Shown: in pieces, positions 1-64,000 of the stretch
Numbering within the stretch: the first letter of the stretch is position 1
Layout: each line of letters starts with the position of its first letter
Source of the DNA: Allobosea sp. Root483D1
Lineage (GTDB): Bacteria; Pseudomonadota; Alphaproteobacteria; Rhizobiales; Beijerinckiaceae
Assembly (NCBI RefSeq): GCF_001429505.1
Contig: NZ_LMJW01000001.1
Location: 1,118,606-1,182,605, forward strand
DNA length: 64,000 nt
Direction: 5' to 3'
Notes under the pieces: model-generated
Seen by the model: only the letters and a program-made list of their open reading frames with translations
Told to the model about the DNA's origin: nothing
The model's database searches: none
Program-made: the position numbers and the translations under genes

Positions 1-29
1 CGTTGCGGGAGAATTGATGGGGAAAGCAG

Positions 30-55
30 AAGGGCCCGCTCGAAGGCGGGCCCTT
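30..55 (-). terminator. Hairpin terminator after the RND permease gene
   Basis: A perfect 10-bp inverted repeat (AAGGGCCCGC, 6-base loop, GCGGGCCCTT) lies 9 bases past the stop of the RND permease gene. On the minus strand only a short T-rich stretch follows, so termination strength is uncertain. It could act in both directions. Confidence 0.6.
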
Positions 56-63
56 GGTTTCTC

Positions 64-3000
64 TCACTCCGCCGCCAGCCGCGGCGGCGGCAGCTTGCCC
101 GCCATCGCCTTGGCGCTGGCTTCGCCGGGGGTCTCCTCGCCGCTGATCGGCGCCCAGGTGCTCTCGTCCTCGGCCTTGCCCAGGAAGCGGCCGAAGATCC
201 AGCCGGTGAGCCGGCCGAGATCGTCCATCACCACATAGAAGGACGGCACGAAGACGAGGCTGAGCACGGTCGAGACGATCAGGCCGCCGATCACCGCGAT
301 CGCCATCGGCGCGCGGAACTCGCCGCCATCGCCGACGCCATAGGCCGAGGGCAGCATGCCGGCCGCCATGGCGATCGTGGTCATCACGATCGGCCGGGCG
401 CGCTTGTGGCCGGCTTCGAGCAGCGCCGTCAGCCGGTCCTTGCCGCGCGCGACCTCCTCGACCGCGAAGTCGACCAGCATGATGGCGTTCTTGGTGACGA
501 TGCCCATCAGCATGAGCAGGCCGATATAGACCGGCATCGAGACCGGGTTGTGGGTGGCGAGCAGCGCGATCACCACGCCGCCGAAGGAGAGCGGCAGCGA
601 GAGCAGGATGGTGATCGGCTGGAAGACCGAGCCGAAGAGCAGGATCAGCACGGCGAGCACCAGCATCAGGCCGGTGGTCATCGCGGTGATGAAGCCCTCG
701 ACCACCTCGCCCTGGATCTCGGCGTCGCCGGTCGCGGCGATGCGCACGCCCTCGGGCAGGCCGACCTCCTTGACGATCTCTTGGAACTTCTCCTGCGCCG
801 TGCCGAGCTCGAAGCCGCGCTTCAGATCGGCGCCGATGGCGGCGCGGCGGACGCGGTCATAGCGGTCGATCGAGGACGGGCCCTCGCCGAAACCGATCTC
901 GGCGACGGCCGTGAGCGGGATCGAGACGCCCGAGGCGCTGGTGACGCGCAGCGCCGCGATGTTGCGGATATCGGTGCGGGCCTGCTCGTCGAGCTGAACG
1001 CGGATCGGCACCAGCCGGTCGCCGGCGTTGAACTTTGCGAGGTTGGGGCCGATGTCGCCGATGGTGGCGACGCGCAAAGCCTCCGAGATCGCCTCGGGCG
1101 TGACGCCGAGATTGGCGGCCTGCTCCAGCTTCGGCGTGACGCGCATCTCCGGCCGGCTCAGCGAGCCGGCGGTGGCGACGTTCAAGTAGCCGTCGACCTG
1201 GCGCATGCGCGCCTCGATCTTCGCCACCGTCTCGTCGAGCGCGTCGCCATCCTTGGACAGGATCGAGAACGCCATCTCGCGCTCGCCGCGCTCGTTGACG
1301 TACCAGGCGCGGACATCGGGCACCCCGGCCAGCTTCTCGGCGATGGTGACCTTGAGCTCCTTCTGGGGGACGTCGCGCTCGGCCTTCGGCGTCAGCAGGA
1401 TGAAGACCGAGGCGCGGCGGACCTCGCGCTGCCCGGTAGGCGAGGCCCCGCCGAGCACGAAGACGTTCGTCACCTGCGGAATCTCGCGCAGCTTGTCGAC
1501 GATCTTGTCGGTGGCGACGGTGGTGTCCTCCAGCGTCGCGCCGGGCGGCAATTCGACCGAGGCGACGATGCGGGCGGTGTCCTCCTCGGGGAAGAAGCCG
1601 GTCGGCAGCAATGCTGTCGCCTGGATCGAGACGAACAGGAAGCCGAAGCCCGCGATCAGCGTCAGATAGGCGGTGTTGAACGGCAGCTTCCGCCACGTCC
1701 GGGAGCCGTCGAAACGCGGCAGCACCGGGATGCGCCTTTTCTTCAGCGAGGCCTCGAGCAGCCAGGAATAGCCGCGCATCACAAAACCGTCCTTGGCATC
1801 GTGATGCTTCACGGGCTTGAACAGATAGGCCGCCATCATCGGCGTGATCAGGCGCGCCACCAGCAGCGAGAACAGCACCGCGATCGCGACGGTGAGGCCG
1901 AACTGGCGGAAATACTGGCCGGCGATGCCGCCCATGAACGAGACCGGCGCGAAGATCGCGACGATGGTCAGCGTGATCGCGATGACCGCAAGGCCGATCT
2001 CGTCGGCCGCCTCCATCGCGGCACGATAGGGCGACTTGCCCATCTTCATGTGCCGGACGATGTTCTCGATCTCGACGATGGCGTCGTCGACCAGGATGCC
2101 GGTCACCAGCGTGATGCCGAGCAGGCTGACCAGGTTGAGCGAGAAGCCGAGGAGCTCCATCGCCCAGAAGGTCGGGATCGCCGACAGCGGCAGCGCGATT
2201 GCGGTGATCAGCGTCGCCCGCCAGTTGCGCAGGAAGACGAAGACGACGAGCACGGCGAGCGCCGCGCCCTCCAGCAGCGTCTCCATCGCCGCCTTGTAGT
2301 TGCCGTGGGTGTAGGCGACGGCGTCGTCGATCGGCGCAAGCTTGATCGTCGGGTAGCGCTTGTTGAGATCGTCGAGCTTGGCCGAGACGACGTCCTTGAC
2401 CGAGAGCTCGCTCGAGCCCTTCGAGCGGAACACGGCGAAGGAGACGACCGGCTGCTTGTTCAGTCGGCCGAAGGCGCGTGGCTCGGAACTGCCGTCCTCA
2501 ACGCGGCCGAGCTCCTTCAGGCGGACCTCGCGTCCACCGGTGAGCTGGATCTTGCTGTCGGCGAGCTCCGCGACAGTCTTCGCGCTGGCGAGCGTGCGGA
2601 TCGCCTGCTCCTGCCCGCCAACCTCGCCACGTCCACCGGCGAGATCGACATTGGTGGCGCGGATCTGGCGGTTGACCTCGCCGGCTGTGGTGCCGAGCGC
2701 GAGCAAACGGTCGGGATCGAGCGATATCCTGATCTCGCGGTCGACGCCGCCATAGCGCTCGACGCGGCCGACGCCTTTCAGACCCTGCAATTCGCGCGAG
2801 ACGACATCGTCGACATGCCAGGAGATCTGCTCCAGCGTCATGCCGGGCGAGGAAGCGCCATAGGTCAGGATCGACTGGCCCTCGACATCGATGCGCTGGA
2901 TCACCGGCTCGTCGATGGTCCGCGGCAGCTCGGCCCTGATCTTGGCGATCGCATCCTTGACGTCGTTGACGGCCCGGTCGGTGTTGGTTTCGAGCCTGAA

Positions 3001-3288
3001 CTCGACCAGCGTCACCGAGGAGCCATCGGTCAGCGTCGACATCACATGCTTGACGCCGGTGATGTTGGCGACCGCGTCCTCGACGCGCTTGCTGACCTGG
3101 CTCTCGAGCTCGGCCGGGGCAGCGCCAGACTGGGTCACCGTGACCGAGACGAAGGGTACGTCGATGTTCGGGAAGCGCGTTACCGGCAGCTTCGAGAACG
3201 AGAGCAAGCCGAGCACGCAGAGCACGACGAAGAGCAGGATCGCCGGAACCGGCTTCCGGATCGACCAGGCGGAGAAATTGACGTTCAC
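64..3288 (-). CDS. Efflux RND transporter permease (HAE1/AcrB family)
   Basis: Inner-membrane proton antiporter of the resistance-nodulation-division superfamily, 1074 residues, the usual length. It starts with a membrane segment (about residues 13-32) and repeats the RND architecture of two six-helix bundles with large periplasmic loops after TM1 and TM7. The TM4 motif LVDDAIVEIENI near residue 400 holds the paired Asp of the proton relay. The start is a GTG preceded by ACGGAGC at good spacing. A soluble tail of about 50 residues follows the last helix. It is the last gene of a TetR-adaptor-permease operon, 16 bases after the adaptor. No outer-membrane factor gene is adjacent, so the pump probably borrows a TolC-like channel. 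Substrates cannot be read from sequence. Confidence 0.93.
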   Translation of the reverse strand: MNVNFSAWSIRKPVPAILLFVVLCVLGLLSFSKLPVTRFPNIDVPFVSVTVTQSGAAPAELESQVSKRVEDAVANITGVKHVMSTLTDGSSVTLVEFRLETNTDRAVNDVKDAIAKIRAELPRTIDEPVIQRIDVEGQSILTYGASSPGMTLEQISWHVDDVVSRELQGLKGVGRVERYGGVDREIRISLDPDRLLALGTTAGEVNRQIRATNVDLAGGRGEVGGQEQAIRTLASAKTVAELADSKIQLTGGREVRLKELGRVEDGSSEPRAFGRLNKQPVVSFAVFRSKGSSELSVKDVVSAKLDDLNKRYPTIKLAPIDDAVAYTHGNYKAAMETLLEGAALAVLVVFVFLRNWRATLITAIALPLSAIPTFWAMELLGFSLNLVSLLGITLVTGILVDDAIVEIENIVRHMKMGKSPYRAAMEAADEIGLAVIAITLTIVAIFAPVSFMGGIAGQYFRQFGLTVAIAVLFSLLVARLITPMMAAYLFKPVKHHDAKDGFVMRGYSWLLEASLKKRRIPVLPRFDGSRTWRKLPFNTAYLTLIAGFGFLFVSIQATALLPTGFFPEEDTARIVASVELPPGATLEDTTVATDKIVDKLREIPQVTNVFVLGGASPTGQREVRRASVFILLTPKAERDVPQKELKVTIAEKLAGVPDVRAWYVNERGEREMAFSILSKDGDALDETVAKIEARMRQVDGYLNVATAGSLSRPEMRVTPKLEQAANLGVTPEAISEALRVATIGDIGPNLAKFNAGDRLVPIRVQLDEQARTDIRNIAALRVTSASGVSIPLTAVAEIGFGEGPSSIDRYDRVRRAAIGADLKRGFELGTAQEKFQEIVKEVGLPEGVRIAATGDAEIQGEVVEGFITAMTTGLMLVLAVLILLFGSVFQPITILLSLPLSFGGVVIALLATHNPVSMPVYIGLLMLMGIVTKNAIMLVDFAVEEVARGKDRLTALLEAGHKRARPIVMTTIAMAAGMLPSAYGVGDGGEFRAPMAIAVIGGLIVSTVLSLVFVPSFYVVMDDLGRLTGWIFGRFLGKAEDESTWAPISGEETPGEASAKAMAGKLPPPRLAAE

Positions 3289-3304
3289 GAACGGCTCCGT
3301 CGAT

Positions 3305-4489
3305 TCAGTTCGTCGGGATCGGCGTGATCATGTCGCCGTCGCGCACGAAGGTGCCGGCACGCGCGACCACGCTCTCGCCCTCGGCGAGGCCCGAGGCGAT
3401 CTCGGCGCGTCCACCGCCGATCAGGCCGAGCGTGACCTTCTTGGTCGTCACCTTGCCGTCCTTGACGGCCTGGACCATGGCGCCGCCGCGCGCATAGGTG
3501 ATCGCCGACAGCGGCAACAGGATGCTGGTCTTGCGGCCGGTCTCGATCACGCCGCGCGCGAAGGAGCCGATGGCGACCGGCGGATTGCCCGTGAGTGTGA
3601 TCCGTAGGCGCCCGAGCCGCGAGGCCTTGTCGACCTCGGGCGAGATCAGCCGAATCTGGCCGGCGAGCGGCTTGTCGGCGCCAGCCGGGGTGACCGCGAC
3701 CGCCTGCCCGATCTTGAGATTGGGCAGCTCGACCTCGGCGACCTCGGCTTCGAGCTCGATGGCACCGTCGGCGATGATCTTGAACAGCGGCTCGGCTGCC
3801 GCCATCGTCGCCATGGCGCCGAGCTTGGCGTTGCGGCGGCTGACGATGCCGGCCTTCGGTGCCTTGATCTCGGTACGCGCCAGCTTGACCTCGATGTCGC
3901 GGCCTTGTGCCTGGGCCAGCGACAGGTCAGCGGTGGTGATCGCAAGCGCCTGCTTCATCGAGTTCAGTCGCGCTTGCCCGCCCCGCGCCGCGGCGGCGCG
4001 CTGGTCGAAGGTCTCGAGGCTGGCATTGCCGTTGTCGCGCAAGGCCTTGGTACGGTCGAAGGCATTGTTGGCCTGGACGAGATTGGCCTCGGCCTCGACG
4101 ATCTGCGCCTTGGCCTGGTCGACAGCCGCCTCGGCGCGCTTGACCTGCGCCTCGTTCTGGGAGCGCTGCACTTCGAGCGTGGTGCGCGACAGCCGCGCCA
4201 GCACCTGCCCGGCGGCGACACGGTCGCCTTCCTCGGTGAGCAGCTCGGTGACGACGACGCCGTCGATCTCGGGCGCGACCATGACCTCGTCGCGCGCGAT
4301 CATCGAGCCGGAGACGACGACGCTCTGCACGATCTCATCGCGCTTGGCCGATGTCACCGTGATCGCGGGGCCGGCGGAGGGTTGCTGGGTGGTGGCGGCG
4401 GAGGCCGGAGCCTGGGCGAAAGCCGCCATGGGCGCGCAGGCGAGCGCGACGAGCGGCAGCAGGATCAGGTTTTTGGTCGAGATGGGCAT
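3305..4489 (-). CDS. Efflux RND transporter periplasmic adaptor subunit
   Basis: Membrane fusion protein linking the RND permease to an outer-membrane channel, 394 residues. An N-terminal signal peptide (about residues 1-25, ending AAFA) is followed by a lipoyl-like half, a long Ala/Gln/Glu-rich coiled-coil hairpin (about residues 105-190), the second lipoyl half and beta-barrel domains (about 200-390). The start has AAGAAGA about 6 bases upstream. It lies 12 bases after the tetR stop and 16 bases before the permease, so the three genes look co-transcribed. The signal peptide shows no lipobox Cys, so it is probably a soluble periplasmic protein. Confidence 0.92.
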   Translation of the reverse strand: MPISTKNLILLPLVALACAPMAAFAQAPASAATTQQPSAGPAITVTSAKRDEIVQSVVVSGSMIARDEVMVAPEIDGVVVTELLTEEGDRVAAGQVLARLSRTTLEVQRSQNEAQVKRAEAAVDQAKAQIVEAEANLVQANNAFDRTKALRDNGNASLETFDQRAAAARGGQARLNSMKQALAITTADLSLAQAQGRDIEVKLARTEIKAPKAGIVSRRNAKLGAMATMAAAEPLFKIIADGAIELEAEVAEVELPNLKIGQAVAVTPAGADKPLAGQIRLISPEVDKASRLGRLRITLTGNPPVAIGSFARGVIETGRKTSILLPLSAITYARGGAMVQAVKDGKVTTKKVTLGLIGGGRAEIASGLAEGESVVARAGTFVRDGDMITPIPTN

Positions 4490-4501
4490 GGTTAAGTCTT
4501 C

Positions 4502-5143
4502 TTATGAGGTTTGGCCGCCAGCGGGCGGCAGCAGCATGGTCTGCGCCAGACCGCGCATCGCGGCGAACAGGGCTTCGGCGCCGGCAGCGGCGTCGAAATT
4601 GGGATCGACGGCGCGCCGGCAGAAGAAGCCGTCGGCCATCATGAACAACGCCAGCAGGAAGCGCGCCTGATCGAGATTGCTCGGAAGTTCCCCGCTTTGC
4701 TTGGCGGCTTCGACGGCAGCGCCGAGCCCCTGCTCGACCGTTTCGTCGAAGCCGGCGCAAATCTGCGCCATCGCGGGCGTACGAGAGGCTTCCGCCCAGA
4801 TCTGCAGCGCGATGATCGCCTTCTCGCGCGGCTTGCGCACCATGTGCTGGCGGCCGAGCTCATCGAGCTGATCGAGCAACCGACCCTTGCTTGGATCGAG
4901 CTGGGCGAAGTCGGCCGCGATCTCCATGCGGTCGCGTTCGCTCATCCCGGCGATAATCGCGTCCTTCGAGGAGAAGTAGCGATAGAGATTGCCCGGGCTC
5001 ATCCCGGCTTCCATGGCGATGTCGTTCATTGTCGCCGCGTGGAATCCGGCGCGCGCGAAGACGCGTTCGGCCGCATCGAGAATGCGGACATGGCGTTCCG
5101 ACAGGCCACGCTCGGCCGAGGAAGTGGTGACGACCTGCGACAT
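4502..5143 (-). CDS. TetR/AcrR family transcriptional regulator of the adjacent efflux operon
   Basis: 213-residue one-component repressor. The TetR helix-turn-helix is at about residues 17-62 (GFHAATMNDIA then MSPGNLYRYFSSKDAI), followed by an all-helical ligand domain. The open frame extends further upstream, but I start at the ATG at 5143 (MSQVV). Longer versions would run through the palindromic operator at 5158-5181 and have no family-like sequence. It is the first gene of the operon with the adaptor and permease, and the operator sits 15 bases before its start, so autorepression of the whole operon is the likely circuit. The inducing ligand is unknown. Confidence 0.9.
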   Translation of the reverse strand: MSQVVTTSSAERGLSERHVRILDAAERVFARAGFHAATMNDIAMEAGMSPGNLYRYFSSKDAIIAGMSERDRMEIAADFAQLDPSKGRLLDQLDELGRQHMVRKPREKAIIALQIWAEASRTPAMAQICAGFDETVEQGLGAAVEAAKQSGELPSNLDQARFLLALFMMADGFFCRRAVDPNFDAAAGAEALFAAMRGLAQTMLLPPAGGQTS

Positions 5144-5157
5144 GCTTCTTCTGAACA

Positions 5158-5181
5158 ATGAGAATGAATGTTCATTCTCAT
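5158..5181. promoter_or_regulatory. 24-bp operator palindrome for the TetR regulator
   Basis: Perfect 11-bp inverted repeat ATGAGAATGAA / TTCATTCTCAT around a central TG, placed 15 bases upstream of the tetR start. On the minus strand a TTGACT at 5205-5200 lies 17 bases before a weak -10 (CATGAG, 5182-5177) that overlaps the palindrome, which suits repression by occlusion. The operator role is inferred from position and symmetry. Confidence 0.72.
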
Positions 5182-5394
5182 GCCTGAGCCCGACTCGAAA
5201 GTCAACCGACATCGTCACTGGAGGTTGCATTGCCAGAAGACTATTGACGGAAGATTGCACGAAGCATGCACGGCGCTGGCCCCGGCCATGCCCGCCATGG
5301 CGCATAATTTGCTTGCTGGAAGGACCGGCAAACCGCATTTTAGGGACCGGTCCGGTGCGGGAATCCGGCCTCGGGAGCGCAATCGAACGCCGCG

Positions 5395-6192
5395 ATGAAC
5401 GATCTGTCCTATCGCTTCGCGGCCCCTCGCCGGCTCCGCACCCGCCTCGACAGCTTGCCGCCGCCGCGCAAGCCCGTGCTGATCGTGCTCCATCAGGAAC
5501 ATTCGACGCCCGGCCGTGTCGGCCGCCTCATCGCCGAGCGCGGGCATGCCCTCGACATCCGCAAGCCCCGTTTCGGCGACCCGCTGCCGCAGACCATGCG
5601 GGACCATGCCGGCGCGGTGATCTTCGGCGGGCCGATGAGCGCCAACGACCCCGACGACTTCGTCAAGGCCGAGACCGACTGGATCGGCGTCTGCCTCAAG
5701 GAGGACGCGCCCTTTCTCGGGCTCTGCCTCGGCGCGCAGATGCTCGCCCGTCATCTCGGCGCGACCGTCTACACCCATGCCGAGGGCCGGGCCGAGATCG
5801 GCTATTACCCGCTCAGCCTGACCGAGGCCGGCCATGCCGACGCGGCGACGAGCCGCAGCCCCTGGCCCGGAACTGTCTACCAATGGCACCGCGAGGGCTT
5901 CGACTGCCCGACCGGGGCCGAGTGCCTGGCGACCGGCGGCGACTTCCCGGTCCAGGCGATCCGGACCGGCAGCAAGGCCTATGGCCTGCAGTTCCACCCC
6001 GAGGTGACGCTGGCGATGATGTGCCGCTGGTCGGTGCGCGCCCATGAGCGCACGCTGATGCCCGGCGCCCAGCTGCGCCATCAGCATCTCGAGGGCTGGT
6101 ACCAGCACGACCCGGCGGTGCGTGCCTGGCTCGACGGCTTCCTCAATCACTGGCTCGCCGAGCCGGCTCTCTCCCCGGACCCATCCAAGTGA
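5395..6192 (+). CDS. Class I glutamine amidotransferase-like protein
   Basis: 265-residue single-domain class I GATase. The nucleophile elbow GLCLGAQ puts the catalytic Cys at residue 111, and the HPEV motif puts the His/Glu partners at 201 and 203. The oxyanion-region FGGPMS is at about 77-82. Such proteins hydrolyse glutamine or a gamma-glutamyl compound; similar stand-alone proteins are annotated as GMP synthase-like amidotransferases, but there is no synthetase domain here. It overlaps the next gene by GTGA, so it is translationally coupled to an amino-acid oxidase-like flavoenzyme. This suggests a joint role in amino-acid or gamma-glutamyl amine turnover (inference). Confidence 0.82.
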   Translation: MNDLSYRFAAPRRLRTRLDSLPPPRKPVLIVLHQEHSTPGRVGRLIAERGHALDIRKPRFGDPLPQTMRDHAGAVIFGGPMSANDPDDFVKAETDWIGVCLKEDAPFLGLCLGAQMLARHLGATVYTHAEGRAEIGYYPLSLTEAGHADAATSRSPWPGTVYQWHREGFDCPTGAECLATGGDFPVQAIRTGSKAYGLQFHPEVTLAMMCRWSVRAHERTLMPGAQLRHQHLEGWYQHDPAVRAWLDGFLNHWLAEPALSPDPSK

Positions 6193-7433
6193 GCCGCAGC
6201 GTTTTCGTCCTCGGCGCCGGCATGATCGGCGTCTCCTGCGCGCTCGCACTGCAGAAGCGCGGCCTCAAGGTGACGCTGATCGACCGCCGCGAGCCCGGCC
6301 GCGAGACCTCCTATGGCAATGCCGGCGTGATCAGCCGCTCCTCGATCATGCCGCTCAACAATCCCGGCCTGTGGAAGAACCTGCCGAAATACCTCGGCAA
6401 CCGGCACGCGGCGGTGCGCTACCGGCTCGGCCATCTTCTGGCCAATCCCGGCTGGATCCTCGGCTTCCTCAACGAGGCCAAGCCGGACCGGCTCGCTCCG
6501 CGCGTGGCAGCGCTGGAAAGCCTGATCGTTCCCTCCCTGCCCCTGCATAAGCGCCTGATGACCGAGGCCGGCATCGCCTGGCGCCTGCGTGACACCGGTT
6601 TCCTCGAACTCTGGCGCAGCGAGGCCGGGCAGGCTGCCGCAGCAGCACGCCGGACCTTCCTCGAAGATCATGGCGTCCGCGTCGAGCCGCTCGATCGCCA
6701 GGCCCTCTCGACGCTGGAGCCGAGCCTGAACCCGATCTTCTCAGCCGCGCTGCACCACAAGGACAGCGCCTCGGTCGATTGGCCGGGCGCGGTGGTCGAG
6801 GCCTATGCGGCGCTGTTCGCCGCCCGTGGCGGCACGGTCCTGCGCGACGAGGTCACCGCCCTGTCGAAGCAAAGCGAAGGCTGGCGTGCTGCCGGCAAGG
6901 GCACGCATCACGACGCCGAGCTCGCGGTCGTCGCGCTCGGCCCGTGGAGCGCAGACCTGTTGCGGCCGCTCGGCCTGAAAGTGCCGCTCAATGTCGAGCG
7001 CGGCTATCACCGCCATTACAAGCCGGCGCAGGGGCGCTTTCTCAACCGCCCGATCTACGACGTCGAGGCGTCCTACATGCTGGCGCCGATGGAGCTCGGC
7101 CTGCGCCTGACCAGCGGCGTCGAGCTCGCCCATCGCGATGCGCCAGACGATCACGCTCAGATCGAGCAGGTGCTGCCGCGGGCCCGCGAGGCTTTTCCGC
7201 TCACGGAGCCGGCCGAGGACACGACCTGGCGCGGCTCGCGTCCGACCCTGCCGGATTCGCTGCCGATGATCGGCGAGGCGCCGCGCAATCCCGGTCTCTG
7301 GCTCGCCTTCGGCAACCAGCATATCGGCTTTTCGACCGGGCCCGTGACGGGGGAAATCCTCGCCGCGATGGTCTGCGGCGAACCGGCTCCGGCCGACCCG
7401 GCGCCCTTCGCGCCGGGCCGTTACCTCTCCTAG
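6189..7433 (+). CDS. NAD(P)/FAD-dependent oxidoreductase, D-amino-acid dehydrogenase (DadA)-like
   Basis: 414-residue flavoprotein of the DAO superfamily. The N-terminal Rossmann motif GAGMIG (about residues 9-14) and the acidic end of the second strand (TLID) bind FAD. The C-terminal block GNQHIGFSTGP is typical of DadA-type D-amino-acid dehydrogenases and related glycine/sarcosine oxidases. The start is a GTG that overlaps the preceding amidotransferase stop (GTGA, 6189-6192), so the two are coupled. The substrate cannot be fixed from sequence; D-amino acids are the best guess from family. It converges on creD with only 3 bases between the stops and no visible terminator. Confidence 0.85.
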   Translation: MSRSVFVLGAGMIGVSCALALQKRGLKVTLIDRREPGRETSYGNAGVISRSSIMPLNNPGLWKNLPKYLGNRHAAVRYRLGHLLANPGWILGFLNEAKPDRLAPRVAALESLIVPSLPLHKRLMTEAGIAWRLRDTGFLELWRSEAGQAAAAARRTFLEDHGVRVEPLDRQALSTLEPSLNPIFSAALHHKDSASVDWPGAVVEAYAALFAARGGTVLRDEVTALSKQSEGWRAAGKGTHHDAELAVVALGPWSADLLRPLGLKVPLNVERGYHRHYKPAQGRFLNRPIYDVEASYMLAPMELGLRLTSGVELAHRDAPDDHAQIEQVLPRAREAFPLTEPAEDTTWRGSRPTLPDSLPMIGEAPRNPGLWLAFGNQHIGFSTGPVTGEILAAMVCGEPAPADPAPFAPGRYLS

Positions 7434-7436
7434 TCG

Positions 7437-8864
7437 TCACGCCGACGTGCTCGGCCGCGCCGGGGCGCTGGCAACACTCTTTGAGACGCTGTCACCGAGG
7501 CCGGACCAGTTGACCCTCGCCGTCGCCAGCATCAGCGTCGCCAGCGCGACGAAGGCGCCGACCGCCCCGGCGAGCAGGGCGAAATCCTCGGATTTCAGCA
7601 GGGCGTAGACCAGGCCGTAGCCGGTGGCGAGGATCAGCCCCAGCACGGCGCCGCGCGCAAAGCTGCGCAGGACGAGGCCGATATAGAGCGCGATCAGCGC
7701 CGTCGTCGCAGCTGCTGCCGTCAGATAGGCGGTGAGGAAGCCGAGATGTTCGGCCAGCGACAGCAGCAGCACGTAGAACAGCACCAGCGCGAAGCCGACG
7801 AGCGTGTACTGGACGGCGTGGAGATTTCCGCGCGCCACCAGTTCCAGCCCGAACACGGCAAGGAAGACCGCCCCGACGAACAGCACCGCATATTTGATGG
7901 CGCGGTCGACCAGCTGGTAGAGATCGACCGGCTGGTAGAAACGGGCGCCGACGCCGCCGTTGAGGAAGGTCGCATCGGCGCGCCGGTTGTCATGGTTGAA
8001 GGCCAACGGCAGGTTGCGCGCCAGATGGGAGACCCGCCAGGAGGCCGAGAAGCCGTTGGCGTCGATCACCCGGTCATCGGGCAGATGCGCGCCGGAGAAG
8101 CTGGGATGCTGCCAGTTTGAGCTCATCCGGATCGCGCTGTTCTTGGCCAGCGGCACGATCGACAAGCTGCGCGAGCCGTTGAGGTCGAGCGCGACCTCGA
8201 CCGAGAGCGGCTTGGTCAGGTCGAGGTCGCGCAAGGCGGCATGGATGCCGTTGCCGTCGCGAATGCCGGCGCCAAGGGTCGGCTCGAACTCGATTGCCGC
8301 GCCGTCGCGGATCTGAGCGGTGGCGCGGTTCTTCAGGCCGCGGACATCGGCGATCCCGATGGCGAGCGCGGCCTCGTTCCAGAGCGGCTGCACCGCCTCG
8401 GAGGTGATCGCCTTGAAATCGGGCGGCAGGAAGCGGGCATTCAGCACGACCTTGCTGCGATAGACCGGCACGTCGAAGATCGAGCGCCGCCGGATCTCGG
8501 TCTGCGCCTCCGAGCTGGCCTGGAGGTCGTCCGGCAGGAAGACCGCGACCTCGCGCGTCGGCGCGGCATTGGCGATCTTGGGCGGCACCAGATAGGGCAC
8601 CAGCAGCGCCGGCCCGCCGACGATCTGCTCGCGGCCCCAGGCCTCGCCGATCTCGCGAGCGGCCTGATTGGCGGTGGCCGAGCGCTCGCTGCGCAGGCTG
8701 GAGACGAACATCAGCGGGATCAGCAGCAGCAGCGCCAGGAAGCCGATGACGAAGAATTTCAGGCCGGGGCTGCGCCCGAACCGCCTTGGATTGATACCCG
8801 CGGGAAACGACGGCAGTTCGCCCTTGCTCTCGTTCGGTTGCTCTTGCTCTTGCTCTTGCGACAT
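7437..8864 (-). CDS. creD: Cell envelope integrity protein CreD
   Basis: 475-residue inner-membrane protein of the CreD family. A Gln/Glu-rich cytoplasmic start (SQEQEQEQ, from a short DNA repeat of the CTTGCT type) precedes one membrane helix (about residues 34-54). Then come a large extracytoplasmic beta-rich domain (about 60-310) and a C-terminal group of about six helices (about 320-455). In enterobacteria CreD is the main target of the CreBC two-component system and affects envelope integrity and beta-lactam response; its biochemical role is unknown. No creBC genes are present here. GAGGG sits 8 bases before the ATG. Confidence 0.88.
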   Translation of the reverse strand: MSQEQEQEQPNESKGELPSFPAGINPRRFGRSPGLKFFVIGFLALLLLIPLMFVSSLRSERSATANQAAREIGEAWGREQIVGGPALLVPYLVPPKIANAAPTREVAVFLPDDLQASSEAQTEIRRRSIFDVPVYRSKVVLNARFLPPDFKAITSEAVQPLWNEAALAIGIADVRGLKNRATAQIRDGAAIEFEPTLGAGIRDGNGIHAALRDLDLTKPLSVEVALDLNGSRSLSIVPLAKNSAIRMSSNWQHPSFSGAHLPDDRVIDANGFSASWRVSHLARNLPLAFNHDNRRADATFLNGGVGARFYQPVDLYQLVDRAIKYAVLFVGAVFLAVFGLELVARGNLHAVQYTLVGFALVLFYVLLLSLAEHLGFLTAYLTAAAATTALIALYIGLVLRSFARGAVLGLILATGYGLVYALLKSEDFALLAGAVGAFVALATLMLATARVNWSGLGDSVSKSVASAPARPSTSA

Positions 8865-8989
8865 GATTCGCCCTCATGCAGTGACTTTGCGTCACCAGGA
8901 GAGCGCGGCGTCTTGTCGCGGGCGTGATCGATTAAGGGCCGAAACCAGCGAAATCGGCGGCGGAATTGCGGAGAGGAAGCTCGCTCGAG

Positions 8990-9487
8990 TCAGGGCTTGC
9001 GGGCGCCGAGCGTCTCTGCCGCCTCGAAGCGGTGAGGCTCGATGGCGATACCGTCGCGCGTCATCGCATGCTCGTCGAAACAGTTGAAGCCGGCCGGAAC
9101 CATCGTGCCGGCCATCGCAACGCTCAGGAAGATATGCTTGGTCGTGACCGCCGAGCGCTCGTACCAATCCGGATCGTCGAAGGTACCGCCATAGACGCCG
9201 ATCGCGCCGGGAAAGCGCTCGAAGGTCAGGAACAGCTTGGTCCCGCAGCGGCTGCAGAAATGAATCTGCACGCTTTTGCCGCTGCCCTCGGAAACATGGG
9301 TATAGACGGCCGGCTCCCCCGCCATCACGCGAAAGTCGCCGGCATCAAACACCGGCTCGACCAGAAAAGCCGATCCAGTCGCGCGCTGGCAGAAACGGCA
9401 ATGACAGATGGTAACGCGCAGTGGTGGCTTCGCAGCGGCATAACGCAGCTGCCCGCAGAGACAGCCTCCTTCCCGCTGCTCGGACAT
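8990..9487 (-). CDS. GFA family (glutathione-dependent formaldehyde-activating-like) zinc protein
   Basis: 165-residue protein with the GFA/CENP-V zinc ligands: GGCLCG near residue 10, CHCRFC near 32-37 and CSRCGTKLF near 95. The family fold binds one or two zinc ions; glutathione binding is known for Gfa, but most members have no proven reaction. A longer open frame continues upstream inside sdhB in another frame, and I start at the ATG at 9487 because family similarity begins there (MSEQREGGCLCG). This start is only 2 bases after the sdhB stop, so translation is probably coupled to the sdh operon. Confidence 0.85.
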   Translation of the reverse strand: MSEQREGGCLCGQLRYAAAKPPLRVTICHCRFCQRATGSAFLVEPVFDAGDFRVMAGEPAVYTHVSEGSGKSVQIHFCSRCGTKLFLTFERFPGAIGVYGGTFDDPDWYERSAVTTKHIFLSVAMAGTMVPAGFNCFDEHAMTRDGIAIEPHRFEAAETLGARKP

Positions 9488-9489
9488 CG

Positions 9490-10275
9490 TCAGACCTGCC
9501 TTGCCACCATCATCTTCTTCACTTCGGCGATCGCCTTGGCCGGGTTGAGGCCCTTCGGGCAGGCGTTGGCGCAGTTCATGATGGTGTGGCAGCGATAGAG
9601 CCGGAACGGGTCCTCGAGATCGTCGAGGCGCTCGCCGGTGGCTTCGTCGCGGCTGTCGATCAACCAGCGATAGGCCTGCAGCAGCGCAGCGGGGCCGAGA
9701 TAGCGATCGCCATTCCACCAATAGCTCGGGCAGGAGGTCGAGCAGCAGGCGCACAGGATGCACTCATAGAGACCGTCGAGCTTCTCACGGTCATCCTTGG
9801 CCTGCTTCCACTCTTTCTCGGGCGCCGGCGTCGTCGTCTTGAGCCAGGGCTCGATTGAGGCGTGCTGGGCGTAGAAGCGGGTCAGGTCAGGAACCAGGTC
9901 CTTGACCACCGGCATATGCGGCAGCGGGTAGATCGCAACCTTGCCCTTGGCGCCGCACTCGTCGATGCCGGTCGTGCAGGCGAGCCCGTTCTTGCCGTCC
10001 ATGTTCATGGCGCAGGAACCGCAGATGCCCTCGCGGCAGGAGCGCCGGAAGGTCAGCGTCGGGTCGACCTTGTTCTTGATCCAGATCAGGGCGTCGAGGA
10101 CCATCGGCCCGCAATCCTCGCGGTCGACATAATAGGTGTCGGTGCGCGGATTGGCGGTGTCGTCGGGGTTCCAGCGATAGATTTTGAACTCGGTGACCTT
10201 CTTGGCACCGGCCGGCTTCGGCCAGGCCTTGCCCTCGGTCAGGCGGGAGTTCTTCGGGAGATTGAATTCGGCCAT
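9490..10275 (-). CDS. sdhB: Succinate dehydrogenase iron-sulfur subunit
   Basis: 261-residue electron-transfer subunit of respiratory complex II at the cytoplasmic face. The plant-type ferredoxin domain holds the [2Fe-2S] ligands in CREGICGSC plus a downstream Cys (about residues 75-95). The C-terminal helical domain holds the [4Fe-4S] and [3Fe-4S] ligands in [12 protein letters not shown] and [17 protein letters not shown]. Length is normal. It lies 14 bases after sdhA and is followed after 2 bases by the GFA-family gene. Confidence 0.97.
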
Positions 10276-10289
10276 CGGTCAGATCGTCC

Positions 10290-12122
10290 TCAGTACACCC
10301 GAGCCTTGGGCTTGATGTACTCGATGTCGTTCGAGAGCGTGTAGGTGTGCACCGGGCGGTCGTCGAGCGTGACCGTCCGCTTCTCGTCGTCGATCCAGGC
10401 GAGCGTGTGCTTCATCCAGTCCTTGTCGTCGCGGTCCGGATAATCCTCGCGCGCATGGGCGCCGCGGCTCTCCGGACGCTGCAGCGCCGAGTCCATGGTG
10501 ACGACCGCCTGGGTGATCAGATTCTCGAACTCCAGCGTCTCGATAAGGTCCGAGTTCCAGATCAGCGAGCGATCGGTCGTGCCGATGTCGGTGATCCCGC
10601 CCCAGACCTCGTGGATCAGCTTGTGGCCTTCTTCCAGCGTCTCGCCGGTGCGGTAGACAGCGCAGTTGGCCTGCATGGTCCGCTGCATCTTGTCGCGCAG
10701 CACGGCCGTCGGCGTGCCGCCCTTGGCGTTGCGGTACTTGTCGAGGCGGGTGAGCGAGAGATCGGCCGAGTTCGCCGGCAGCTCCGGCTGCTTCTCGCCG
10801 GCCCTGACGGTCTCGGCGCAGCGCAGCCCCGCGGCGCGACCGAAGACGACGAGGTCGATCAGCGAGTTCGAGCCGAGGCGGTTGGCGCCGTGCACGGAGA
10901 CGCAAGCCGCCTCGCCGATCGCCATCAGGCCCGGCACGACCCGGTCCGGATCGCCGTCGACCTTGGTCAGCACCTCGCCGTGGAAGTTCGTGGGGATGCC
11001 GCCCATGTTGTAGTGCACCGTCGGGATCACCGGGATCGGCTCGCGGGTGACATCGACGCCGGCGAAGATCTTGGCGCTTTCCGAGATGCCGGGCAGGCGC
11101 TCGTGCAGGATCTTCGGGTCGAGATGGTCGAGATGCAGGTAGATGTGGTCCTTGTCCTTGCCGACGCCGCGGCCGGCCCGGATCTCCATCGTCATAGAGC
11201 GTGAGACGACGTCGCGCGAAGCGAGGTCCTTGGCTGATGGTGCATAGCGCTCCATGAAGCGCTCGCCCTCGGAATTGGTGAGATAGCCGCCCTCGCCGCG
11301 CGCGCCTTCGGTGATCAGGCAGCCCGAGCCGTAGATACCTGTCGGGTGGAACTGCACGAATTCCATGTCCTGCATCGGCAGGCCGGCACGCAGCACCATG
11401 CCGCCGCCGTCTCCGGTGCAGGTATGGGCCGAGGTCGCCGAGAAATAGGCGCGCCCATAGCCGCCGGTCGCCAGGATCGTCTGCTGCGAGCGGAAGCGGT
11501 GCAGCGTGCCGTCATCGAGCTTGAGCGCGAGGACGCCGCGGCAATGGCCGTCCTCGTCCATGATCAGGTCGATGGCGAAGTACTCGATGAAGAACTCGGT
11601 GTTGTAGCGCAGCGCCTGGCCATAGAGCGTGTGCAGCATGGCGTGGCCGGTGCGGTCGGCGGCGGCGCAGGTGCGCTGCGCCGGCGGACCGTTGCCGAAA
11701 TCGGTGGTCATGCCGCCGAAGGGACGCTGGTAGATCTTGCCGCTCTCGGTACGCGAGAAGGGCACGCCCCAATGCTCGAGCTCGTAGACGGCGGCCGGAG
11801 CGTTGCGCACGAGGTACTCGATCGCGTCCTGGTCGCCGAGCCAGTCCGACCCCTTGACGGTGTCGTACATGTGCCACTGCCAGGTGTCCTTGCCCATGTT
11901 GCCGAGCGAGGCGGCGACGCCGCCCTGGGCCGCAACCGTGTGCGAGCGGGTCGGGAAGACCTTGCTGATGCAGGCGGTGCGCAACCCGGCCTGCGAGCAA
12001 CCGACCGTGGCGCGAAGCCCGGCGCCGCCGGCGCCGACGACGACGACGTCGAAGGTGTGGTCGGTGATGGCGTAGGCTTGGCCGGTATAGGCCGGCGTGG
12101 CGCGGGCGCGGGTGATCGCCAT
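10290..12122 (-). CDS. sdhA: Succinate dehydrogenase flavoprotein subunit
   Basis: 610-residue catalytic subunit that oxidises succinate to fumarate in the TCA cycle. The FAD motif GAGGAGLRA is near residue 31, and the covalent FAD attachment region SHTVAAQGG is near 60-68. The substrate-site HPTGIY, the catalytic-arginine region and [15 protein letters not shown] follow in normal order. It sits 2 bases after sdhD and 14 before sdhB. Confidence 0.97.
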
Positions 12123-12124
12123 GA

Positions 12125-12517
12125 TCAGCCTCCGAACGAGATCTTCAGGAGTGCGAAGGCGCAGGCGGCGCCGACCGCGATCGCAAAGAAGGTGTTGGCC
12201 ATCACGGCGAGGATCTTCAGCCCCTCGTGCTGGATGTAGTCCTCGATGACGACCTGCATGCCGAGGCGCATGTGGACGGCGCCGGAGACGATGAAGAGCA
12301 GCATGAGGATCGCGACGAACGGATTCGACAGCGTCGCGATGGCCGCTCCATAGGGCTTGCCGATCAGCGAGAGCACCACGCAGAGAAAGCCGATCGTCAG
12401 GATGACGTTGGCGACGGCGGTGACGCGCTGCAGCCAGAAATGGCCGGTGCCGGACTTGGCCGAGCCGAGGCCGCGGACGCGGCCGAGCGGCGTGCGCATC
12501 GAGGAGTTGGAGAGCAT
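12125..12517 (-). CDS. sdhD: Succinate dehydrogenase hydrophobic membrane anchor subunit
   Basis: 130-residue anchor with three membrane helices. It carries the SdhD hallmarks GTGHFWLQR near residue 25 and [17 protein letters not shown] near 83-99, the region of the haem b ligand and quinone pocket. The open frame extends upstream into sdhC sequence; I start at the ATG at 12517 ([16 protein letters not shown]), which matches the family N-terminus. That leaves 11 bases after the sdhC stop. Confidence 0.93.
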
Positions 12518-12528
12518 CGGCGTGTTCC

Positions 12529-12921
12529 TCAGCGCGTCAGGGCCACGATCCAGACCAGCACAGTGAGCGCGCCGGAGACGACGACGCTGTACTTCGCCAG
12601 GTTCGTGCGGGTCTGCGGGTCGAAGCCGTAGCCGAGATCCCAGACGAAGTGGCGCAAGCCCCCGACCATATGATGCAGCAGCACGAAGGTGTAGCCGAAC
12701 AGCACGAGGCGGCCGAGGAAGGAGCCGGCGATCCATTGCGCGGTCTCGTAGGCGGCGGGGCCGGACGCGGCCGCGATGAGCCAGAGCGCGATCAGCAGGG
12801 TACCGCCATAGAGCGCCGAGCCGGTGGCGCGGTGGACGATCGACATCGCCATGGTCCAGGACCAGCGATAGATCTGCAGATGCGGGGAAAGCGGACGTGC
12901 CGCCGGTCTGGTCTCGGCCAA
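12529..12921 (-). CDS. sdhC: Succinate dehydrogenase cytochrome b556 subunit
   Basis: 130-residue three-helix membrane anchor. The N-terminal [12 protein letters not shown] and the SIVHRATG motif (quinone-site Ser/Arg region) near residue 43 are diagnostic. [15 protein letters not shown] near residue 85 carries the haem b ligand His. It is the first gene of sdhCDAB, so the operon promoter should lie within 12922-13030, where I see no confident -35/-10 pair. Confidence 0.95.
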
Positions 12922-13038
12922 GTTGAGAACTCCCGACCCTTCAAGCTCACGAAGCGAAGATCGCTTGGTATCGTTCTAGAGTGAATGGCTGTCTAACGAA
13001 ACCATCCCCTTGCTGCAATGCGGCAAGCCAAAGTGCGG

Positions 13039-13066
13039 TTACAGAAATCGAAATCTGTAATTTTTT
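13039..13066 (+). terminator. Orphan intrinsic terminator upstream of the metalloprotease gene
   Basis: TTACAGA (13039-13045), an 8-base loop, TCTGTAA (13054-13060), then six T residues on the + strand only. No annotated + strand gene precedes it; the sdh operon starts on the other strand at 12921. It may end a short unannotated RNA, or act as an attenuator in the leader of the protease gene 109 bases downstream. Confidence 0.55.
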
Positions 13067-13174
13067 CTGATCCGAGGGCCGCTGAAAACCGGCTGGCGAA
13101 AACAGCCTAAAGCCGGACAAGCGCCGTTCGCCACCCTTTTCCTAGGGCCAGATCGCAGAGGGCGAGGATCATCC

Positions 13175-14011
13175 ATGAAACTGGGCATGAGCCTTCCACA
13201 ATCCGACGCCGAACTGAACACCGACACGTGCGATCCCTATAACAATGCCGAGCTGACGCTGACGCTCAAGCTCGGCTTCCGGCAGATCAATCCGGCTGCA
13301 GGAGCCGCCGAAGGCACCTATCACGACTATGGCCGCGCCACCGCGCCAAACCGCAAGATCGTCAAATGGACGGTTGGCAGCTGGAATCTGTGGCGGAAGA
13401 ACTTCGTCGACACCGCAGCCCGCTTCTGGAACGGCAAATTCTGGCTCTCCAACAACTTCCCCGTCTACGAGATCGAGAAGAACGGTATCAAATACCGCCC
13501 CAATATCTGGTGCCTGTTCAAGATCGAGGATCGCGACATCGCGCTCGGCGGCCACCATCACGTCATCGATGTCGTCCGCCTGCACAAGAGCGAGACCTGG
13601 TTCGGCTCGCATTCCAAGCTCTATGACAGCCTCGACACCAACTCGGTGCAGAAGGGCACCGACAGCAAGGGCAAGGCGATCATGCAGCGCGCTCATGTCC
13701 ACGAAGTCGGCCATCTGCTCGGGCTGGGCCATGTCGACATCGGCAAGGCCCATTGCCCGCCTGGCGGCGATACCAACGCCTCGAACTGCTACGGCGTCGC
13801 CGACGTCGACAAGTACTCGGTCATGGGACAAGGCATGCAGCTACGCCTGAGCCACGCCATGCCCTGGCGCAAGGCGATGGTCGCGCTCTCCGGCAAGGGC
13901 AACGCGCTGACGGCGACCGACTGGGAGGCCAAGACGCAGCGCATCTACCCGCGCATCCCGGCAGAGGTCGCGACCAACGCCATGCTCACGCACCGGCCCT
14001 TGCGCAAGTAA
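13175..14011 (+). CDS. Putative metzincin-type zinc metalloprotease
   Basis: 278-residue protein with a full metzincin zinc site HEVGHLLGLGH at residues 176-186 (three His ligands, catalytic Glu177) and a likely Met-turn YSVMGQG (Met217) about 30 residues later. Cys residues at 194 and 205 flank the link between them. The first 170 residues match no domain I recognise. There is no signal peptide or membrane segment, so export would need another route, or the enzyme acts in the cytoplasm. GAGGAT sits 6 bases before the ATG. A small signal-peptide protein follows after 25 bases, probably in the same transcript. Substrate and role are unknown. Confidence 0.78.
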   Translation: MKLGMSLPQSDAELNTDTCDPYNNAELTLTLKLGFRQINPAAGAAEGTYHDYGRATAPNRKIVKWTVGSWNLWRKNFVDTAARFWNGKFWLSNNFPVYEIEKNGIKYRPNIWCLFKIEDRDIALGGHHHVIDVVRLHKSETWFGSHSKLYDSLDTNSVQKGTDSKGKAIMQRAHVHEVGHLLGLGHVDIGKAHCPPGGDTNASNCYGVADVDKYSVMGQGMQLRLSHAMPWRKAMVALSGKGNALTATDWEAKTQRIYPRIPAEVATNAMLTHRPLRK

Positions 14012-14036
14012 GCTTACTCAACCCGGCTGGACCGCC

Positions 14037-14375
14037 ATGCCACGAACCATCTCACGAAACCTTTCGATGCTCATTCTCGTTCTGAGCGGAATGGCCGGCC
14101 TGCTCGGCCCCGCCCACGCCACAGGAAAGCGCTGCCAGATGAACGCGATCGAACGCTCCAAATGCATCATCGAGGCGATCCTCGCCGATATCAGCCGCAC
14201 CTATAAGCAGGTCGGCGGCGGCGGGATCAGCGCGATCAAGCAGAACTCCACGACCTCCTTCACCGTCTCGATCTCGCAGGAGGAGCGCATCGACCTCCTG
14301 ACCTACGAGGCGACGGTCGACGGCAAGGGCAAGGTCAGCGTCAAGAAGACGGGCGAAGGCACCAAATCGCCCTGA
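14037..14375 (+). CDS. Small secreted protein of unknown function next to the metalloprotease
   Basis: 112 residues. A signal peptide (about residues 1-28, hydrophobic core LILVLSGMAGLLG, AHA before the cut) leaves a mature protein of about 84 residues. It has two Cys (near 33 and 43) that could form a disulfide, a helical first half and a strand-rich, Lys-rich end. I do not recognise the family. Its position 25 bases after the metzincin gene suggests a partner, for example a substrate, chaperone or inhibitor; that is inference from context only. Confidence 0.62.
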   Translation: MPRTISRNLSMLILVLSGMAGLLGPAHATGKRCQMNAIERSKCIIEAILADISRTYKQVGGGGISAIKQNSTTSFTVSISQEERIDLLTYEATVDGKGKVSVKKTGEGTKSP

Positions 14376-14388
14376 CTTCCACGCGAGA

Positions 14389-15450
14389 TCAACGCGGCAG
14401 CAGAACCCAGTAGTCGAAGTCGAGGATCACGCCGTCGGCATACTGGTCGACATGCTTCAGCGGGTGCTCGTTGCAGGGCAGGTTCTTGGTCGCGACAAGG
14501 CGCAGGCGGAGCGCCCCGACATCCTCACGCCCCGGCAGCTCGGCCGCTTCCAGTACCTCGCTCCAGGCGAAGATGGTATCGCCGGCGAAGAGCGGCGAGA
14601 CATGCCGGCCGGCATTGATCGCGGCGATGTGGAAGGCATTGCCGAGCCCGTTGAAGGACAGCGCGCGCGCCAGGCTGATGACATGGCCGCCATAGATCAG
14701 CCGCTTGCCGAAGCGGGTCTCGCGGGCGCCATAGCCGTCGAAATGCACTTTGGCGGTGTTTTGGTAGAGCCGGGTCGCGATCTGGTGCTCGGCCTCCTCG
14801 ACGGTCATGCCATCGACATGGTCGATGCGCTCGCCTGCCCGGTAGTCGCCCCAACGGAAGGGCGAGCCGGCGAGGGCGTCGTCATAGGCCGCGAGGTTCA
14901 GCGGCGGGCAGCCCTCGCCCAATGCCTCAGGCGCGACGCTCTTCGGCAATTCCGGCACCTGTTCGAATTCCGCCGGCGTACCGGGCCGGCGCTTGCGCAC
15001 CAGCACCCAGCGGGCATAGCTCAACACGATCTCATTGTGCTGGTTGCGGCCGATCGAGCGGACATAGACGATGCCGGCATCGCCGCCCGAGGTCTGCTTC
15101 AGCCCGATCACCTCGGACGTCGTCGAGAGCGTGTCACCCGGAAAGACCGGCTTGAGGAAGCGGCCATCGGCATAGCCGAGATTGGCGACGGCATTGAGCG
15201 AGATGTCCGGCACCGTCTTGCCGAAGACGATGTGGAAGACGAGGAGGTCGTCGACCGGCGCGGCGGGATAGCCGATCGCCTTGGCGAAGGCATCCGAGGA
15301 CTGCACGGTGAAGCGCGGCCCGTAGAGAGCGGTATAGAGCGAGACGTCGCCGGCCGTCACCGTGAGCGGCGTCGCGTGGACGATCGTCTCGCCGAGCCGG
15401 AAATCCTCGAAGAAGCGGCCGGTATTGGTCTTGCTGAGGCTGTCGGACAT
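14389..15450 (-). CDS. MaoC-family double hot-dog hydratase, mesaconyl-CoA hydratase-like
   Basis: 353 residues with two MaoC-like hot-dog halves: an N-terminal one (FFEDFRLGETI, about 13-160) and a C-terminal one (about 210-350, with RLIYGGHVISLARAL). Length and layout match bacterial mesaconyl-CoA (beta-methylmalyl-CoA) hydratase of the ethylmalonyl-CoA pathway, which interconverts mesaconyl-CoA and beta-methylmalyl-CoA. A CoA-ester lyase of the CitE/malyl-CoA lyase family lies 2.6 kb away, which fits. It is the last gene on this strand, 76 bases after the racemase-family gene. A generic enoyl-CoA hydratase role cannot be excluded. Confidence 0.8.
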   Translation of the reverse strand: MSDSLSKTNTGRFFEDFRLGETIVHATPLTVTAGDVSLYTALYGPRFTVQSSDAFAKAIGYPAAPVDDLLVFHIVFGKTVPDISLNAVANLGYADGRFLKPVFPGDTLSTTSEVIGLKQTSGGDAGIVYVRSIGRNQHNEIVLSYARWVLVRKRRPGTPAEFEQVPELPKSVAPEALGEGCPPLNLAAYDDALAGSPFRWGDYRAGERIDHVDGMTVEEAEHQIATRLYQNTAKVHFDGYGARETRFGKRLIYGGHVISLARALSFNGLGNAFHIAAINAGRHVSPLFAGDTIFAWSEVLEAAELPGREDVGALRLRLVATKNLPCNEHPLKHVDQYADGVILDFDYWVLLPR

Positions 15451-15526
15451 CGGCTTGGCTCTCGCGGCGGGCCCTCATTGTGCGCTGCGGCGCGGCCCGC
15501 CGTAAAGCTGGTCCAACGGCGGAAAG

Positions 15527-16255
15527 TTAGCGGAAGTCGCGTGGCCGCAAGCCCGCATGGAACCAGGTGATCATCGAATAGATGTCGTAGACCGGCAGCC
15601 CCGTCGCCGCCTGCACCGCAGCCGCATAGGGCGGCATGTTGGTGCATTCGAGCACGATGGCGCCGACCTCGGGATGGCCTGCGACCAGCCGCTGCGCCGC
15701 CTCGACCACGTCCTGCTCGGCGAGGTCGATGTCCATCTCCTCCTTCTCGGCCTTGATCAGCACGCGGAAGAACTCGCGGCCGTTCTCGGTGCCGGTCACC
15801 GGCGTGTCGGCGGGGACGCCGACTGCCGCCAGATGCTGAGGCGTCAGCGTCGCGGCCGAGACGGTGACGAGGCCGACGCGCTTGCCCGGCGGCAAGGTCG
15901 CCTGCACCCAGGGCACCTGCATCAGCGAGGAGGTCGCGACCGGCACGCCGACAGCCGCCGCGAGCTCCTGCTGAAACAGCGAGAGGAAGCCGCAATTGGT
16001 GGTGATCGCCTCGGCACCGAGGCGCACCAACTCCTGTGCCGCCGCAACGAAATCGGGCAAGAGCCCGGCCGCGCCCTTCAGCACGACCTTCTCGGGACTC
16101 GCGCCGGAGACGACGCGGTAGAGCACCGGGAAGGGCCAGGTCGCGCCATTGCCCATGTCGCCGAGGATGCGCGGGAAGCGCGCTTCCAGCATCAGCACGC
16201 CGAGCGGCGCGCCATAGACCGCCTTGCCGCCCTTGGCGATGCCCCGCTTGCTCAT
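15527..16255 (-). CDS. Aspartate/glutamate racemase family protein
   Basis: 242-residue member of the Asp/Glu/hydantoin racemase superfamily. The two catalytic Cys motifs typical of cofactor-free racemases are visible: TTNCGFLS near residue 88 and LECTNMPPY near 203. Related proteins include hydantoin racemase, maleate isomerase and arylmalonate decarboxylase, so the reaction is open. Its ATG overlaps the stop of the upstream PLP-dehydratase (ATGA), so the pair is translationally coupled. A racemase-like protein joined to a threonine-dehydratase-like enzyme resembles the eutA-eutB pair of hydroxyectoine use, but no eutC or doe gene is present here. Confidence 0.78.
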   Translation of the reverse strand: MSKRGIAKGGKAVYGAPLGVLMLEARFPRILGDMGNGATWPFPVLYRVVSGASPEKVVLKGAAGLLPDFVAAAQELVRLGAEAITTNCGFLSLFQQELAAAVGVPVATSSLMQVPWVQATLPPGKRVGLVTVSAATLTPQHLAAVGVPADTPVTGTENGREFFRVLIKAEKEEMDIDLAEQDVVEAAQRLVAGHPEVGAIVLECTNMPPYAAAVQAATGLPVYDIYSMITWFHAGLRPRDFR

Positions 16256-17205
16256 GCAGTGAGCTCGGCGAGCTTGATGAGATCGATATTGGCGCCGCAG
16301 ACCAGCACGCCGAGCCGCTCGCCGGGTTGCGGCTTGTAGGAACCGGCGATCAGCGCGCCGAGCGCCGCAGCGCCGCCGGGCTCGACCGCGAGGCGGAAAT
16401 CACGCCAGAGCAGCGCTTGAGCCTCGGTGATCGCCGCATCCGGCACCAGCGCGACATGGTCGACCGCGTCCTTGCAGACGTCGTAGACGAGCTGGCCGAC
16501 ATTGCGTGCGCCGAGCGAATCCGCCGCGACCGAGGCGACGGTCACCGTCACCGGCCCCTTCGCCTCGAGCGCGGCCTGCAGCGCCCGCGACCCCTCAGGC
16601 TCGACGCCAACGACCTTGACACTGGTACCGGCGAACCAGGCGGCGATGCCGGAGATCAGGCCGCCGCCGCCGACCGCGACGAGCACGGTGTCGAGATCAG
16701 GCTCCTGGCTCTGCCATTCGCGGCCGAGCGTGCCCTGACCGGCGATCGTCTCCTTGGCCGAGAAGGGATGGATCTTAAGCGCACCAGTCTCGGCCACGAA
16801 CTTGTCGCAGGCCGCCTGCGCATCGTCATATTGCGCACCGCCGATCCGTACCTCGGCGCCGAAGCGGCGGATCGCCTCGATCTTCGCTGGCGGCGAGATC
16901 TCCGGCACGAAGATCGTCGCCTTCACGCCGCGCTTGCCAGCGGCATAGGCGACGGCGGCGCCGTGATTGCCACCCGAGGCGGCAGCGACGCCGGCAGCCG
17001 GCACATCGAGCGAGAGCAGGTTGTTGAAGGCGCCGCGGGTCTTGAACGAGCCGGCGTGCTGCAGGCATTCGAGCTTGAGCGAGACATCGGCGCGCGAGCC
17101 GAAGGCGCCGGTGCCGAGGCGCATCACCGGGGTGGTGCGGGCATGGCCGGCAATGCGATCAGCCGCGGCCTCGATCATCGGGCGCGGCACAGGCTTGTCT
17201 GTCAT
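16252..17205 (-). CDS. Threonine/serine dehydratase-like PLP enzyme (internal-start reading of a fused frame)
   Basis: 317 residues if translation starts at the ATG at 17205 (MTDKPVPRP). Fold-type II PLP enzyme: GSFKTRGAFNN near residue 50 holds the Schiff-base Lys, GNHGAA near 78 grips the phosphate, and GGGGLISGIA near 175 is the Gly-rich loop. The length is that of a catabolic threonine/serine dehydratase or hydroxyaspartate ammonia-lyase, with no C-terminal ACT domain. The frame continues upstream without a stop into a DUF429 domain. AGGAT about 6 bases before this ATG could support independent initiation. It is coupled to the racemase-family gene by ATGA. Confidence 0.8.
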   Translation of the reverse strand: MTDKPVPRPMIEAAADRIAGHARTTPVMRLGTGAFGSRADVSLKLECLQHAGSFKTRGAFNNLLSLDVPAAGVAAASGGNHGAAVAYAAGKRGVKATIFVPEISPPAKIEAIRRFGAEVRIGGAQYDDAQAACDKFVAETGALKIHPFSAKETIAGQGTLGREWQSQEPDLDTVLVAVGGGGLISGIAAWFAGTSVKVVGVEPEGSRALQAALEAKGPVTVTVASVAADSLGARNVGQLVYDVCKDAVDHVALVPDAAITEAQALLWRDFRLAVEPGGAAALGALIAGSYKPQPGERLGVLVCGANIDLIKLAELTA

Positions 17206-17988
17206 GGCGGGATCCTGGACGAGGGAGCGATCCGTGACATAAGTCCAGATCGCGATAGGTAGACCGTGGCTATCGCGTCCCGGTGGATCGGGAAAGGGCC
17301 TGCCGCGCCCGGCGGCAATGTGCCGGGCGACGACGAGCGCCGCGAGCGCGTCGAGGGCATCGTCGCGTTTGGCACCTTTGGGAGGAGGCGCCAGAATGCT
17401 CGACAGCTCGAACCCTTGCGCGTGAAGCAATTCTACGCGCTCCGCCTCGCCCGCCGGTTTCTTTTTTGCGAACTGAAGCGACCGCTCTCCGTTCATCGAC
17501 CAGAACGCGACTTCGGGATGTATCTCTTTGACGCGCGGCCTGTTCTCAGGGGATTCGCGCAGGAGGCGGTCGATTTCCCGAACCTTCGGGAGGATCATGA
17601 AAGCCTGTCGGCTGAATGCCGCTTGCAATCCCGATGTTTGGCGCGCGATCCCGCAAGCAACGGCATGAGAATGCGTGATGTCCTCCATCCCGACAATGGG
17701 CCTGTCGACCGCATAGACCGCTGGTCGCGACGGGATGCTGAAAACCGATCCGCGGAGACGCCCTAGCACGGCTCGAACGGCCTCCTCGGGGCCGCGCCCT
17801 CTCCCTTCTGTCCAATCGGGTAGTCCAATGGGCATGTCGACCGCGACGATCGACGGTGCACGCTCATCATTCAAGAGCGTCGCAAAATCGCGGAAGACCT
17901 CAACGGTCGGTGGCCTCTTGAGATCGGCATCACTGAACGCCGCGATCCAGCCCGCCTTGCAGCCGTCGACACCGGCTATCCAGCCCAT
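16252..17988 (-). CDS. DUF429 domain fused in frame to the threonine-dehydratase-like enzyme
   Basis: An uninterrupted frame of 578 residues from the ATG at 17988 (MGWIAGVDGCKAG; an ATG at 18024 is an alternative). Residues 1-261 are a complete DUF429 protein, a family predicted to have an RNase H-like fold: AGVDGCKAGW, a second acidic motif VDMPIGLP, and the usual end DSHGLPIAIW. Such proteins normally stop about there. Here translation runs through about ten linker residues into the dehydratase at residue 262. The DUF429 part has visibly lower GC and more A/T-ending codons than its neighbours, hinting at transfer. Either a real fusion is made, or a lost stop joined two genes with the second still starting at 17205. 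Confidence 0.68.
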   Translation of the reverse strand: MGWIAGVDGCKAGWIAAFSDADLKRPPTVEVFRDFATLLNDERAPSIVAVDMPIGLPDWTEGRGRGPEEAVRAVLGRLRGSVFSIPSRPAVYAVDRPIVGMEDITHSHAVACGIARQTSGLQAAFSRQAFMILPKVREIDRLLRESPENRPRVKEIHPEVAFWSMNGERSLQFAKKKPAGEAERVELLHAQGFELSSILAPPPKGAKRDDALDALAALVVARHIAAGRGRPFPDPPGRDSHGLPIAIWTYVTDRSLVQDPAMTDKPVPRPMIEAAADRIAGHARTTPVMRLGTGAFGSRADVSLKLECLQHAGSFKTRGAFNNLLSLDVPAAGVAAASGGNHGAAVAYAAGKRGVKATIFVPEISPPAKIEAIRRFGAEVRIGGAQYDDAQAACDKFVAETGALKIHPFSAKETIAGQGTLGREWQSQEPDLDTVLVAVGGGGLISGIAAWFAGTSVKVVGVEPEGSRALQAALEAKGPVTVTVASVAADSLGARNVGQLVYDVCKDAVDHVALVPDAAITEAQALLWRDFRLAVEPGGAAALGALIAGSYKPQPGERLGVLVCGANIDLIKLAELTA

Positions 17989-18089
17989 CACACCCCCGTC
18001 ATCCATCTTTTGCAGAACTGACATTGCATTGCGGCGCAATCTACTGTGCACTGCAGCGAACCCGGCGACCCTCAATCCGGAGAGACAAT

Positions 18090-18965
18090 ATGACCGATAT
18101 CCGCCCACGCCGCAGCGTCCTCTATATGCCGGGTTCCAATGCCCGCGCGCTCGAGAAGGCCCGCGAGATCGCAGCCGATGCGCTGATCCTCGACCTCGAG
18201 GACGCAGTGGCCCCCGATGCCAAGGAACTGGCGCGGAGCCAAGTCTGCGCCGCGGTGAAAGCCGGCGGTTATGGCAGGCGCGAACTCGTCATCCGCACCA
18301 ACGGCATCGACACGCCCTGGTTCGACGCCGACCTCGCCGCCGCGACCGAAGCAGCGCCTGACGCGATCCTGATCCCGAAGGTCTCGTCGCCGGAGACGCT
18401 GGTCGAGATCGGCCATCGCCTGACCGGGCTCTGGGCCAAGCCGGAGACGCAAATCTGGGCGATGATCGAGACACCGCTCGCCATTCTCGACTGCGAGAAG
18501 ATCGCCGGCGCCGCCCGCGATCCCGCGACCCGCCTCGCCTGCTTCGTGCTGGGCACCAACGACCTCGCCAAGGAGACGCGCGCCCGCTTCGTGCCGGGCC
18601 GGACGCCGATGCTGCCCTGGCTGACCACGGCGATCCTCGCTGCCCGCGCCCATGGCGTCGACGTCATCGACGGCGTCTACAACGACCTCAAGGACGAGGC
18701 CGGTTTCCGGGCCGAATGCGAACAGGGGCGCGATCTAGGCTTCGACGGCAAGACCCTGATCCATCCGAACCAGGTCGCGCTGGCGAACACCATCTTCGCG
18801 CCGGAGGAAAGCGAGTTGACTCGCGCCCGTGCCATCATCTCGGCCTTCGCCGAGCCGGCGAACGCCGACAAGGGCGCGATCCAGCTCGACGGCCGCATGG
18901 TCGAGCGCCTGCATGCCGAGATGGCCAAGCGGGTGGTGGCGCTGGCCGACGCCATCGCGGCCTGA
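18090..18965 (+). CDS. CoA-ester lyase, CitE / malyl-CoA lyase family
   Basis: 291-residue TIM-barrel enzyme of the HpcH/HpaI-CitE family. RRSVLYMPGSN at the start, LILDLEDAV near residue 33, the Mg ligand Glu in MIETPLAILD near 125, and LIHPNQV near 220 are typical. Members cleave or make citryl-, malyl- or beta-methylmalyl-CoA, or hydrolyse (3S)-malyl-CoA; the length is closer to the malyl-CoA thioesterase or CitE-like branch than to the ~318-residue L-malyl-CoA lyase. The nearby MaoC hydratase favours an ethylmalonyl-CoA or glyoxylate role. The start is set by GGAGAGA 5 bases upstream of the ATG; it is divergent from the DUF429 fusion. Confidence 0.85.
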   Translation: MTDIRPRRSVLYMPGSNARALEKAREIAADALILDLEDAVAPDAKELARSQVCAAVKAGGYGRRELVIRTNGIDTPWFDADLAAATEAAPDAILIPKVSSPETLVEIGHRLTGLWAKPETQIWAMIETPLAILDCEKIAGAARDPATRLACFVLGTNDLAKETRARFVPGRTPMLPWLTTAILAARAHGVDVIDGVYNDLKDEAGFRAECEQGRDLGFDGKTLIHPNQVALANTIFAPEESELTRARAIISAFAEPANADKGAIQLDGRMVERLHAEMAKRVVALADAIAA

Positions 18966-18992
18966 CAGCTTTCACGCGCGTCGCAGAAAACA

Positions 18993-19022
18993 AAAAGGCC
19001 GGGAGCGAGCTCCCGGCCTTTT
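18993..19022. terminator. Bidirectional intrinsic terminator between the CoA lyase and atpC
   Basis: AAGGCCGGGAGC / GCTCCCGGCCTT (18995-19020) forms a 12-bp stem flanked by A residues on the left and T residues on the right. It can end both the + strand lyase transcript and the minus-strand atp operon. Confidence 0.88.
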
Positions 19023-19046
19023 CAATGTCCGTCCAGTGGACCCGGC

Positions 19047-19460
19047 TCAGGCCGCCTTGCGCTGCTCGAACACGCCCTTGAACTCGCGCAGCTGCACGAG
19101 CTGGTCGTGCAGGCGCTTCTTCTCGGCCTCGTCATGCGAACCGGCATGGCGGGTCTCGGCGGTCAGGATTTCCTGATCGAGCACGGCGTTGTCGACGTCC
19201 TCGAGGAAGCGGGCCTGCTCAGCCAGGATGGTGACGCTCGTCGCGTTGACCTCAGCAAGGCCGCCCGAGACGAAGAATTCCTTGCCATTGCTGGCGCCGG
19301 TCTGAACCAGGACGATGCCCGGCTTCAGCACCGCGACGACCGGGGCGTGCCCGGCGAGCACGGTCATCTCGCCCTCGACCGACGGCACGATGACGCTGAC
19401 GGCATCGCCCGAGAACAGGATGCGCTCCGGCGAGACGAGTTCGAATGTGAAGGTGGCCAT
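19047..19460 (-). CDS. atpC: ATP synthase F1 subunit epsilon
   Basis: 137-residue epsilon subunit of the central stalk. The N-terminal beta-sandwich (TFTFELVSPERILFSGDA, then VEGEMTVLAGHAPVV) is followed by a short helical hairpin ending KGVFEQRKAA. The open frame begins 15 codons upstream, but the ATG at 19460 (MATFTFEL) matches the family start. Last gene of atpHAGDC, followed by the bidirectional terminator at 18993-19022. Confidence 0.95.
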   Translation of the reverse strand: MATFTFELVSPERILFSGDAVSVIVPSVEGEMTVLAGHAPVVAVLKPGIVLVQTGASNGKEFFVSGGLAEVNATSVTILAEQARFLEDVDNAVLDQEILTAETRHAGSHDEAEKKRLHDQLVQLREFKGVFEQRKAA

Positions 19461-19574
19461 CGCAAATCTCTCCAGGCTCGTCATGGTCGGGGCGGGCCCG
19501 GCCATCTCTGAAACCAGTGTCTTCTCGTCCAGAGATTCTCAGGGCACGCCCGAGAATGACGCTCGTAACGCCTC

Positions 19575-19596
19575 CCGGTCGGCCAAGGCCGACCGG
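19575..19596 (-). other. Perfect hairpin in the atpD-atpC spacer
   Basis: CCGGTCGGCC / GGCCGACCGG with AA at the centre, 16 bases past the atpD stop, inside the 151-base atpD-atpC gap. There is no T run, so full termination is unlikely. It could tune epsilon expression or protect the upstream mRNA. Confidence 0.5.
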
Positions 19597-19611
19597 AATG
19601 GCCCGTGAAGC

Positions 19612-22009
<2,398 letters not shown>

Positions 22010-22031
22010 TCGATCTTGTATCCCCTACCCG

Positions 22032-22112
22032 CCATTGCGAAAAGCGCAGCGACGAAGCGATCCAGACAACTGGCGGAGCGAGGCTGGATTGCTTCGCTCC
22101 GCTCGCAATGAC
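22032..22112. repeat. Dispersed palindromic repeat between atpA and atpG
   Basis: An imperfect inverted repeat fills most of the 105-base atpA-atpG gap. The left arm (from 22032, CCATTGCGAAAAGCG...) and right arm (ending 22112, ...GCTCGCAATGACG) pair with several mismatches and contain the GAAGC-GATCCAG / CTGGATTGCTTCG core. This form is typical of short dispersed repeats in Rhizobiales genomes. It is transcribed within the atp operon and could fold into a stable hairpin. Confidence 0.65.
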
Positions 22113-22114
22113 GA

Positions 22115-23643
<1,529 letters not shown>

Positions 23644-23644
<1 letters not shown>

Positions 23645-24216
23645 CAGCCGACCTCTTTCATAGCGAGACGAATTGAATTGAGCTTGGTTTTCAGGGACGC
23701 ATCGACCATGCGCGAACCCATCTTGACGACGAGTCCGCCGATGATGGCCGGGTCGACCTTGACTGAAACGTCGACATCCTTGCCGGCAACCTCCTTGAGG
23801 GCGGCAGTGACGTCCTTGAGCTGGGCGGCCGAGGGCTGCTCGGCGAGCGTGACCTCGGCGCTGACCACGCCCTTGGCCTCGGCGACCTTGGCGCGGAAGG
23901 CGCGGATCATGCCCGGCAGCGCGAACAGGCGGCGCTTGCTGGCGACGAAACCGATGAAATTGGCGGCAAGCCCGGTGATGCCGGCCTTTGCGGTGAGCGC
24001 AGCGACGGCGGAAACCTGATCCTGTGTGGAGAAGGCGGGGCTTCCGATCAGGCGCTTGAGATCATCGCTCTCGGCGATCATCGCGGCAAAGCCGTCGAGA
24101 TCCCTGGCGACGGCGTCGACGCTCTTGGCCTCGCTGGCCAGTTCGAACAGAGCCGTCGCATAGCGCTCGGCCACGCCCGAGACTGGGGACTGTTCCTGCG
24201 ATCCGCCCTCGGCCAC
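23644..24216 (-). CDS. atpH: ATP synthase F1 subunit delta
   Basis: 190-residue peripheral-stalk subunit (OSCP homologue) joining F1 to the b subunits. The helical N-terminal domain opens with [16 protein letters not shown], and the C-terminal part includes [22 protein letters not shown]. The frame stays open about 80 codons upstream with no family-like sequence; I start at the GTG at 24216 (VAEGGSQEQ), preceded by GGAAGAGAGAGCGAGAG. First gene of atpHAGDC. The 257-base gap to priA should carry the promoter, but I see no clear -35/-10. Confidence 0.9.
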
Positions 24217-24473
24217 GCTCTCGCTCTCTCTTCCAGGGGACCGCTCCGGCGACCTTCTGACGAAGGTGGAGTGCACGGCCCCGACACTGCGATGATCAAG
24301 CACACAGCAAGCCTGTTCCAGGGCTTGCGGCGCTTGGATTGCGGCGGTGCGATAGCATGGGGTTTCGGGGGGCGCAACCGACGAAACACCCGCCCCACAT
24401 GCTTTGGATGCGGTCGAAAGAAGCAGGCGGCGCAAGGCGCGGCGGCCTGCACGGCTGCGCAATGCGAATCCGG

Positions 24474-26663
24474 CTAAAGGAAGCTCTGTGGATCGACGTC
24501 GACCGCGACCCTGACCGAGCCCTTGGGCCGCGGGGCCCGCTTGAGCCAGGCGCGCAGGTAATCCTGCAGGTTGATCTCGCGCCCTGTACGCACGATCAGC
24601 CGCATGCGGTGACGCCCGCGCAGGATGGCGAGCGGCGCCTCGGCCGGGCCGAGCACGGCGACGCCGGCCGGCGCCTCGGCGCAGCGGGCCAGCGCCCGTG
24701 CATGCGTTTCTGCTTCGGCCTGCGAATTGGCCGAGATGATCAGGCCTGCGAGCCGGCCGAAGGGGGGCAGGCCGGCAGCCTCTCGCGACGCCGTCTCGGC
24801 GGCGTAGAAGCGTTCGGGATCGCCGGAGATCAGCGCCTTCAGTACGGGATGGTTGGGGTCATGCGTCTGCAGCAGCGCCCGGCCCGGCCTCTCGCCGCGC
24901 CCGGCCCGGCCAGTGACCTGCCTGAGCACCTGGAAGGTGCGCTCGGCGGCGCGCGGATCGCCCGAAGTCAAGCCGAGATCGGCATCGATCACCCCGACCA
25001 GCGTCATCCCCGGGAAGTTATGGCCCTTGGCGACGAGCTGCGTGCCAATGACGATGTCGAACTCGCCCTCGGCCACCGCCATCAGCTCCTGCTTCAGGCG
25101 CTCGGTGCCTCCAGGAAAATCACTCGACAGCACGATCGAGCGCGCTTGCGGAAACAAGGCCGCGACCTCCTCGGCGAGGCGCTCGACGCCCGGCCCGCAG
25201 GCGACGAGGCTCTCCGGCTTGTGGCAGGCAGGGCATTCATGCGGCCTTCGCTCGACATGGCCGCAATGATGGCAGACCAGCGCCCGCCGGAAGCGGTGGT
25301 CGACCAGCCAGGCCGAGCAGTTCTTGCACTGGAAGCGATGGCCGCAATCGCGGCAGAGCGTCAGCGGCGCGTAGCCGCGCCGGTTGAGGAAGAGCAGCGA
25401 CTGCTCTTTTGCTTCGAGATTGGCTTCGACCGCCTTGACCAGCGTCGACGAGAGCCAGCGCCCGCGCTCCGGCTTGTCCTTGCGCAGGTCGACCAGGCCG
25501 AGCACCGGCAGCTCGCGCCCGCCATAGCGCTCAGGCAGCTTGAGATGGATGTAGCGACCGCGCTCGGCGTTGACGCGGGTTTCGAGCGAAGGCGTCGCCG
25601 AGGCGAGGACCACGGGCGCATTCTCGATCTTGCCGCGCACCACTGCCATGTCGCGGGCATGGTAGGCGACGCCGTCCTCCTGCTTGTAGGCGGCCTCGTG
25701 CTCCTCATCGACGACGATCAGGCCGAGATCCTTGTAGGGCAGGAACAGCGCTGAGCGCGCGCCCGCCACCACCAGCGCCTCGCCCTTGGCGATCGCCGCC
25801 TGCAGGCGCTCGCGCCGGCGCCCACTCACGGCCGAATGCCACAGGCCCGGCCTGACGCCGAAGCGCGCCTCGAACCGGTCGATGAACTGCGCGGTGAGCG
25901 CGATCTCCGGCATCAGGATCACGCTCTGGCGCCCCAGCCGGATCGCCTCCGCCACCGCCTCGAAATAGACCTCGGTTTTCCCTGAGCCAGTTACACCCTC
26001 AAGCAGCGCGACCTGCCAGGACTGCTTGCGGACGAGCTCAGCGAGTGCATCGCCAACTGCGCGCTGGTCGTCGGAGAGCTGGGGTCTGGCGTGATCGGGA
26101 TCGGGCCGCGCCGCGATCGCCTGCTGCGGCAGCGCCTCGACGCTGAAGGTGCCGGCATCGACAAGCGAATCGATCACCGCCGTGCTGACCGAGGCGGCTT
26201 CCGCCAGCGCCGACTTGCCGATCAGCAACCCGCCCTCGGCCGCGGCGATGGCACGGGCGCGGGCCGGCGTCATCCGCGCCGGCGGCGCCCCGACCAGCCT
26301 GACGCCGAGCTTGGGCCGCTCCGGCGTATCGTCGGGCGGGCGGCGCAGGGCGAGCGCCAGCACCGAACCCTTGGCGGCGAGCGTGTACCAGGCGACCCAG
26401 TCGACCAGCTTGCGCAGCGCCGGATCGAGCGGTGGCATGTCTAGCTTGCCGACGACCTTCTTCAGATTGCCACCGCGGCCGGAGCCTGACTCCCAGACGA
26501 CGCCGACCGTCTCGCGCGGCCCGAGCGGCACCTGCACGACATCGCCCGGCACGAGCGTGAGCCCCGCCGGCACGGCATAGCTGTAGGCCTGGTCGAGGCC
26601 GAGCGGGATCAGCACCTCGACCGTGCCGCCACCGCCCTGCCCTTCGTCGAGCGCATCGTCCAT
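24474..26663 (-). CDS. priA: Primosomal protein N' (replication restart helicase PriA)
   Basis: 729-residue superfamily 2 3'-5' DNA helicase that reloads the replisome at collapsed forks. The N-terminal DNA-binding domain is followed by Walker A GVTGSGKTE near residue 225, the DEEH Walker B box, and the zinc-binding insert (CRDCGHRFQCKNC, CHHCGH, CPACHK) near 425-475. Helicase motif GRAGRGERPGR is near 585. priA just upstream of the atp operon is a common alphaproteobacterial arrangement. Confidence 0.96.
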   Translation of the reverse strand: MDDALDEGQGGGGTVEVLIPLGLDQAYSYAVPAGLTLVPGDVVQVPLGPRETVGVVWESGSGRGGNLKKVVGKLDMPPLDPALRKLVDWVAWYTLAAKGSVLALALRRPPDDTPERPKLGVRLVGAPPARMTPARARAIAAAEGGLLIGKSALAEAASVSTAVIDSLVDAGTFSVEALPQQAIAARPDPDHARPQLSDDQRAVGDALAELVRKQSWQVALLEGVTGSGKTEVYFEAVAEAIRLGRQSVILMPEIALTAQFIDRFEARFGVRPGLWHSAVSGRRRERLQAAIAKGEALVVAGARSALFLPYKDLGLIVVDEEHEAAYKQEDGVAYHARDMAVVRGKIENAPVVLASATPSLETRVNAERGRYIHLKLPERYGGRELPVLGLVDLRKDKPERGRWLSSTLVKAVEANLEAKEQSLLFLNRRGYAPLTLCRDCGHRFQCKNCSAWLVDHRFRRALVCHHCGHVERRPHECPACHKPESLVACGPGVERLAEEVAALFPQARSIVLSSDFPGGTERLKQELMAVAEGEFDIVIGTQLVAKGHNFPGMTLVGVIDADLGLTSGDPRAAERTFQVLRQVTGRAGRGERPGRALLQTHDPNHPVLKALISGDPERFYAAETASREAAGLPPFGRLAGLIISANSQAEAETHARALARCAEAPAGVAVLGPAEAPLAILRGRHRMRLIVRTGREINLQDYLRAWLKRAPRPKGSVRVAVDVDPQSFL

Positions 26664-26708
26664 GCGCCCGTCTCTAGCACTGATTCGGCGCGGTGTTCGG
26701 CAGCAACC

Positions 26709-28211
26709 TCAGGCCGCCGCCGGCCGCTGCGTCATCAGCTTGCGCACCGTCCAGACGAACACCGGCCAGAGCAGCGCCGCGAAGGTCATCGCCGCCAGCA
26801 CCGAGGAGACCGGGCGGCTGAAGAACGGCAGGATCGAACCGTCCGACTTGATCAGCGACGTCACGAGACTCTGCTCGACCATCGTCCCCATCACGACGCC
26901 GAGCACCATCGCCGCGACGGGATAGCCGTTCTTCTCCATCACGAAGCCGATCAGGCCGAAGACGGCGACGCACCAGACCGCGAACAGGTTGTTGCCGCCG
27001 GTAGCGAAGGCGCCGACTGCGCAGAACACCATGATCACCGGCATCACCGCCGAGCGCGGCGCGCCGACGATGCGGCTCGCCAGCCGGATCATGATGATGC
27101 CGAGCGGGATCATGATGATATTGCCGAGGATGAAGATGATGTAGAACGCGTACATGCTCGATGCCTGCTCGGTGAACAGGGTCGGGCCGGGGTTGAGGCC
27201 CTTCATGTAGAGCACGCCGATTGCGATCGCGGTGATCGTGTCGCCGGGGATGCCGAAGAGCAGCGCCGGCACCCAGCCCGAGGCGAGCGAGGCGTTGTTC
27301 GACGCACCCGCCTCGATCAGCCCCTCGGGATGGCCGGTGCCGAACTTCTCCGGCGTCTTCGAGAAGCGCTTCGACATCGCATAGCTGACCCAGGCCGCCA
27401 TGTCGGCCCCGGCGCCGGGCAGCACGCCGATGATGATGCCGACGACGTTCCCGCGCGCCTGCTGCTTCGGGTATTTCTTGGTCAGCGCCCACTGCCCCTT
27501 CAGAATGCTGCCGAGGCGGCGGTTCTGGATCTTGGGCGGCTCGCGCTCGGTCAGCGCCCGCATCACCTCGGCCAGCGCGAAGACGCCGACCAGCGCCGGG
27601 ATCACCTCAATACCCCCCAGCAGATCGGTCGAGCCGAAGGTGAAGCGCGGCACGCCGCCGGGATTGTCGATGCCGATGCAGGTGATCAGCAGGCCGAGCA
27701 GCATGGCGGCGATCGCCTTGATCGGTGAGGAGCGCGCCACCAGCGTCGCGCACATCAGCCCGAGCATGGCGAGCCAGAAATTCTCATAGGTCGAGAAGGA
27801 GAGCGCGAACTCGGCCAGCACCGGCGCGAGCACCATCAGCGAGAGCGTGCCGGCAATGCCGCCGAGCGCCGAGAACCACAGGCAGATGCCGAGCGCCGTC
27901 TCGGCCTCGCCCTTGCGCGTCATCGCATAGGCATCGTCGGTATAGGCGGCCGATGCCGGCGTGCCGGGGATGCGGAGCAGGCAGCCCGGAATGTCACCGG
28001 AGAAGATCGCCATCGCCGACGCGGTGATGATCGTCGCGATCGCCGCGATCGGCGAGAGGTAGAAGGTGATCGGCACCAGCAGCGCCGTCGCCATCGTCGC
28101 CGACAGGCCGGGCAGCGAGCCGACGACCAGCCCGTAGATGGCCGAGGCGAAGATCGCGATCATCACTTCCGGCGCGAAGACGAGCCCGAAGGCCTGGATC
28201 ATCGTGTTCAT
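26709..28211 (-). CDS. Tripartite tricarboxylate transporter permease (TctA family)
   Basis: 500-residue large membrane subunit with about 11-12 helices. The repeated TctA signatures GSLPGLSATMATALLVP near residue 32 and GVLPGAGADMAAWVSYA near 258 mark the two halves. It imports carboxylates using the membrane potential with a periplasmic Bug/TctC protein. It lies 4 bases after tctB. The substrate is unknown: tctC-type receptors bind citrate, dicarboxylates, aromatic acids and others. Confidence 0.93.
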   Translation of the reverse strand: MNTMIQAFGLVFAPEVMIAIFASAIYGLVVGSLPGLSATMATALLVPITFYLSPIAAIATIITASAMAIFSGDIPGCLLRIPGTPASAAYTDDAYAMTRKGEAETALGICLWFSALGGIAGTLSLMVLAPVLAEFALSFSTYENFWLAMLGLMCATLVARSSPIKAIAAMLLGLLITCIGIDNPGGVPRFTFGSTDLLGGIEVIPALVGVFALAEVMRALTEREPPKIQNRRLGSILKGQWALTKKYPKQQARGNVVGIIIGVLPGAGADMAAWVSYAMSKRFSKTPEKFGTGHPEGLIEAGASNNASLASGWVPALLFGIPGDTITAIAIGVLYMKGLNPGPTLFTEQASSMYAFYIIFILGNIIMIPLGIIMIRLASRIVGAPRSAVMPVIMVFCAVGAFATGGNNLFAVWCVAVFGLIGFVMEKNGYPVAAMVLGVVMGTMVEQSLVTSLIKSDGSILPFFSRPVSSVLAAMTFAALLWPVFVWTVRKLMTQRPAAA

Positions 28212-28215
28212 CGGC

Positions 28216-28740
28216 TTACCAGGGGAAAGGCAGCAGGCCGCCGGGCAACGGCACCCGCAGCAGCTTGAGGAAGATCAGGTTGATGACGAAAGGCGCGATC
28301 AGTGCCAGCGGAACCGCCAGCTTGGGCTTTGCACCGAAGGCCAGCGCCGCCGTCAGCACCATGATCCCCGCCGTCGGCAGGAAGCCCAGCTTTTCGGAGG
28401 CCAGCGCGTAGAACATCACCAGCGCCGGCGGCAGCAAGGCCAGCCAGCTGCGCCAGGCCGGCAGCGGCTCGAGATATTCCGGCGCCGTATGGCTGGCGAG
28501 GTCCGCCTCGGCCACCTCCTCGAAATGCCGGCCGACGCCGAGCACGATCAGCACGCCGCAGAGGACGAGCAGCGCGCCGATCAACGACGGAAAAGCCGAG
28601 GGACCGACCTGCTGGCCGGGCACCGGCGGCAGTTTCGAACCATAGAAGAAGGCGGCGGCGCCAAGCGTCGCGATGGCGCCGCCGGTCACGCGGTCTGACA
28701 ACAACATGCTGCGAAGTCTCGTCGAATGTGATTGCGCCAT
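28216..28740 (-). CDS. Tripartite tricarboxylate transporter TctB family protein
   Basis: 174-residue small membrane subunit with four predicted helices (about residues 15-35, 50-70, 85-110 and 120-165). The frame opens at a GTG (28779) that lies inside the hairpin downstream of tctC. I prefer the ATG at 28740 (MAQSHSTRL), though an ATG at 28707 (MLLSDRV) is also possible; none has a strong ribosome site. Middle gene of tctC-tctB-tctA. Confidence 0.83.
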   Translation of the reverse strand: MAQSHSTRLRSMLLSDRVTGGAIATLGAAAFFYGSKLPPVPGQQVGPSAFPSLIGALLVLCGVLIVLGVGRHFEEVAEADLASHTAPEYLEPLPAWRSWLALLPPALVMFYALASEKLGFLPTAGIMVLTAALAFGAKPKLAVPLALIAPFVINLIFLKLLRVPLPGGLLPFPW

Positions 28741-28764
28741 GCAGGCGCCGATTGGAGCGAAGGA

Positions 28765-28789
28765 GCGGACGGGTGTCACACCCGTCCGC
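28765..28789 (-). other. Strong hairpin between tctC and tctB
   Basis: Inverted repeat GCGGACGGGTGT / ACACCCGTCCGC, 14 bases past the tctC stop, with no T run. Such structures between a binding-protein gene and its permease genes often protect the upstream mRNA or let only part of the transcripts continue, giving more receptor than permease. Confidence 0.6.
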
Positions 28790-28803
28790 CTGTTTCGACG
28801 CGA

Positions 28804-29796
28804 TCAGGCCTTGGTCAGGCCCGCAGCCTTCATCGCCGACGCCATCGAGGTGTCGCTGTCGGCCATGAACTTGGCGAAGCCCGGCCCGTCGGCGAACTTC
28901 ATGCCGAAGCCGCGCGAGTTCATGAAGTCCTGGTATTCCTTCGAGTCGAAGGCCTTCTTCAGCGACGCCGTCAGCTTGGCCTGGATGTCGGCGGGCACCG
29001 CCTTGGGCGCGCCGATGCCGCGCCAGGCGCCGACCGAGTAGTTGATGCCCAGCGACTCGTTCAGGGTCGGCACGTCCTTGAATTGCGGATTGCGTGCGCT
29101 CGCCATGATCGCCAGTGCCTTCGCCTTGCCGGCGTCGATCATCGCCCGCGCTTCCGGCACCGAGCAGGTGACGATGTCGATGCCGCCGGCCGCCAGATCC
29201 TGCATGCCGGGCGCGGCGCCGTTCGAGGGCACCCAGGCGACATGGTCGGGCTTCAGCCCCATCGCGACCAGCCAGCCGACCAGCGCGAGGTGCCAGATGC
29301 CGCCCTGGCCGGTGCCGGACGCCTTGAGCTTGCCGTGCGGCGCGGCCTTGATCGCAGCCGCCAGCTCCTTGATGTCCTTGTGCGGGCTCGAGGCCGAGAC
29401 CTGCACGCCCGGCGGGTCCTCGTTCATCAGGCCAAGCGCGGCATAGTCGGCCGATTTCAGCTCGGTCAGGCCCTGATGGCGCATCATCGCGATCTCGACC
29501 GTCAGCATGCCGATCGTGTAGCCGTCGGCCGGGGCCGAGGCGATCGCCTGGTGCCCGACGACGCCCGAGCCGCCAGTGCGGTTCACCACGTTGACGGGCT
29601 GGCCGAGGTCTTTCTCCAGCAATTGCGCGACAATGCGCGCCGTCGCGTCGGTGCCGCCGCCCGCGCCCCACGGGCAGATCATCGTCATCGGCCGGCTCGG
29701 ATACTGCGCCTGGCCGATCGCCGGGCTTGTGATCAGCCCCGCAGCGCCGGCTGCCGCCGCGCCTTTGAGGACCGTACGTCTGCTGATTCTGCTCAT
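28804..29796 (-). CDS. Tripartite tricarboxylate transporter substrate-binding protein (Bug/TctC family)
   Basis: 330-residue periplasmic receptor. A twin-arginine signal (SRRTVLKG at residues 5-12, then an Ala/Gly-rich core ending AIGQA) suggests export in folded form through Tat. The mature part starts QYPSRPMTMICPWGAGGGTD, the usual Bug start, with GVQVSAS and PEAR elements further on. The frame opens 36 codons earlier, but the ATG at 29796 has GGGAGGGAC upstream. First gene of the tct operon; a tandem 7-base repeat at 29912-29925 lies in its upstream region. Confidence 0.9.
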   Translation of the reverse strand: MSRISRRTVLKGAAAAGAAGLITSPAIGQAQYPSRPMTMICPWGAGGGTDATARIVAQLLEKDLGQPVNVVNRTGGSGVVGHQAIASAPADGYTIGMLTVEIAMMRHQGLTELKSADYAALGLMNEDPPGVQVSASSPHKDIKELAAAIKAAPHGKLKASGTGQGGIWHLALVGWLVAMGLKPDHVAWVPSNGAAPGMQDLAAGGIDIVTCSVPEARAMIDAGKAKALAIMASARNPQFKDVPTLNESLGINYSVGAWRGIGAPKAVPADIQAKLTASLKKAFDSKEYQDFMNSRGFGMKFADGPGFAKFMADSDTSMASAMKAAGLTKA

Positions 29797-29911
29797 TCCG
29801 ATGTCCCTCCCGTTCAATCGATTTAAAATTTGAAAGCTTCTTCGCCTCGCGGCGCGGCTTCCTTGTATTCTCGCTATCAGAGCCGATTGCCGCTGGCGAG
29901 GCAACCGTCTT

Positions 29912-29925
29912 TGTATGCTGTATGC
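29912..29925. repeat. Tandem 7-base repeat upstream of tctC
   Basis: TGTATGC twice in direct succession, 116 bases before the tctC start in the 148-base gap between the tct operon and the pseudo-protease gene. Sites of this GCATACA type resemble GntR-family half-sites, but no regulator gene lies next to it. Confidence 0.35.
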
Positions 29926-29944
29926 ACGATCACGCCGGCGAGCG

Positions 29945-31321
29945 TTAGAGCCCGCAGGCGACCGGGACGACGCTCTTGCCGACGGCCTCGGCGATCGCGC
30001 CGGTGCTCAGCTCGCCAGCCGCCGCACTGGCGGCAGGCTTGGCGTCGCCCTTCTCCAGCATCGCCTTGAGCTGCGCGACACCGGCGATCGCATGATTGCG
30101 CTGCGGCGCGACGCCGGCGATCAGTCCTTTGTCGGAGGGATTGGCGGTGACCAGTCCCGCTAGACGACCCTGCCGGTCGAAGATGGGGCTGCCCGCCCCG
30201 CCCGGCTGCAACGGTGCGAGCACCGCATCGCTCGCGACCTCGCCCGGCAATGCGACCGCAGTGCGCGCGGCAGCGGTTCCGTCATAAGCCAGCACGACCA
30301 CCGCCTCTTTCGCCGCGGGCGCGCTTTCGCGCAGTGCCGGCATGGTTCCAGCAGACAGCCCGGGCACGTCGAGCAGCGCGAGCCCGCTCGCCTGGTCCTG
30401 CAAGCGCAATTTCGCCGGGCGCGTGCCGACCTTGAGGCCCTTGCAGGAATCGACCGCAGCGCGCGCCGTCAGCACCAGTTCCTTGCCGACGACGAGGCCG
30501 ACGCCGAAACGTTCGGTCGCCGGCTGCGCCGGGGCGGTCGCCACGGCAGGCGCACCGGGCACGGCGGGGATCGGTGCGGGAGCCGGTGCCGCCCCGCTCG
30601 GGAACGGCTCGAAACTGTCGGCGATCGCGGTCACCACCTTGTCGAAGGTCGTGGCCATGCTCTTGTCGTAACCGACCGAGAAGCCGCGCAGCCCGGACGG
30701 GCCGAGCGCCTGCCGCCGGAAGAACTTTCCGGTCGGCGTCTCGCCGGCGACGACGAAGAAACTCGGCTGCAGCAGCTTGTAGGTGACCTTGCGCTGGATG
30801 TTCGGATTGACCGCGATGGCCCGGTCGAAGATCGCCTGCAGCGGCTCGGTCGCGGGGCCGGTGCTGACATCGAGGGTGACCTTGCCGTCGGCGCTCTGCC
30901 AGCGGCTGCCGCCGGCTGCGGTCGCCTCGCGCTTCGGCAGAAGCTTCTGCGGGATGCCGATGCGCACGCCGGTCGGCTGGTCGGTGATCACGGCAAAGCC
31001 CGCCGCATCGCGCGCCGTCCTGGCGAGACGCGCAAGCTCCTGCCGCTCGGCCGGAGTCAATTGCCCGTCCGGCTGGCCACGCCCGGCCTTGAAGCTGTTC
31101 ACGGCGCGGAAGGTCAGCGCCCCGAAATTGCCGGTGGCGGCGCTGTTCAGATGCCCGGTCCAGATCAGATCGGCCTGGATCGCCTTGCGCTCGGCTTCCG
31201 GCAGGGCGGCATAGGCCTGCGTCGCCGCAGCCAAGCGCGGATCGGCCGGCTGCTGCGCCTGGGCAGCGCCAAGGCAGGTGAGGACGGCGGCGATGCCGAT
31301 CAGCGCGGGAACCTTGAACAC
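29945..31321 (-). CDS. Secreted peptidoglycan-binding-like / trypsin-like protein with a degenerate active site
   Basis: 458 residues from a GTG at 31321 with GAGGAG six bases upstream (the ATG at 31327 abuts that site). A signal peptide (cut near AAQA) is followed by a PGB-like segment (IWTGHLNSAATGNFGALTFRAVNSFKAG, seen in two parts) at about 50-90. A middle domain (about 110-235) and a Pro/Ala linker follow, then a trypsin-like fold (about 265-440). The protease residues look lost: VLTARAAVDSC lacks the usual His, and the usual GNSGGP reads GGAGSPIFD with Ala at the Ser position. It is probably a binding or scaffold protein. It is divergent from the alpha-2-macroglobulin gene. Confidence 0.7.
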   Translation of the reverse strand: MFKVPALIGIAAVLTCLGAAQAQQPADPRLAAATQAYAALPEAERKAIQADLIWTGHLNSAATGNFGALTFRAVNSFKAGRGQPDGQLTPAERQELARLARTARDAAGFAVITDQPTGVRIGIPQKLLPKREATAAGGSRWQSADGKVTLDVSTGPATEPLQAIFDRAIAVNPNIQRKVTYKLLQPSFFVVAGETPTGKFFRRQALGPSGLRGFSVGYDKSMATTFDKVVTAIADSFEPFPSGAAPAPAPIPAVPGAPAVATAPAQPATERFGVGLVVGKELVLTARAAVDSCKGLKVGTRPAKLRLQDQASGLALLDVPGLSAGTMPALRESAPAAKEAVVVLAYDGTAAARTAVALPGEVASDAVLAPLQPGGAGSPIFDRQGRLAGLVTANPSDKGLIAGVAPQRNHAIAGVAQLKAMLEKGDAKPAASAAAGELSTGAIAEAVGKSVVPVACGL

Positions 31322-31532
31322 GACCATCTCCTCGTTCCAGACCGCGCCGCGACGCGGCGCCATTCAGCGTCAGCCTCGTTGCAGAGGCAAGAGGCGAGAA
31401 GGGCTCAACCGATCGCAAGCCGAGTTGCGCCTGACGCGCCCGGTGCTAGCTTCGCGCAATGCGTCGACCCGTCATCGCGTCGATGCCTGCTGCGGCCAGA
31501 ATTCGGTCGCCCGCCCTTTCGGAGACCGAGCC

Positions 31533-34500
31533 ATGCGCCATCTCGTCCGTCTCGCCCTCCTGCTCGGCCTGACTGTCGCCGCCGGACCCGCTTTCGCCCA
31601 GAAGGCCTATGTCCGGCCCGATCTCGCCAGCGACGGCCAGCGCCTCGAGGAACGGCTGAAGCGCGAGATCTCGGTCGGCCAGCGCCCCTTCGCCACCTTG
31701 CTGCGCGACGGCAGCGCCGCCCTCAACCGTGGCGACGCCCGCGCCGCTTTGCCGCTCGCCACCGCCGCCGCGGTCGCCGACCCCGCCAATCCCGGCGGCT
31801 GGCGCCTGATGGCGCAAGCAGCGAGCGGCATCGAGCCGCGCGATTATCGCGAGCGTTATGATTTGCGCGAGCGCGCGATCAGCGCCGCCTATCTCGCCTA
31901 TCAGCGCTCGTCCTCGCGGCCTGACGAGGCTTCCTCGCTCGGCGTGCTCGCCCGCGTCTTCGAGAAGCACGAGCTCTGGCGCCCGGCGCTGACGACCTAT
32001 CGGCTCAGCCTCGATCTCGCCGACAACGCGTCACTACGCACCGATTACGAAGCGCTGCGGGCCCAGCGCGGCTTCCGCCTGACCGGAAACAAGACCGATT
32101 CGGACGCGGCGAGCCCGCGCGCTTGCTTCCAGTTCTCCGAACCCCTGGCGCGCGGCGTCGTCGATTTCGCACCCTACGTCGCCATCACCGGCAAGGGCGA
32201 TTTCGCCGTCAGCGGCGAGGATCGCCAGCTCTGCGTCGACGGCCTGCGCCATGGCGAGCGCTATGGCTTCGTCATCCGCCAGGGCGTGCCTTCGGCCATC
32301 CCCGATGAGAAGCTGCTGAAATCGGCCGACTACGAGGTCTATGTCCGCGACCGCGCACCTTCGGTGCGCTTCACCGGCAAGAACTACGTGCTGCCGCGCA
32401 CCGGCCAGCAGGGCGTGCCGGTCGTCTCGGTCAATGCCGACAGCCTCGACCTCGAAGTGATGCGCATCGGCGACCGCAACCTGATCGGCTCGGTCCATTC
32501 CGACGACTTCCTCAGCCAGCTCGGTGGTTACAATGCCAACCAGATCGCCTCGGACAAGGGTTCGAGCGTCTGGAAGGGCACGATGGCGGTCAAGTCCGAG
32601 CTCAACAAGGACGTCACCACCGCTTTCCCGGTGCTCGAAGCCGTCGGCCGGCTCCAGCCCGGCGTCTATGTGATGTTCGCCAAGCCGACCGGCACCAAGA
32701 CAGCCAGCACCTCGGACAGCGATGGCGACTATGACTACGACGGCACGACCCGGGCGACGCAGTGGTTCGTCGTCTCCGACCTCGGGCTGACCTCGTTTTC
32801 GGGACCGGACGGCGTGCACGTGCTGGTGCGTTCGCTCGCCGACGCCTCGCCCGTCGCCAATGCCGAATTGCGCCTGATCGCCCGCAACAACGAGGTGCTG
32901 GCGACCGTCCGCTCCGACGGCAACGGCTATGCCCGCTTCGACGCCGCCCTCGCCAAGGGCCAGGGCGGCAATGCGCCCGGCCTCGTCACCGCCAGTGTCG
33001 CCGAGGATTACGGCTTCCTCGACCTGAAGCAGACTGCATTCGACCTGTCGGATCGCGGCGTGAAGGGCCGCGTCGCCCCGGCCGGACTCGACGCCTTCCT
33101 CTATACCGAGCGCGGCGTCTACCGTTCCGGCGAGACTGTCTACCTGACGACGCTGCTGCGCGACGCCAAGGGTGCCGCCGTCTCCGGCCTGCCGCTGACG
33201 CTGGTCGTCAGGCGCCCGGACGGCGTCGAGTATCGCCGCCGCCAGGTCGAGGACCAGGGCGCCGGCGGGCGGGCCCACTCCATTCCGCTGATCTCCGGCG
33301 CCCAGACCGGCACCTGGCGCGTCCAAGCCTATTCCGACCCGAAGGGCTCTGCGATCGGCGAAATCTCCTTCCTGGTCGAGGATTATGTCCCCGAGCGGCT
33401 GGAGCTGACGCTCACCCCGAAGAAGCCGGTTCTGCAGGCCGGCGAACCAGCCGAGATCGACGTCAACGCCCGCTATCTCTATGGCGCGCCCGGCTCCGAT
33501 CTCGACGTCACCGGCTCGATGACCGTGCGCTCGGCCGCGCAGACCGCGATTCCCGGCTTTTCCGGCTACGAGGTCGGCCTGACCGACGAGGCCTTCGAGC
33601 CGCAGCAGGCCGAATTCGAGGATGCCGCCAAGACCGGCGCCGACGGCAAGGTCACCATCGCCAACCCGGTCGCCCAGCCCGAGACCAACCGCCCGCTCGA
33701 AGTCGAATTGACGGTGCGCGTCGGCGAGCCCGGCGGGCGCGCCATCGCCCGCTCCGTCACCATGCCGATCGTGCCCAAGGGTGCCGCCATCGGCCTGCGC
33801 AAGGCTTTCAAGGACGGCGAGCTCGGCAACGGCCAGACCGCGACCTTCGACGTGATCATGGCTCAGGGCGACGGTCGCCGTATTGCCCGCCAGGGCCTGA
33901 AATGGACGCTGTCCAAGGTCACCCGCAACTATCAGTGGTTCTATCAGGACGGCCGCTGGAACTATGAGGGCGTGAAGACGACGCGCCGCGTCGCCGATGG
34001 CGAGGTCGCCGTTGCCGAGGCCGCGCCGGCCCGCATCGCCGCTCCCGTGCAATGGGGCAATTACCGGCTCGACGTCAGCGCCGACGGCGCCGAGGCGACC
34101 GAGACCAGCGTCTCTTTCAATGTCGGCTACGAGACCGACAAGACCGCCGACCAGCCCGACGTGCTCGACGTCGCCTTGGACAAGCCGTCCTATGCCAATG
34201 GCGAGAGCATGCAGGTGCGCCTGACGCCGCGCTTCGCCGGCAAGGCGACGCTGGCGGTGATGAGCGACCGCGTCGCCGAGATCCGAACAGTCGATGTCCC
34301 CGCGGCTGGCACCACCGTGACCATCCCGGCCAAATCCGACTGGGGCGCCAGCGCCTATCTCGTCGTGCTCGCCCATCGCCCGATGGACCAACAGGCGCAG
34401 CGCATGCCCGGCCGCGCCATCGGTCTCGCCTGGTTCAGCGTCGGCAAGGAAGAGCGCAACCTCGCCATCGATCTCGGCGCGCCCAATCTGGTGCGCCCGC

Positions 34501-36779
34501 TCTCGACGCTGTCGCTCCCGGTCAAGGTGGCGGGCGCCAAGGCCGGCGAGGAAGCCTTCATCACCGTCGCGGCGGTCGACATCGGCATCCTCAACCTCAC
34601 CCGCTTCGAGAGCCCCGATCCAACCAAATACTTCTTCGGCCAGCGCCAGCTCGGTCATGAACTGCGCGATCTCTACGGCTATCTGATCGACGGCATGCAG
34701 GGCGTGCGCGGCGCGATCCGCTCCGGCGGCGACGCCGCTCCGCAGCTCAATGGCGAGGCGCCGACGCAGGAGCCGCTGGCGCGCTATTCCGGCGTGGTCA
34801 AGCTCGGCCCGGACGGCACCGCAAAGGTCGATTTCGAGATGCCGGCCTTCAACGGCTCGGTCCGCGTCATGGCCGTGGCCTGGTCAGCCGGCCGCACCGG
34901 CCAGGCCAGCGCCGATGTCTTCGTGCGCGACCAGATCGTGGCGCAGGCGACGCTGCCGCGCTTCCTGGCGCTCGGCGACCAGTCGCGCTTCCACCTGCAG
35001 ATCGACAATGTCGAGGGGCCGGCCGGCTCCTATCTCGTCGATCTCGACGTCAAGGGCCCGGTCATCGTCGCCGCCGACGCGACCCGGCGCAGCATGACCA
35101 TGGCTGCCGGCGCCAAGAGCTCGCTGACGATTCCGGTGACCGCAGCCGGGCTCGGCCGCGCCTCCTTCGACGTCAAGGTCACCGGCCCGGGTGGCATCGG
35201 CACGGTGCAGAACCTTGCCGTACGCGTGCAGCCCTCGACCCAGACGATCGCGCGCCGGATCGTCCGCCCGATCCCGGGCGGCGGCTCGCTCACCGTCTCC
35301 GCCGATCTGATGGCCGATCTCGTGCCGGATTCCGGCGCGGTCTCTGTCTCGGTCTCGCCGGTCGCGGCACTGGACGTCGCGGCCGTGCTGAAGGCGCTCG
35401 ACCGCTATCCCTATGGCTGCACCGAGCAGACGATCAGCCGGGCGCTGCCGCTGCTGGTGGTCAACCGGCTCGCGACCATGGAAAGCCTTGCACTGGACGG
35501 CAATGCCGATGAGCGCGTCAACGCCGCGATCGAGCGCGTGCTCGCCCGCCAGGGCAACAATGGCTCCTTCGGCCTCTGGGGCGTCGGCGGCGAGGATCTC
35601 TGGCTCGACGCCTTCGTCACCGACTTCCTGACCCGCGCCCGCGAACGCCAGTTCGCCGTGCCGCAGACGGCGTTCAACATGGCGCTCGACCGGCTGCGCA
35701 ACCAGGTCGTCAACACCAGCGAGATCAACAAGGAGGAAGCGGCCGGCGTCGCCTATGCGCTCTATGTGCTCGCCCGCAATGGTCGGCCGGTGATGGGCGA
35801 CCTGCGCTATCTCGCCGACAACAAGCTCGCCGATTTCAGCTCACCGCTCGCCCGCGCCCAGATCGGCGCGGCACTCTCGCTGCTCGGCGACCGCACCCGT
35901 GGCCGCGCGGCTTTCAGCAGCGCGCTGGGAACGCTGCAGCAAGCCAACGATGACGGCCTGTCGCGCCCAGACTACGGCTCGCGGCTGCGCGACGGCGCCG
36001 GCATCCTCACTTTGATCGCCGAGAGCAATGGCGAGCGCGCCGATCTCTCCCGCGCCGCCGATGTCGTCCAGAACGCGCGCCAGAACGCGCGCTACACCTC
36101 GACGCAGGAGAACATGTGGATGGCGATGGCCGCGGCGGCGATGGCCAAGGATGCCGAGGGTCTGTCGCTGACCGTCGACGGCACCGAGCGCAAGGGCGCC
36201 CTCTACCGCACCGTCCCGCAGGCGGCGCTCGAAGCGAAGCCGCTCGTCATCGGCAATCCCGGCACCGCCTCGGCCAATGCGGTGATCACCGTCTCCGGCA
36301 TCCCGTCAACGCCGGAGCCGGCGCTGAACCAGGGTTTTGGGCTGGAACGCACCCTCTTCACCATGAAGGGCGAGCGCGTCGATCCCGCGCGCCTGCGCCA
36401 GAACGAGCGCTATGTCGTCGCCCTCAAGGTGACCGAGCCGACAGCGCGCTATGGCCGCCTGCTGCTGGTCGATCCCGTTCCGGCCGGCTTGGAGATCGAG
36501 AACGCCAAGCTGACCGAAGGCGCCTCGGTCGAGGGTCTCAACTGGCTGAAGCAGGAGGTCTCGCCGGTTCATACCGAGGCGCGCGACGATCGCTTCGTTG
36601 CGGCCTTCGAGCGCAGCGGCGGCAAGAACGATCAGCTGAGCTATACGGTGGCCTACATCGCCCGGGCCGTCTCGCCCGGCCGCTATGTCGCTCCCGCGGC
36701 GGTGATCGAGGACATGTACCGACCGGATCGCTTCGGCCGGACAGGCTTCGGCACGATCGAGATCACCTCGGCGAGGTGA
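31533..36779 (+). CDS. Alpha-2-macroglobulin family protein (YfhM-like)
   Basis: 1748-residue bacterial alpha-2-macroglobulin, a periplasmic protease trap thought to guard the envelope after damage. The signal peptide (residues 1-22, GPAFA before the cut) has no lipobox, unlike the E. coli lipoprotein, so it is probably soluble. Repeated MG domains fill the first ~1200 residues. The thioester motif GCTEQ is intact with Cys1296 and Gln1299, in the alpha/alpha-toroid TED domain. GGAGACC lies 5-6 bases before the ATG at 31533; an upstream extension of the frame has no family sequence. pbpC follows, the classic partner that repairs breached peptidoglycan. Confidence 0.93.
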   Translation: MRHLVRLALLLGLTVAAGPAFAQKAYVRPDLASDGQRLEERLKREISVGQRPFATLLRDGSAALNRGDARAALPLATAAAVADPANPGGWRLMAQAASGIEPRDYRERYDLRERAISAAYLAYQRSSSRPDEASSLGVLARVFEKHELWRPALTTYRLSLDLADNASLRTDYEALRAQRGFRLTGNKTDSDAASPRACFQFSEPLARGVVDFAPYVAITGKGDFAVSGEDRQLCVDGLRHGERYGFVIRQGVPSAIPDEKLLKSADYEVYVRDRAPSVRFTGKNYVLPRTGQQGVPVVSVNADSLDLEVMRIGDRNLIGSVHSDDFLSQLGGYNANQIASDKGSSVWKGTMAVKSELNKDVTTAFPVLEAVGRLQPGVYVMFAKPTGTKTASTSDSDGDYDYDGTTRATQWFVVSDLGLTSFSGPDGVHVLVRSLADASPVANAELRLIARNNEVLATVRSDGNGYARFDAALAKGQGGNAPGLVTASVAEDYGFLDLKQTAFDLSDRGVKGRVAPAGLDAFLYTERGVYRSGETVYLTTLLRDAKGAAVSGLPLTLVVRRPDGVEYRRRQVEDQGAGGRAHSIPLISGAQTGTWRVQAYSDPKGSAIGEISFLVEDYVPERLELTLTPKKPVLQAGEPAEIDVNARYLYGAPGSDLDVTGSMTVRSAAQTAIPGFSGYEVGLTDEAFEPQQAEFEDAAKTGADGKVTIANPVAQPETNRPLEVELTVRVGEPGGRAIARSVTMPIVPKGAAIGLRKAFKDGELGNGQTATFDVIMAQGDGRRIARQGLKWTLSKVTRNYQWFYQDGRWNYEGVKTTRRVADGEVAVAEAAPARIAAPVQWGNYRLDVSADGAEATETSVSFNVGYETDKTADQPDVLDVALDKPSYANGESMQVRLTPRFAGKATLAVMSDRVAEIRTVDVPAAGTTVTIPAKSDWGASAYLVVLAHRPMDQQAQRMPGRAIGLAWFSVGKEERNLAIDLGAPNLVRPLSTLSLPVKVAGAKAGEEAFITVAAVDIGILNLTRFESPDPTKYFFGQRQLGHELRDLYGYLIDGMQGVRGAIRSGGDAAPQLNGEAPTQEPLARYSGVVKLGPDGTAKVDFEMPAFNGSVRVMAVAWSAGRTGQASADVFVRDQIVAQATLPRFLALGDQSRFHLQIDNVEGPAGSYLVDLDVKGPVIVAADATRRSMTMAAGAKSSLTIPVTAAGLGRASFDVKVTGPGGIGTVQNLAVRVQPSTQTIARRIVRPIPGGGSLTVSADLMADLVPDSGAVSVSVSPVAALDVAAVLKALDRYPYGCTEQTISRALPLLVVNRLATMESLALDGNADERVNAAIERVLARQGNNGSFGLWGVGGEDLWLDAFVTDFLTRARERQFAVPQTAFNMALDRLRNQVVNTSEINKEEAAGVAYALYVLARNGRPVMGDLRYLADNKLADFSSPLARAQIGAALSLLGDRTRGRAAFSSALGTLQQANDDGLSRPDYGSRLRDGAGILTLIAESNGERADLSRAADVVQNARQNARYTSTQENMWMAMAAAAMAKDAEGLSLTVDGTERKGALYRTVPQAALEAKPLVIGNPGTASANAVITVSGIPSTPEPALNQGFGLERTLFTMKGERVDPARLRQNERYVVALKVTEPTARYGRLLLVDPVPAGLEIENAKLTEGASVEGLNWLKQEVSPVHTEARDDRFVAAFERSGGKNDQLSYTVAYIARAVSPGRYVAPAAVIEDMYRPDRFGRTGFGTIEITSAR

Positions 36780-36814
36780 CAGCGATGCCAGGCTCTTACA
36801 GCGCAAGCGACGCG

Positions 36815-36960
36815 CCTCTCTCCCCCCTCGTGGGGGAGAGATGGAGAGGGGGGTAGCCAGCCGTGCGGCCGGGAATGGTACAGGGCGATGATCCCGCTCA
36901 CCCAGTCACCCCTCTCCCAAACCCTCCCGCACAAGGGGGGAGGGCTCCCGCGCTTGTCGG
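36815..36960. repeat. Palindromic dispersed repeat between the alpha-2-macroglobulin gene and pbpC
   Basis: Two hairpins in a C/G-tract context: CTCTCCCCC / GGGGGAGAG (36818-36840) and CCCTCCC / GGGAGGG (36922-36944), with GATGGAGAGG and CCCCTCTCCC between them able to pair over a longer range. The form is that of a mobile repeat common in Rhizobiales. The upstream frame of pbpC runs through it. Confidence 0.6.
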
Positions 36961-36970
36961 GAAATGGGCC

Positions 36971-39031
36971 GTGCGCGGCATAATCGCAGCGGCGCTCACT
37001 GCAGCCGCCACCGCCGCCTCCCTCTACTGGTACGCTTCCACCCTGCCCCCGCTCGACCTCGCCGCCGCTCGTGACCGCTCGACCGTGGTGCTCGACCGCG
37101 AGGGCAAGCTGCTGCGCCCCTTCGTCACCGCCGATGGGCGCTGGAAGCTGCCGGTCGGCGCCGATGACGTCGATCCGCGCTACCTGTCCATGCTCAAGGC
37201 CTTCGAGGACAAGCGCTTCGACGACCATGCCGGCATCGACCCGCTCGGCATCTTGCGGGCAGCGGGGCAGATGCTGGGCAATGGCCGCATCGTCTCGGGC
37301 GGCTCGACGCTGACCATGCAGGTCGCCCGGCTGCTCGAGCCGCGCCAGGAGCGCTCGCTCTCGGCCAAGCTCAGGCAGGCGGTGCGCGCCGTCGAACTCG
37401 AACGACGCTTCAGCAAGACCGAGATTCTCGATCTCTACCTCACCCTCGCCCCGTTCGGCGGAAATCTCGAGGGCGTCCGCGCCGCGAGCTTCGCCTATTT
37501 CGGCAAGGAGCCAAAGCGGCTCTCGACCGCCGAGGCGGCGCTGCTGGTCGCCCTGCCGCAATCGCCCGAGACGCGCCGGCCCGACCGTTTCCCGGAAGCG
37601 GCCCGCAAGGCCCGCGAGCGTGTGCTCGCCCGGGTCGAGGCAGCTGGCTTGGCGACCCCTGACGAGGTCGCCGCAGCACGCGAGGAGCCGGTACCGACGG
37701 CGCGCAAGCCCTTCCCCAATCTTGCTCCGCACACCGCCGAGCAAGTCGTCGCCGAGGCTCCCGAACAGCGCAGTCAGCGCCTCACCATCGACGCACGCTG
37801 GCAGGCGACCCTGGAGCAGCTCGCCCGCGAACGCGCCATTGGCCAAGGGCCGCAACTCTCGATCGCCATCCTCGTCGCCGACAACGAGACCGGCGAGATC
37901 CGCGCCTCGATCGGCGGCGTCGATTACTTCGATGCCGGGCGCGCCGGCTCGCTCGATTTGACGCAGGCGCTGCGCTCGCCCGGCTCGGCGCTGAAGCCCT
38001 TCATCTACGCCCTCGCCTTCGACAATGGCATCGCCCACCCCGAGACCATGCTGGAGGACCGGCCGACCCGCTATGGCCTCTACGTGCCCGAGAACTTTGA
38101 TCTCGGCTTCCAGGGCATGGTCAGTGCCCGCAAGGCGCTGCAGCTCTCGCTCAACCTGCCGGCGGTCGAGTTGCTCTCGGCGCTCGGCCCGCAGCGCTTC
38201 CTGTCGCGATTGAAGGATACTGGCGCAGCCATCGCCATGCCGAGGGATGGCGGCGCGCCCGGCCTCGCCATTGGCCTGGGCGGCCTCGGCATCACGCTCT
38301 CCGACCTGACCCGGCTTTATGTCGGGCTCGCCCGTGGCGGCGAGGTCGTGCCGCTGCACGTCAAGCCGGCGAGCGGCGCAGCCGAAACGCCGCTGCGCCT
38401 CGTCGAACCGGTCGCCGCCTGGTATGTCGCCGATACCCTGCTCGGCGCGCCGCCGCCGCTCAACGCCCCGCCTGGCAGGATCGCCTACAAGACCGGCACC
38501 TCCTACGGCTATCGCGATGCCTGGGCCGTCGGCTTCGACCGCAAGCATACGATCGGCGTCTGGGTCGGACGGCCCGACAATGGCGCGGTGCCAGGCCTCG
38601 TCGGCCGGGTGGTCGCGGCGCCGATCCTGTTCGACGCCTTCGCCCGCATCGGCCTCGATCCGCGCCCCTTCGTGCAGCCGCCGGGCACGATCGCCGCCAG
38701 CAGCGCAACGCTGCCGCCGCCGCTCCGGCATTTGCGCCAGGACGTGCCGAAGACGGTCGCCGCTCTGGCTACGCCGGGGCTGAAGCTCGCCTTCCCACCC
38801 GAAGGCGCCAGAATCGATCTCGCCGCCTCAACAGTCGATGGTACGGCGCAACTCAACCTCAAGGTTTCCGGCGGCGTCGCGCCCTTCACCTGGCTGATCG
38901 ACGGCGCGCCGGTGATGGCGGCAGTGAAGCGCCGCGAGGCCACCTGGCAGCCGCCCGGCAAGGGCTTCATGCGGATTTCGGTGATCGACGCCGCCGGGGC
39001 CAGCGAGAGCGTCTCGGTCAGGCTGCAATAG
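36971..39031 (+). CDS. pbpC: Penicillin-binding protein 1C
   Basis: Bifunctional peptidoglycan synthase, about 686 residues from the GTG at 36971. A membrane anchor (GIIAAALTAAATAASLYWY) is followed by a GT51 glycosyltransferase (FEDKRFDDHAGID with the catalytic Glu, GGSTLTMQVARLL), then a transpeptidase with SALK as the Ser-Lys motif in SPGSALKPFIY and KTGTSYG. A BiPBP_C-type domain ends the protein. The frame is open from 36863 with an ATG at 36875, but those 32-36 residues are encoded by a dispersed repeat, so a shorter start is preferred. pbpC pairs with the alpha-2-macroglobulin gene upstream. Confidence 0.9.
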   Translation: MRGIIAAALTAAATAASLYWYASTLPPLDLAAARDRSTVVLDREGKLLRPFVTADGRWKLPVGADDVDPRYLSMLKAFEDKRFDDHAGIDPLGILRAAGQMLGNGRIVSGGSTLTMQVARLLEPRQERSLSAKLRQAVRAVELERRFSKTEILDLYLTLAPFGGNLEGVRAASFAYFGKEPKRLSTAEAALLVALPQSPETRRPDRFPEAARKARERVLARVEAAGLATPDEVAAAREEPVPTARKPFPNLAPHTAEQVVAEAPEQRSQRLTIDARWQATLEQLARERAIGQGPQLSIAILVADNETGEIRASIGGVDYFDAGRAGSLDLTQALRSPGSALKPFIYALAFDNGIAHPETMLEDRPTRYGLYVPENFDLGFQGMVSARKALQLSLNLPAVELLSALGPQRFLSRLKDTGAAIAMPRDGGAPGLAIGLGGLGITLSDLTRLYVGLARGGEVVPLHVKPASGAAETPLRLVEPVAAWYVADTLLGAPPPLNAPPGRIAYKTGTSYGYRDAWAVGFDRKHTIGVWVGRPDNGAVPGLVGRVVAAPILFDAFARIGLDPRPFVQPPGTIAASSATLPPPLRHLRQDVPKTVAALATPGLKLAFPPEGARIDLAASTVDGTAQLNLKVSGGVAPFTWLIDGAPVMAAVKRREATWQPPGKGFMRISVIDAAGASESVSVRLQ

Positions 39032-39040
39032 CTCGCAAGA

Positions 39041-40033
39041 TCACTCGATCTTGACGCCGCTCGCCTTGATGATCGGCGCCCAACGTTCGATCTCGGCGGC
39101 GACGAAGCTGCGCAAACCAGCCGGCTCCTGCAACTCCGCCGACGGGATTTCGGCCCCGAGCTCGTTGAGCTTGGCCTTCACCGTTGCGTCGGCGAGCGCC
39201 GCCTTCAGCGCCTGGTTCAGCTTCGCCAATGCCGGCGCCGGCGTATCCTTCGGCGCGAACATCGCGTTCCAGACCTCGACCTTGAAGCCGGGGACGCCGG
39301 CTTCCGTGCTGGTCGGCACATCCGGCAGCGCAGTCGCCCGGTTCACCGAGGCGACAGCAAGCGTCTTGATCGTGCCGGCGCGGTGCTGCGGCGCGACGTT
39401 GACCGCCTGGTCGCAGAGATAGTCGACCTGGCCGGCGACGAGATCGTTCATGGCCGGGCCGGTGCCGCGATAGGGCACGCCGTTCGGCTTGACCCCGACG
39501 ACGGTGTTGAACAGCAGGCAGGTGGTATGGCTGACCGAGCCGACGCCGGCATGGGCGTTGCTCGCCGCTTTCTCGTTCGCCTTCACCCAGGTTACGAACT
39601 CCGACAGCGTACCGCTCGGATGGGTCTTGCGCACGGTCAGGAAGATCGGATTGGTGTTGACCAGTCCAACGGGAGCGAAATCCTCGACCGGCCGGTATTT
39701 CAGGTTCGGATTGAGCGAAACAGCGGCGGCATGCGTACCGGTATGGCCGATCAGGATGACATGACCGTCGGCGGGCGAGGCCATCAGGCGCTGCCCCGCG
39801 AGCGTGCCGGCTGCGCCCACCGCATTCTCGATGATCACGGGGTGGCCGAGCGTGCGGCCCATATGCTCGCCGACCAGGCGCCCGACGACGTCGGTCGGCC
39901 CGCCCGCCGCGAACGGGATCAGCATGGTGACCGGCTTGCTCGGGAAATTCTGCGCCTGCGCGGTCGAAGCGGCGGCTGCCATGCCAGCGGCGCACGCCGC
40001 TACCTTGAGCCAGAAACCAGCGCCAATCCTCAT
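39041..40033 (-). CDS. Bug family tripartite tricarboxylate transporter substrate-binding protein (orphan)
   Basis: 330-residue periplasmic receptor. A Sec-type signal peptide (residues 1-27, ending AQA) precedes QNFPSKPVTMLIPFAAGGPTD, the standard Bug start. HTGTHAAAV and LCDQAVNVAPQHRAGTIK are ligand-loop regions. No tctA or tctB gene is adjacent, which is common for the expanded Bug families of soil proteobacteria. It converges on pbpC with a 9-base gap. Confidence 0.88.
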   Translation of the reverse strand: MRIGAGFWLKVAACAAGMAAAASTAQAQNFPSKPVTMLIPFAAGGPTDVVGRLVGEHMGRTLGHPVIIENAVGAAGTLAGQRLMASPADGHVILIGHTGTHAAAVSLNPNLKYRPVEDFAPVGLVNTNPIFLTVRKTHPSGTLSEFVTWVKANEKAASNAHAGVGSVSHTTCLLFNTVVGVKPNGVPYRGTGPAMNDLVAGQVDYLCDQAVNVAPQHRAGTIKTLAVASVNRATALPDVPTSTEAGVPGFKVEVWNAMFAPKDTPAPALAKLNQALKAALADATVKAKLNELGAEIPSAELQEPAGLRSFVAAEIERWAPIIKASGVKIE

Positions 40034-40086
40034 GCCGTTCCTCCCGTTCAGATCACGAGCGGCCGCCTGAGTTCTTGCTCATTGGG

Positions 40087-40122
40087 CGCCGCCGCCCGGA
40101 CGGTTAGCCTCGGGCGGCGGCG
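40087..40122. terminator. Strong hairpin downstream of the second RND permease
   Basis: Perfect 12-bp stem CGCCGCCGCCCG / CGGGCGGCGGCG with a 12-base loop, in the 147-base gap between the RND permease stop and the orphan Bug gene. No T run follows on either strand, so it may be a terminator of the weak, GC-rich type or a dispersed repeat. Confidence 0.45.
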
Positions 40123-40180
40123 AAAGCGAATAGAGGTTTCCGCTAAAGGCTATCCGGATATCCTCTACCCGGACGGCCAC

Positions 40181-43100
40181 TTATTCCGCCGGCTGCGGAT
40201 GCGCCTCCGCCGGAGCGTGGCGCGAGCCGTGCTTGGTCCGCGCCATGTAGCTGTAGGCCACCGGCACGACATAGAGCGTGAGCAGCGTGCCGAAGGTCAT
40301 GCCGCCGACGATCACCCAGCCGATCTGCGAGCGGCTCTCGGCACCGGCGCCTTCCGCCAGTGCCAGCGGCACCGCCCCCAGCACCATCGCGCCCGTGGTC
40401 ATCAGGATCGGCCGCAGGCGCAGTTCGGCTGCTTCGACCAGGGCATCGATCATCTCCTTGCCCTCCTCGCGCAGCTGGTTGGTGAATTCGAGGATCAGGA
40501 TGCCGTGCTTGGTGATCAGGCCGACGAGGGTGATCAGGCCGATCTGGCTGTAGACGTTGAGCGTGCCGCCGGAGAAGTAGAGCGCAGCCAAGGCGCCGGT
40601 GAGCGAGAGCGGCACCGAGACCATGATCACGATCGGATCGACGAAGCTCTCGAACTGCGCCGCCAGCACCAGGTAGATGAAGCCGAGCGCCAGCAGAAAG
40701 ACGAGCAGGATCGAGGAGCCCGACTGTTTGAACTCACGGCTCTGGCCGGAATAATCGGTCTGGAACGAGGCGGGCAGCACCTTGGCCGACGCCTGCTCGA
40801 GCACGTTGAGGGCATCGCCGAGCGAATAGCCTGCCCCCGGCACGGCGGTGATCGTCGCCGAGCGCAGCTGGTTGAAGCGGATCAGCTCCTTCGGCGCGAC
40901 GTTCTCCTCGATCTGGACGAGGCTGGAGAGCTGCACGGCCTGGCCACCGCGGCCCATCAGATAGATCGACTGCAGCGCCTGCGGCGTGCTGCGCTCGGAC
41001 CCGGCAACCTGCAGCATGACGTCATACTGCTCGCCGTTCATGTTGAAGCGCGTGACCTGGCGGCCACCGAGCAGCGTCTCCATGGTACGGCCGATGACGT
41101 CGACGCCGACACCGAGATCGGAGGCGCGCTGGCGATCGATCGAGACCTTGATCTGCGGCTTGTCGAGGATGAGGTTGGTCTCGATATTGGTCAGGGCCGG
41201 ATTGCCCTGGACCTCGGCGATCAGCTTGTCGACGTTCTCCTTGATGGTGACGTAAGGCTCCGACGAGCGCAGCACGAACTCGACCGGCTTGCTGTTGGCG
41301 CCGCCCTGGCCGAGCGAAGGCGGGTTGGTCGCGAACAGGCGGATGCCGGGGATCTGCGACAGGCCCTTGTTGATCTCGGCGACGAGGTCCTGCTGTTTGC
41401 GATGACGCTCTTCCCAGGGCTTCAGGCGTGCAAAGGCGATCGCCCGCGTCACATCGGGGAAGCCGACGATGACGAGATAGGTCTCGACCTCCTGGATCTT
41501 GCTGAAATAGTCCTCGACCCGCCGGGCATAGTCGGCGGTGAAGGCCATGGTGGCGCCTTCCGGCGCCACGCCGATCGCGGTGATCGTGCCGCGGTCCTCG
41601 ACGGGCGCCAGCTCGGAGCGCAGATTGGTGAAGAAGAAATAGCTGCCGCCGGCGACCAGCAGCGCCAGCAGCACGACCACCGGCCGGACCGACAGCGCAA
41701 AGCGCAACGAGCGACGATAGCCGCTGGAAAGCGCTTCGAAGAAGCGCTCCAGGATGTTGTAGAGCCAGTTGTGCTTGTCGTGGTGCTTCAGCAGCTTGGC
41801 GCACATCATCGGCGTCAGCGTCAGCGCGACGAAGCCGGAGACCAGCACCGCGCCGGCGAGCGTCAGCGCAAACTCGACGAAGAGCTTGCCGGTACGGCCG
41901 GTCGAGAAGGCCATCGGTGCATAGACCGCGACCAGCGTCAGCGTCATCGCGACGACCGCGAAGGCGATCTCGTTGATGCCCTTGATCGCGGCCTTGTTCG
42001 GCTCCATCCCGTCCTCGATGTGACGGTGGATGTTCTCGAGCACCACGATCGCGTCGTCGACCACAAGGCCGATGGCGAGCACCATCGAGAGCAGGGTCAG
42101 CGTGTTGACCGTGAAGCCGAGCATATACATCAGCGCGAAGGCGCCGATCAGCGAGACCGGGATCGTCACGAGCGGAATCAGCGTCGCCCTGAGCGAGCGC
42201 AGGAACAGGAAGATGATCAGGACGACGAGGACGACCGCCTCGCCGATCGTGGTGTAGACCGCCTTGATCGAGCGATCGATGAAGATCGAGGTGTCGTAGG
42301 AGGTCGCGATCGCCATGCCGTCGGGCAGATCCTCACGGATGCTCGGCAGCGCTGCGACCACGCCGGACGAGACATCCAGCGGGTTGGCCGTCGCCTGCTT
42401 GACGATGCCGATCGTCACCGAGGGATCGCCCCGGAACCAGGCGGCGTTGCGCTCCTCGCGGGCGCCGAGCTCGACCTTGGCGATATCGCGCAGCTTCACC
42501 GGGAAGCCGTTGGCGTCCTTGACCGTGATCTCGCGGAACTGTTCGGGCGTGTTCAGGCTGGTCTGCGAGAGCACCGTGAATTCGCGGCTGTCGCTCTCGA
42601 TCCGGCCGGAGGGGATCTCGACGTTCTGCGCCCGCAGCGCCGCCTCGATCTCCTGGACGGTGATGTTGTAGGCGGCAAGCCGGGCGCGATCGAGCCAGAT
42701 GCGCATGGCGTATTGCCGCTGGCCGAGAATGCGGACCTCGGCGACGCCGGTGATGTTCTGGACGCGGTCGGCAATGAAGCGGTCGGCGAAGTCGGTCAGC
42801 TCCAGCGGCGAGTGCCGCGAGCTGGTCAGCGACAGGTACATCACCGGCTGGGCGTCGGCCTCGACCTTGGCGATGATCGGCTCGTCAATCTCGTCCGGCA
42901 TGCGGCCGCGCACGCGGCTGACACGGTCGCGCACATCCGAAGCGGCGACGTCGGGGTCGACGTCCGGCCGGAAGCGCACCGAGATCTGGCTGCGCTCCTG
43001 GCGGCTGGTCGAGTTGATGATCTCGATGCCCTCGATGCCGGCGATCGAGTTCTCGAGGATCTGCGTGACCTGCGTCTCGATGATCTCGGCGCTGGCGCCG

Positions 43101-43255
43101 CGATAGACCGTCTGCACCGAGACGATCGGCTCGTCGATGTTCGGGTATTCGCGCACCGTCAGGCGTGTATAGGAGACAAAGCCGATCAGGACGACGAGCA
43201 GGCTGAGGACGGTCGAGAGGACCGGCCGGCGGACGAAGAGCTCGAACAGGCTCAT
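40181..43255 (-). CDS. Efflux RND transporter permease (HAE1 family), second system
   Basis: 1024-residue inner-membrane drug/proton antiporter. N-terminal LFVRRPVLSTVLSLLVVLIG is the first helix; TM4 carries GLVVDDAIVVLENI near residue 405 with the paired Asp. The sequence ends shortly after the last helix with a His/Pro-rich tail. It shares only family-level similarity with the permease at 64-3288, so the two are not recent copies. Its ATG overlaps the adaptor stop by four bases (ATGA). Confidence 0.94.
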   Translation of the reverse strand: MSLFELFVRRPVLSTVLSLLVVLIGFVSYTRLTVREYPNIDEPIVSVQTVYRGASAEIIETQVTQILENSIAGIEGIEIINSTSRQERSQISVRFRPDVDPDVAASDVRDRVSRVRGRMPDEIDEPIIAKVEADAQPVMYLSLTSSRHSPLELTDFADRFIADRVQNITGVAEVRILGQRQYAMRIWLDRARLAAYNITVQEIEAALRAQNVEIPSGRIESDSREFTVLSQTSLNTPEQFREITVKDANGFPVKLRDIAKVELGAREERNAAWFRGDPSVTIGIVKQATANPLDVSSGVVAALPSIREDLPDGMAIATSYDTSIFIDRSIKAVYTTIGEAVVLVVLIIFLFLRSLRATLIPLVTIPVSLIGAFALMYMLGFTVNTLTLLSMVLAIGLVVDDAIVVLENIHRHIEDGMEPNKAAIKGINEIAFAVVAMTLTLVAVYAPMAFSTGRTGKLFVEFALTLAGAVLVSGFVALTLTPMMCAKLLKHHDKHNWLYNILERFFEALSSGYRRSLRFALSVRPVVVLLALLVAGGSYFFFTNLRSELAPVEDRGTITAIGVAPEGATMAFTADYARRVEDYFSKIQEVETYLVIVGFPDVTRAIAFARLKPWEERHRKQQDLVAEINKGLSQIPGIRLFATNPPSLGQGGANSKPVEFVLRSSEPYVTIKENVDKLIAEVQGNPALTNIETNLILDKPQIKVSIDRQRASDLGVGVDVIGRTMETLLGGRQVTRFNMNGEQYDVMLQVAGSERSTPQALQSIYLMGRGGQAVQLSSLVQIEENVAPKELIRFNQLRSATITAVPGAGYSLGDALNVLEQASAKVLPASFQTDYSGQSREFKQSGSSILLVFLLALGFIYLVLAAQFESFVDPIVIMVSVPLSLTGALAALYFSGGTLNVYSQIGLITLVGLITKHGILILEFTNQLREEGKEMIDALVEAAELRLRPILMTTGAMVLGAVPLALAEGAGAESRSQIGWVIVGGMTFGTLLTLYVVPVAYSYMARTKHGSRHAPAEAHPQPAE

Positions 43256-44376
43256 TGCTGCGCGATACCTGGCTGCACGGCGCCCGGCAGCGAGCTGGTC
43301 TGGACCGCGGCCTTCTCCTTGATGGCAACAGTCGAGCCCTCACGCAGGCGCATCTGCCCGGCGGTGACGATCTGCATGCCGGCTTTGAGGCCCTTGACCA
43401 CCTCGACCTTGCCGGTCAGGCGCTTGCCGAGTTCGACCGGCACGCGCTTGGCCTTGCCGTTCTCGATGATGAACACCGTCTTGCCGAGCCCGTCCGGCAC
43501 GATGGCGGTCTCGGGAACGATCAGGGCGTCGTCGCGCTTGTCGACCACGATGGTGATGCGCGCGAACAGGCCGGGCTTCAGCACGAGATCGGCATTGGGT
43601 ACCTTGGCCCGCAGGCGCACCGCCCGGCCGTTGACGTCGACCACCGGATCGATCGCGAAGATCTCGCCGGTGAAGGGCCGGTCGGGTACGGCATCGACCT
43701 TGAGCTGGACCGACTGACCGACCTTGAGTCGGGTCAGGAATATCTCCGGCACCCGGAAGTCGACCTTGATCGGGTCGATATTGGTGAGGGCGACCAGCGG
43801 CTTTCCGACCGAGATATAATCGCCGACACCGACCGAGCGCAGCCCGACCACGCCGGTGAACGGCGCCTTGATCGTCGCCTGAGCGAGCTTCGACTGGACC
43901 AGCTGGACACGAGCCTCCTGCGAGGCGAGCTGGGCAGTCGCCTGTTCCAGCGCCACCTGGGTGCCGGCGCCGCGCTGCACCAGCGAGCGGTTGCGGTCGT
44001 AAGTGTCGCGCGCCAGGGAGAGATCAGCCTGGGCCTGCTTGAGCTCGGCGTCGAGGATCGCGGTGTCGAGCTTGACCAGATCCTGGTCCTTGCTGACGCG
44101 CTCGCCTTCCCGGAAGCCGAGCGCCACGACCCGGCCGGCGATCTCGGAGGCGATGATGATGGATTCGTCGGCCGCCAGCGTGCCGAGCGCCTCGACCTCT
44201 TCGGCGACCGTGGCGAGTTCGATCGTCCCAACCTCGACCGGAATCGCGGGGTTCTGCGCGCTGGCGACGCCCTTCGCCTGCGCCTGCTGATTGGTCGGCT
44301 TATAGTGGTAGCGGTAGCCATAGTACCCGCCGCCCGCCAGCCCGGCGATCAGGATAAGGAGGAGAAAACGCTTCAT
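43252..44376 (-). CDS. Efflux RND transporter periplasmic adaptor subunit, second system
   Basis: 374-residue membrane fusion protein. It starts with an N-terminal anchor (KRFLLLILIAGLAGGGYYG), so it is probably tethered to the inner membrane. The lipoyl, coiled-coil (about 105-165) and beta-barrel domains follow, ending with a periplasmic membrane-proximal domain. The frame runs far upstream past the operator; the ATG at 44376 is the first start that gives a family-like N-terminus, with GGAGC about 12 bases upstream. It is coupled to the permease by ATGA and divergent from a TetR regulator. Confidence 0.91.
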   Translation of the reverse strand: MKRFLLLILIAGLAGGGYYGYRYHYKPTNQQAQAKGVASAQNPAIPVEVGTIELATVAEEVEALGTLAADESIIIASEIAGRVVALGFREGERVSKDQDLVKLDTAILDAELKQAQADLSLARDTYDRNRSLVQRGAGTQVALEQATAQLASQEARVQLVQSKLAQATIKAPFTGVVGLRSVGVGDYISVGKPLVALTNIDPIKVDFRVPEIFLTRLKVGQSVQLKVDAVPDRPFTGEIFAIDPVVDVNGRAVRLRAKVPNADLVLKPGLFARITIVVDKRDDALIVPETAIVPDGLGKTVFIIENGKAKRVPVELGKRLTGKVEVVKGLKAGMQIVTAGQMRLREGSTVAIKEKAAVQTSSLPGAVQPGIAQQ

Positions 44377-44408
44377 CAGGCTGGACGCTCCGGTAAGACG
44401 GACATATT

Positions 44409-44426
44409 CTAGACTGGACGGTCTAG
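44409..44426. promoter_or_regulatory. TetR operator in the divergent efflux-tetR promoter region
   Basis: CTAGAC and GTCTAG form an inverted repeat around TGGACG, within the 94 bases between the adaptor start and the tetR start. Position between divergent genes and symmetry suggest the binding site of the adjacent TetR protein, controlling both directions. Confidence 0.65.
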
Positions 44427-44470
44427 TTTGATAAGCACCCTTTAGGGGCGGAAGCATGACGGAATGATCA

Positions 44471-45127
44471 ATGCACGGACGCGGTAGCGCCCCGGCTGCA
44501 GAAGCAAGACAGATGCCGGCCGAAAAATCACGGCCCGATAAACATGACGCGATCACCCGGGCCGCTTCGGAGACGTTCCTGGCCGAGGGCTTCGACCGCG
44601 CCAGCCTGGACCAGATCGCCCAGCGCGCCTGCGTCTCCAAGCAGACGATCTACAGCCACTTCGCCGACAAGCAGGCGCTGTTCCTGGCGATCTGCAGCGA
44701 ACTCACTGAAAAATTGACGATTCCGCTGCGCCAGCCGGCGAGCGAAACCGGCGATCTGCGCGCTATCCTGATGCGTCTCGGCGAAGACGCCATGGCGATG
44801 ATGCTGCATCCGGCCTCGCTCGATCTGCATCGCCTGATCGTCGGCGCGTCCGCTCGCTTTCCCGAATTGGGACAGGCCGCCTACGATGCCGGAGCGGGGC
44901 GCATGATCACGGATCTTTCCGCCTTGCTCGCGCAGCGTTCACGATCGGGTGATGGCCTGTCGCGGCCGCTCTCGCGTGGGGAGGCCGACAGGCTCGCCGA
45001 GCAGTTCATCGGCATGCTGCGTGGCTTCCATCAGGTACGCGGCCTGCTCGGCGTCGCTCCAGTGCCGCCCGCCGAGGTCCACTCCTATGTCGGAGCCTGC
45101 GTCGATCTCCTCCTGCGCGCAGGCTGA
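44471..45127 (+). CDS. TetR/AcrR family transcriptional regulator of the second efflux system
   Basis: 218 residues. The helix-turn-helix is at about 27-72 (FDRASLDQIAQRACVSKQTIYSHFADKQALF). A C-terminal helical domain follows, with the pattern of the TetR_C_33/AefR-like group (LHRLIVGASARFPELGQAAYDAG in two parts). The ATG at 44471 has GGAATG upstream; a later ATG at 44513 (MPAEKS) would also give a full HTH. Divergent from the adaptor-permease operon with the operator between them. Confidence 0.88.
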   Translation: MHGRGSAPAAEARQMPAEKSRPDKHDAITRAASETFLAEGFDRASLDQIAQRACVSKQTIYSHFADKQALFLAICSELTEKLTIPLRQPASETGDLRAILMRLGEDAMAMMLHPASLDLHRLIVGASARFPELGQAAYDAGAGRMITDLSALLAQRSRSGDGLSRPLSRGEADRLAEQFIGMLRGFHQVRGLLGVAPVPPAEVHSYVGACVDLLLRAG

Positions 45128-45211
45128 CGCTCCTGCCGGAACCCGGTCGCCGGCCACATCATAGTTGACAGTCGATGACGCTTTTTGGCCTGTGCCCGCC
45201 GGAAGGCGGTT

Positions 45212-45233
45212 TTGTCACGGCGCTGTCATCTGC
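45212..45233 (+). promoter_or_regulatory. Pho box (PhoB-type site) upstream of phnC
   Basis: Two 11-base direct repeats, TTGTCACGGCG and CTGTCATCTGC, with TGTCA at 45213 and 45224. Spacing and core match the Pho box consensus (CTGTCAT repeated every 11 bases). The site ends 40 bases before the phnC start. It predicts induction of phosphonate uptake under phosphate starvation. Confidence 0.72.
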
Positions 45234-45273
45234 CCCCGATACCGCATCGTCCCGCAATCGCGGGAGAGTGTTG

Positions 45274-46092
45274 ATGCTGCGTATCGAGGGTCTGACCAAG
45301 CGTTTCGGTGGCAAGGCCGCCGTCGACAACGTCACCCTGTCGATTCCGCGCGGCGAGATGGTCGGCATCATCGGCCGCTCGGGCGCCGGCAAGTCGACGC
45401 TGCTGCGCATGCTGAACCGCCTCGCCGATGCGAGCGAAGGCCGCATCCTCAGCGAGGAGCGTGACGTCACCGCCCTGCGCGGCGCGGCGCTCCGGGCCTG
45501 GCGACGCGACACGGCGATGATCTTCCAGCAGTTCAACCTGGTCGGCCGCCTGGACGTGCTGACCAATGTCCTGCTCGGCCGCCTCAACCATCGCTCCGCC
45601 GCGCTGACCCTGGTCAAGAGCTTCTCCCAGGACGACAAGGTCCGTGCCATCGCGGCACTCGAGCGGCTCGATATGGGCCATCTGCTCGCCCAGCGCGCCG
45701 AGACCCTCTCCGGCGGTCAGCAGCAGCGCGTCGCCATCGCCCGCGCCCTGGTGCAGGAGCCGAAGATCATTCTCGCCGACGAGCCGATCGCCTCGCTCGA
45801 CCCGCGCAACACGCAGGTCGTCATGGATGCGCTCTACCGCATCAACCGCGAGGACGGCATCACCGTCATCTCGAACCTGCACCATCTCGATATCGCTGCG
45901 AAATATTGCGACCGGCTGATCGGCATGGCCGCAGGCAAGGTCGTGTTCGACGGCCCGCCGCACGCGCTGACCGCTGAAATCGCCAACGAACTCTACGGCA
46001 TCGAAGCCAAGGATGCCGGTGCCGAAGCCCTGCATGCGCTCGACGCCATCGCCACCGAGGAAGCCCAGCGCGCCAAGCAGACCGCCGCCTGA
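45274..46092 (+). CDS. phnC: Phosphonate ABC transporter ATP-binding protein
   Basis: 272-residue cytoplasmic ATPase of the phosphonate importer. Walker [10 protein letters not shown] is near residue 34, the ABC signature [17 protein letters not shown] near 145, Walker [14 protein letters not shown] near 168, and the switch His near 200. The frame opens 33 codons upstream, over the Pho box; GGGAGAG five bases before the ATG at 45274 sets the start. First gene of phnCDEE. Confidence 0.95.
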
Positions 46093-46146
46093 GCCCGCCT
46101 TACGCCTGACCTTTTACCGCCAATCGTCTTTCAAAGGAGCACCACC

Positions 46147-47064
46147 ATGCTGACCCGTCGTCATACCTTTACGCTCGCCGCCGCCGGCCTCGCCGCGACG
46201 CTCGCCGCTCCGGCCTTCGCACAGGACTGGAAGGCGAAGTATCCCGAGCTGGTCTTCGCCATCATCCCGTCCGAGAACGCCTCGGGCGTCGTCGAGCGCT
46301 ACACCCCCTTCGTGAACTATCTCGCCAAGGAACTCGGCACCAAGGTGACGCTGCGCATCGCCAACGACTATGCCGCGATCATCGAAGGCCAGCGCGCCGG
46401 CAACATCCATATCGGCATGTACGGCCCCGCTTCCTTCGCCCGCGCGCTGATGACCGGCGCCAAGATCGACGCCTTCGCGATCGAGACCAACATCGACGGC
46501 ACCAAGGGCTATTACTCGGTCTTCTACGTGAAGAAGGACTCGCCCTATCAGAAGATCGAGGACCTCAAGGGCAAGCATCTCGGCCTCGTCGATCCGAACT
46601 CGACCTCCGGCAACAATGTCCCGCGCTTCGCGCTCGACGGCATGAAGATCGAGCCGGAGACCTTCTTCGGCAAGGTCGTCTACACCGGCAGCCACGAGAA
46701 CGCGGTGATCGCGCTCGGCCAGGGCACCGTCGACGTCGCCGCCAACTGGTGGAACGACGAGCAGGAGTCGAACCTGCTGCGCATGGACCGCAAGAAGATG
46801 GTCAAGGCGGAGGATTTCCGCATCATCTACAAGTCCGAGCAGATCGTGAACTCGCCGATGGCCTATCTCACCGACCTGCCGGACGGGCTCAAGGCCTCGA
46901 TCCGCGACGCGGTCCTCAACCTCGCCACCAAGGACAAGGCCGCCTTCGACAAGATCTATGAAGGCAAGCAGGGCCCGCTCGTCGCCGTCGACAACAAGTC
47001 CTACGACCCGATCATCGAGCTGAACAAGTTCGTCGACGCGCTGCGCAAGAAGAAGTCCTCGTAA
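46147..47064 (+). CDS. phnD: Phosphonate ABC transporter substrate-binding protein
   Basis: 305-residue periplasmic receptor for phosphonates. The signal peptide is residues 1-26 (cut near AFA-QD). The PhnD pattern follows: FAIIPSENA, the Tyr/Ser-rich region YGPASFARAL, and LVDPNSTSGNNVPRFAL for the phosphonate group. AAAGGAGC lies upstream of the ATG. It is separated from phnE by 140 bases holding a dispersed palindrome. Confidence 0.95.
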   Translation: MLTRRHTFTLAAAGLAATLAAPAFAQDWKAKYPELVFAIIPSENASGVVERYTPFVNYLAKELGTKVTLRIANDYAAIIEGQRAGNIHIGMYGPASFARALMTGAKIDAFAIETNIDGTKGYYSVFYVKKDSPYQKIEDLKGKHLGLVDPNSTSGNNVPRFALDGMKIEPETFFGKVVYTGSHENAVIALGQGTVDVAANWWNDEQESNLLRMDRKKMVKAEDFRIIYKSEQIVNSPMAYLTDLPDGLKASIRDAVLNLATKDKAAFDKIYEGKQGPLVAVDNKSYDPIIELNKFVDALRKKKSS

Positions 47065-47072
47065 GTCTCCGC

Positions 47073-47153
47073 CTTCGTCATGCTCGGGCTTGACCCGAGC
47101 ATCTCCTGATCGAGATTCCCGGGTCTGCGCTTCGCTCCGCCCGGGAATGACGC
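47073..47153. repeat. Dispersed palindromic repeat between phnD and phnE
   Basis: An element bounded by CGTCAT and ATGACG. The left arm (47076-47108) contains GCTCGGG / CCCGAGC; the right arm holds ATTCCCGGG / CCCGGGAAT separated by a GAAGCG-rich spacer. Bases 47076-47108 are identical over 33 positions to 60478-60510 inside phnI, so both are copies of one repeat family. In the phn transcript it may act as an mRNA-stabilising hairpin after the receptor gene. Confidence 0.75.
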
Positions 47154-47204
47154 CCTGTCCGGGGCCGGCTTCAGCCGGCCTCGCGACGCGATGGAAGCGC
47201 CCCC

Positions 47205-48086
47205 ATGACACTCGCGATCGACTGCAACGATCCCGCCATCGCCGCCCATGCCGAGCTCTATCGGCGTGAAATGGCGGCGAAGCGGCTCCAGACCCTGCTC
47301 GGCGCCGCGATCTTCATCGCCTGCGTCGCCCTCGCCGCGATCGGCTCCGAGGTCGACCTTGCGAAGTTCGCCGCCAATGCCTGGCGGTTCCCGAAATACA
47401 TCCTCGAGACCATGCCGACGCTGCGCTTGGCGACGCTCAGTGCCGATCTCAAGGAATGGTACTGGGGCATCAATGGCTGGCTGAAGCTGCTCTGGCAGAC
47501 CCTGCTGATCGCGTATGTCGGCACCGTGCTCGGCGCCGTCGGCGGCTTCCTGCTCTGCTTCACCGCCGCCAGCAATCTCGGCCGCTCGCCCTGGCTGCGC
47601 TGGGCGACGCGCCGCTATCTCGAATTCTGCCGCACCGTCCCTGAGATCGTTTTCGCGCTGATCTTCGTCATCGCCTTCGGGCTGGGACCGCTGCCCGGCG
47701 TGCTCGCCATCGCCATCCACACCATGGGCGCGATGGGCAAGCTCTTTTCCGAAGTGGTCGAGAACATCGACATGAAGCCGGTCGACGGCCTGACCGCGAC
47801 CGGCGCGAGCTGGTGGCAGACCATCCGCTTTGCGGTGGTGCCGCAGGTGCTGTCCAACTTCGCCAGCTACGCGCTGCTGCGCTTCGAGATCAATGTCCGC
47901 GGCGCCTCGATCATGGGCTTCGTCGGCGCCGGCGGCATCGGCCAGGACCTGATCGAGGCGATCCGCAAATTCTACTTCACCGATGTCAGCGCCATCCTCT
48001 TGCTGATCATCGTCACGGTGATGCTGATCGACTACGGCACCGAGCGGCTGCGCCATGCGCTGCTGAGCCTGGAGCACGGACGATGA
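47205..48086 (+). CDS. phnE: Phosphonate ABC transporter permease PhnE (first)
   Basis: 293-residue inner-membrane permease of the binding-protein-dependent type. About six helices; the coupling-helix motif EVVENIDMKPVDGLTATGASWWQ lies near residues 182-205 and the GFVGAGGIGQDL end near 245. GGAAG precedes the ATG. It overlaps the second phnE by ATGA (48083-48086), so the two permeases probably form a heterodimer. Confidence 0.93.
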   Translation: MTLAIDCNDPAIAAHAELYRREMAAKRLQTLLGAAIFIACVALAAIGSEVDLAKFAANAWRFPKYILETMPTLRLATLSADLKEWYWGINGWLKLLWQTLLIAYVGTVLGAVGGFLLCFTAASNLGRSPWLRWATRRYLEFCRTVPEIVFALIFVIAFGLGPLPGVLAIAIHTMGAMGKLFSEVVENIDMKPVDGLTATGASWWQTIRFAVVPQVLSNFASYALLRFEINVRGASIMGFVGAGGIGQDLIEAIRKFYFTDVSAILLLIIVTVMLIDYGTERLRHALLSLEHGR

Positions 48087-48937
48087 GCCTGGCCCTTTCC
48101 GCCCCTGATCGCGCCGCGCTGATCGCCCGCCACAAGGCCGCGATCAACGGCTCGCTGAAGACCAAGCTGATGACCATCGCCGTCGTCGGCGCTCTCGTCG
48201 GGCTGTTCATCTACGGGCTGACGACGCTCGAGACTTCGCTCTGGAAGATCATCGCCGGCTTTTCCAATCTCGGCACCTTCGTGGTGCTGATGCTGCCGCC
48301 CGATCCGGGCTCGTTCGCCCGCGCGATCATCTTCGTCAAGGCACTGTTCGAGACCATCGCCATCGCCTTCCTCGGCACGATCCTGGCGGCGATCATCGCC
48401 TTCCCGCTCGGTTTCCTCGCCGCCAAGAACGTCGTCGCCAACCGTGTCGTCCATTTCCTGGCGCGCCGCTCGATGGACACGGTGCGCGGCGTCGATGCCC
48501 TGATCTGGGCGCTGATCTGGGTCAATGTCGTCGGTCTTGGCCCCTTTGCCGGCATGCTCGCGATCATGACCAGCGATCTCGGCGCCTTTGGCAAGCTGTT
48601 CTCCGAGGCGATCGAATCCGCCGATCGCAAGCCGGTCGAGGGCGTCACCTCGGTCGGTGGCGGCAAGCTCCACGAGATCCGCTTCGGCCTGATTCCGCAG
48701 GTGCTGCCGGTGATCGCCAGTCAAGTGCTCTATTATATCGAGTCGAACACCCGCTCCTCGACCATTATCGGCATCGTCGGCGCCGGCGGCATCGGTCTCT
48801 ACCTCGCCGAGACGATCCGCACGCTCGAATGGCAGCAGGTCTCGTTCCTGATCCTGCTGGTTCTGGCGGCGGTGACCGCAATCGACTTCCTCTCGAGCAA
48901 GTTGCGCTTCGCCATCATCGGCAAGCGGGCCGTCTGA
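48083..48937 (+). CDS. phnE: Phosphonate ABC transporter permease PhnE (second)
   Basis: 284-residue permease paralogous to its upstream neighbour: same order of helices, EAIESADRKPVEGVTSVGG as the EAA-type loop near residue 178, and GIVGAGGIGLYLAETI near 232. The frame opens 90 codons upstream inside the first phnE, but the ATG at 48083 is coupled to that gene's stop (ATGA). Last gene of the transport operon, followed by a 14-bp-stem hairpin. Confidence 0.93.
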   Translation: MSLALSAPDRAALIARHKAAINGSLKTKLMTIAVVGALVGLFIYGLTTLETSLWKIIAGFSNLGTFVVLMLPPDPGSFARAIIFVKALFETIAIAFLGTILAAIIAFPLGFLAAKNVVANRVVHFLARRSMDTVRGVDALIWALIWVNVVGLGPFAGMLAIMTSDLGAFGKLFSEAIESADRKPVEGVTSVGGGKLHEIRFGLIPQVLPVIASQVLYYIESNTRSSTIIGIVGAGGIGLYLAETIRTLEWQQVSFLILLVLAAVTAIDFLSSKLRFAIIGKRAV

Positions 48938-48945
48938 GCCCTTCA

Positions 48946-48982
48946 CGCGTCATGGCCGGCGTGAACGTCCGGCCATGACGCG
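48946..48982 (+). terminator. Hairpin at the end of the phnCDEE operon
   Basis: Perfect 14-bp stem CGCGTCATGGCCGG / CCGGCCATGACGCG with a 9-base loop, 9 bases past the second phnE stop. There is no T run. The CGTCATG...CATGACG ends resemble the dispersed repeats elsewhere in the window, so it may be a repeat recruited as a terminator. Confidence 0.6.
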
Positions 48983-49052
48983 ACACTGCGCTGGCCTCGC
49001 CTTGTTCCGAGCTATGTGCGGTTTCGCATAATCTCTAGGCCGAATCGCACAT

Positions 49053-49067
49053 CGTTATGCAATAACG
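49053..49067. promoter_or_regulatory. Small palindrome upstream of the GST gene
   Basis: CGTTAT-GCA-ATAACG in an unusually A/T-rich 60-base stretch that also has several GCG/GCAC half-repeats (49018-49070), 42 bases before the GST start. A regulator site is plausible; the LysR gene 2 kb downstream is one candidate binder. Position is the only support. Confidence 0.35.
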
Positions 49068-49108
49068 CACAGTCTATCTCATCGGCACCCGCACTTCGGA
49101 GCAAGCCG

Positions 49109-49741
49109 ATGACCTTGATCGACCTCTACACCTACCAGACCCCGAACGGCCACAAGGCCTCGATCATGCTCGAGGAAACCGGCCTGCCCTATGCCGTCAC
49201 CCTCATCGACATCGAGACCGGCGAGCAGCACCGGCCGAGCTTCCTGGCGCTCAATCCGAACAACAAGATCCCGGTCATCGTCGATCATGACAACGACCGG
49301 ACCGTCTTCGAATCCGGCGCGATCCTGCTCTATCTCGCGCAGCGTTCCGGCGTGCTGCAGCCGAATGGCCCGCTGGCCCTGAGCAAGACGCTGCAGTGGA
49401 GCTTCTTCCAGGCCGCGCATGTCGGACCGATGATCGGCCAGCTCTGGCATTTCAAGGTCTTCGCCAAGGAGCAGCTGCCCTATGCGATCGAGCGCTACGA
49501 GCGCGAGACCGCCCGCATCCTTGGTGTCCTCGACGGCGAGCTGGCGCTGCGGCCCTATCTGGTCGAGGCCAGCTACGGCATCGCCGACATCATGGTCTGG
49601 CCCTGGATCGACGCGCTGCCCAAGCTCGGCGTGAGCCTGACCGACACCCCTCATTTGCAGCGCTGGCACGAGACGATCGCTGCCCGCCCAGCGGTGCAGC
49701 GTGGCCTCGCCGTGCCGGCGCTCGAACACGTCGACGCCTGA
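49109..49741 (+). CDS. Glutathione S-transferase family protein (YfcG/YghU-like)
   Basis: 210 residues: an N-terminal thioredoxin-like GSH-binding domain (about 1-85, with [17 protein letters not shown] and NNKIPVIVD, then [11 protein letters not shown]) and an all-helical C-terminal domain (about 90-205). The TPNGHK opening is typical of the disulfide-reducing Nu class (YfcG). GGAG precedes the ATG at 49109; the frame opens 31 codons earlier without family sequence. First gene of an apparent three-gene unit with two small-molecule transporters. Confidence 0.88.
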
Positions 49742-49770
49742 TCGCGCCCAGCTCGACAGGACCCTTCATC

Positions 49771-50694
49771 ATGGAAACCGTCTTCATCCCCCTCTCCCTT
49801 GCCGCCGGCGGCCTGCTGGCGGTGCAGGCCGGCGCCAACGCGCAATTGTCGAAGGCGACCGGCAGCCCCTTCGCCGCGACGACGATCCAGGTCGTCCTCG
49901 CCGCCATCCTCTTGCTGATCGTCGCGATCGCGACCGGCACGAGCGCCGCCTTCGGCGGGCTCATCGCCGTGCCGTGGTGGCACGCGATCGGCGGCGTCGC
50001 GACGGCGCTCTATGTCGCTTCGACCATCCTGGTCTTCCCGCGCCTCGGCGCGGTCGTCGCGGTCGGCCTGTTCATCGCCGGCCAGATGCTGGCCTCTCTC
50101 GGGCTCGACAGCTTCGGTGCACTCGGCGTTGCCCAGCAGACGCCCAGCCCTGCGACCCTGCTTGGCACGGCAGCCGTGCTGGTGGGCGTGATCGCGATCG
50201 TCTTCGGCCAGAAGGGCGCGACCAGGGAGCTCTCCGGCTCCAAGCTCGGCTGGATGCTGCTCGCCCTCATTGCCGGCGCGGTGCTGCCTGCCCAGGGCGC
50301 GATCAACGGCCTGCTGCGGCAGGATCTCGGCGCGCCCTTCGTCGTCGGCACGATCAGCTTCGTCGTCGCGACCCTGTCGATGATCGCGGTGCTGCTGGTG
50401 ACGCTGCTGCTGATGGACGGCGCCAGGCCGCAGCTCGGAGGCCTGAAGACCATGCCCTGGTGGGGCTGGATCGGTGCGGCCTGCGGCGCGACCTATGTCA
50501 CAACGGTGTTCACCGCGATCCCGGCAATCGGCACCGCCGCGACCGTCGGCCTGACCGTCGCCGGCCAGCAGATCGTCTCGCTCTTCGTCGATCGCCATGG
50601 CTGGTTCCGCCTGCCCCAGCGCGAGATTTCGGCCCTGCGTTTCGCCGGCGTCGCGATCCTTTTGATCGGCGTCGCCGCGATCAAGAGCTTCTGA
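49771..50694 (+). CDS. DMT family transporter with two YdcZ (DUF606) halves
   Basis: 307 residues and about ten membrane helices. Two similar halves (about 1-148 and 160-305), each starting [17 protein letters not shown] / [17 protein letters not shown], match the ~149-residue YdcZ family, so this is a tandem-duplicated, fused form. Function is not established; members belong to the drug/metabolite transporter superfamily. AGGA lies upstream of the ATG at 49771, 29 bases after the GST stop, so co-transcription is likely. Confidence 0.85.
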
Positions 50695-50729
50695 ACTTTG
50701 CCCGCCTCCCGCTTTTTCGGAGACATCCC

Positions 50730-51047
50730 ATGTCTTGGTTGCTGCTCACGGGAGCCGGACTGCTCGAGATCGTCTGGGCGATCGCGCTGAAGCAGGCCGG
50801 CGGCTTCACGCGGCTGTGGCCGAGCCTGATCGGCATCGTCTCGGCCGTCATCAGCTTCATCATGCTGTCGCTGGCGCTGAAGCAACTGCCTGTCGGCACC
50901 GCCTATGCGGTCTGGGTCGGCATCGGGGCGCTCGGCGTCGCCATTGTCGGCATCCTCGCCCTCGGCGAGAGCGCCTCGCCGGCGCGCCTTGGCTTGCTCG
51001 CGCTGATCCTGATCGGCGTCATCGGCCTCAAACTGGTCGAGGCCTGA
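50730..51047 (+). CDS. sugE: Small multidrug resistance protein, SugE/Gdx type
   Basis: 105 residues and four membrane helices, the usual SMR length. The essential Glu lies in [13 protein letters not shown] near residue 13, and GFTRLWPS near 25-32 is the signature of the SugE/Gdx branch, known as guanidinium exporters rather than broad drug pumps. CGGAGAC precedes the ATG. It follows the YdcZ-type gene by 35 bases. No guanidine riboswitch is recognisable upstream. It converges on the LysR gene, 5 bases apart. Confidence 0.9.
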
Positions 51048-51052
51048 GCCTT

Positions 51053-51955
51053 TCAGGCGGCGGGCGCACCCTCACCCTCCAGCAAGGCGCGGCGCTTCCT
51101 GAAGGCGCCATAGGCGAAATCGGTGAAGGCGCGGACCCGTGCCGCGGCGCGCAGATCCTCATGGGTCAGGATCCACAAAGCCGTCTCCATCTCCGGGATC
51201 GGCCGGCGCACGCAAGTGAGGGCCGGCACGCTGTCGCCGAGATAGCAGGGCAGCGCCACCAGCCCGAGGCCGGCCACCGCCGCCTGCTGCATCGCCAATA
51301 GCGAATCGGCCCTGAGCACGATCTCGCTCTTGCCCAGTTTCGCCTGCATCCAGCGCGCCACCGAAGTGCCGGCGAGCGTGTCGTCAGTCCCGATCCAGCG
51401 ATGCGCGGCAAGATCGGCGTGATCGTGCCGCGCCAGATAGCTCGGGGCGGCGTAGATCGCGAAGGCGATCCTGCCGACCCGGCGCCCGACCAGCGTCACC
51501 GGCGGATTGTCCGCGGTCCGCAGCGCGACATCGGCATCGCGCTTGGTCAGGTTGAACATCAGGTTTGAGACGGCGACCTCGAGGGCGATGCCGGGATGGG
51601 CCGCGCCGAACTCGGCGAGGATCTCCGGCAGGATCGAGCCCATCAGCGTGTCGGTCGCGGTGATCCGGAGCGTGCCGGAGAGGCGCAGGTCCTGGCCCGC
51701 GATCCTGCGTTCAAGCTCGCTGACCGTGCCGGAGATGCTGCGCGCCGCGGCGACGAGCTCCTCGCCGCCGGCCGTCAGCACATAGCCGGTCGGCAGGCGC
51801 TCGAACAAACGCAGGCCCAATTGCTGCTCGAAAGCGGCGATACGCCGGAGCACGGTCGAATGGTTGACGCGCAATTGCCGCGCCGCGCCGGCGAGCGAGC
51901 CGGCCTCGGCGACGGCGAGGACATAGCGCAGGTCATCCCATTCGAGCGCGGCCAT
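51053..51955 (-). CDS. LysR family transcriptional regulator
   Basis: 300 residues. The winged HTH is at 1-65 (LRYVLAVAEAGSLAGAARQL then NHSTVLRRIAAFEQQLG); a periplasmic-binding-like effector domain is at about 90-290. The 'NHSTVLRRI' recognition helix is typical of the GcvA/YafC-like subgroup. It converges on the sugE unit and is not divergent from any gene it obviously controls: kdsD lies upstream on the same strand, 25 bases away. Confidence 0.9.
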   Translation of the reverse strand: MAALEWDDLRYVLAVAEAGSLAGAARQLRVNHSTVLRRIAAFEQQLGLRLFERLPTGYVLTAGGEELVAAARSISGTVSELERRIAGQDLRLSGTLRITATDTLMGSILPEILAEFGAAHPGIALEVAVSNLMFNLTKRDADVALRTADNPPVTLVGRRVGRIAFAIYAAPSYLARHDHADLAAHRWIGTDDTLAGTSVARWMQAKLGKSEIVLRADSLLAMQQAAVAGLGLVALPCYLGDSVPALTCVRRPIPEMETALWILTHEDLRAAARVRAFTDFAYGAFRKRRALLEGEGAPAA

Positions 51956-51980
51956 GAGCCCCCTCGCAAGGCGCTAAGCG

Positions 51981-52952
51981 TCAGGCGACGCCGAGTGCCA
52001 ACAGGTCATGGACATGGACGAGGCCGACCGGCTTGCCATCCGCATCGGCGACGATCAGCGCGGTGACGCGCAGCCGGTTGACCAGCTCCAGCGCCTCGGC
52101 GGTGAGCGCATCCGGCGCGATCCGGCGCGGCTCCCTCGTCATCACGTCGCGCGCCAACCGCCCGCCCCAGCCGGTGCCGAGCTTGCGGCGCAGATCGCCA
52201 TCGGTGACCACGCCGGTGAGCTTGCCGTCGGCATCGATGACAATGGCGCAGCCGAAGCCCTTGGCGGTGATCATCGCGACGACATCGGCCATCGCCGCAG
52301 TCTCGCCGACGACCGGCAGGCGCTCGCCAGAATGCATGATGGTCGCGACCGTCTTGAGCTGCGCGCCGAGCTTGCCGCCGGGATGGTAGACGTAGAAGTC
52401 CTGGCGCGAGAATCCCCGCGCCTCGAGCAGTGCGACCGCAAGCGCATCGCCAAGCGCCATCTGCATCGTCGTCGAGGTCGTCGGCGCGAGCCCGTTCGGG
52501 CAGGCCTCCTCGGCCTTGGGCAGGACGAGCGCGATATCGGCCTCGCGCCCGAGCGCACTGTCACGATTGGCGGTGATGGCTATCAGCCCGACCCGGAAGC
52601 GCCGGGTATAGCCGACGATCGCAGAGAGCTCGGCCGCCTCGCCCGACCAGGACAGGGCAACGACGACGTCCTCGGGCTGGACCATGCCGAGATCGCCATG
52701 ACTGGCCTCGGCCGGATGGACAAAATACGAGGGCGTGCCGGTCGAGGCGAGCGTCGCCACGATCTTCCTGGCGACATGGCCGGATTTGCCCATGCCGGTG
52801 ACGATCACCCGGCCAGAGGCGGCTCGGATCATCTCGACGGCGGCGGTGAAGGGCTCGGCGAGGCCATTGCCGATGGCCTCGTGCAAGGCGTCGAGCCCGG
52901 CGCGCTCGGTGGCGATGGTACGGAGGGCGGAGGCGCTGATGGTCGCGGTCAT
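51981..52952 (-). CDS. kdsD: KpsF/GutQ family D-arabinose-5-phosphate isomerase
   Basis: 323 residues. It converts ribulose 5-phosphate to arabinose 5-phosphate, the first step to the KDO of LPS. A SIS domain (about 30-180, GMGKSGHVARKIVATLASTGTPS in parts, HPAEASHGDLG) is followed by two CBS domains (about 205-320). The frame opens 13 codons earlier, but the ATG at 52952 (MTATISASAL) has GAGG upstream. Length is normal for KdsD. Confidence 0.92.
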   Translation of the reverse strand: MTATISASALRTIATERAGLDALHEAIGNGLAEPFTAAVEMIRAASGRVIVTGMGKSGHVARKIVATLASTGTPSYFVHPAEASHGDLGMVQPEDVVVALSWSGEAAELSAIVGYTRRFRVGLIAITANRDSALGREADIALVLPKAEEACPNGLAPTTSTTMQMALGDALAVALLEARGFSRQDFYVYHPGGKLGAQLKTVATIMHSGERLPVVGETAAMADVVAMITAKGFGCAIVIDADGKLTGVVTDGDLRRKLGTGWGGRLARDVMTREPRRIAPDALTAEALELVNRLRVTALIVADADGKPVGLVHVHDLLALGVA

Positions 52953-53013
52953 GGAGCGCGCCTCTAGCACGAGGCAGGCCCGCCTGACCACCGGTGGAGC
53001 TGCGTTGACGCAG

Positions 53014-53047
53014 CATTAACCCTCTTCGTTCTAACTCCATTAACCAT
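53014..53047. promoter_or_regulatory. CtrA-like half-sites upstream of the outer-membrane barrel gene
   Basis: CATTAACC occurs at 53014-53021 and 53038-53045, 24 bases apart; the second continues to TTAACCAT, the half-site form described for the alphaproteobacterial cell-cycle regulator CtrA. The full TTAA-N7-TTAA form is absent, so this is only suggestive. Confidence 0.3.
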
Positions 53048-53101
53048 GCGCGCCCTCCCGGCGCGGATGAGCCTTTGCCTCGCCGGAGCACCGTCGCGCC
53101 C

Positions 53102-54658
53102 GTGTCCCGTTTCGTCCAGATCTGCTGGCTGGCAGGCGTCGCAGGCTGCTGCGGCGTCGCCGGACTAACGGCCTGGCCAGAGCAGGCCTTCGCGCAGATG
53201 CAGCCCGCTGCCATGCCCACGCGCCCGCGCACGCCAGCCTTGCGGACCGGCACGCCCGATTATGTCGCGCAAAGGCAGAATTCCGCCTCGAACAACGTAT
53301 CAACCCTGCCGGAGGCCGCCGGCGAATCGATCGCCCCGCCCCCTGCCCGCTCCAGCGCGATCTCGCGCACGCAGCCCGCACGCGCCAGCCAGCCCATCCA
53401 GTCCTCGCGCCTGCGCGGCGTCACCCAGCGCGATATCCGCGCCCCGCAACCGACGATAACTGCGCTGCCGCCGCCGCTTCCGCCTGCGCCCGAACCGCGC
53501 AAGCGCAAGCGGCCGGAGGAAGACCCTTACGCGCCGCTCGGCCTGCGCCTCGGCAACGTCATCCTGCGCCCGGCGATCACCGGTTCGGTCGGCTATGACA
53601 GCAACCCCGGACGCGTCGCCGGGCCGAGCAAGGGCTCGCTGTTCACCCGCAGCGAGGGCGAGCTCGGCATCCAGTCCGACTGGAACGTGCACGAGCTCAC
53701 CGGCATGCTGCGCGGCGGCTACAGCCGCTATTACCGCGACGACAGCGCCTCGCGCCCGGATGCGGCGGGCAACATGTCCTTGCGTCTCGATGCGACGCGC
53801 GACACCCGCATCCTGCTGGAATCGCGGCTGCAACTCGATACGCAGCGCCCGGGCTCGCCCGACCTCTCGGCTGCCGTGCAGGGCCGGCCGATCACCTGGG
53901 CCTATGGCGCCGCGGCCGGCGTAACCCATGACTTCAACCGCCTGCAGCTGACACTGCGCGGCGCGGTTGACCGGCAGGACTACGAGGATGCCGATCTGAG
54001 CAATGGCCGCAAGCTCAGCCAGGCCGACCGCAACCAGACGCAATACGGCCTGCGCCTGCGCGCGGCCTATGAGGTGACGCCCGGCTTCAAGCCCTTCGTC
54101 CAGGCCGAGATCGACACCCGCCAGTTCGACGAGAAGGTCGATTCCAACGGCTATATGCGCTCCTCCGACGGCTATACCGCCCGCCTCGGCTCGAGCTTCG
54201 AGATCAGCCGCATGCTGACCGGCGAGGTCTCGGGCGGCTATCAGGACCGCAAATACGAGGATGGGCGCCTCAAGAACCTTCGCGGCTTCGTTGGCGATGC
54301 CGCGATCCTGTGGACGCCGACGCCGCTGACCACGGTGACGTCGCGCGGCACCGCCGAGCTCGGCGACACCACCATCGCCGGCTCCAGCGGCACCACGGCA
54401 CGGCGCGTCAATCTCGAAGTCGCGCATGCGCTGCGCCGAAACCTGACGGTCACAGGCTTCGCCAGCTATGGCCGCACCGAATATGATGGCCAGGACCTTC
54501 GCGAGGACCTGTCGACCATCGGCGCCAGGATCGAATACAAGCTGACCCGGACCTTCTCGGTCCGCGCCAGCTTCACCCATGAGCGCCTGAACTCGACCAA
54601 TCCCGGCTCGGACTACACCGCGAATGTCGCGCAGGTCGGCCTCCGGATGCAGTTCTAA
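53102..54658 (+). CDS. Outer membrane beta-barrel protein (BBP2-like)
   Basis: About 518 residues. A signal peptide (cut near QAFA-Q) precedes a long Pro/Arg-rich disordered region (about 30-140). A barrel of alternating strands with frequent Tyr/Asp/Arg turns and a C-terminal aromatic residue follows (last residue F, in VGLRMQF), as expected for Bam-dependent insertion. The pattern suggests the beta-barrel porin 2 group. The start is unsettled: GTG at 53102 gives the cleanest signal peptide, and TTG at 53075 is in the same frame. Function is unknown; surface or polysaccharide export roles occur in similar proteins. Confidence 0.78.
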   Translation: MSRFVQICWLAGVAGCCGVAGLTAWPEQAFAQMQPAAMPTRPRTPALRTGTPDYVAQRQNSASNNVSTLPEAAGESIAPPPARSSAISRTQPARASQPIQSSRLRGVTQRDIRAPQPTITALPPPLPPAPEPRKRKRPEEDPYAPLGLRLGNVILRPAITGSVGYDSNPGRVAGPSKGSLFTRSEGELGIQSDWNVHELTGMLRGGYSRYYRDDSASRPDAAGNMSLRLDATRDTRILLESRLQLDTQRPGSPDLSAAVQGRPITWAYGAAAGVTHDFNRLQLTLRGAVDRQDYEDADLSNGRKLSQADRNQTQYGLRLRAAYEVTPGFKPFVQAEIDTRQFDEKVDSNGYMRSSDGYTARLGSSFEISRMLTGEVSGGYQDRKYEDGRLKNLRGFVGDAAILWTPTPLTTVTSRGTAELGDTTIAGSSGTTARRVNLEVAHALRRNLTVTGFASYGRTEYDGQDLREDLSTIGARIEYKLTRTFSVRASFTHERLNSTNPGSDYTANVAQVGLRMQF

Positions 54659-54660
54659 GC

Positions 54661-54815
54661 GCCTGTTTGAAAACTCAGCCCTCATCCTGGCCCGCGATAT
54701 CGGCGTCTCGAAGGATGGTCCGGGTGTCTCTGGAGCCTCCCGGAGCATCCTTCGAGACGCCATTTCTGTCGAAATGGCTCCTCAGGATGAGGGCTGTGGG
54801 AGTTTCCAAACAGGC
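54661..54815. repeat. Large nested palindromic repeat after the barrel gene
   Basis: Nested inverted repeats with the same order on both sides: CCTGTTTG with CAAACAGG at the ends, CAGCCCTCATCCTG with CAGGATGAGGGCTG inside, and CGTCTCGAAGGATG with CATCCTTCGAGACG in the core. The whole 155 bases can fold into one long stem. It fills the space between the convergent barrel gene and the phn-cluster transferase and may terminate both. Confidence 0.75.
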
Positions 54816-54832
54816 TCTAAGGGCTCAGCGCA

Positions 54833-55453
54833 TCAGCCCTCGTATTTCTCCAGGAAGGCCTCGACCGGCAGCGCCCGAAAGTCGTCGAGCGCGGCGCGCA
54901 AGCCAGTGTGCTCCCAATCCCACCAGGCCAGCGCCTTCAGCCGCTCGGCGATATCCTCGGGGAAGCGGCGACGGACGATGCGAGCCGGGTTGCCGGCGAC
55001 GATGGTGTAATCCGGCACGTCCTTCGTCACCACCGCGCCGCCAGCGATCACAGCGCCGGTGCCCACATTGCGCCCGGCGAGCACGATCGCGCCATGGCCG
55101 ATCCAGACATCGTCGCCGATCACAACCGGTGTCGAGCGGCGCCAGTCGAAGAAGGCGGCATCGTCCTCAGCATCCTCGAAATAGGCGCTGGCGCGATAGG
55201 TGAAGTGCGCCTGGCTCGCCCGCTGCATCGGATGGTTGCCGGGATTGACGCGGGTAAGCGCCGCGATCGAACAGAATTTGCCGATCGTCGTGTAGATGAT
55301 GTTGGAATCGTTCACGACATAGGAATAGTCGCCGAGCGTCGACTCCACGAAGGCGGTGCGGGCGCCAATCTCGGTATAGCGGCCGAGCACGGCGTCGCGG
55401 ACATTCGCGGTCGGGTCGATCACGGGCTCGAGCCCGAGCTTCTTGCCTGCCAT
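54833..55453 (-). CDS. Phosphonate-cluster hexapeptide-repeat transferase (DapH/VatD type)
   Basis: 206-residue left-handed beta-helix acyltransferase. Hexapeptide repeats run through about 10-60 and 110-160 ([16 protein letters not shown] in part, [24 protein letters not shown]). A loop with His near residue 75 (NPGNHPMQR) is typical of xenobiotic acetyltransferases. Proteins of this type recur at the end of C-P lyase operons and are thought to acetylate a phosphonate or an intermediate; that role is not proven. The frame opens further upstream, but the ATG at 55453 ([10 protein letters not shown]) fits the family. It is the last gene of the phn lyase operon. Confidence 0.85.
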
Positions 55454-55475
55454 GACGGGCTTCCTTGCGGGATGG

Positions 55476-56177
55476 TCAGCCGAGCGGGATGTTGTCGAGC
55501 AGCACGAAGCGGCTGCTGCGGCTCTGCTGTTTGAAGATGGCAACACGGTCGATGAGCACGGGGCCGGCCGGCAGCGCCTGCGCATGGGCCTTAATCAACG
55601 CCGCCTTGACCGGAGCGACCTCACCGTCCGGCAGCGAGCCGGTCAGCGTCATGTGGAAGCGGAAGGCGTCGTCGACATAAGGATAGCCATACGCTTCGAG
55701 ATAGGCGCGATGCGCCGGCGTCAGCGGGCTCTGCAGACGCCGCTGCAGGTCAACCGGCGAGAGCGGCGCCCGGAACGGCTCGAAGGCCTGGACGATGTCG
55801 AAGGCGAAGCGCTGCAGCGCCTCGCTCGGCTCGGAGGGGGTGAGAGCAATAAAGCGACCGAGCGCATTGACTGAGAGCCCGGCAAGCCGGACCGGCGATC
55901 GTCCAGCGACATAATTGCGCGCGAAGGCGCGCAGCGCGCCCTCGTTGCGGCCATTGGCGAGCTCGAACGGCGCCTTCAGCGTAGCGTGGAAGCCATAGCG
56001 GCGCGGCTCGGCGGTGACATCCGGCCAATCGAGCGCCTCGCAACCCGGCGGGACGGCGAAGTCGATGTCCGCGCCGGTGACGGCATCATAGCCCAGCGTC
56101 GCGCTGCCGAAGCGCCAGAGGGCGCTGTCGGCAGTGGGGGCGTAGTAGAGCGCGTAGCGCGGCGCGACCTCAATCAT
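55476..56177 (-). CDS. DUF1045 family protein, 2H phosphoesterase-like, of the phosphonate operon
   Basis: 233 residues with two HxTx motifs of the 2H phosphoesterase fold: FHATLKAPF near residue 63 and FHMTLTGS near 175. The 2H enzymes open cyclic phosphates or cut 2'-5' bonds. DUF1045 proteins are recurrent members of C-P lyase operons with unknown function. Here phnP (the cyclic ribose-phosphate phosphodiesterase) is absent from the cluster, so this is a candidate for that step (inference). It lies 7 bases after phnM and 22 before the transferase gene. Confidence 0.82.
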
Positions 56178-56184
56178 GCTGCAC

Positions 56185-57324
56185 TCAGAAGGCCCGGCGT
56201 CCCTGCGACCAGACGGTGGCGATCACCGGTGTCGCGCCCAGCGGACGGAAGCGCACGATATCGGCGCGCAGTCCGGGCTTGAGATGGCCCCGATCCCTGA
56301 GGCCGAGGATGTCTGCGACCTTCCAGGTGACCTTGGCCATCGCCGCCGGCAGGGCGATGCCGTGCTTGTCGTTGAGCTTGAGCACGGCCTGCAGCAGGCT
56401 CGCCGGGACATAGTCGGAGGAGAGACCGTCGAGCAGGTCCTTCTCGGCCAGTTCGGCGACCGAGACGCCGCCGGAATGCGAGCCGCCGCGGACGACGTTG
56501 GGCGCACCGGCGATGGTGGCGAGGCCGCGCTGCTTGGCCGCCTCGGCAGCCTCGACCGTGGTCGGGAACTCCGAGATCACCGCGCCCGAGGCGATGCCGG
56601 CCTCGACATGCTCGACCGTGGTGTCGTCATGGGTCGCGATCGGGATGCCGCGCGCCTGGAACATCTCGACCACGGCGCTCCAGTTGCGGCCGACATTGGC
56701 CTGGCCCTCGCGCTGGCGGACGGTGACGTCCTCCTCGAACTCGGATTCGGTCTTGCCGTTGCCGAGCGCATAGGTGCGCAGGTGCGCGATGTCGCGCCAT
56801 TGCCGCTGGCCGGGCGTATGGTCCATCAGCGAGACCAACTGGACGAGGGCATCGTCCTGATAGGGCTCGATATCCCTGAGCAGGTCGGGGCTGGTCAGTT
56901 CGCAGCGCATATGGATGCGGTGGTCGATGCGGAAGACGCCCTCGGCGGTGCCGAGCCGGAGCGCATCCATCACATCGGCGAAGATGTCCTTGCGGTAGTC
57001 CTTGGCCGAGAAAGGCGTGCCGGCGCAGATCGCGTCATAGACGGTGGTGACGCCGGCGGCGGCCATCTGCGCATCATGGACGAGAGCTGCCGCGAGCCCG
57101 TTCGGCCAGAAGACCTTCGGGCGCGGCATGAAATGCTTTTCCATGTTGTCGGTGTGCATCTCGACGAGGCCGGGCGCGACATAGTCGCCCTGGACGTCGA
57201 TCGCTTCCGGCAGAGAGGATTTGCCCTGGTCTACCGAGCGGATGCCGCTCTCGTCGAAGGCGATCGTCCCGGTGACGACCTCGTCCTCGAGGATCAGGCG
57301 GGCATTGGTCAGGATGGTGGACAT
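56185..57324 (-). CDS. phnM: Alpha-D-ribose 1-methylphosphonate 5-triphosphate diphosphatase
   Basis: 379-residue amidohydrolase that removes diphosphate to give ribose 1-methylphosphonate 5-phosphate, the substrate of PhnJ. Metal ligands are visible in VEMHTDNMEKH near residue 55-65 and ATHDDTTVEHV near 235, and the C-terminal part has the family's GLRADIVRF. It overlaps the phnL stop by one base (TGATG). Confidence 0.95.
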   Translation of the reverse strand: MSTILTNARLILEDEVVTGTIAFDESGIRSVDQGKSSLPEAIDVQGDYVAPGLVEMHTDNMEKHFMPRPKVFWPNGLAAALVHDAQMAAAGVTTVYDAICAGTPFSAKDYRKDIFADVMDALRLGTAEGVFRIDHRIHMRCELTSPDLLRDIEPYQDDALVQLVSLMDHTPGQRQWRDIAHLRTYALGNGKTESEFEEDVTVRQREGQANVGRNWSAVVEMFQARGIPIATHDDTTVEHVEAGIASGAVISEFPTTVEAAEAAKQRGLATIAGAPNVVRGGSHSGGVSVAELAEKDLLDGLSSDYVPASLLQAVLKLNDKHGIALPAAMAKVTWKVADILGLRDRGHLKPGLRADIVRFRPLGATPVIATVWSQGRRAF

Positions 57325-58022
57325 CAGGCGGCCTTCCGGAAATCGGTGATGTCGAGATAGCGGGTCGCGACAGCCTCTCGCACGGCCTCGTCATGGAAGA
57401 TACCGACGATGGCGGAGCCCTGCTCGCGCGCCTCGGCGATCAGCTTGACCACGACATTGCGGTTGTTGGCGTCGAGCGAGGCCGTCGGCTCGTCGATCAG
57501 CATGATCGGCGAGGGATCGACGAAGGAGCGGGCGATGTTGACGCGCTGCTGCTCGCCGCCGGAGAAGGTCGCAGGCGCGAGGTCCCAGAGCCGCTGCGGC
57601 AGGTTGAGGCGCGCCAGCATGGTCTTGGCGCGCTCGCTCGCTTCCTCGGGCGAGGCGCCGCGAGCGAGCAGCGGATCGCGGACGATATCGAGCGCCGAGA
57701 CGCGCGGGATGACGCGCAGGAACTGCGAGACGAAGCCGAGCGTGCGGCGGCGGATGTCGAGCACTGTGCGCGGCACCGCCGAGACGATGTCGATGGGGCG
57801 GCCGGCATGGGTGATGGCGATGGTGCCGGAGGTCGGCCGGTAATTGCCGTATAGGATGCGCAGCAGACTCGACTTGCCGGCGCCCGAGGCACCGGCCAAG
57901 ACCAGGGCCTCGCCGGCTGCGACCGCAAAGTTGACGTTGTCGAACACCGGCAGGCGCACGCCGCCCTGATTGTGCAGGGTGAATTCCTTCGCGACGTTCT
58001 CGACGTGAATCATCGTGGTCAT
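57324..58022 (-). CDS. phnL: Phosphonate C-P lyase system protein PhnL
   Basis: 232-residue ABC-type ATPase of the C-P lyase machinery, needed with PhnGHI for the first step. Walker A GASGAGKSS is near residue 43, the signature FSGGEQQRVNIARSF near 150, and Walker B IMLIDEPTASLDA near 172. No membrane partner is needed; PhnK and PhnL associate with the soluble core complex. It lies 46 bases after phnK. Confidence 0.94.
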   Translation of the reverse strand: MTTMIHVENVAKEFTLHNQGGVRLPVFDNVNFAVAAGEALVLAGASGAGKSSLLRILYGNYRPTSGTIAITHAGRPIDIVSAVPRTVLDIRRRTLGFVSQFLRVIPRVSALDIVRDPLLARGASPEEASERAKTMLARLNLPQRLWDLAPATFSGGEQQRVNIARSFVDPSPIMLIDEPTASLDANNRNVVVKLIAEAREQGSAIVGIFHDEAVREAVATRYLDITDFRKAA

Positions 58023-58068
58023 GGTGTCAGTGCCTTGTGCCGGCGCGGTGACGAGGATGTGACGGCGC

Positions 58069-58875
58069 TCATACGGTGAGCACCGCCGAAGTCAGCAATT
58101 GCGTGTAGGCGTGCTGGGGATCGTCGAGGACCTGGTCGGTCAGGCCCTGCTCGACGACGCGGCCATCCTTCATCACCATCAACCGGTCGGTGAGCAGGCG
58201 GGCGACGGCGAGGTCATGGGTGACGATGATCGCGGCGAGGCCGAGATCGCGCACCAGCACGCGCAGCAGGTCAAGCAGGCGGGCCTGGACGGAGACGTCG
58301 AGGCCGCCGGTCGGCTCGTCCATGAAGACGAGCTTCGGTTCGGAGACCAGCACGCGGGCGATCTGCAGGCGCTGCTGCATGCCGCCGGAGAACTGGCGCG
58401 GCCGGTCGTCGATGCGGTTTCCGGCGATTTCGACGCGCTGCAGCCAGTCGAGCGCGGTTTCGCGGATTTTTCCGTAATGGCGGGCGCCATTGTCCATCAG
58501 CCGCTCGCCGACATTGCCGCCGGCCGAGACGTCCATGCGCAGGCCGTCGCGCGGGTTCTGGTGGACGATGCCCCAGGCGGTGCGCATCAGCCGGCGCCGC
58601 TCCTGCTCGGCGACCGAATAGATGTCGAGCGGTTCGGCTCCGCCACGGAACAGAACCTCGCCCTCGTCAGGCTTGTCGATGCCGGCGAGACAGCGCAGCA
58701 AGGTCGACTTGCCCGAGCCGGATTCGCCGACGATCCCCAGCACCTCGCCCGGCCAGAGGTCGAAGGAGACATCGGCGCAGCCGATGCGCTCGCCATAGAA
58801 GCGGCTGACATTGGCGACGGAGAGCAAGGGCTCGGGATCGAGCGTCAATTGCTGCGGATTGACCTGCATGTTCAT
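58069..58875 (-). CDS. phnK: Phosphonate C-P lyase system protein PhnK
   Basis: 268-residue ABC-type ATPase that docks on the PhnGHIJ core. Walker A GESGSGKST is near residue 50, the signature FSGGMQQRLQIARVLVS near 163, and Walker B VFMDEPTGGLD near 185. It is coupled to phnJ by a 4-base ATGA overlap. Confidence 0.95.
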   Translation of the reverse strand: MNMQVNPQQLTLDPEPLLSVANVSRFYGERIGCADVSFDLWPGEVLGIVGESGSGKSTLLRCLAGIDKPDEGEVLFRGGAEPLDIYSVAEQERRRLMRTAWGIVHQNPRDGLRMDVSAGGNVGERLMDNGARHYGKIRETALDWLQRVEIAGNRIDDRPRQFSGGMQQRLQIARVLVSEPKLVFMDEPTGGLDVSVQARLLDLLRVLVRDLGLAAIIVTHDLAVARLLTDRLMVMKDGRVVEQGLTDQVLDDPQHAYTQLLTSAVLTV

Positions 58876-59792
58876 GGCTTATCCTCGACCAGATGCAGCG
58901 CCGAGGCGTCGGCGAGCATCGCGCCGCGATGGCCCTCGGCCCGCCGCGTCTCGCAATGATGGCTGTCGGAGCAGACGAACATCCGCCCGCCCTGGTCGTC
59001 GATCACGACCTCGTCGAGATAGGAATCGGCCGCGCCGCAGAGGGCGCAGGGCTGCTCCCAGCTCTGGATCCGGAAGGGGTGATCCTCGAAATCGAGGCTG
59101 CGTACGCTGGTGTGCGGCGGCACGGCATAGATGCGCTTCTCGCGGCCGGCGCCGAAGAGCTGCAGCGCAGGCGACATCTGCATCTTCGGATTGTCGAATT
59201 TCGGGATCGGCGAGGGCGCCATGACATAGCGGCCATTGACCATGACCGGGTAGTCATAGGTCGTCGTCACCTCGCCGAAGCGGGCGATGTTCTCGTAGAG
59301 CTTGACCTGCATTAGCCCGTATTCGGCCCAGGCGTGCATTTTGCGCGTCTCGGCCTCGTGCGGCTCGAGCTTCCTGAGCGGCTCGGGCTGCGGCACCTGA
59401 TAGACCATGATCTGCCCGCTTTTCAGCGGCGCCTCGGGGATGCGGTGGCGGGTCTGGATGATCGTCGCCTCGTCCGTCGCCTCGGTCGTCCTGGCGTCGG
59501 CTGTGCGTTCGAAGAAGCGGCGGATCGAGACAGCATTGGTGGTGTCGTCGGCGCCCTGGTCGATGACTTTCAGCGTATCGTCGGGGCCGATGATCGCGGC
59601 GGTGACCTGGATGCCGCCGGTGCCCCAGCCGCGGGCGAGCGGCATCTCGCGCGAGCCGAAGGGTACCTGGTAGCCCGGCACGGCGACGGCCTTGAGCAGC
59701 GCGCGGCGGATCATCCGCTTGGTCTGCTCGTCGAGATAGGCGTAGTTGTAAGCCGGCTTGGCGTCGTCGCTGATGCTCTGGTGCACGGTCAT
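58872..59792 (-). CDS. phnJ: Alpha-D-ribose 1-methylphosphonate 5-phosphate C-P lyase
   Basis: 306-residue radical SAM enzyme that breaks the carbon-phosphorus bond. The unusual cluster motif CX2CX21C is exact: Cys249, Cys252 and Cys274. A further Cys (280) matches the catalytic Cys near the C-terminus, and Gly40 in AVPGYQVPFG matches the glycyl-radical site. All key residues are therefore present. Overlaps: ATGA with phnI upstream and ATGA with phnK downstream. Confidence 0.97.
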   Translation of the reverse strand: MTVHQSISDDAKPAYNYAYLDEQTKRMIRRALLKAVAVPGYQVPFGSREMPLARGWGTGGIQVTAAIIGPDDTLKVIDQGADDTTNAVSIRRFFERTADARTTEATDEATIIQTRHRIPEAPLKSGQIMVYQVPQPEPLRKLEPHEAETRKMHAWAEYGLMQVKLYENIARFGEVTTTYDYPVMVNGRYVMAPSPIPKFDNPKMQMSPALQLFGAGREKRIYAVPPHTSVRSLDFEDHPFRIQSWEQPCALCGAADSYLDEVVIDDQGGRMFVCSDSHHCETRRAEGHRGAMLADASALHLVEDKP

Positions 59793-60985
59793 TCCGCGGC
59801 CTCCGGCAGGGCTTGGTTCGCTTGATCGGCGAGACGCTCCTGGCGTTCCTGCCGCTCCTTTCGGATGCGGCGGATCAATTCGAGCTCGCCTTGGAAATCG
59901 ACATAGTGCGGCAGCTTGAGGTGCTCGACGAAGCCGGCCGCCTCGACATTGTCTGAGTGGTAGAGGACGAACTCGTCCTGCTGGGCCGGATAGGTCGCCG
60001 CCTCGCCGAACTCGCGCGCCTTCAGCGCCCGGTCGACCAGCGACATCGACATCGCCTTGCGCTCGCTATGGCCGAAGGAGAGCCCATAACCGCGCGTGAA
60101 CTGCGGCGGCACCTCCTTGGAGCCGGCGAACTGGTTGACCATCTGGCATTCGGTCAGGGTGATCTCGCCGAGATCGACGGCAAAGCCGAGTTCTTCCGGT
60201 ACGAACTCGACCGCGACCTCGCCGACGCGAACCTCGCCGACGAAGGGGTGGCTGTTGCCGAAGCCGCGTTGCACGGAATAGCCGAGGCCGAGCATGAAGC
60301 CCTCGTCGCCGCGCGCCATCGCCTGCAGCCGGACATCGCGCTCGGCTGGGAAGGTGACGGGCTCGCGGGTCAGGTCGAAGGGCCGCGGATCGCCTTCGGG
60401 GGGCGTTTCCTCTTCCATCAACCCCTCGGCGCCGAGGATATCGGGCACGCGCGGCATGAAGGCGTCGAGGGGTTTCACGTCATGCTCGGGCTTGACCCGA
60501 GCATCTCCTGCCGTGTTTGCGCTGGAGGCGCCCTCTTGTCCTGAGATGGTCGGGTCAAGCCCGACCATGACGTCCGGGGAATCCATCAGCGAAAAATCGA
60601 AGAGCCGGTGGGTGTAGTCATAGGTCGGACCGAGCACCTGGCCGCCGGGCAGGTCCTTGTAGGTTGCCGAGACGCGGCGGCGGATCGCCATCTTGGCCGT
60701 GTCGAGCGGCTCGGACGAGCCGAAGCGCGGCAGCGTCGTGCGATAGGCCCGCATCAGGAAGGCGGCCTCGATCGCATCGCCCTGAGCCTGCTTCAGTGCC
60801 AGCGCCGCGAGATCGGGATCGTAGAGCGAGCCTTCGTTCATCACGCGAGCGCAGGCCAAACCCATCTGCTCACGGATCTGCGCGACAGCGAGCTCCGGTA
60901 CGCCCTCGTCGCCGCGGCGCGCCTCGGCAACGAGATCATGGGTGGCGAGGATGGCGGCTTCGCCGCCCTTGACCGCGACATACAT
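59789..60985 (-). CDS. phnI: Carbon-phosphorus lyase complex subunit PhnI (with repeat insertion)
   Basis: 398-residue subunit of the C-P lyase core, the nucleosidase that transfers phosphonate to the ribose of ATP with PhnG, PhnH and PhnL. Family landmarks are VKGGEAAI at the start, KDLPGGQVLGPTYDYTHRL near residue 110-130, LTECQMVNQF near 275 and FVEHLKLPHYVDFQ near 360. Between RLFDF and MPRVPDILG, about 32 residues (138-170; MVGLDPTISG ... RVKPEHDV) are encoded by a palindromic repeat (60477-60573) and have no family counterpart. The frame is intact, so a longer surface loop is expected. The ATG at 60985 sets the family start; ATGA overlap with phnJ. Confidence 0.94.
   Translation of the reverse strand: MYVAVKGGEAAILATHDLVAEARRGDEGVPELAVAQIREQMGLACARVMNEGSLYDPDLAALALKQAQGDAIEAAFLMRAYRTTLPRFGSSEPLDTAKMAIRRRVSATYKDLPGGQVLGPTYDYTHRLFDFSLMDSPDVMVGLDPTISGQEGASSANTAGDARVKPEHDVKPLDAFMPRVPDILGAEGLMEEETPPEGDPRPFDLTREPVTFPAERDVRLQAMARGDEGFMLGLGYSVQRGFGNSHPFVGEVRVGEVAVEFVPEELGFAVDLGEITLTECQMVNQFAGSKEVPPQFTRGYGLSFGHSERKAMSMSLVDRALKAREFGEAATYPAQQDEFVLYHSDNVEAAGFVEHLKLPHYVDFQGELELIRRIRKERQERQERLADQANQALPEAAE
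60477..60573. repeat. Palindromic dispersed repeat inserted in frame within phnI
   Basis: 97 bases with 31-base inverted arms (60477-60507 and 60543-60573) differing at two positions, around a 35-base centre. Bases 60478-60510 are identical to 47076-47108 in the phnD-phnE gap. The element keeps the phnI frame open and adds about 32 residues, in the manner of the palindromic elements described inside Rickettsia genes. Confidence 0.85.
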
Positions 60986-61007
60986 CAGTAAAGCTCCCGG
61001 CGGGGCA

Positions 61008-61610
61008 TCAGCGGGCCCCCACGATTTGGGTCGAGCGCGGCAGGCCAAGCGCCTGCGTGCCATGGACCAGCAGCAGGTCGATGCCGAGCGGATAGAGCGT
61101 GGCGTTGCCCTCGACCTCGGCCCAGAAGCCGGGGCGCAGCCCGGCAGGAGCGATCGTCCGATGGCCGGCGATGCCGGGACCTTCGAGCGTGACGGCCTCG
61201 CCGCCTTCGAGCCCGCCGCATTGGACGAGCACCGTGGTCGAGCGATCGGGGAACTGGTCGTCACCGGCGTTGAAGGAGGCGAGCTTCGGTTCGCTTGCAG
61301 CGCCGTCGATCACGGCGAAGGCGGCTCGAGAGGGTTCCTCGACCAGCGCGGCGCCGCAATGGAAGCGCAGCCAGGCGCCGGCGGGGCCGTCGCGCAGGGC
61401 GACCGGCAGCCAGATCGGCGTTTCATAATCGGCGAGCGTCAGCAGCGCGACCGCCGTTGCGGGTTCGAGCCCGGTCGGGGCTTCGATCGCATCGCCAAGA
61501 TCGCGGGCAAGGCCAGGCTCCGAGAGCGCTGCCAGCAAAGCGCGGAATGCGCCTTGCGACTGGAAAACCGGGTCGGAGAAGCCGGCATGGATCTGGTTGC
61601 CGTCCTGCAT
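61008..61610 (-). CDS. phnH: Phosphonate C-P lyase system protein PhnH
   Basis: 200-residue core subunit with a PLP-transferase-like fold but no PLP role. GFSDPVFQSQGAFRALL near residue 8-24 and GFWAEVEGNATLYPLGIDLLL near 160-185 are typical. The frame extends upstream through phnG in another frame; the ATG at 61610 (MQDGNQIHAGF) follows the phnG stop by 2 bases, which supports coupling. Confidence 0.92.
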   Translation of the reverse strand: MQDGNQIHAGFSDPVFQSQGAFRALLAALSEPGLARDLGDAIEAPTGLEPATAVALLTLADYETPIWLPVALRDGPAGAWLRFHCGAALVEEPSRAAFAVIDGAASEPKLASFNAGDDQFPDRSTTVLVQCGGLEGGEAVTLEGPGIAGHRTIAPAGLRPGFWAEVEGNATLYPLGIDLLLVHGTQALGLPRSTQIVGAR

Positions 61611-61612
61611 CG

Positions 61613-62053
61613 TCACGCTCCCCTGACCAGGGTGAAGAAGTCGACCTTGGTCGCCGCCGCCTTGCGTGAGGCGAGGTCGCGGGCGGCCTGCTGCTTCTGC
61701 GCCAAGGCAAAGACACCGCGCCGCAGCGGGCCGGTCTCGATTTCGCCCTGGAGAAGCGCGTCGGTGATCGCCGCCAGCCGCGCCTTCCGGCCGTCGCGGC
61801 CGAGAGCATAGGAGAAGCCCATCGCGCCGCCTTCGAGCCGGACCACGCAACGCGTCACCGTGGCCTCGCCGAGATTGAAGCGGCGGCCGGCGCCGCCGGC
61901 GCGACCTTCGACCATGACGGTGCCGGTCTCGGGCGCCTTGAGCAGTTCATGCGTCGGCAACGGGCCGCCTTGCTGCAGCAAAGCGTCGATCTCGCCTTGC
62001 GTGGCACGGGCCAGGACTGCCATCCAATGCTGGCGTGTCGCGATTTCCGTCAT
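61613..62053 (-). CDS. phnG: Phosphonate C-P lyase system protein PhnG
   Basis: 146-residue core subunit that with PhnH, PhnI and PhnJ forms the C-P lyase complex. RQHWMAVLARA near the start, the strand FNLGEATVTRCVVRL near 68 and GFSYALGRDGRKARLAAITDAL (seen in parts) near 87-108 match the family. The frame opens seven codons earlier; the ATG at 62053 (MTEIATRQHW) is the family start. First gene of the lyase operon, 88 bases from the divergent phnF. Confidence 0.92.
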   Translation of the reverse strand: MTEIATRQHWMAVLARATQGEIDALLQQGGPLPTHELLKAPETGTVMVEGRAGGAGRRFNLGEATVTRCVVRLEGGAMGFSYALGRDGRKARLAAITDALLQGEIETGPLRRGVFALAQKQQAARDLASRKAAATKVDFFTLVRGA

Positions 62054-62082
62054 GCCGTGTCGGCCTCTCGCCAAGCGCTAAT

Positions 62083-62123
62083 GTCTAGACTATAATAAGT
62101 CCGCCGTTGGAAAAGGTCTATAC
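62083..62123. promoter_or_regulatory. Paired PhnF-type operators in the phnG-phnF divergent region
   Basis: GTCTAGAC (62083-62090) and GTCTATAC (62116-62123) are 33 bases apart, about three helical turns, in the 88-base region between phnG and phnF. The second reads GGTCTATAC in context, the reverse of the GTATAGACC core of the site described for mycobacterial PhnF. An AT-rich TATTATAGT on the minus strand next to the first site could be the phnG -10. This predicts PhnF control of both directions. Confidence 0.65.
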
Positions 62124-62141
62124 ATTTTGGATGAAATTTTG

Positions 62142-62891
62142 ATGACGGCCGGCCTGCCTGACAATCAGGGTGGCGATGGCGGCACGGCATGGCGGCGGAT
62201 CGCCGACGCGCTCGCGGCCTCGATCGAGCAGGGCGAATACGAGCCTGGCGATACGCTGCCGGCCTCGGTCGCTTTGGCCGAGCGCTATGGCGTGCACCGG
62301 CACACGGTGCGCCAGGCCTTCCGGCATCTGGCCGAACGCGGACTGGTGACGGTCTCACGGGGCCGTGGCACGCAGGTGACGGCGCCGCGCTTCCCCTACA
62401 AGCTCGGCCGCCGGGTCAGCATGCGCACCAATTTCGGTGCGGCCGGCATCGCCGTCTCAGGCGCGGTGCTGGCCTCGGAGATCGTCGCTGGCGAGGCGGA
62501 GCATTGCGCGGTGCTCGGCTTGCCTGCGGGCACGCCGCTCTGGGCGATCGAGACCCTGAGCCGAGCCGGCGGCACACCTGTCGGCACCGGCATTCACTAT
62601 CTCAGCGTCGAGCGCTTTCCGCGTTTCGACGAGATTCTGACGGAAGCCGGATCATCGATCACCGCCGCCTTCAAAGCCTGCGGGATCGCCGACTATGTCC
62701 GGCGCTCGACGCGGCTGGCGGCGCGGCTGGCGAGCGAGCGCGAGGCGGCGCTGCTCAAGATCGAGCCCGGCGCGGCGGTGCTGACCTCGGATGCGATCGA
62801 TGCGCTGCCGGACCTGACGCCGATCCACATCGTCAACAGCGTCTTCGCCGGCGAGCGGATGGAGATGGTGGTCGAGCCCTTCGGGGATTAA
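62142..62891 (+). CDS. phnF: Phosphonate metabolism transcriptional regulator PhnF (GntR/HutC family)
   Basis: 249 residues. The winged HTH is at about 12-75 (ALAASIEQGEYEPGDTLPAS in parts, VHRHTVRQAFRHLAERGLV). A UTRA ligand domain is at about 90-245. A TTG at 62127 is in frame, but the ATG at 62142 has GGATGA eight bases before it. It is divergent from phnGHIJKLM with two GTCTANAC sites between, so it is probably the repressor of the lyase operon. Confidence 0.92.
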   Translation: MTAGLPDNQGGDGGTAWRRIADALAASIEQGEYEPGDTLPASVALAERYGVHRHTVRQAFRHLAERGLVTVSRGRGTQVTAPRFPYKLGRRVSMRTNFGAAGIAVSGAVLASEIVAGEAEHCAVLGLPAGTPLWAIETLSRAGGTPVGTGIHYLSVERFPRFDEILTEAGSSITAAFKACGIADYVRRSTRLAARLASEREAALLKIEPGAAVLTSDAIDALPDLTPIHIVNSVFAGERMEMVVEPFGD

Positions 62892-62917
62892 AGCCCCGTT
62901 CGCCGAGATCGCTCGGC

Positions 62918-64000
62918 TCAGCCGCGCTCGTAGAGCAGGCGGGCACGGATGGTGCCGTCCAGCGCCCGGATCTCCTCGATGATCTCGCGCGCGATCTCGC
63001 CGACCGGATCGGCTTCCATCACGACATAGCCGATCTCGCCGTCGGTCTGGAAATTCTGGGCGGCGATGTTGATGTTGCGGCTGGCGAAGACGTCGTTGAG
63101 GCGACGCAGCATGCCGGGCGCATTGCGCTGGACCTGGATGAAGCGGGTGCCGGTCGGGCGCGCCGGCAGCTGGACTTGCGGGAAATTGACCGCGCCGACG
63201 GTCGAGCCGACATCGGAATAATCCACCAGCTTGCGCGCCACCTCGGCGCCGATGCGCTCCTGCGCTTCTTCGGTCGAGCCACCGATATGCGGGGTCAGGA
63301 TGACATTGGGCAGGCCCTGCAGCGGGGTGACGAAGCGCTCGCTGTTGGAGGCCGGCTCCTTCGGGAAGACGTCAACGGCGGCGCCAGCGAGATGGCCGGT
63401 CCGCAGCGCCTCGGCGAGCGCATCGAGGTCGACCACGGTGCCGCGCGAATTGTTGATGAGGTAGGCGCCCTTGCGCATCGCCGCGATCTCGGCCTTGCCG
63501 ATCATGTTGTGCGTGGCGGGTGTTTCCGGCACGTGCAGCGAGACGACGTCGCTGTTCGCGAGCAGGGCTTTCAGGCTCTCGACCGGCTCGGTGTTGCCGT
63601 GGCGCAGGCGATCGGTGTGATCGTAGTAGATCACCCGCATGCCCATCGCCTCGGCGATGTTGGAAAGCTGGCTGCCGATATTGCCGTAGCCGACGATGCC
63701 GAGCACCTTGCCGCGCACTTCGAAGGAGGCGTTGGCGGACTTGTCCCAGCCGCCGTCATGCGCCGAGCGCGAGCGGTCGGGAATCCGGCGCAGCAGCATG
63801 ACGATCTCGCCGATGGTCAGTTCGGCGACGCTGCGGGTGTTGGAGAAGGGCGCGTTGAAGACCGGAACGCCGCGCAGGCGCGCCGCGTCGAGATCAACCT
63901 GGTTGGTGCCGACCGAGAAGCAGCCGACGGCGAAAAGGCGCTTGGCGGCGGAAAAGACCGGCTCGGTCAGCTGGGTGCGCGAGCGGATGCCGAGGATGTG
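62918..64000 (-). CDS. serA: Phosphoglycerate dehydrogenase (3' part; start beyond window)
   Basis: The last 360 residues of a D-3-phosphoglycerate dehydrogenase, the first enzyme of serine synthesis; the 5' end lies past base 64000. The NAD fold has VGYGNIGSQ. FSVGTNQVDLDAA and GVPVFNAPFSNTRSVAELT are substrate- and NAD-site motifs, and LTPHIGGSTEEAQ carries the catalytic His. A C-terminal ACT domain (RFIQVQRNAPGMLRRLNDVF in part) indicates serine feedback control as in the ~410-residue E. coli type. It converges on phnF. Confidence 0.95.
   Translation of the reverse strand, partial: HILGIRSRTQLTEPVFSAAKRLFAVGCFSVGTNQVDLDAARLRGVPVFNAPFSNTRSVAELTIGEIVMLLRRIPDRSRSAHDGGWDKSANASFEVRGKVLGIVGYGNIGSQLSNIAEAMGMRVIYYDHTDRLRHGNTEPVESLKALLANSDVVSLHVPETPATHNMIGKAEIAAMRKGAYLINNSRGTVVDLDALAEALRTGHLAGAAVDVFPKEPASNSERFVTPLQGLPNVILTPHIGGSTEEAQERIGAEVARKLVDYSDVGSTVGAVNFPQVQLPARPTGTRFIQVQRNAPGMLRRLNDVFASRNINIAAQNFQTDGEIGYVVMEADPVGEIAREIIEEIRALDGTIRARLLYERG

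Follow-up and report, generated by a model that had tools for sequence, protein, structure and literature searches.

Palindromic repeats carrying a CGTC tag form a published superfamily of REPs. As described in the passages of Di Nocera et al. 2013 (PMC3733652) on which we draw, the unit comprises the CGTC tag, a stem of 9 bp that begins with AT and a loop of 5 nt, the published ranges being 8-9 bp for the stem and 4-5 nt for the loop, with a short unpaired tail that is mostly CCA, and head-to-head dimers predominate. The same passages record no known dedicated transposase, place some copies inside genes, including those of tRNA synthetases, count RPE-4 and RPE-6 of Rickettsia as CGTC REPs, and remark that recB of X. 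campestris and that of X. oryzae have different REPs in roughly the same position. RPEs, according to parts of PMC3733652 and PMC10969869, are palindromic repeats that lie in frame in Rickettsia proteins thought to be functional. QMITE1 and QMITE2 of Coxiella are presented in portions of PMC5896051 as MITEs of 150-400 bp with direct repeats at their ends, some of them overlapping genes.

The element analysed here lies in phnI, within the C-P lyase operon of a 64,000-nt stretch of DNA that we call the window. Its family, named A below, is like the CGTC REPs, as far as those passages of PMC3733652 go, in tag, stem, loop, head-to-head dimers, in-gene copies and the fact that no Y1 (RAYT) transposase was found. 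Like the RPEs of the parts of PMC3733652 and PMC10969869 cited, the phnI element is palindromic and in frame in a gene thought to be functional. It is also, like QMITE1/2, a short repeat of a kind found in some genes, but it has no definable target duplication (compare the portions of PMC5896051). The term 'phn' is absent from the main text of PMC3733652, and the open literature searched gave no report of PhnI insertions in Bosea or of such palindromic repeats in Bosea, by which we do not claim their absence from print. That several unrelated families have used a single linker across a genus exceeds the two-species remark on recB, the nearest precedent in the passages of PMC3733652. This multi-family occupancy is our main finding, and it goes beyond the single sequence from which a first-pass annotation of the window was made.

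An in-frame repeat in phnI

The features concerned are as follows.

60477..60573, minus strand: two-hairpin, head-to-head CGTC-type REP dimer, in frame in phnI; inverted repeat of 31 nt, 94%
60543..60571, minus strand: hairpin 1 in phnI sense, coding VMVGLDPTIS; 0 mismatches to GTCATNNTCGGGCTTGACCCGANNATSTC (G000:C1:1179148-1179176)
60508..60542, minus strand: variable interior between the hairpins
60479..60507, minus strand: hairpin 2 in phnI sense, coding DARVKPEHD; 0-mismatch match (G000:C1:1179084-1179112)
59789..60985, minus strand: phnI, the carrier gene, 398 aa; PF05861, E 1.2e-159; E. coli PhnI, 1.6e-128
58872..59792, minus strand: phnJ; PF06007, E 1.1e-147
61613..62074, minus strand: phnG; TIGR03293
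61008-61850, minus strand: ORF containing phnH; TIGR03292
58069-58875, minus strand: phnK; TIGR02323
57324-58022, minus strand: phnL; TIGR02324
56185-57324, minus strand: phnM; TIGR02318
47077..47151, plus strand: second family-A copy in the window, 75 nt, directly after a TAA codon

The first-pass annotation had proposed a 97-base element with 31-base arms and two mismatches in frame in phnI, and this is confirmed: arms of 31 nt (60477-60507 and 60543-60573), 94% complementary, enclose 35 nt, for a total of 97 nt. Compared with dinucleotide shuffles the element folds with z -7.4 as DNA and -7.7 as RNA, and 0 of 200 shuffles were as good in either case. Each arm also forms a hairpin by itself: its stem has 9 bp, its 5-nt loop is CTTGA and its tag is CGTC. 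Read from the sequence, the two positions at which the arms mismatch are paired within their respective hairpins, so that the unit is better seen as two inverted hairpins than as one simple stem. An Rfam search of 59700-61300 returned three matches, all far under gathering scores.

PhnI of the window covers positions 1-347 of the 348 of the Pfam PhnI profile and aligns with the E. coli PhnI chain in two blocks (query 1-137 with 1-137; query 178-379 with 153-352). The insert sits between them, which bears out the earlier placement of some 32 residues between two conserved blocks. The element is predicted to encode about 31-32 residues (PhnI about 139-170). The linker has 52 residues, compared with 30 in seven plain relatives of the same clade; as the difference is only 22, roughly nine native linker residues seem to have been lost next to the insert. 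Just downstream of it, the phnI coding DNA holds a native inverted repeat of its own (60420-60433 / 60461-60474; 14 nt, 93%), and similar inverted repeats occur in some plain linkers, for example in loci L072 and L171. The AlphaFold model of PhnI is poor (mean pLDDT 68.5), and its stretch below 50, residues 112-166, would suit a disordered linker, though it is wider than the insert. With this model the sole Foldseek matches at E 0.001 or better were two E. coli PhnI chains, with rmsd near 13 A; nothing on the PhnI linker appears in the passages used from PMC9947105, a paper on the structure of C-P lyase.

The C-P lyase genes round the element are complete, PhnF, G, H, K, L and M having been identified together with PhnJ, in agreement with the intact operon claimed earlier. 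Among the 15 genomes of the genus that carry family A in phnI, differences in the PhnI core amount to 28.3% at 4-fold sites and 6.5% at the residue level. The core is thus under purifying selection, and the insert-bearing phnI looks functional, as had been thought probable.

A dispersed family with few copies in genes

The short-hairpin pattern was searched, with up to 3 mismatches, through the 6.6-Mb window genome (G000). It gave 136 matches, which are half-sites and not whole copies, and its reversed control gave 0. The 110 loci round the listed matches contain, close to their centres, at least 97 distinct family-A copies, and the element therefore belongs to a dispersed palindromic repeat family. 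Among the matches listed, 90 of the 97 copies are two-hairpin dimers of 71-110 nt, many of them with a longer loop in the second hairpin, and 91 carry the CGTC tag. In the 9-bp stems of these listed copies the first pair is A-T in 95/97 and the second T-A in 97/97, 862 of 873 cells are paired (858 Watson-Crick, 4 G-T) and compensated variants are present; the loop has 5 nt and reads CTTGA in 72/97. Because the search pattern already had this shape, the agreement of stem and loop is partly built in.

The 3-nt tail of family A is CTC in 89/97 of the copies listed, in contrast to the CCA of most CGTC REPs in the passages of PMC3733652; some relatives, G037 among them, do have a CCA tail. Judged by these features, family A fits the published CGTC-REP superfamily except for its tail. 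The window genome gave 0 matches to the Y1 transposase (PF01797), for which 5 of 14 control genomes were positive. With a CGTC tag in 91 of the 97 listed copies and no Y1 transposase gene, the family does not belong to the RAYT-mobilised GTAG REPs. In the manner of an RPE, the repeat lies in frame in a conserved, functional-looking phnI and is dispersed elsewhere.

Copies inside genes were sought with a rule by which the best coding frame on both sides must be the stop-free frame running through the copy. The rule, whose codon model was trained on the window and the family-A loci, gives an estimate without gene calls and would overlook any copy that disrupts the frame of its gene. By this rule 1 of the 97 listed copies, that in phnI, is in a gene and in frame; a looser threshold was passed by 4/97, the other three of which have better coding frames on the opposite strand. 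The earlier proposal of a mobile palindromic family that spreads into coding DNA thus holds for the dispersal, whereas by this rule its in-gene copies are rare here. This genome of 6.6 Mb, from a genus that we take to be free-living, also differs in kind from that of Rickettsia, the obligate intracellular host of RPEs.

Alternative repeats in the PhnI linker

PhnI is present in 58 of the 61 genomes of the genus, taken to be Bosea. The linker, defined as the stretch between ...FDFxLM and MPRVPDILGA, was extracted by script from 83 loci, a set that contains named duplicates and outgroups, and the 58 linkers were sorted by eye from peptide and arm sequences.

Family A: 15/58 linkers; 49-56 residues
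Family A remnants: 2/58 linkers; 30 and 40 residues
Family B: 8/58 linkers; 40-72 residues, one without the first half
Family C: 4/58 linkers; 41-42 residues
Family D: 1/58 linkers; 67 residues
Composite, partly B-like: 1/58 linkers; 85 residues
Plain linker: 27/58; 27-32 residues, six of them in a divergent PhnI clade

Four outgroup PhnI linkers have 28-29 residues, which matches the plain length, and the plain form is taken as ancestral for this reason. The first-pass annotation had suggested showing that the insertion is absent from related strains; it is not private to this strain, as 15 of the 58 PhnI-bearing genomes carry it. These carriers do not merely keep the residues without the palindrome in the DNA: paired arms of at least 20 nt are present in 14 of the 15, the exception being G060. 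Occurrence of family A in the same place in 15 genomes, the fact that none of the 83 loci showed a stop codon near the linker and the purifying selection on the core make an assembly artefact or a dead gene, for which no support was found, extremely improbable.

The arms of all four families are dispersed in the genus, those of A in 58 of the 61 genomes, B in 53, C in 24 and D in 26, with reversed-pattern controls summing to 0, 0, 1 and 5, respectively. In BLAST comparisons between linkers, the best hits listed among A, B, C and D inserts span about 55-58 nt, which is the size of the shared conserved flank, and in G048 the D insert shows 84-87% identity to the four D copies that match it best in the rest of the genome. 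On this evidence, B, C and D are palindromic families unrelated to A that occupy the same linker.

We consider it likely that a repeat entered a tolerant PhnI linker, which then served as a permissive slot, holding A, other families, nothing or partial deletions. One family-A copy, a head-to-head CGTC-type REP dimer, would have entered between the N-terminal and the main PhnI block in an ancestor within the genus. It would have been kept, through tolerance rather than benefit, owing to one stop-free reading frame and to a linker that may be flexible enough to bear extra residues. Alleles with A, with three unrelated palindromic families, empty or partly deleted would then have become interspersed among species, different families arriving by separate insertions and copies of one family spreading by inheritance with loss or by allele exchange.

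Possible descent, exchange or insertion

A phnI DNA tree without the linker was built from 62 rows by a quick method; 26 of its 59 inner branches are open, and one of the four outgroup rows (L105) is placed inside the ingroup. The linker types are scattered over this tree, slightly more clustered than shuffled labels: the seven labels need 25 changes, compared with a shuffled mean of 28.3, and values as low arose in 8 of 200 shuffles. Well-supported branches alone force at least 4 changes each for A and B and at least 2 for C, where each change may be a gain or a loss. Such scatter, together with the many arms that are near their family consensus, would agree with a recent insertion of its own in every carrier, in place of descent or exchange. 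We think this improbable, since all 15 family-A inserts share orientation, frame and hairpin-2 stem, and their interior alone is nearest to another phnI copy in 14 of the 15 carriers (exception G025), the comparison set from elsewhere being 79 interiors of the window genome. The best matches of the whole A inserts are likewise other phnI copies, to which the conserved flanks contribute; the intergenic copies used for comparison represent the window genome plus a few loci in each of five other genomes or fewer, not every carrier.

In family A, distances between inserts follow those between cores (Mantel r 0.46, p 0.0002); in B they do not (r 0.02, p 0.35). On both sides of the G000 insert the sequence is nearest to its own clade, and no long exchanged tract was seen around it, a search made in G000 and G005. 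For G005, the first 68 nt downstream favour neither side, with a mean identity of 0.864 to own-clade rows and 0.855 to other A rows, where 'own-clade' includes one B carrier (G049) and 'other A' includes G000, of the same clade. These patterns suit, and do not prove, a history in which each family entered once and was then inherited, lost and to some extent exchanged.

Repeats in ileS, glyS and outside phnI

In G049, 70 loci yielded 74 records and 64 distinct family-B copies, three of which satisfy the in-gene rule, in phnI, ileS and glyS. A further copy, at 1527-1662 of L370 (G049:C2:97700-101000), has an open, coding-like frame running through it and fails the rule. In ileS (isoleucyl-tRNA synthetase) of G049 a 115-nt palindromic repeat is in frame, at 1607-1721 of L379 (G049:C14:8300-11600), with related loci in L382 and L383. 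Similar repeat-coded peptides occur at the same point of the ileS linker in 3 of 30 loci (G049, G004 and G059), the arms having been checked in G049. The other 27 comprise two with other long inserts (G026, G034), one of 41 residues and 24 of 28-31 residues. The glyS repeat of G049 is also in frame, at 1635-1749 of L352 (G049:C14:113700-117000). A similar insert lies at the same point in G049, G040, G030, G008, G058 and G020, and elsewhere in the gene in G048 (L411-L416); in the six genomes other than G049, the identity of the gene as glyS rests on shared flanking residues and not on a family search. The ileS and glyS loci were chosen because they matched, and they give no rate. Among 12 of 23 other matches to an insert-bearing query that were checked in relatives, none had both flanks best coded in a through-running frame.

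That at least four families unrelated in sequence are found in one linker, while 96 of the 97 listed A copies fail the in-gene rule, could mean that the linker is a preferred target of insertion beyond mere tolerance, for example by way of the native stem-loop at 60420-60433 / 60461-60474, the like of which some plain linkers share. This seems to us unlikely: phnI is not unique, as relatives have inserts in ileS and glyS too, and selection against in-gene insertions elsewhere would yield the same excess.

A control site outside phnI was followed from 1540-1629 of L249 through the orthologous loci L281-L310, and palindrome families there differ between species. The anchors could be placed in 16 of 30 loci, with family A in 7, other inverted-repeat families in 8, most of these with GTCAT...ATGAC ends, and a longer unrelated stretch in 1 (G023). 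That the repeat family can change at a single position is therefore not peculiar to phnI.

Variation within the insert

Variation in the hairpins of the 15 A carriers was compared with that in 324 core windows of ten codons each. At 4-fold sites, hairpin 2 differs by 5.0%, compared with 28.3% for the core, and 0 of the 324 windows is as low; over all nucleotides, 12/324 are as conserved. Hairpin 1 differs at 17.7% of its 4-fold sites, and 46/324 windows are as low. The residues coded by the hairpins differ by 20.5% (hairpin 1) and 9.8% (hairpin 2), more than the 6.5% of the core, as expected of a tolerated insert. In the alignments of B and C the arms appear, by eye, less variable than the interior.

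The low 4-fold difference of hairpin 2 may reflect selection on the hairpin. Along these lines, the hairpins would be kept for an effect on phn mRNA or DNA (transcript stability, pausing or processing) with the peptide as a side effect; since any strong palindrome could do this, the occurrence of unrelated families at the same place would be accounted for. The near invariance of hairpin 2 and the steadier arms of B and C speak for such an effect. We nevertheless find it doubtful, because 27 of the 58 PhnI have no such element, hairpin 1 is unremarkable, hairpin 2 is less exceptional over all nucleotides, and at the control site, too, the repeat family differs from species to species. Moreover, recent insertion, or conversion from other copies, would mimic the hairpin-2 pattern, and the species, being related, are not independent. 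A combination of the two readings, with a multi-allelic slot filled and refilled by unrelated palindromes and a hairpin useful in the phn message, so that selection on nucleotides keeps hairpin 2 and the peptide is neutral filler, appears to us similarly unlikely.

Implications

The element in phnI belongs to a repeat superfamily already in the literature, and repeats lying in frame in proteins have precedents. The general idea of the first-pass annotation, a mobile repeat giving rise to a tolerated loop, is partly supported. Repeated occupancy of one enzyme linker by several families across a genus goes beyond the literature examined. That literature treats in-frame palindromic repeats one gene at a time; in the present genus, one linker in a core enzyme presents at least four unrelated families besides plain forms and partial deletions. 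These natural linker alleles of one pathway, which can be assayed by growth on phosphonate, make it possible to ask whether the insertion of a repeat into a protein is tolerated, targeted or useful.
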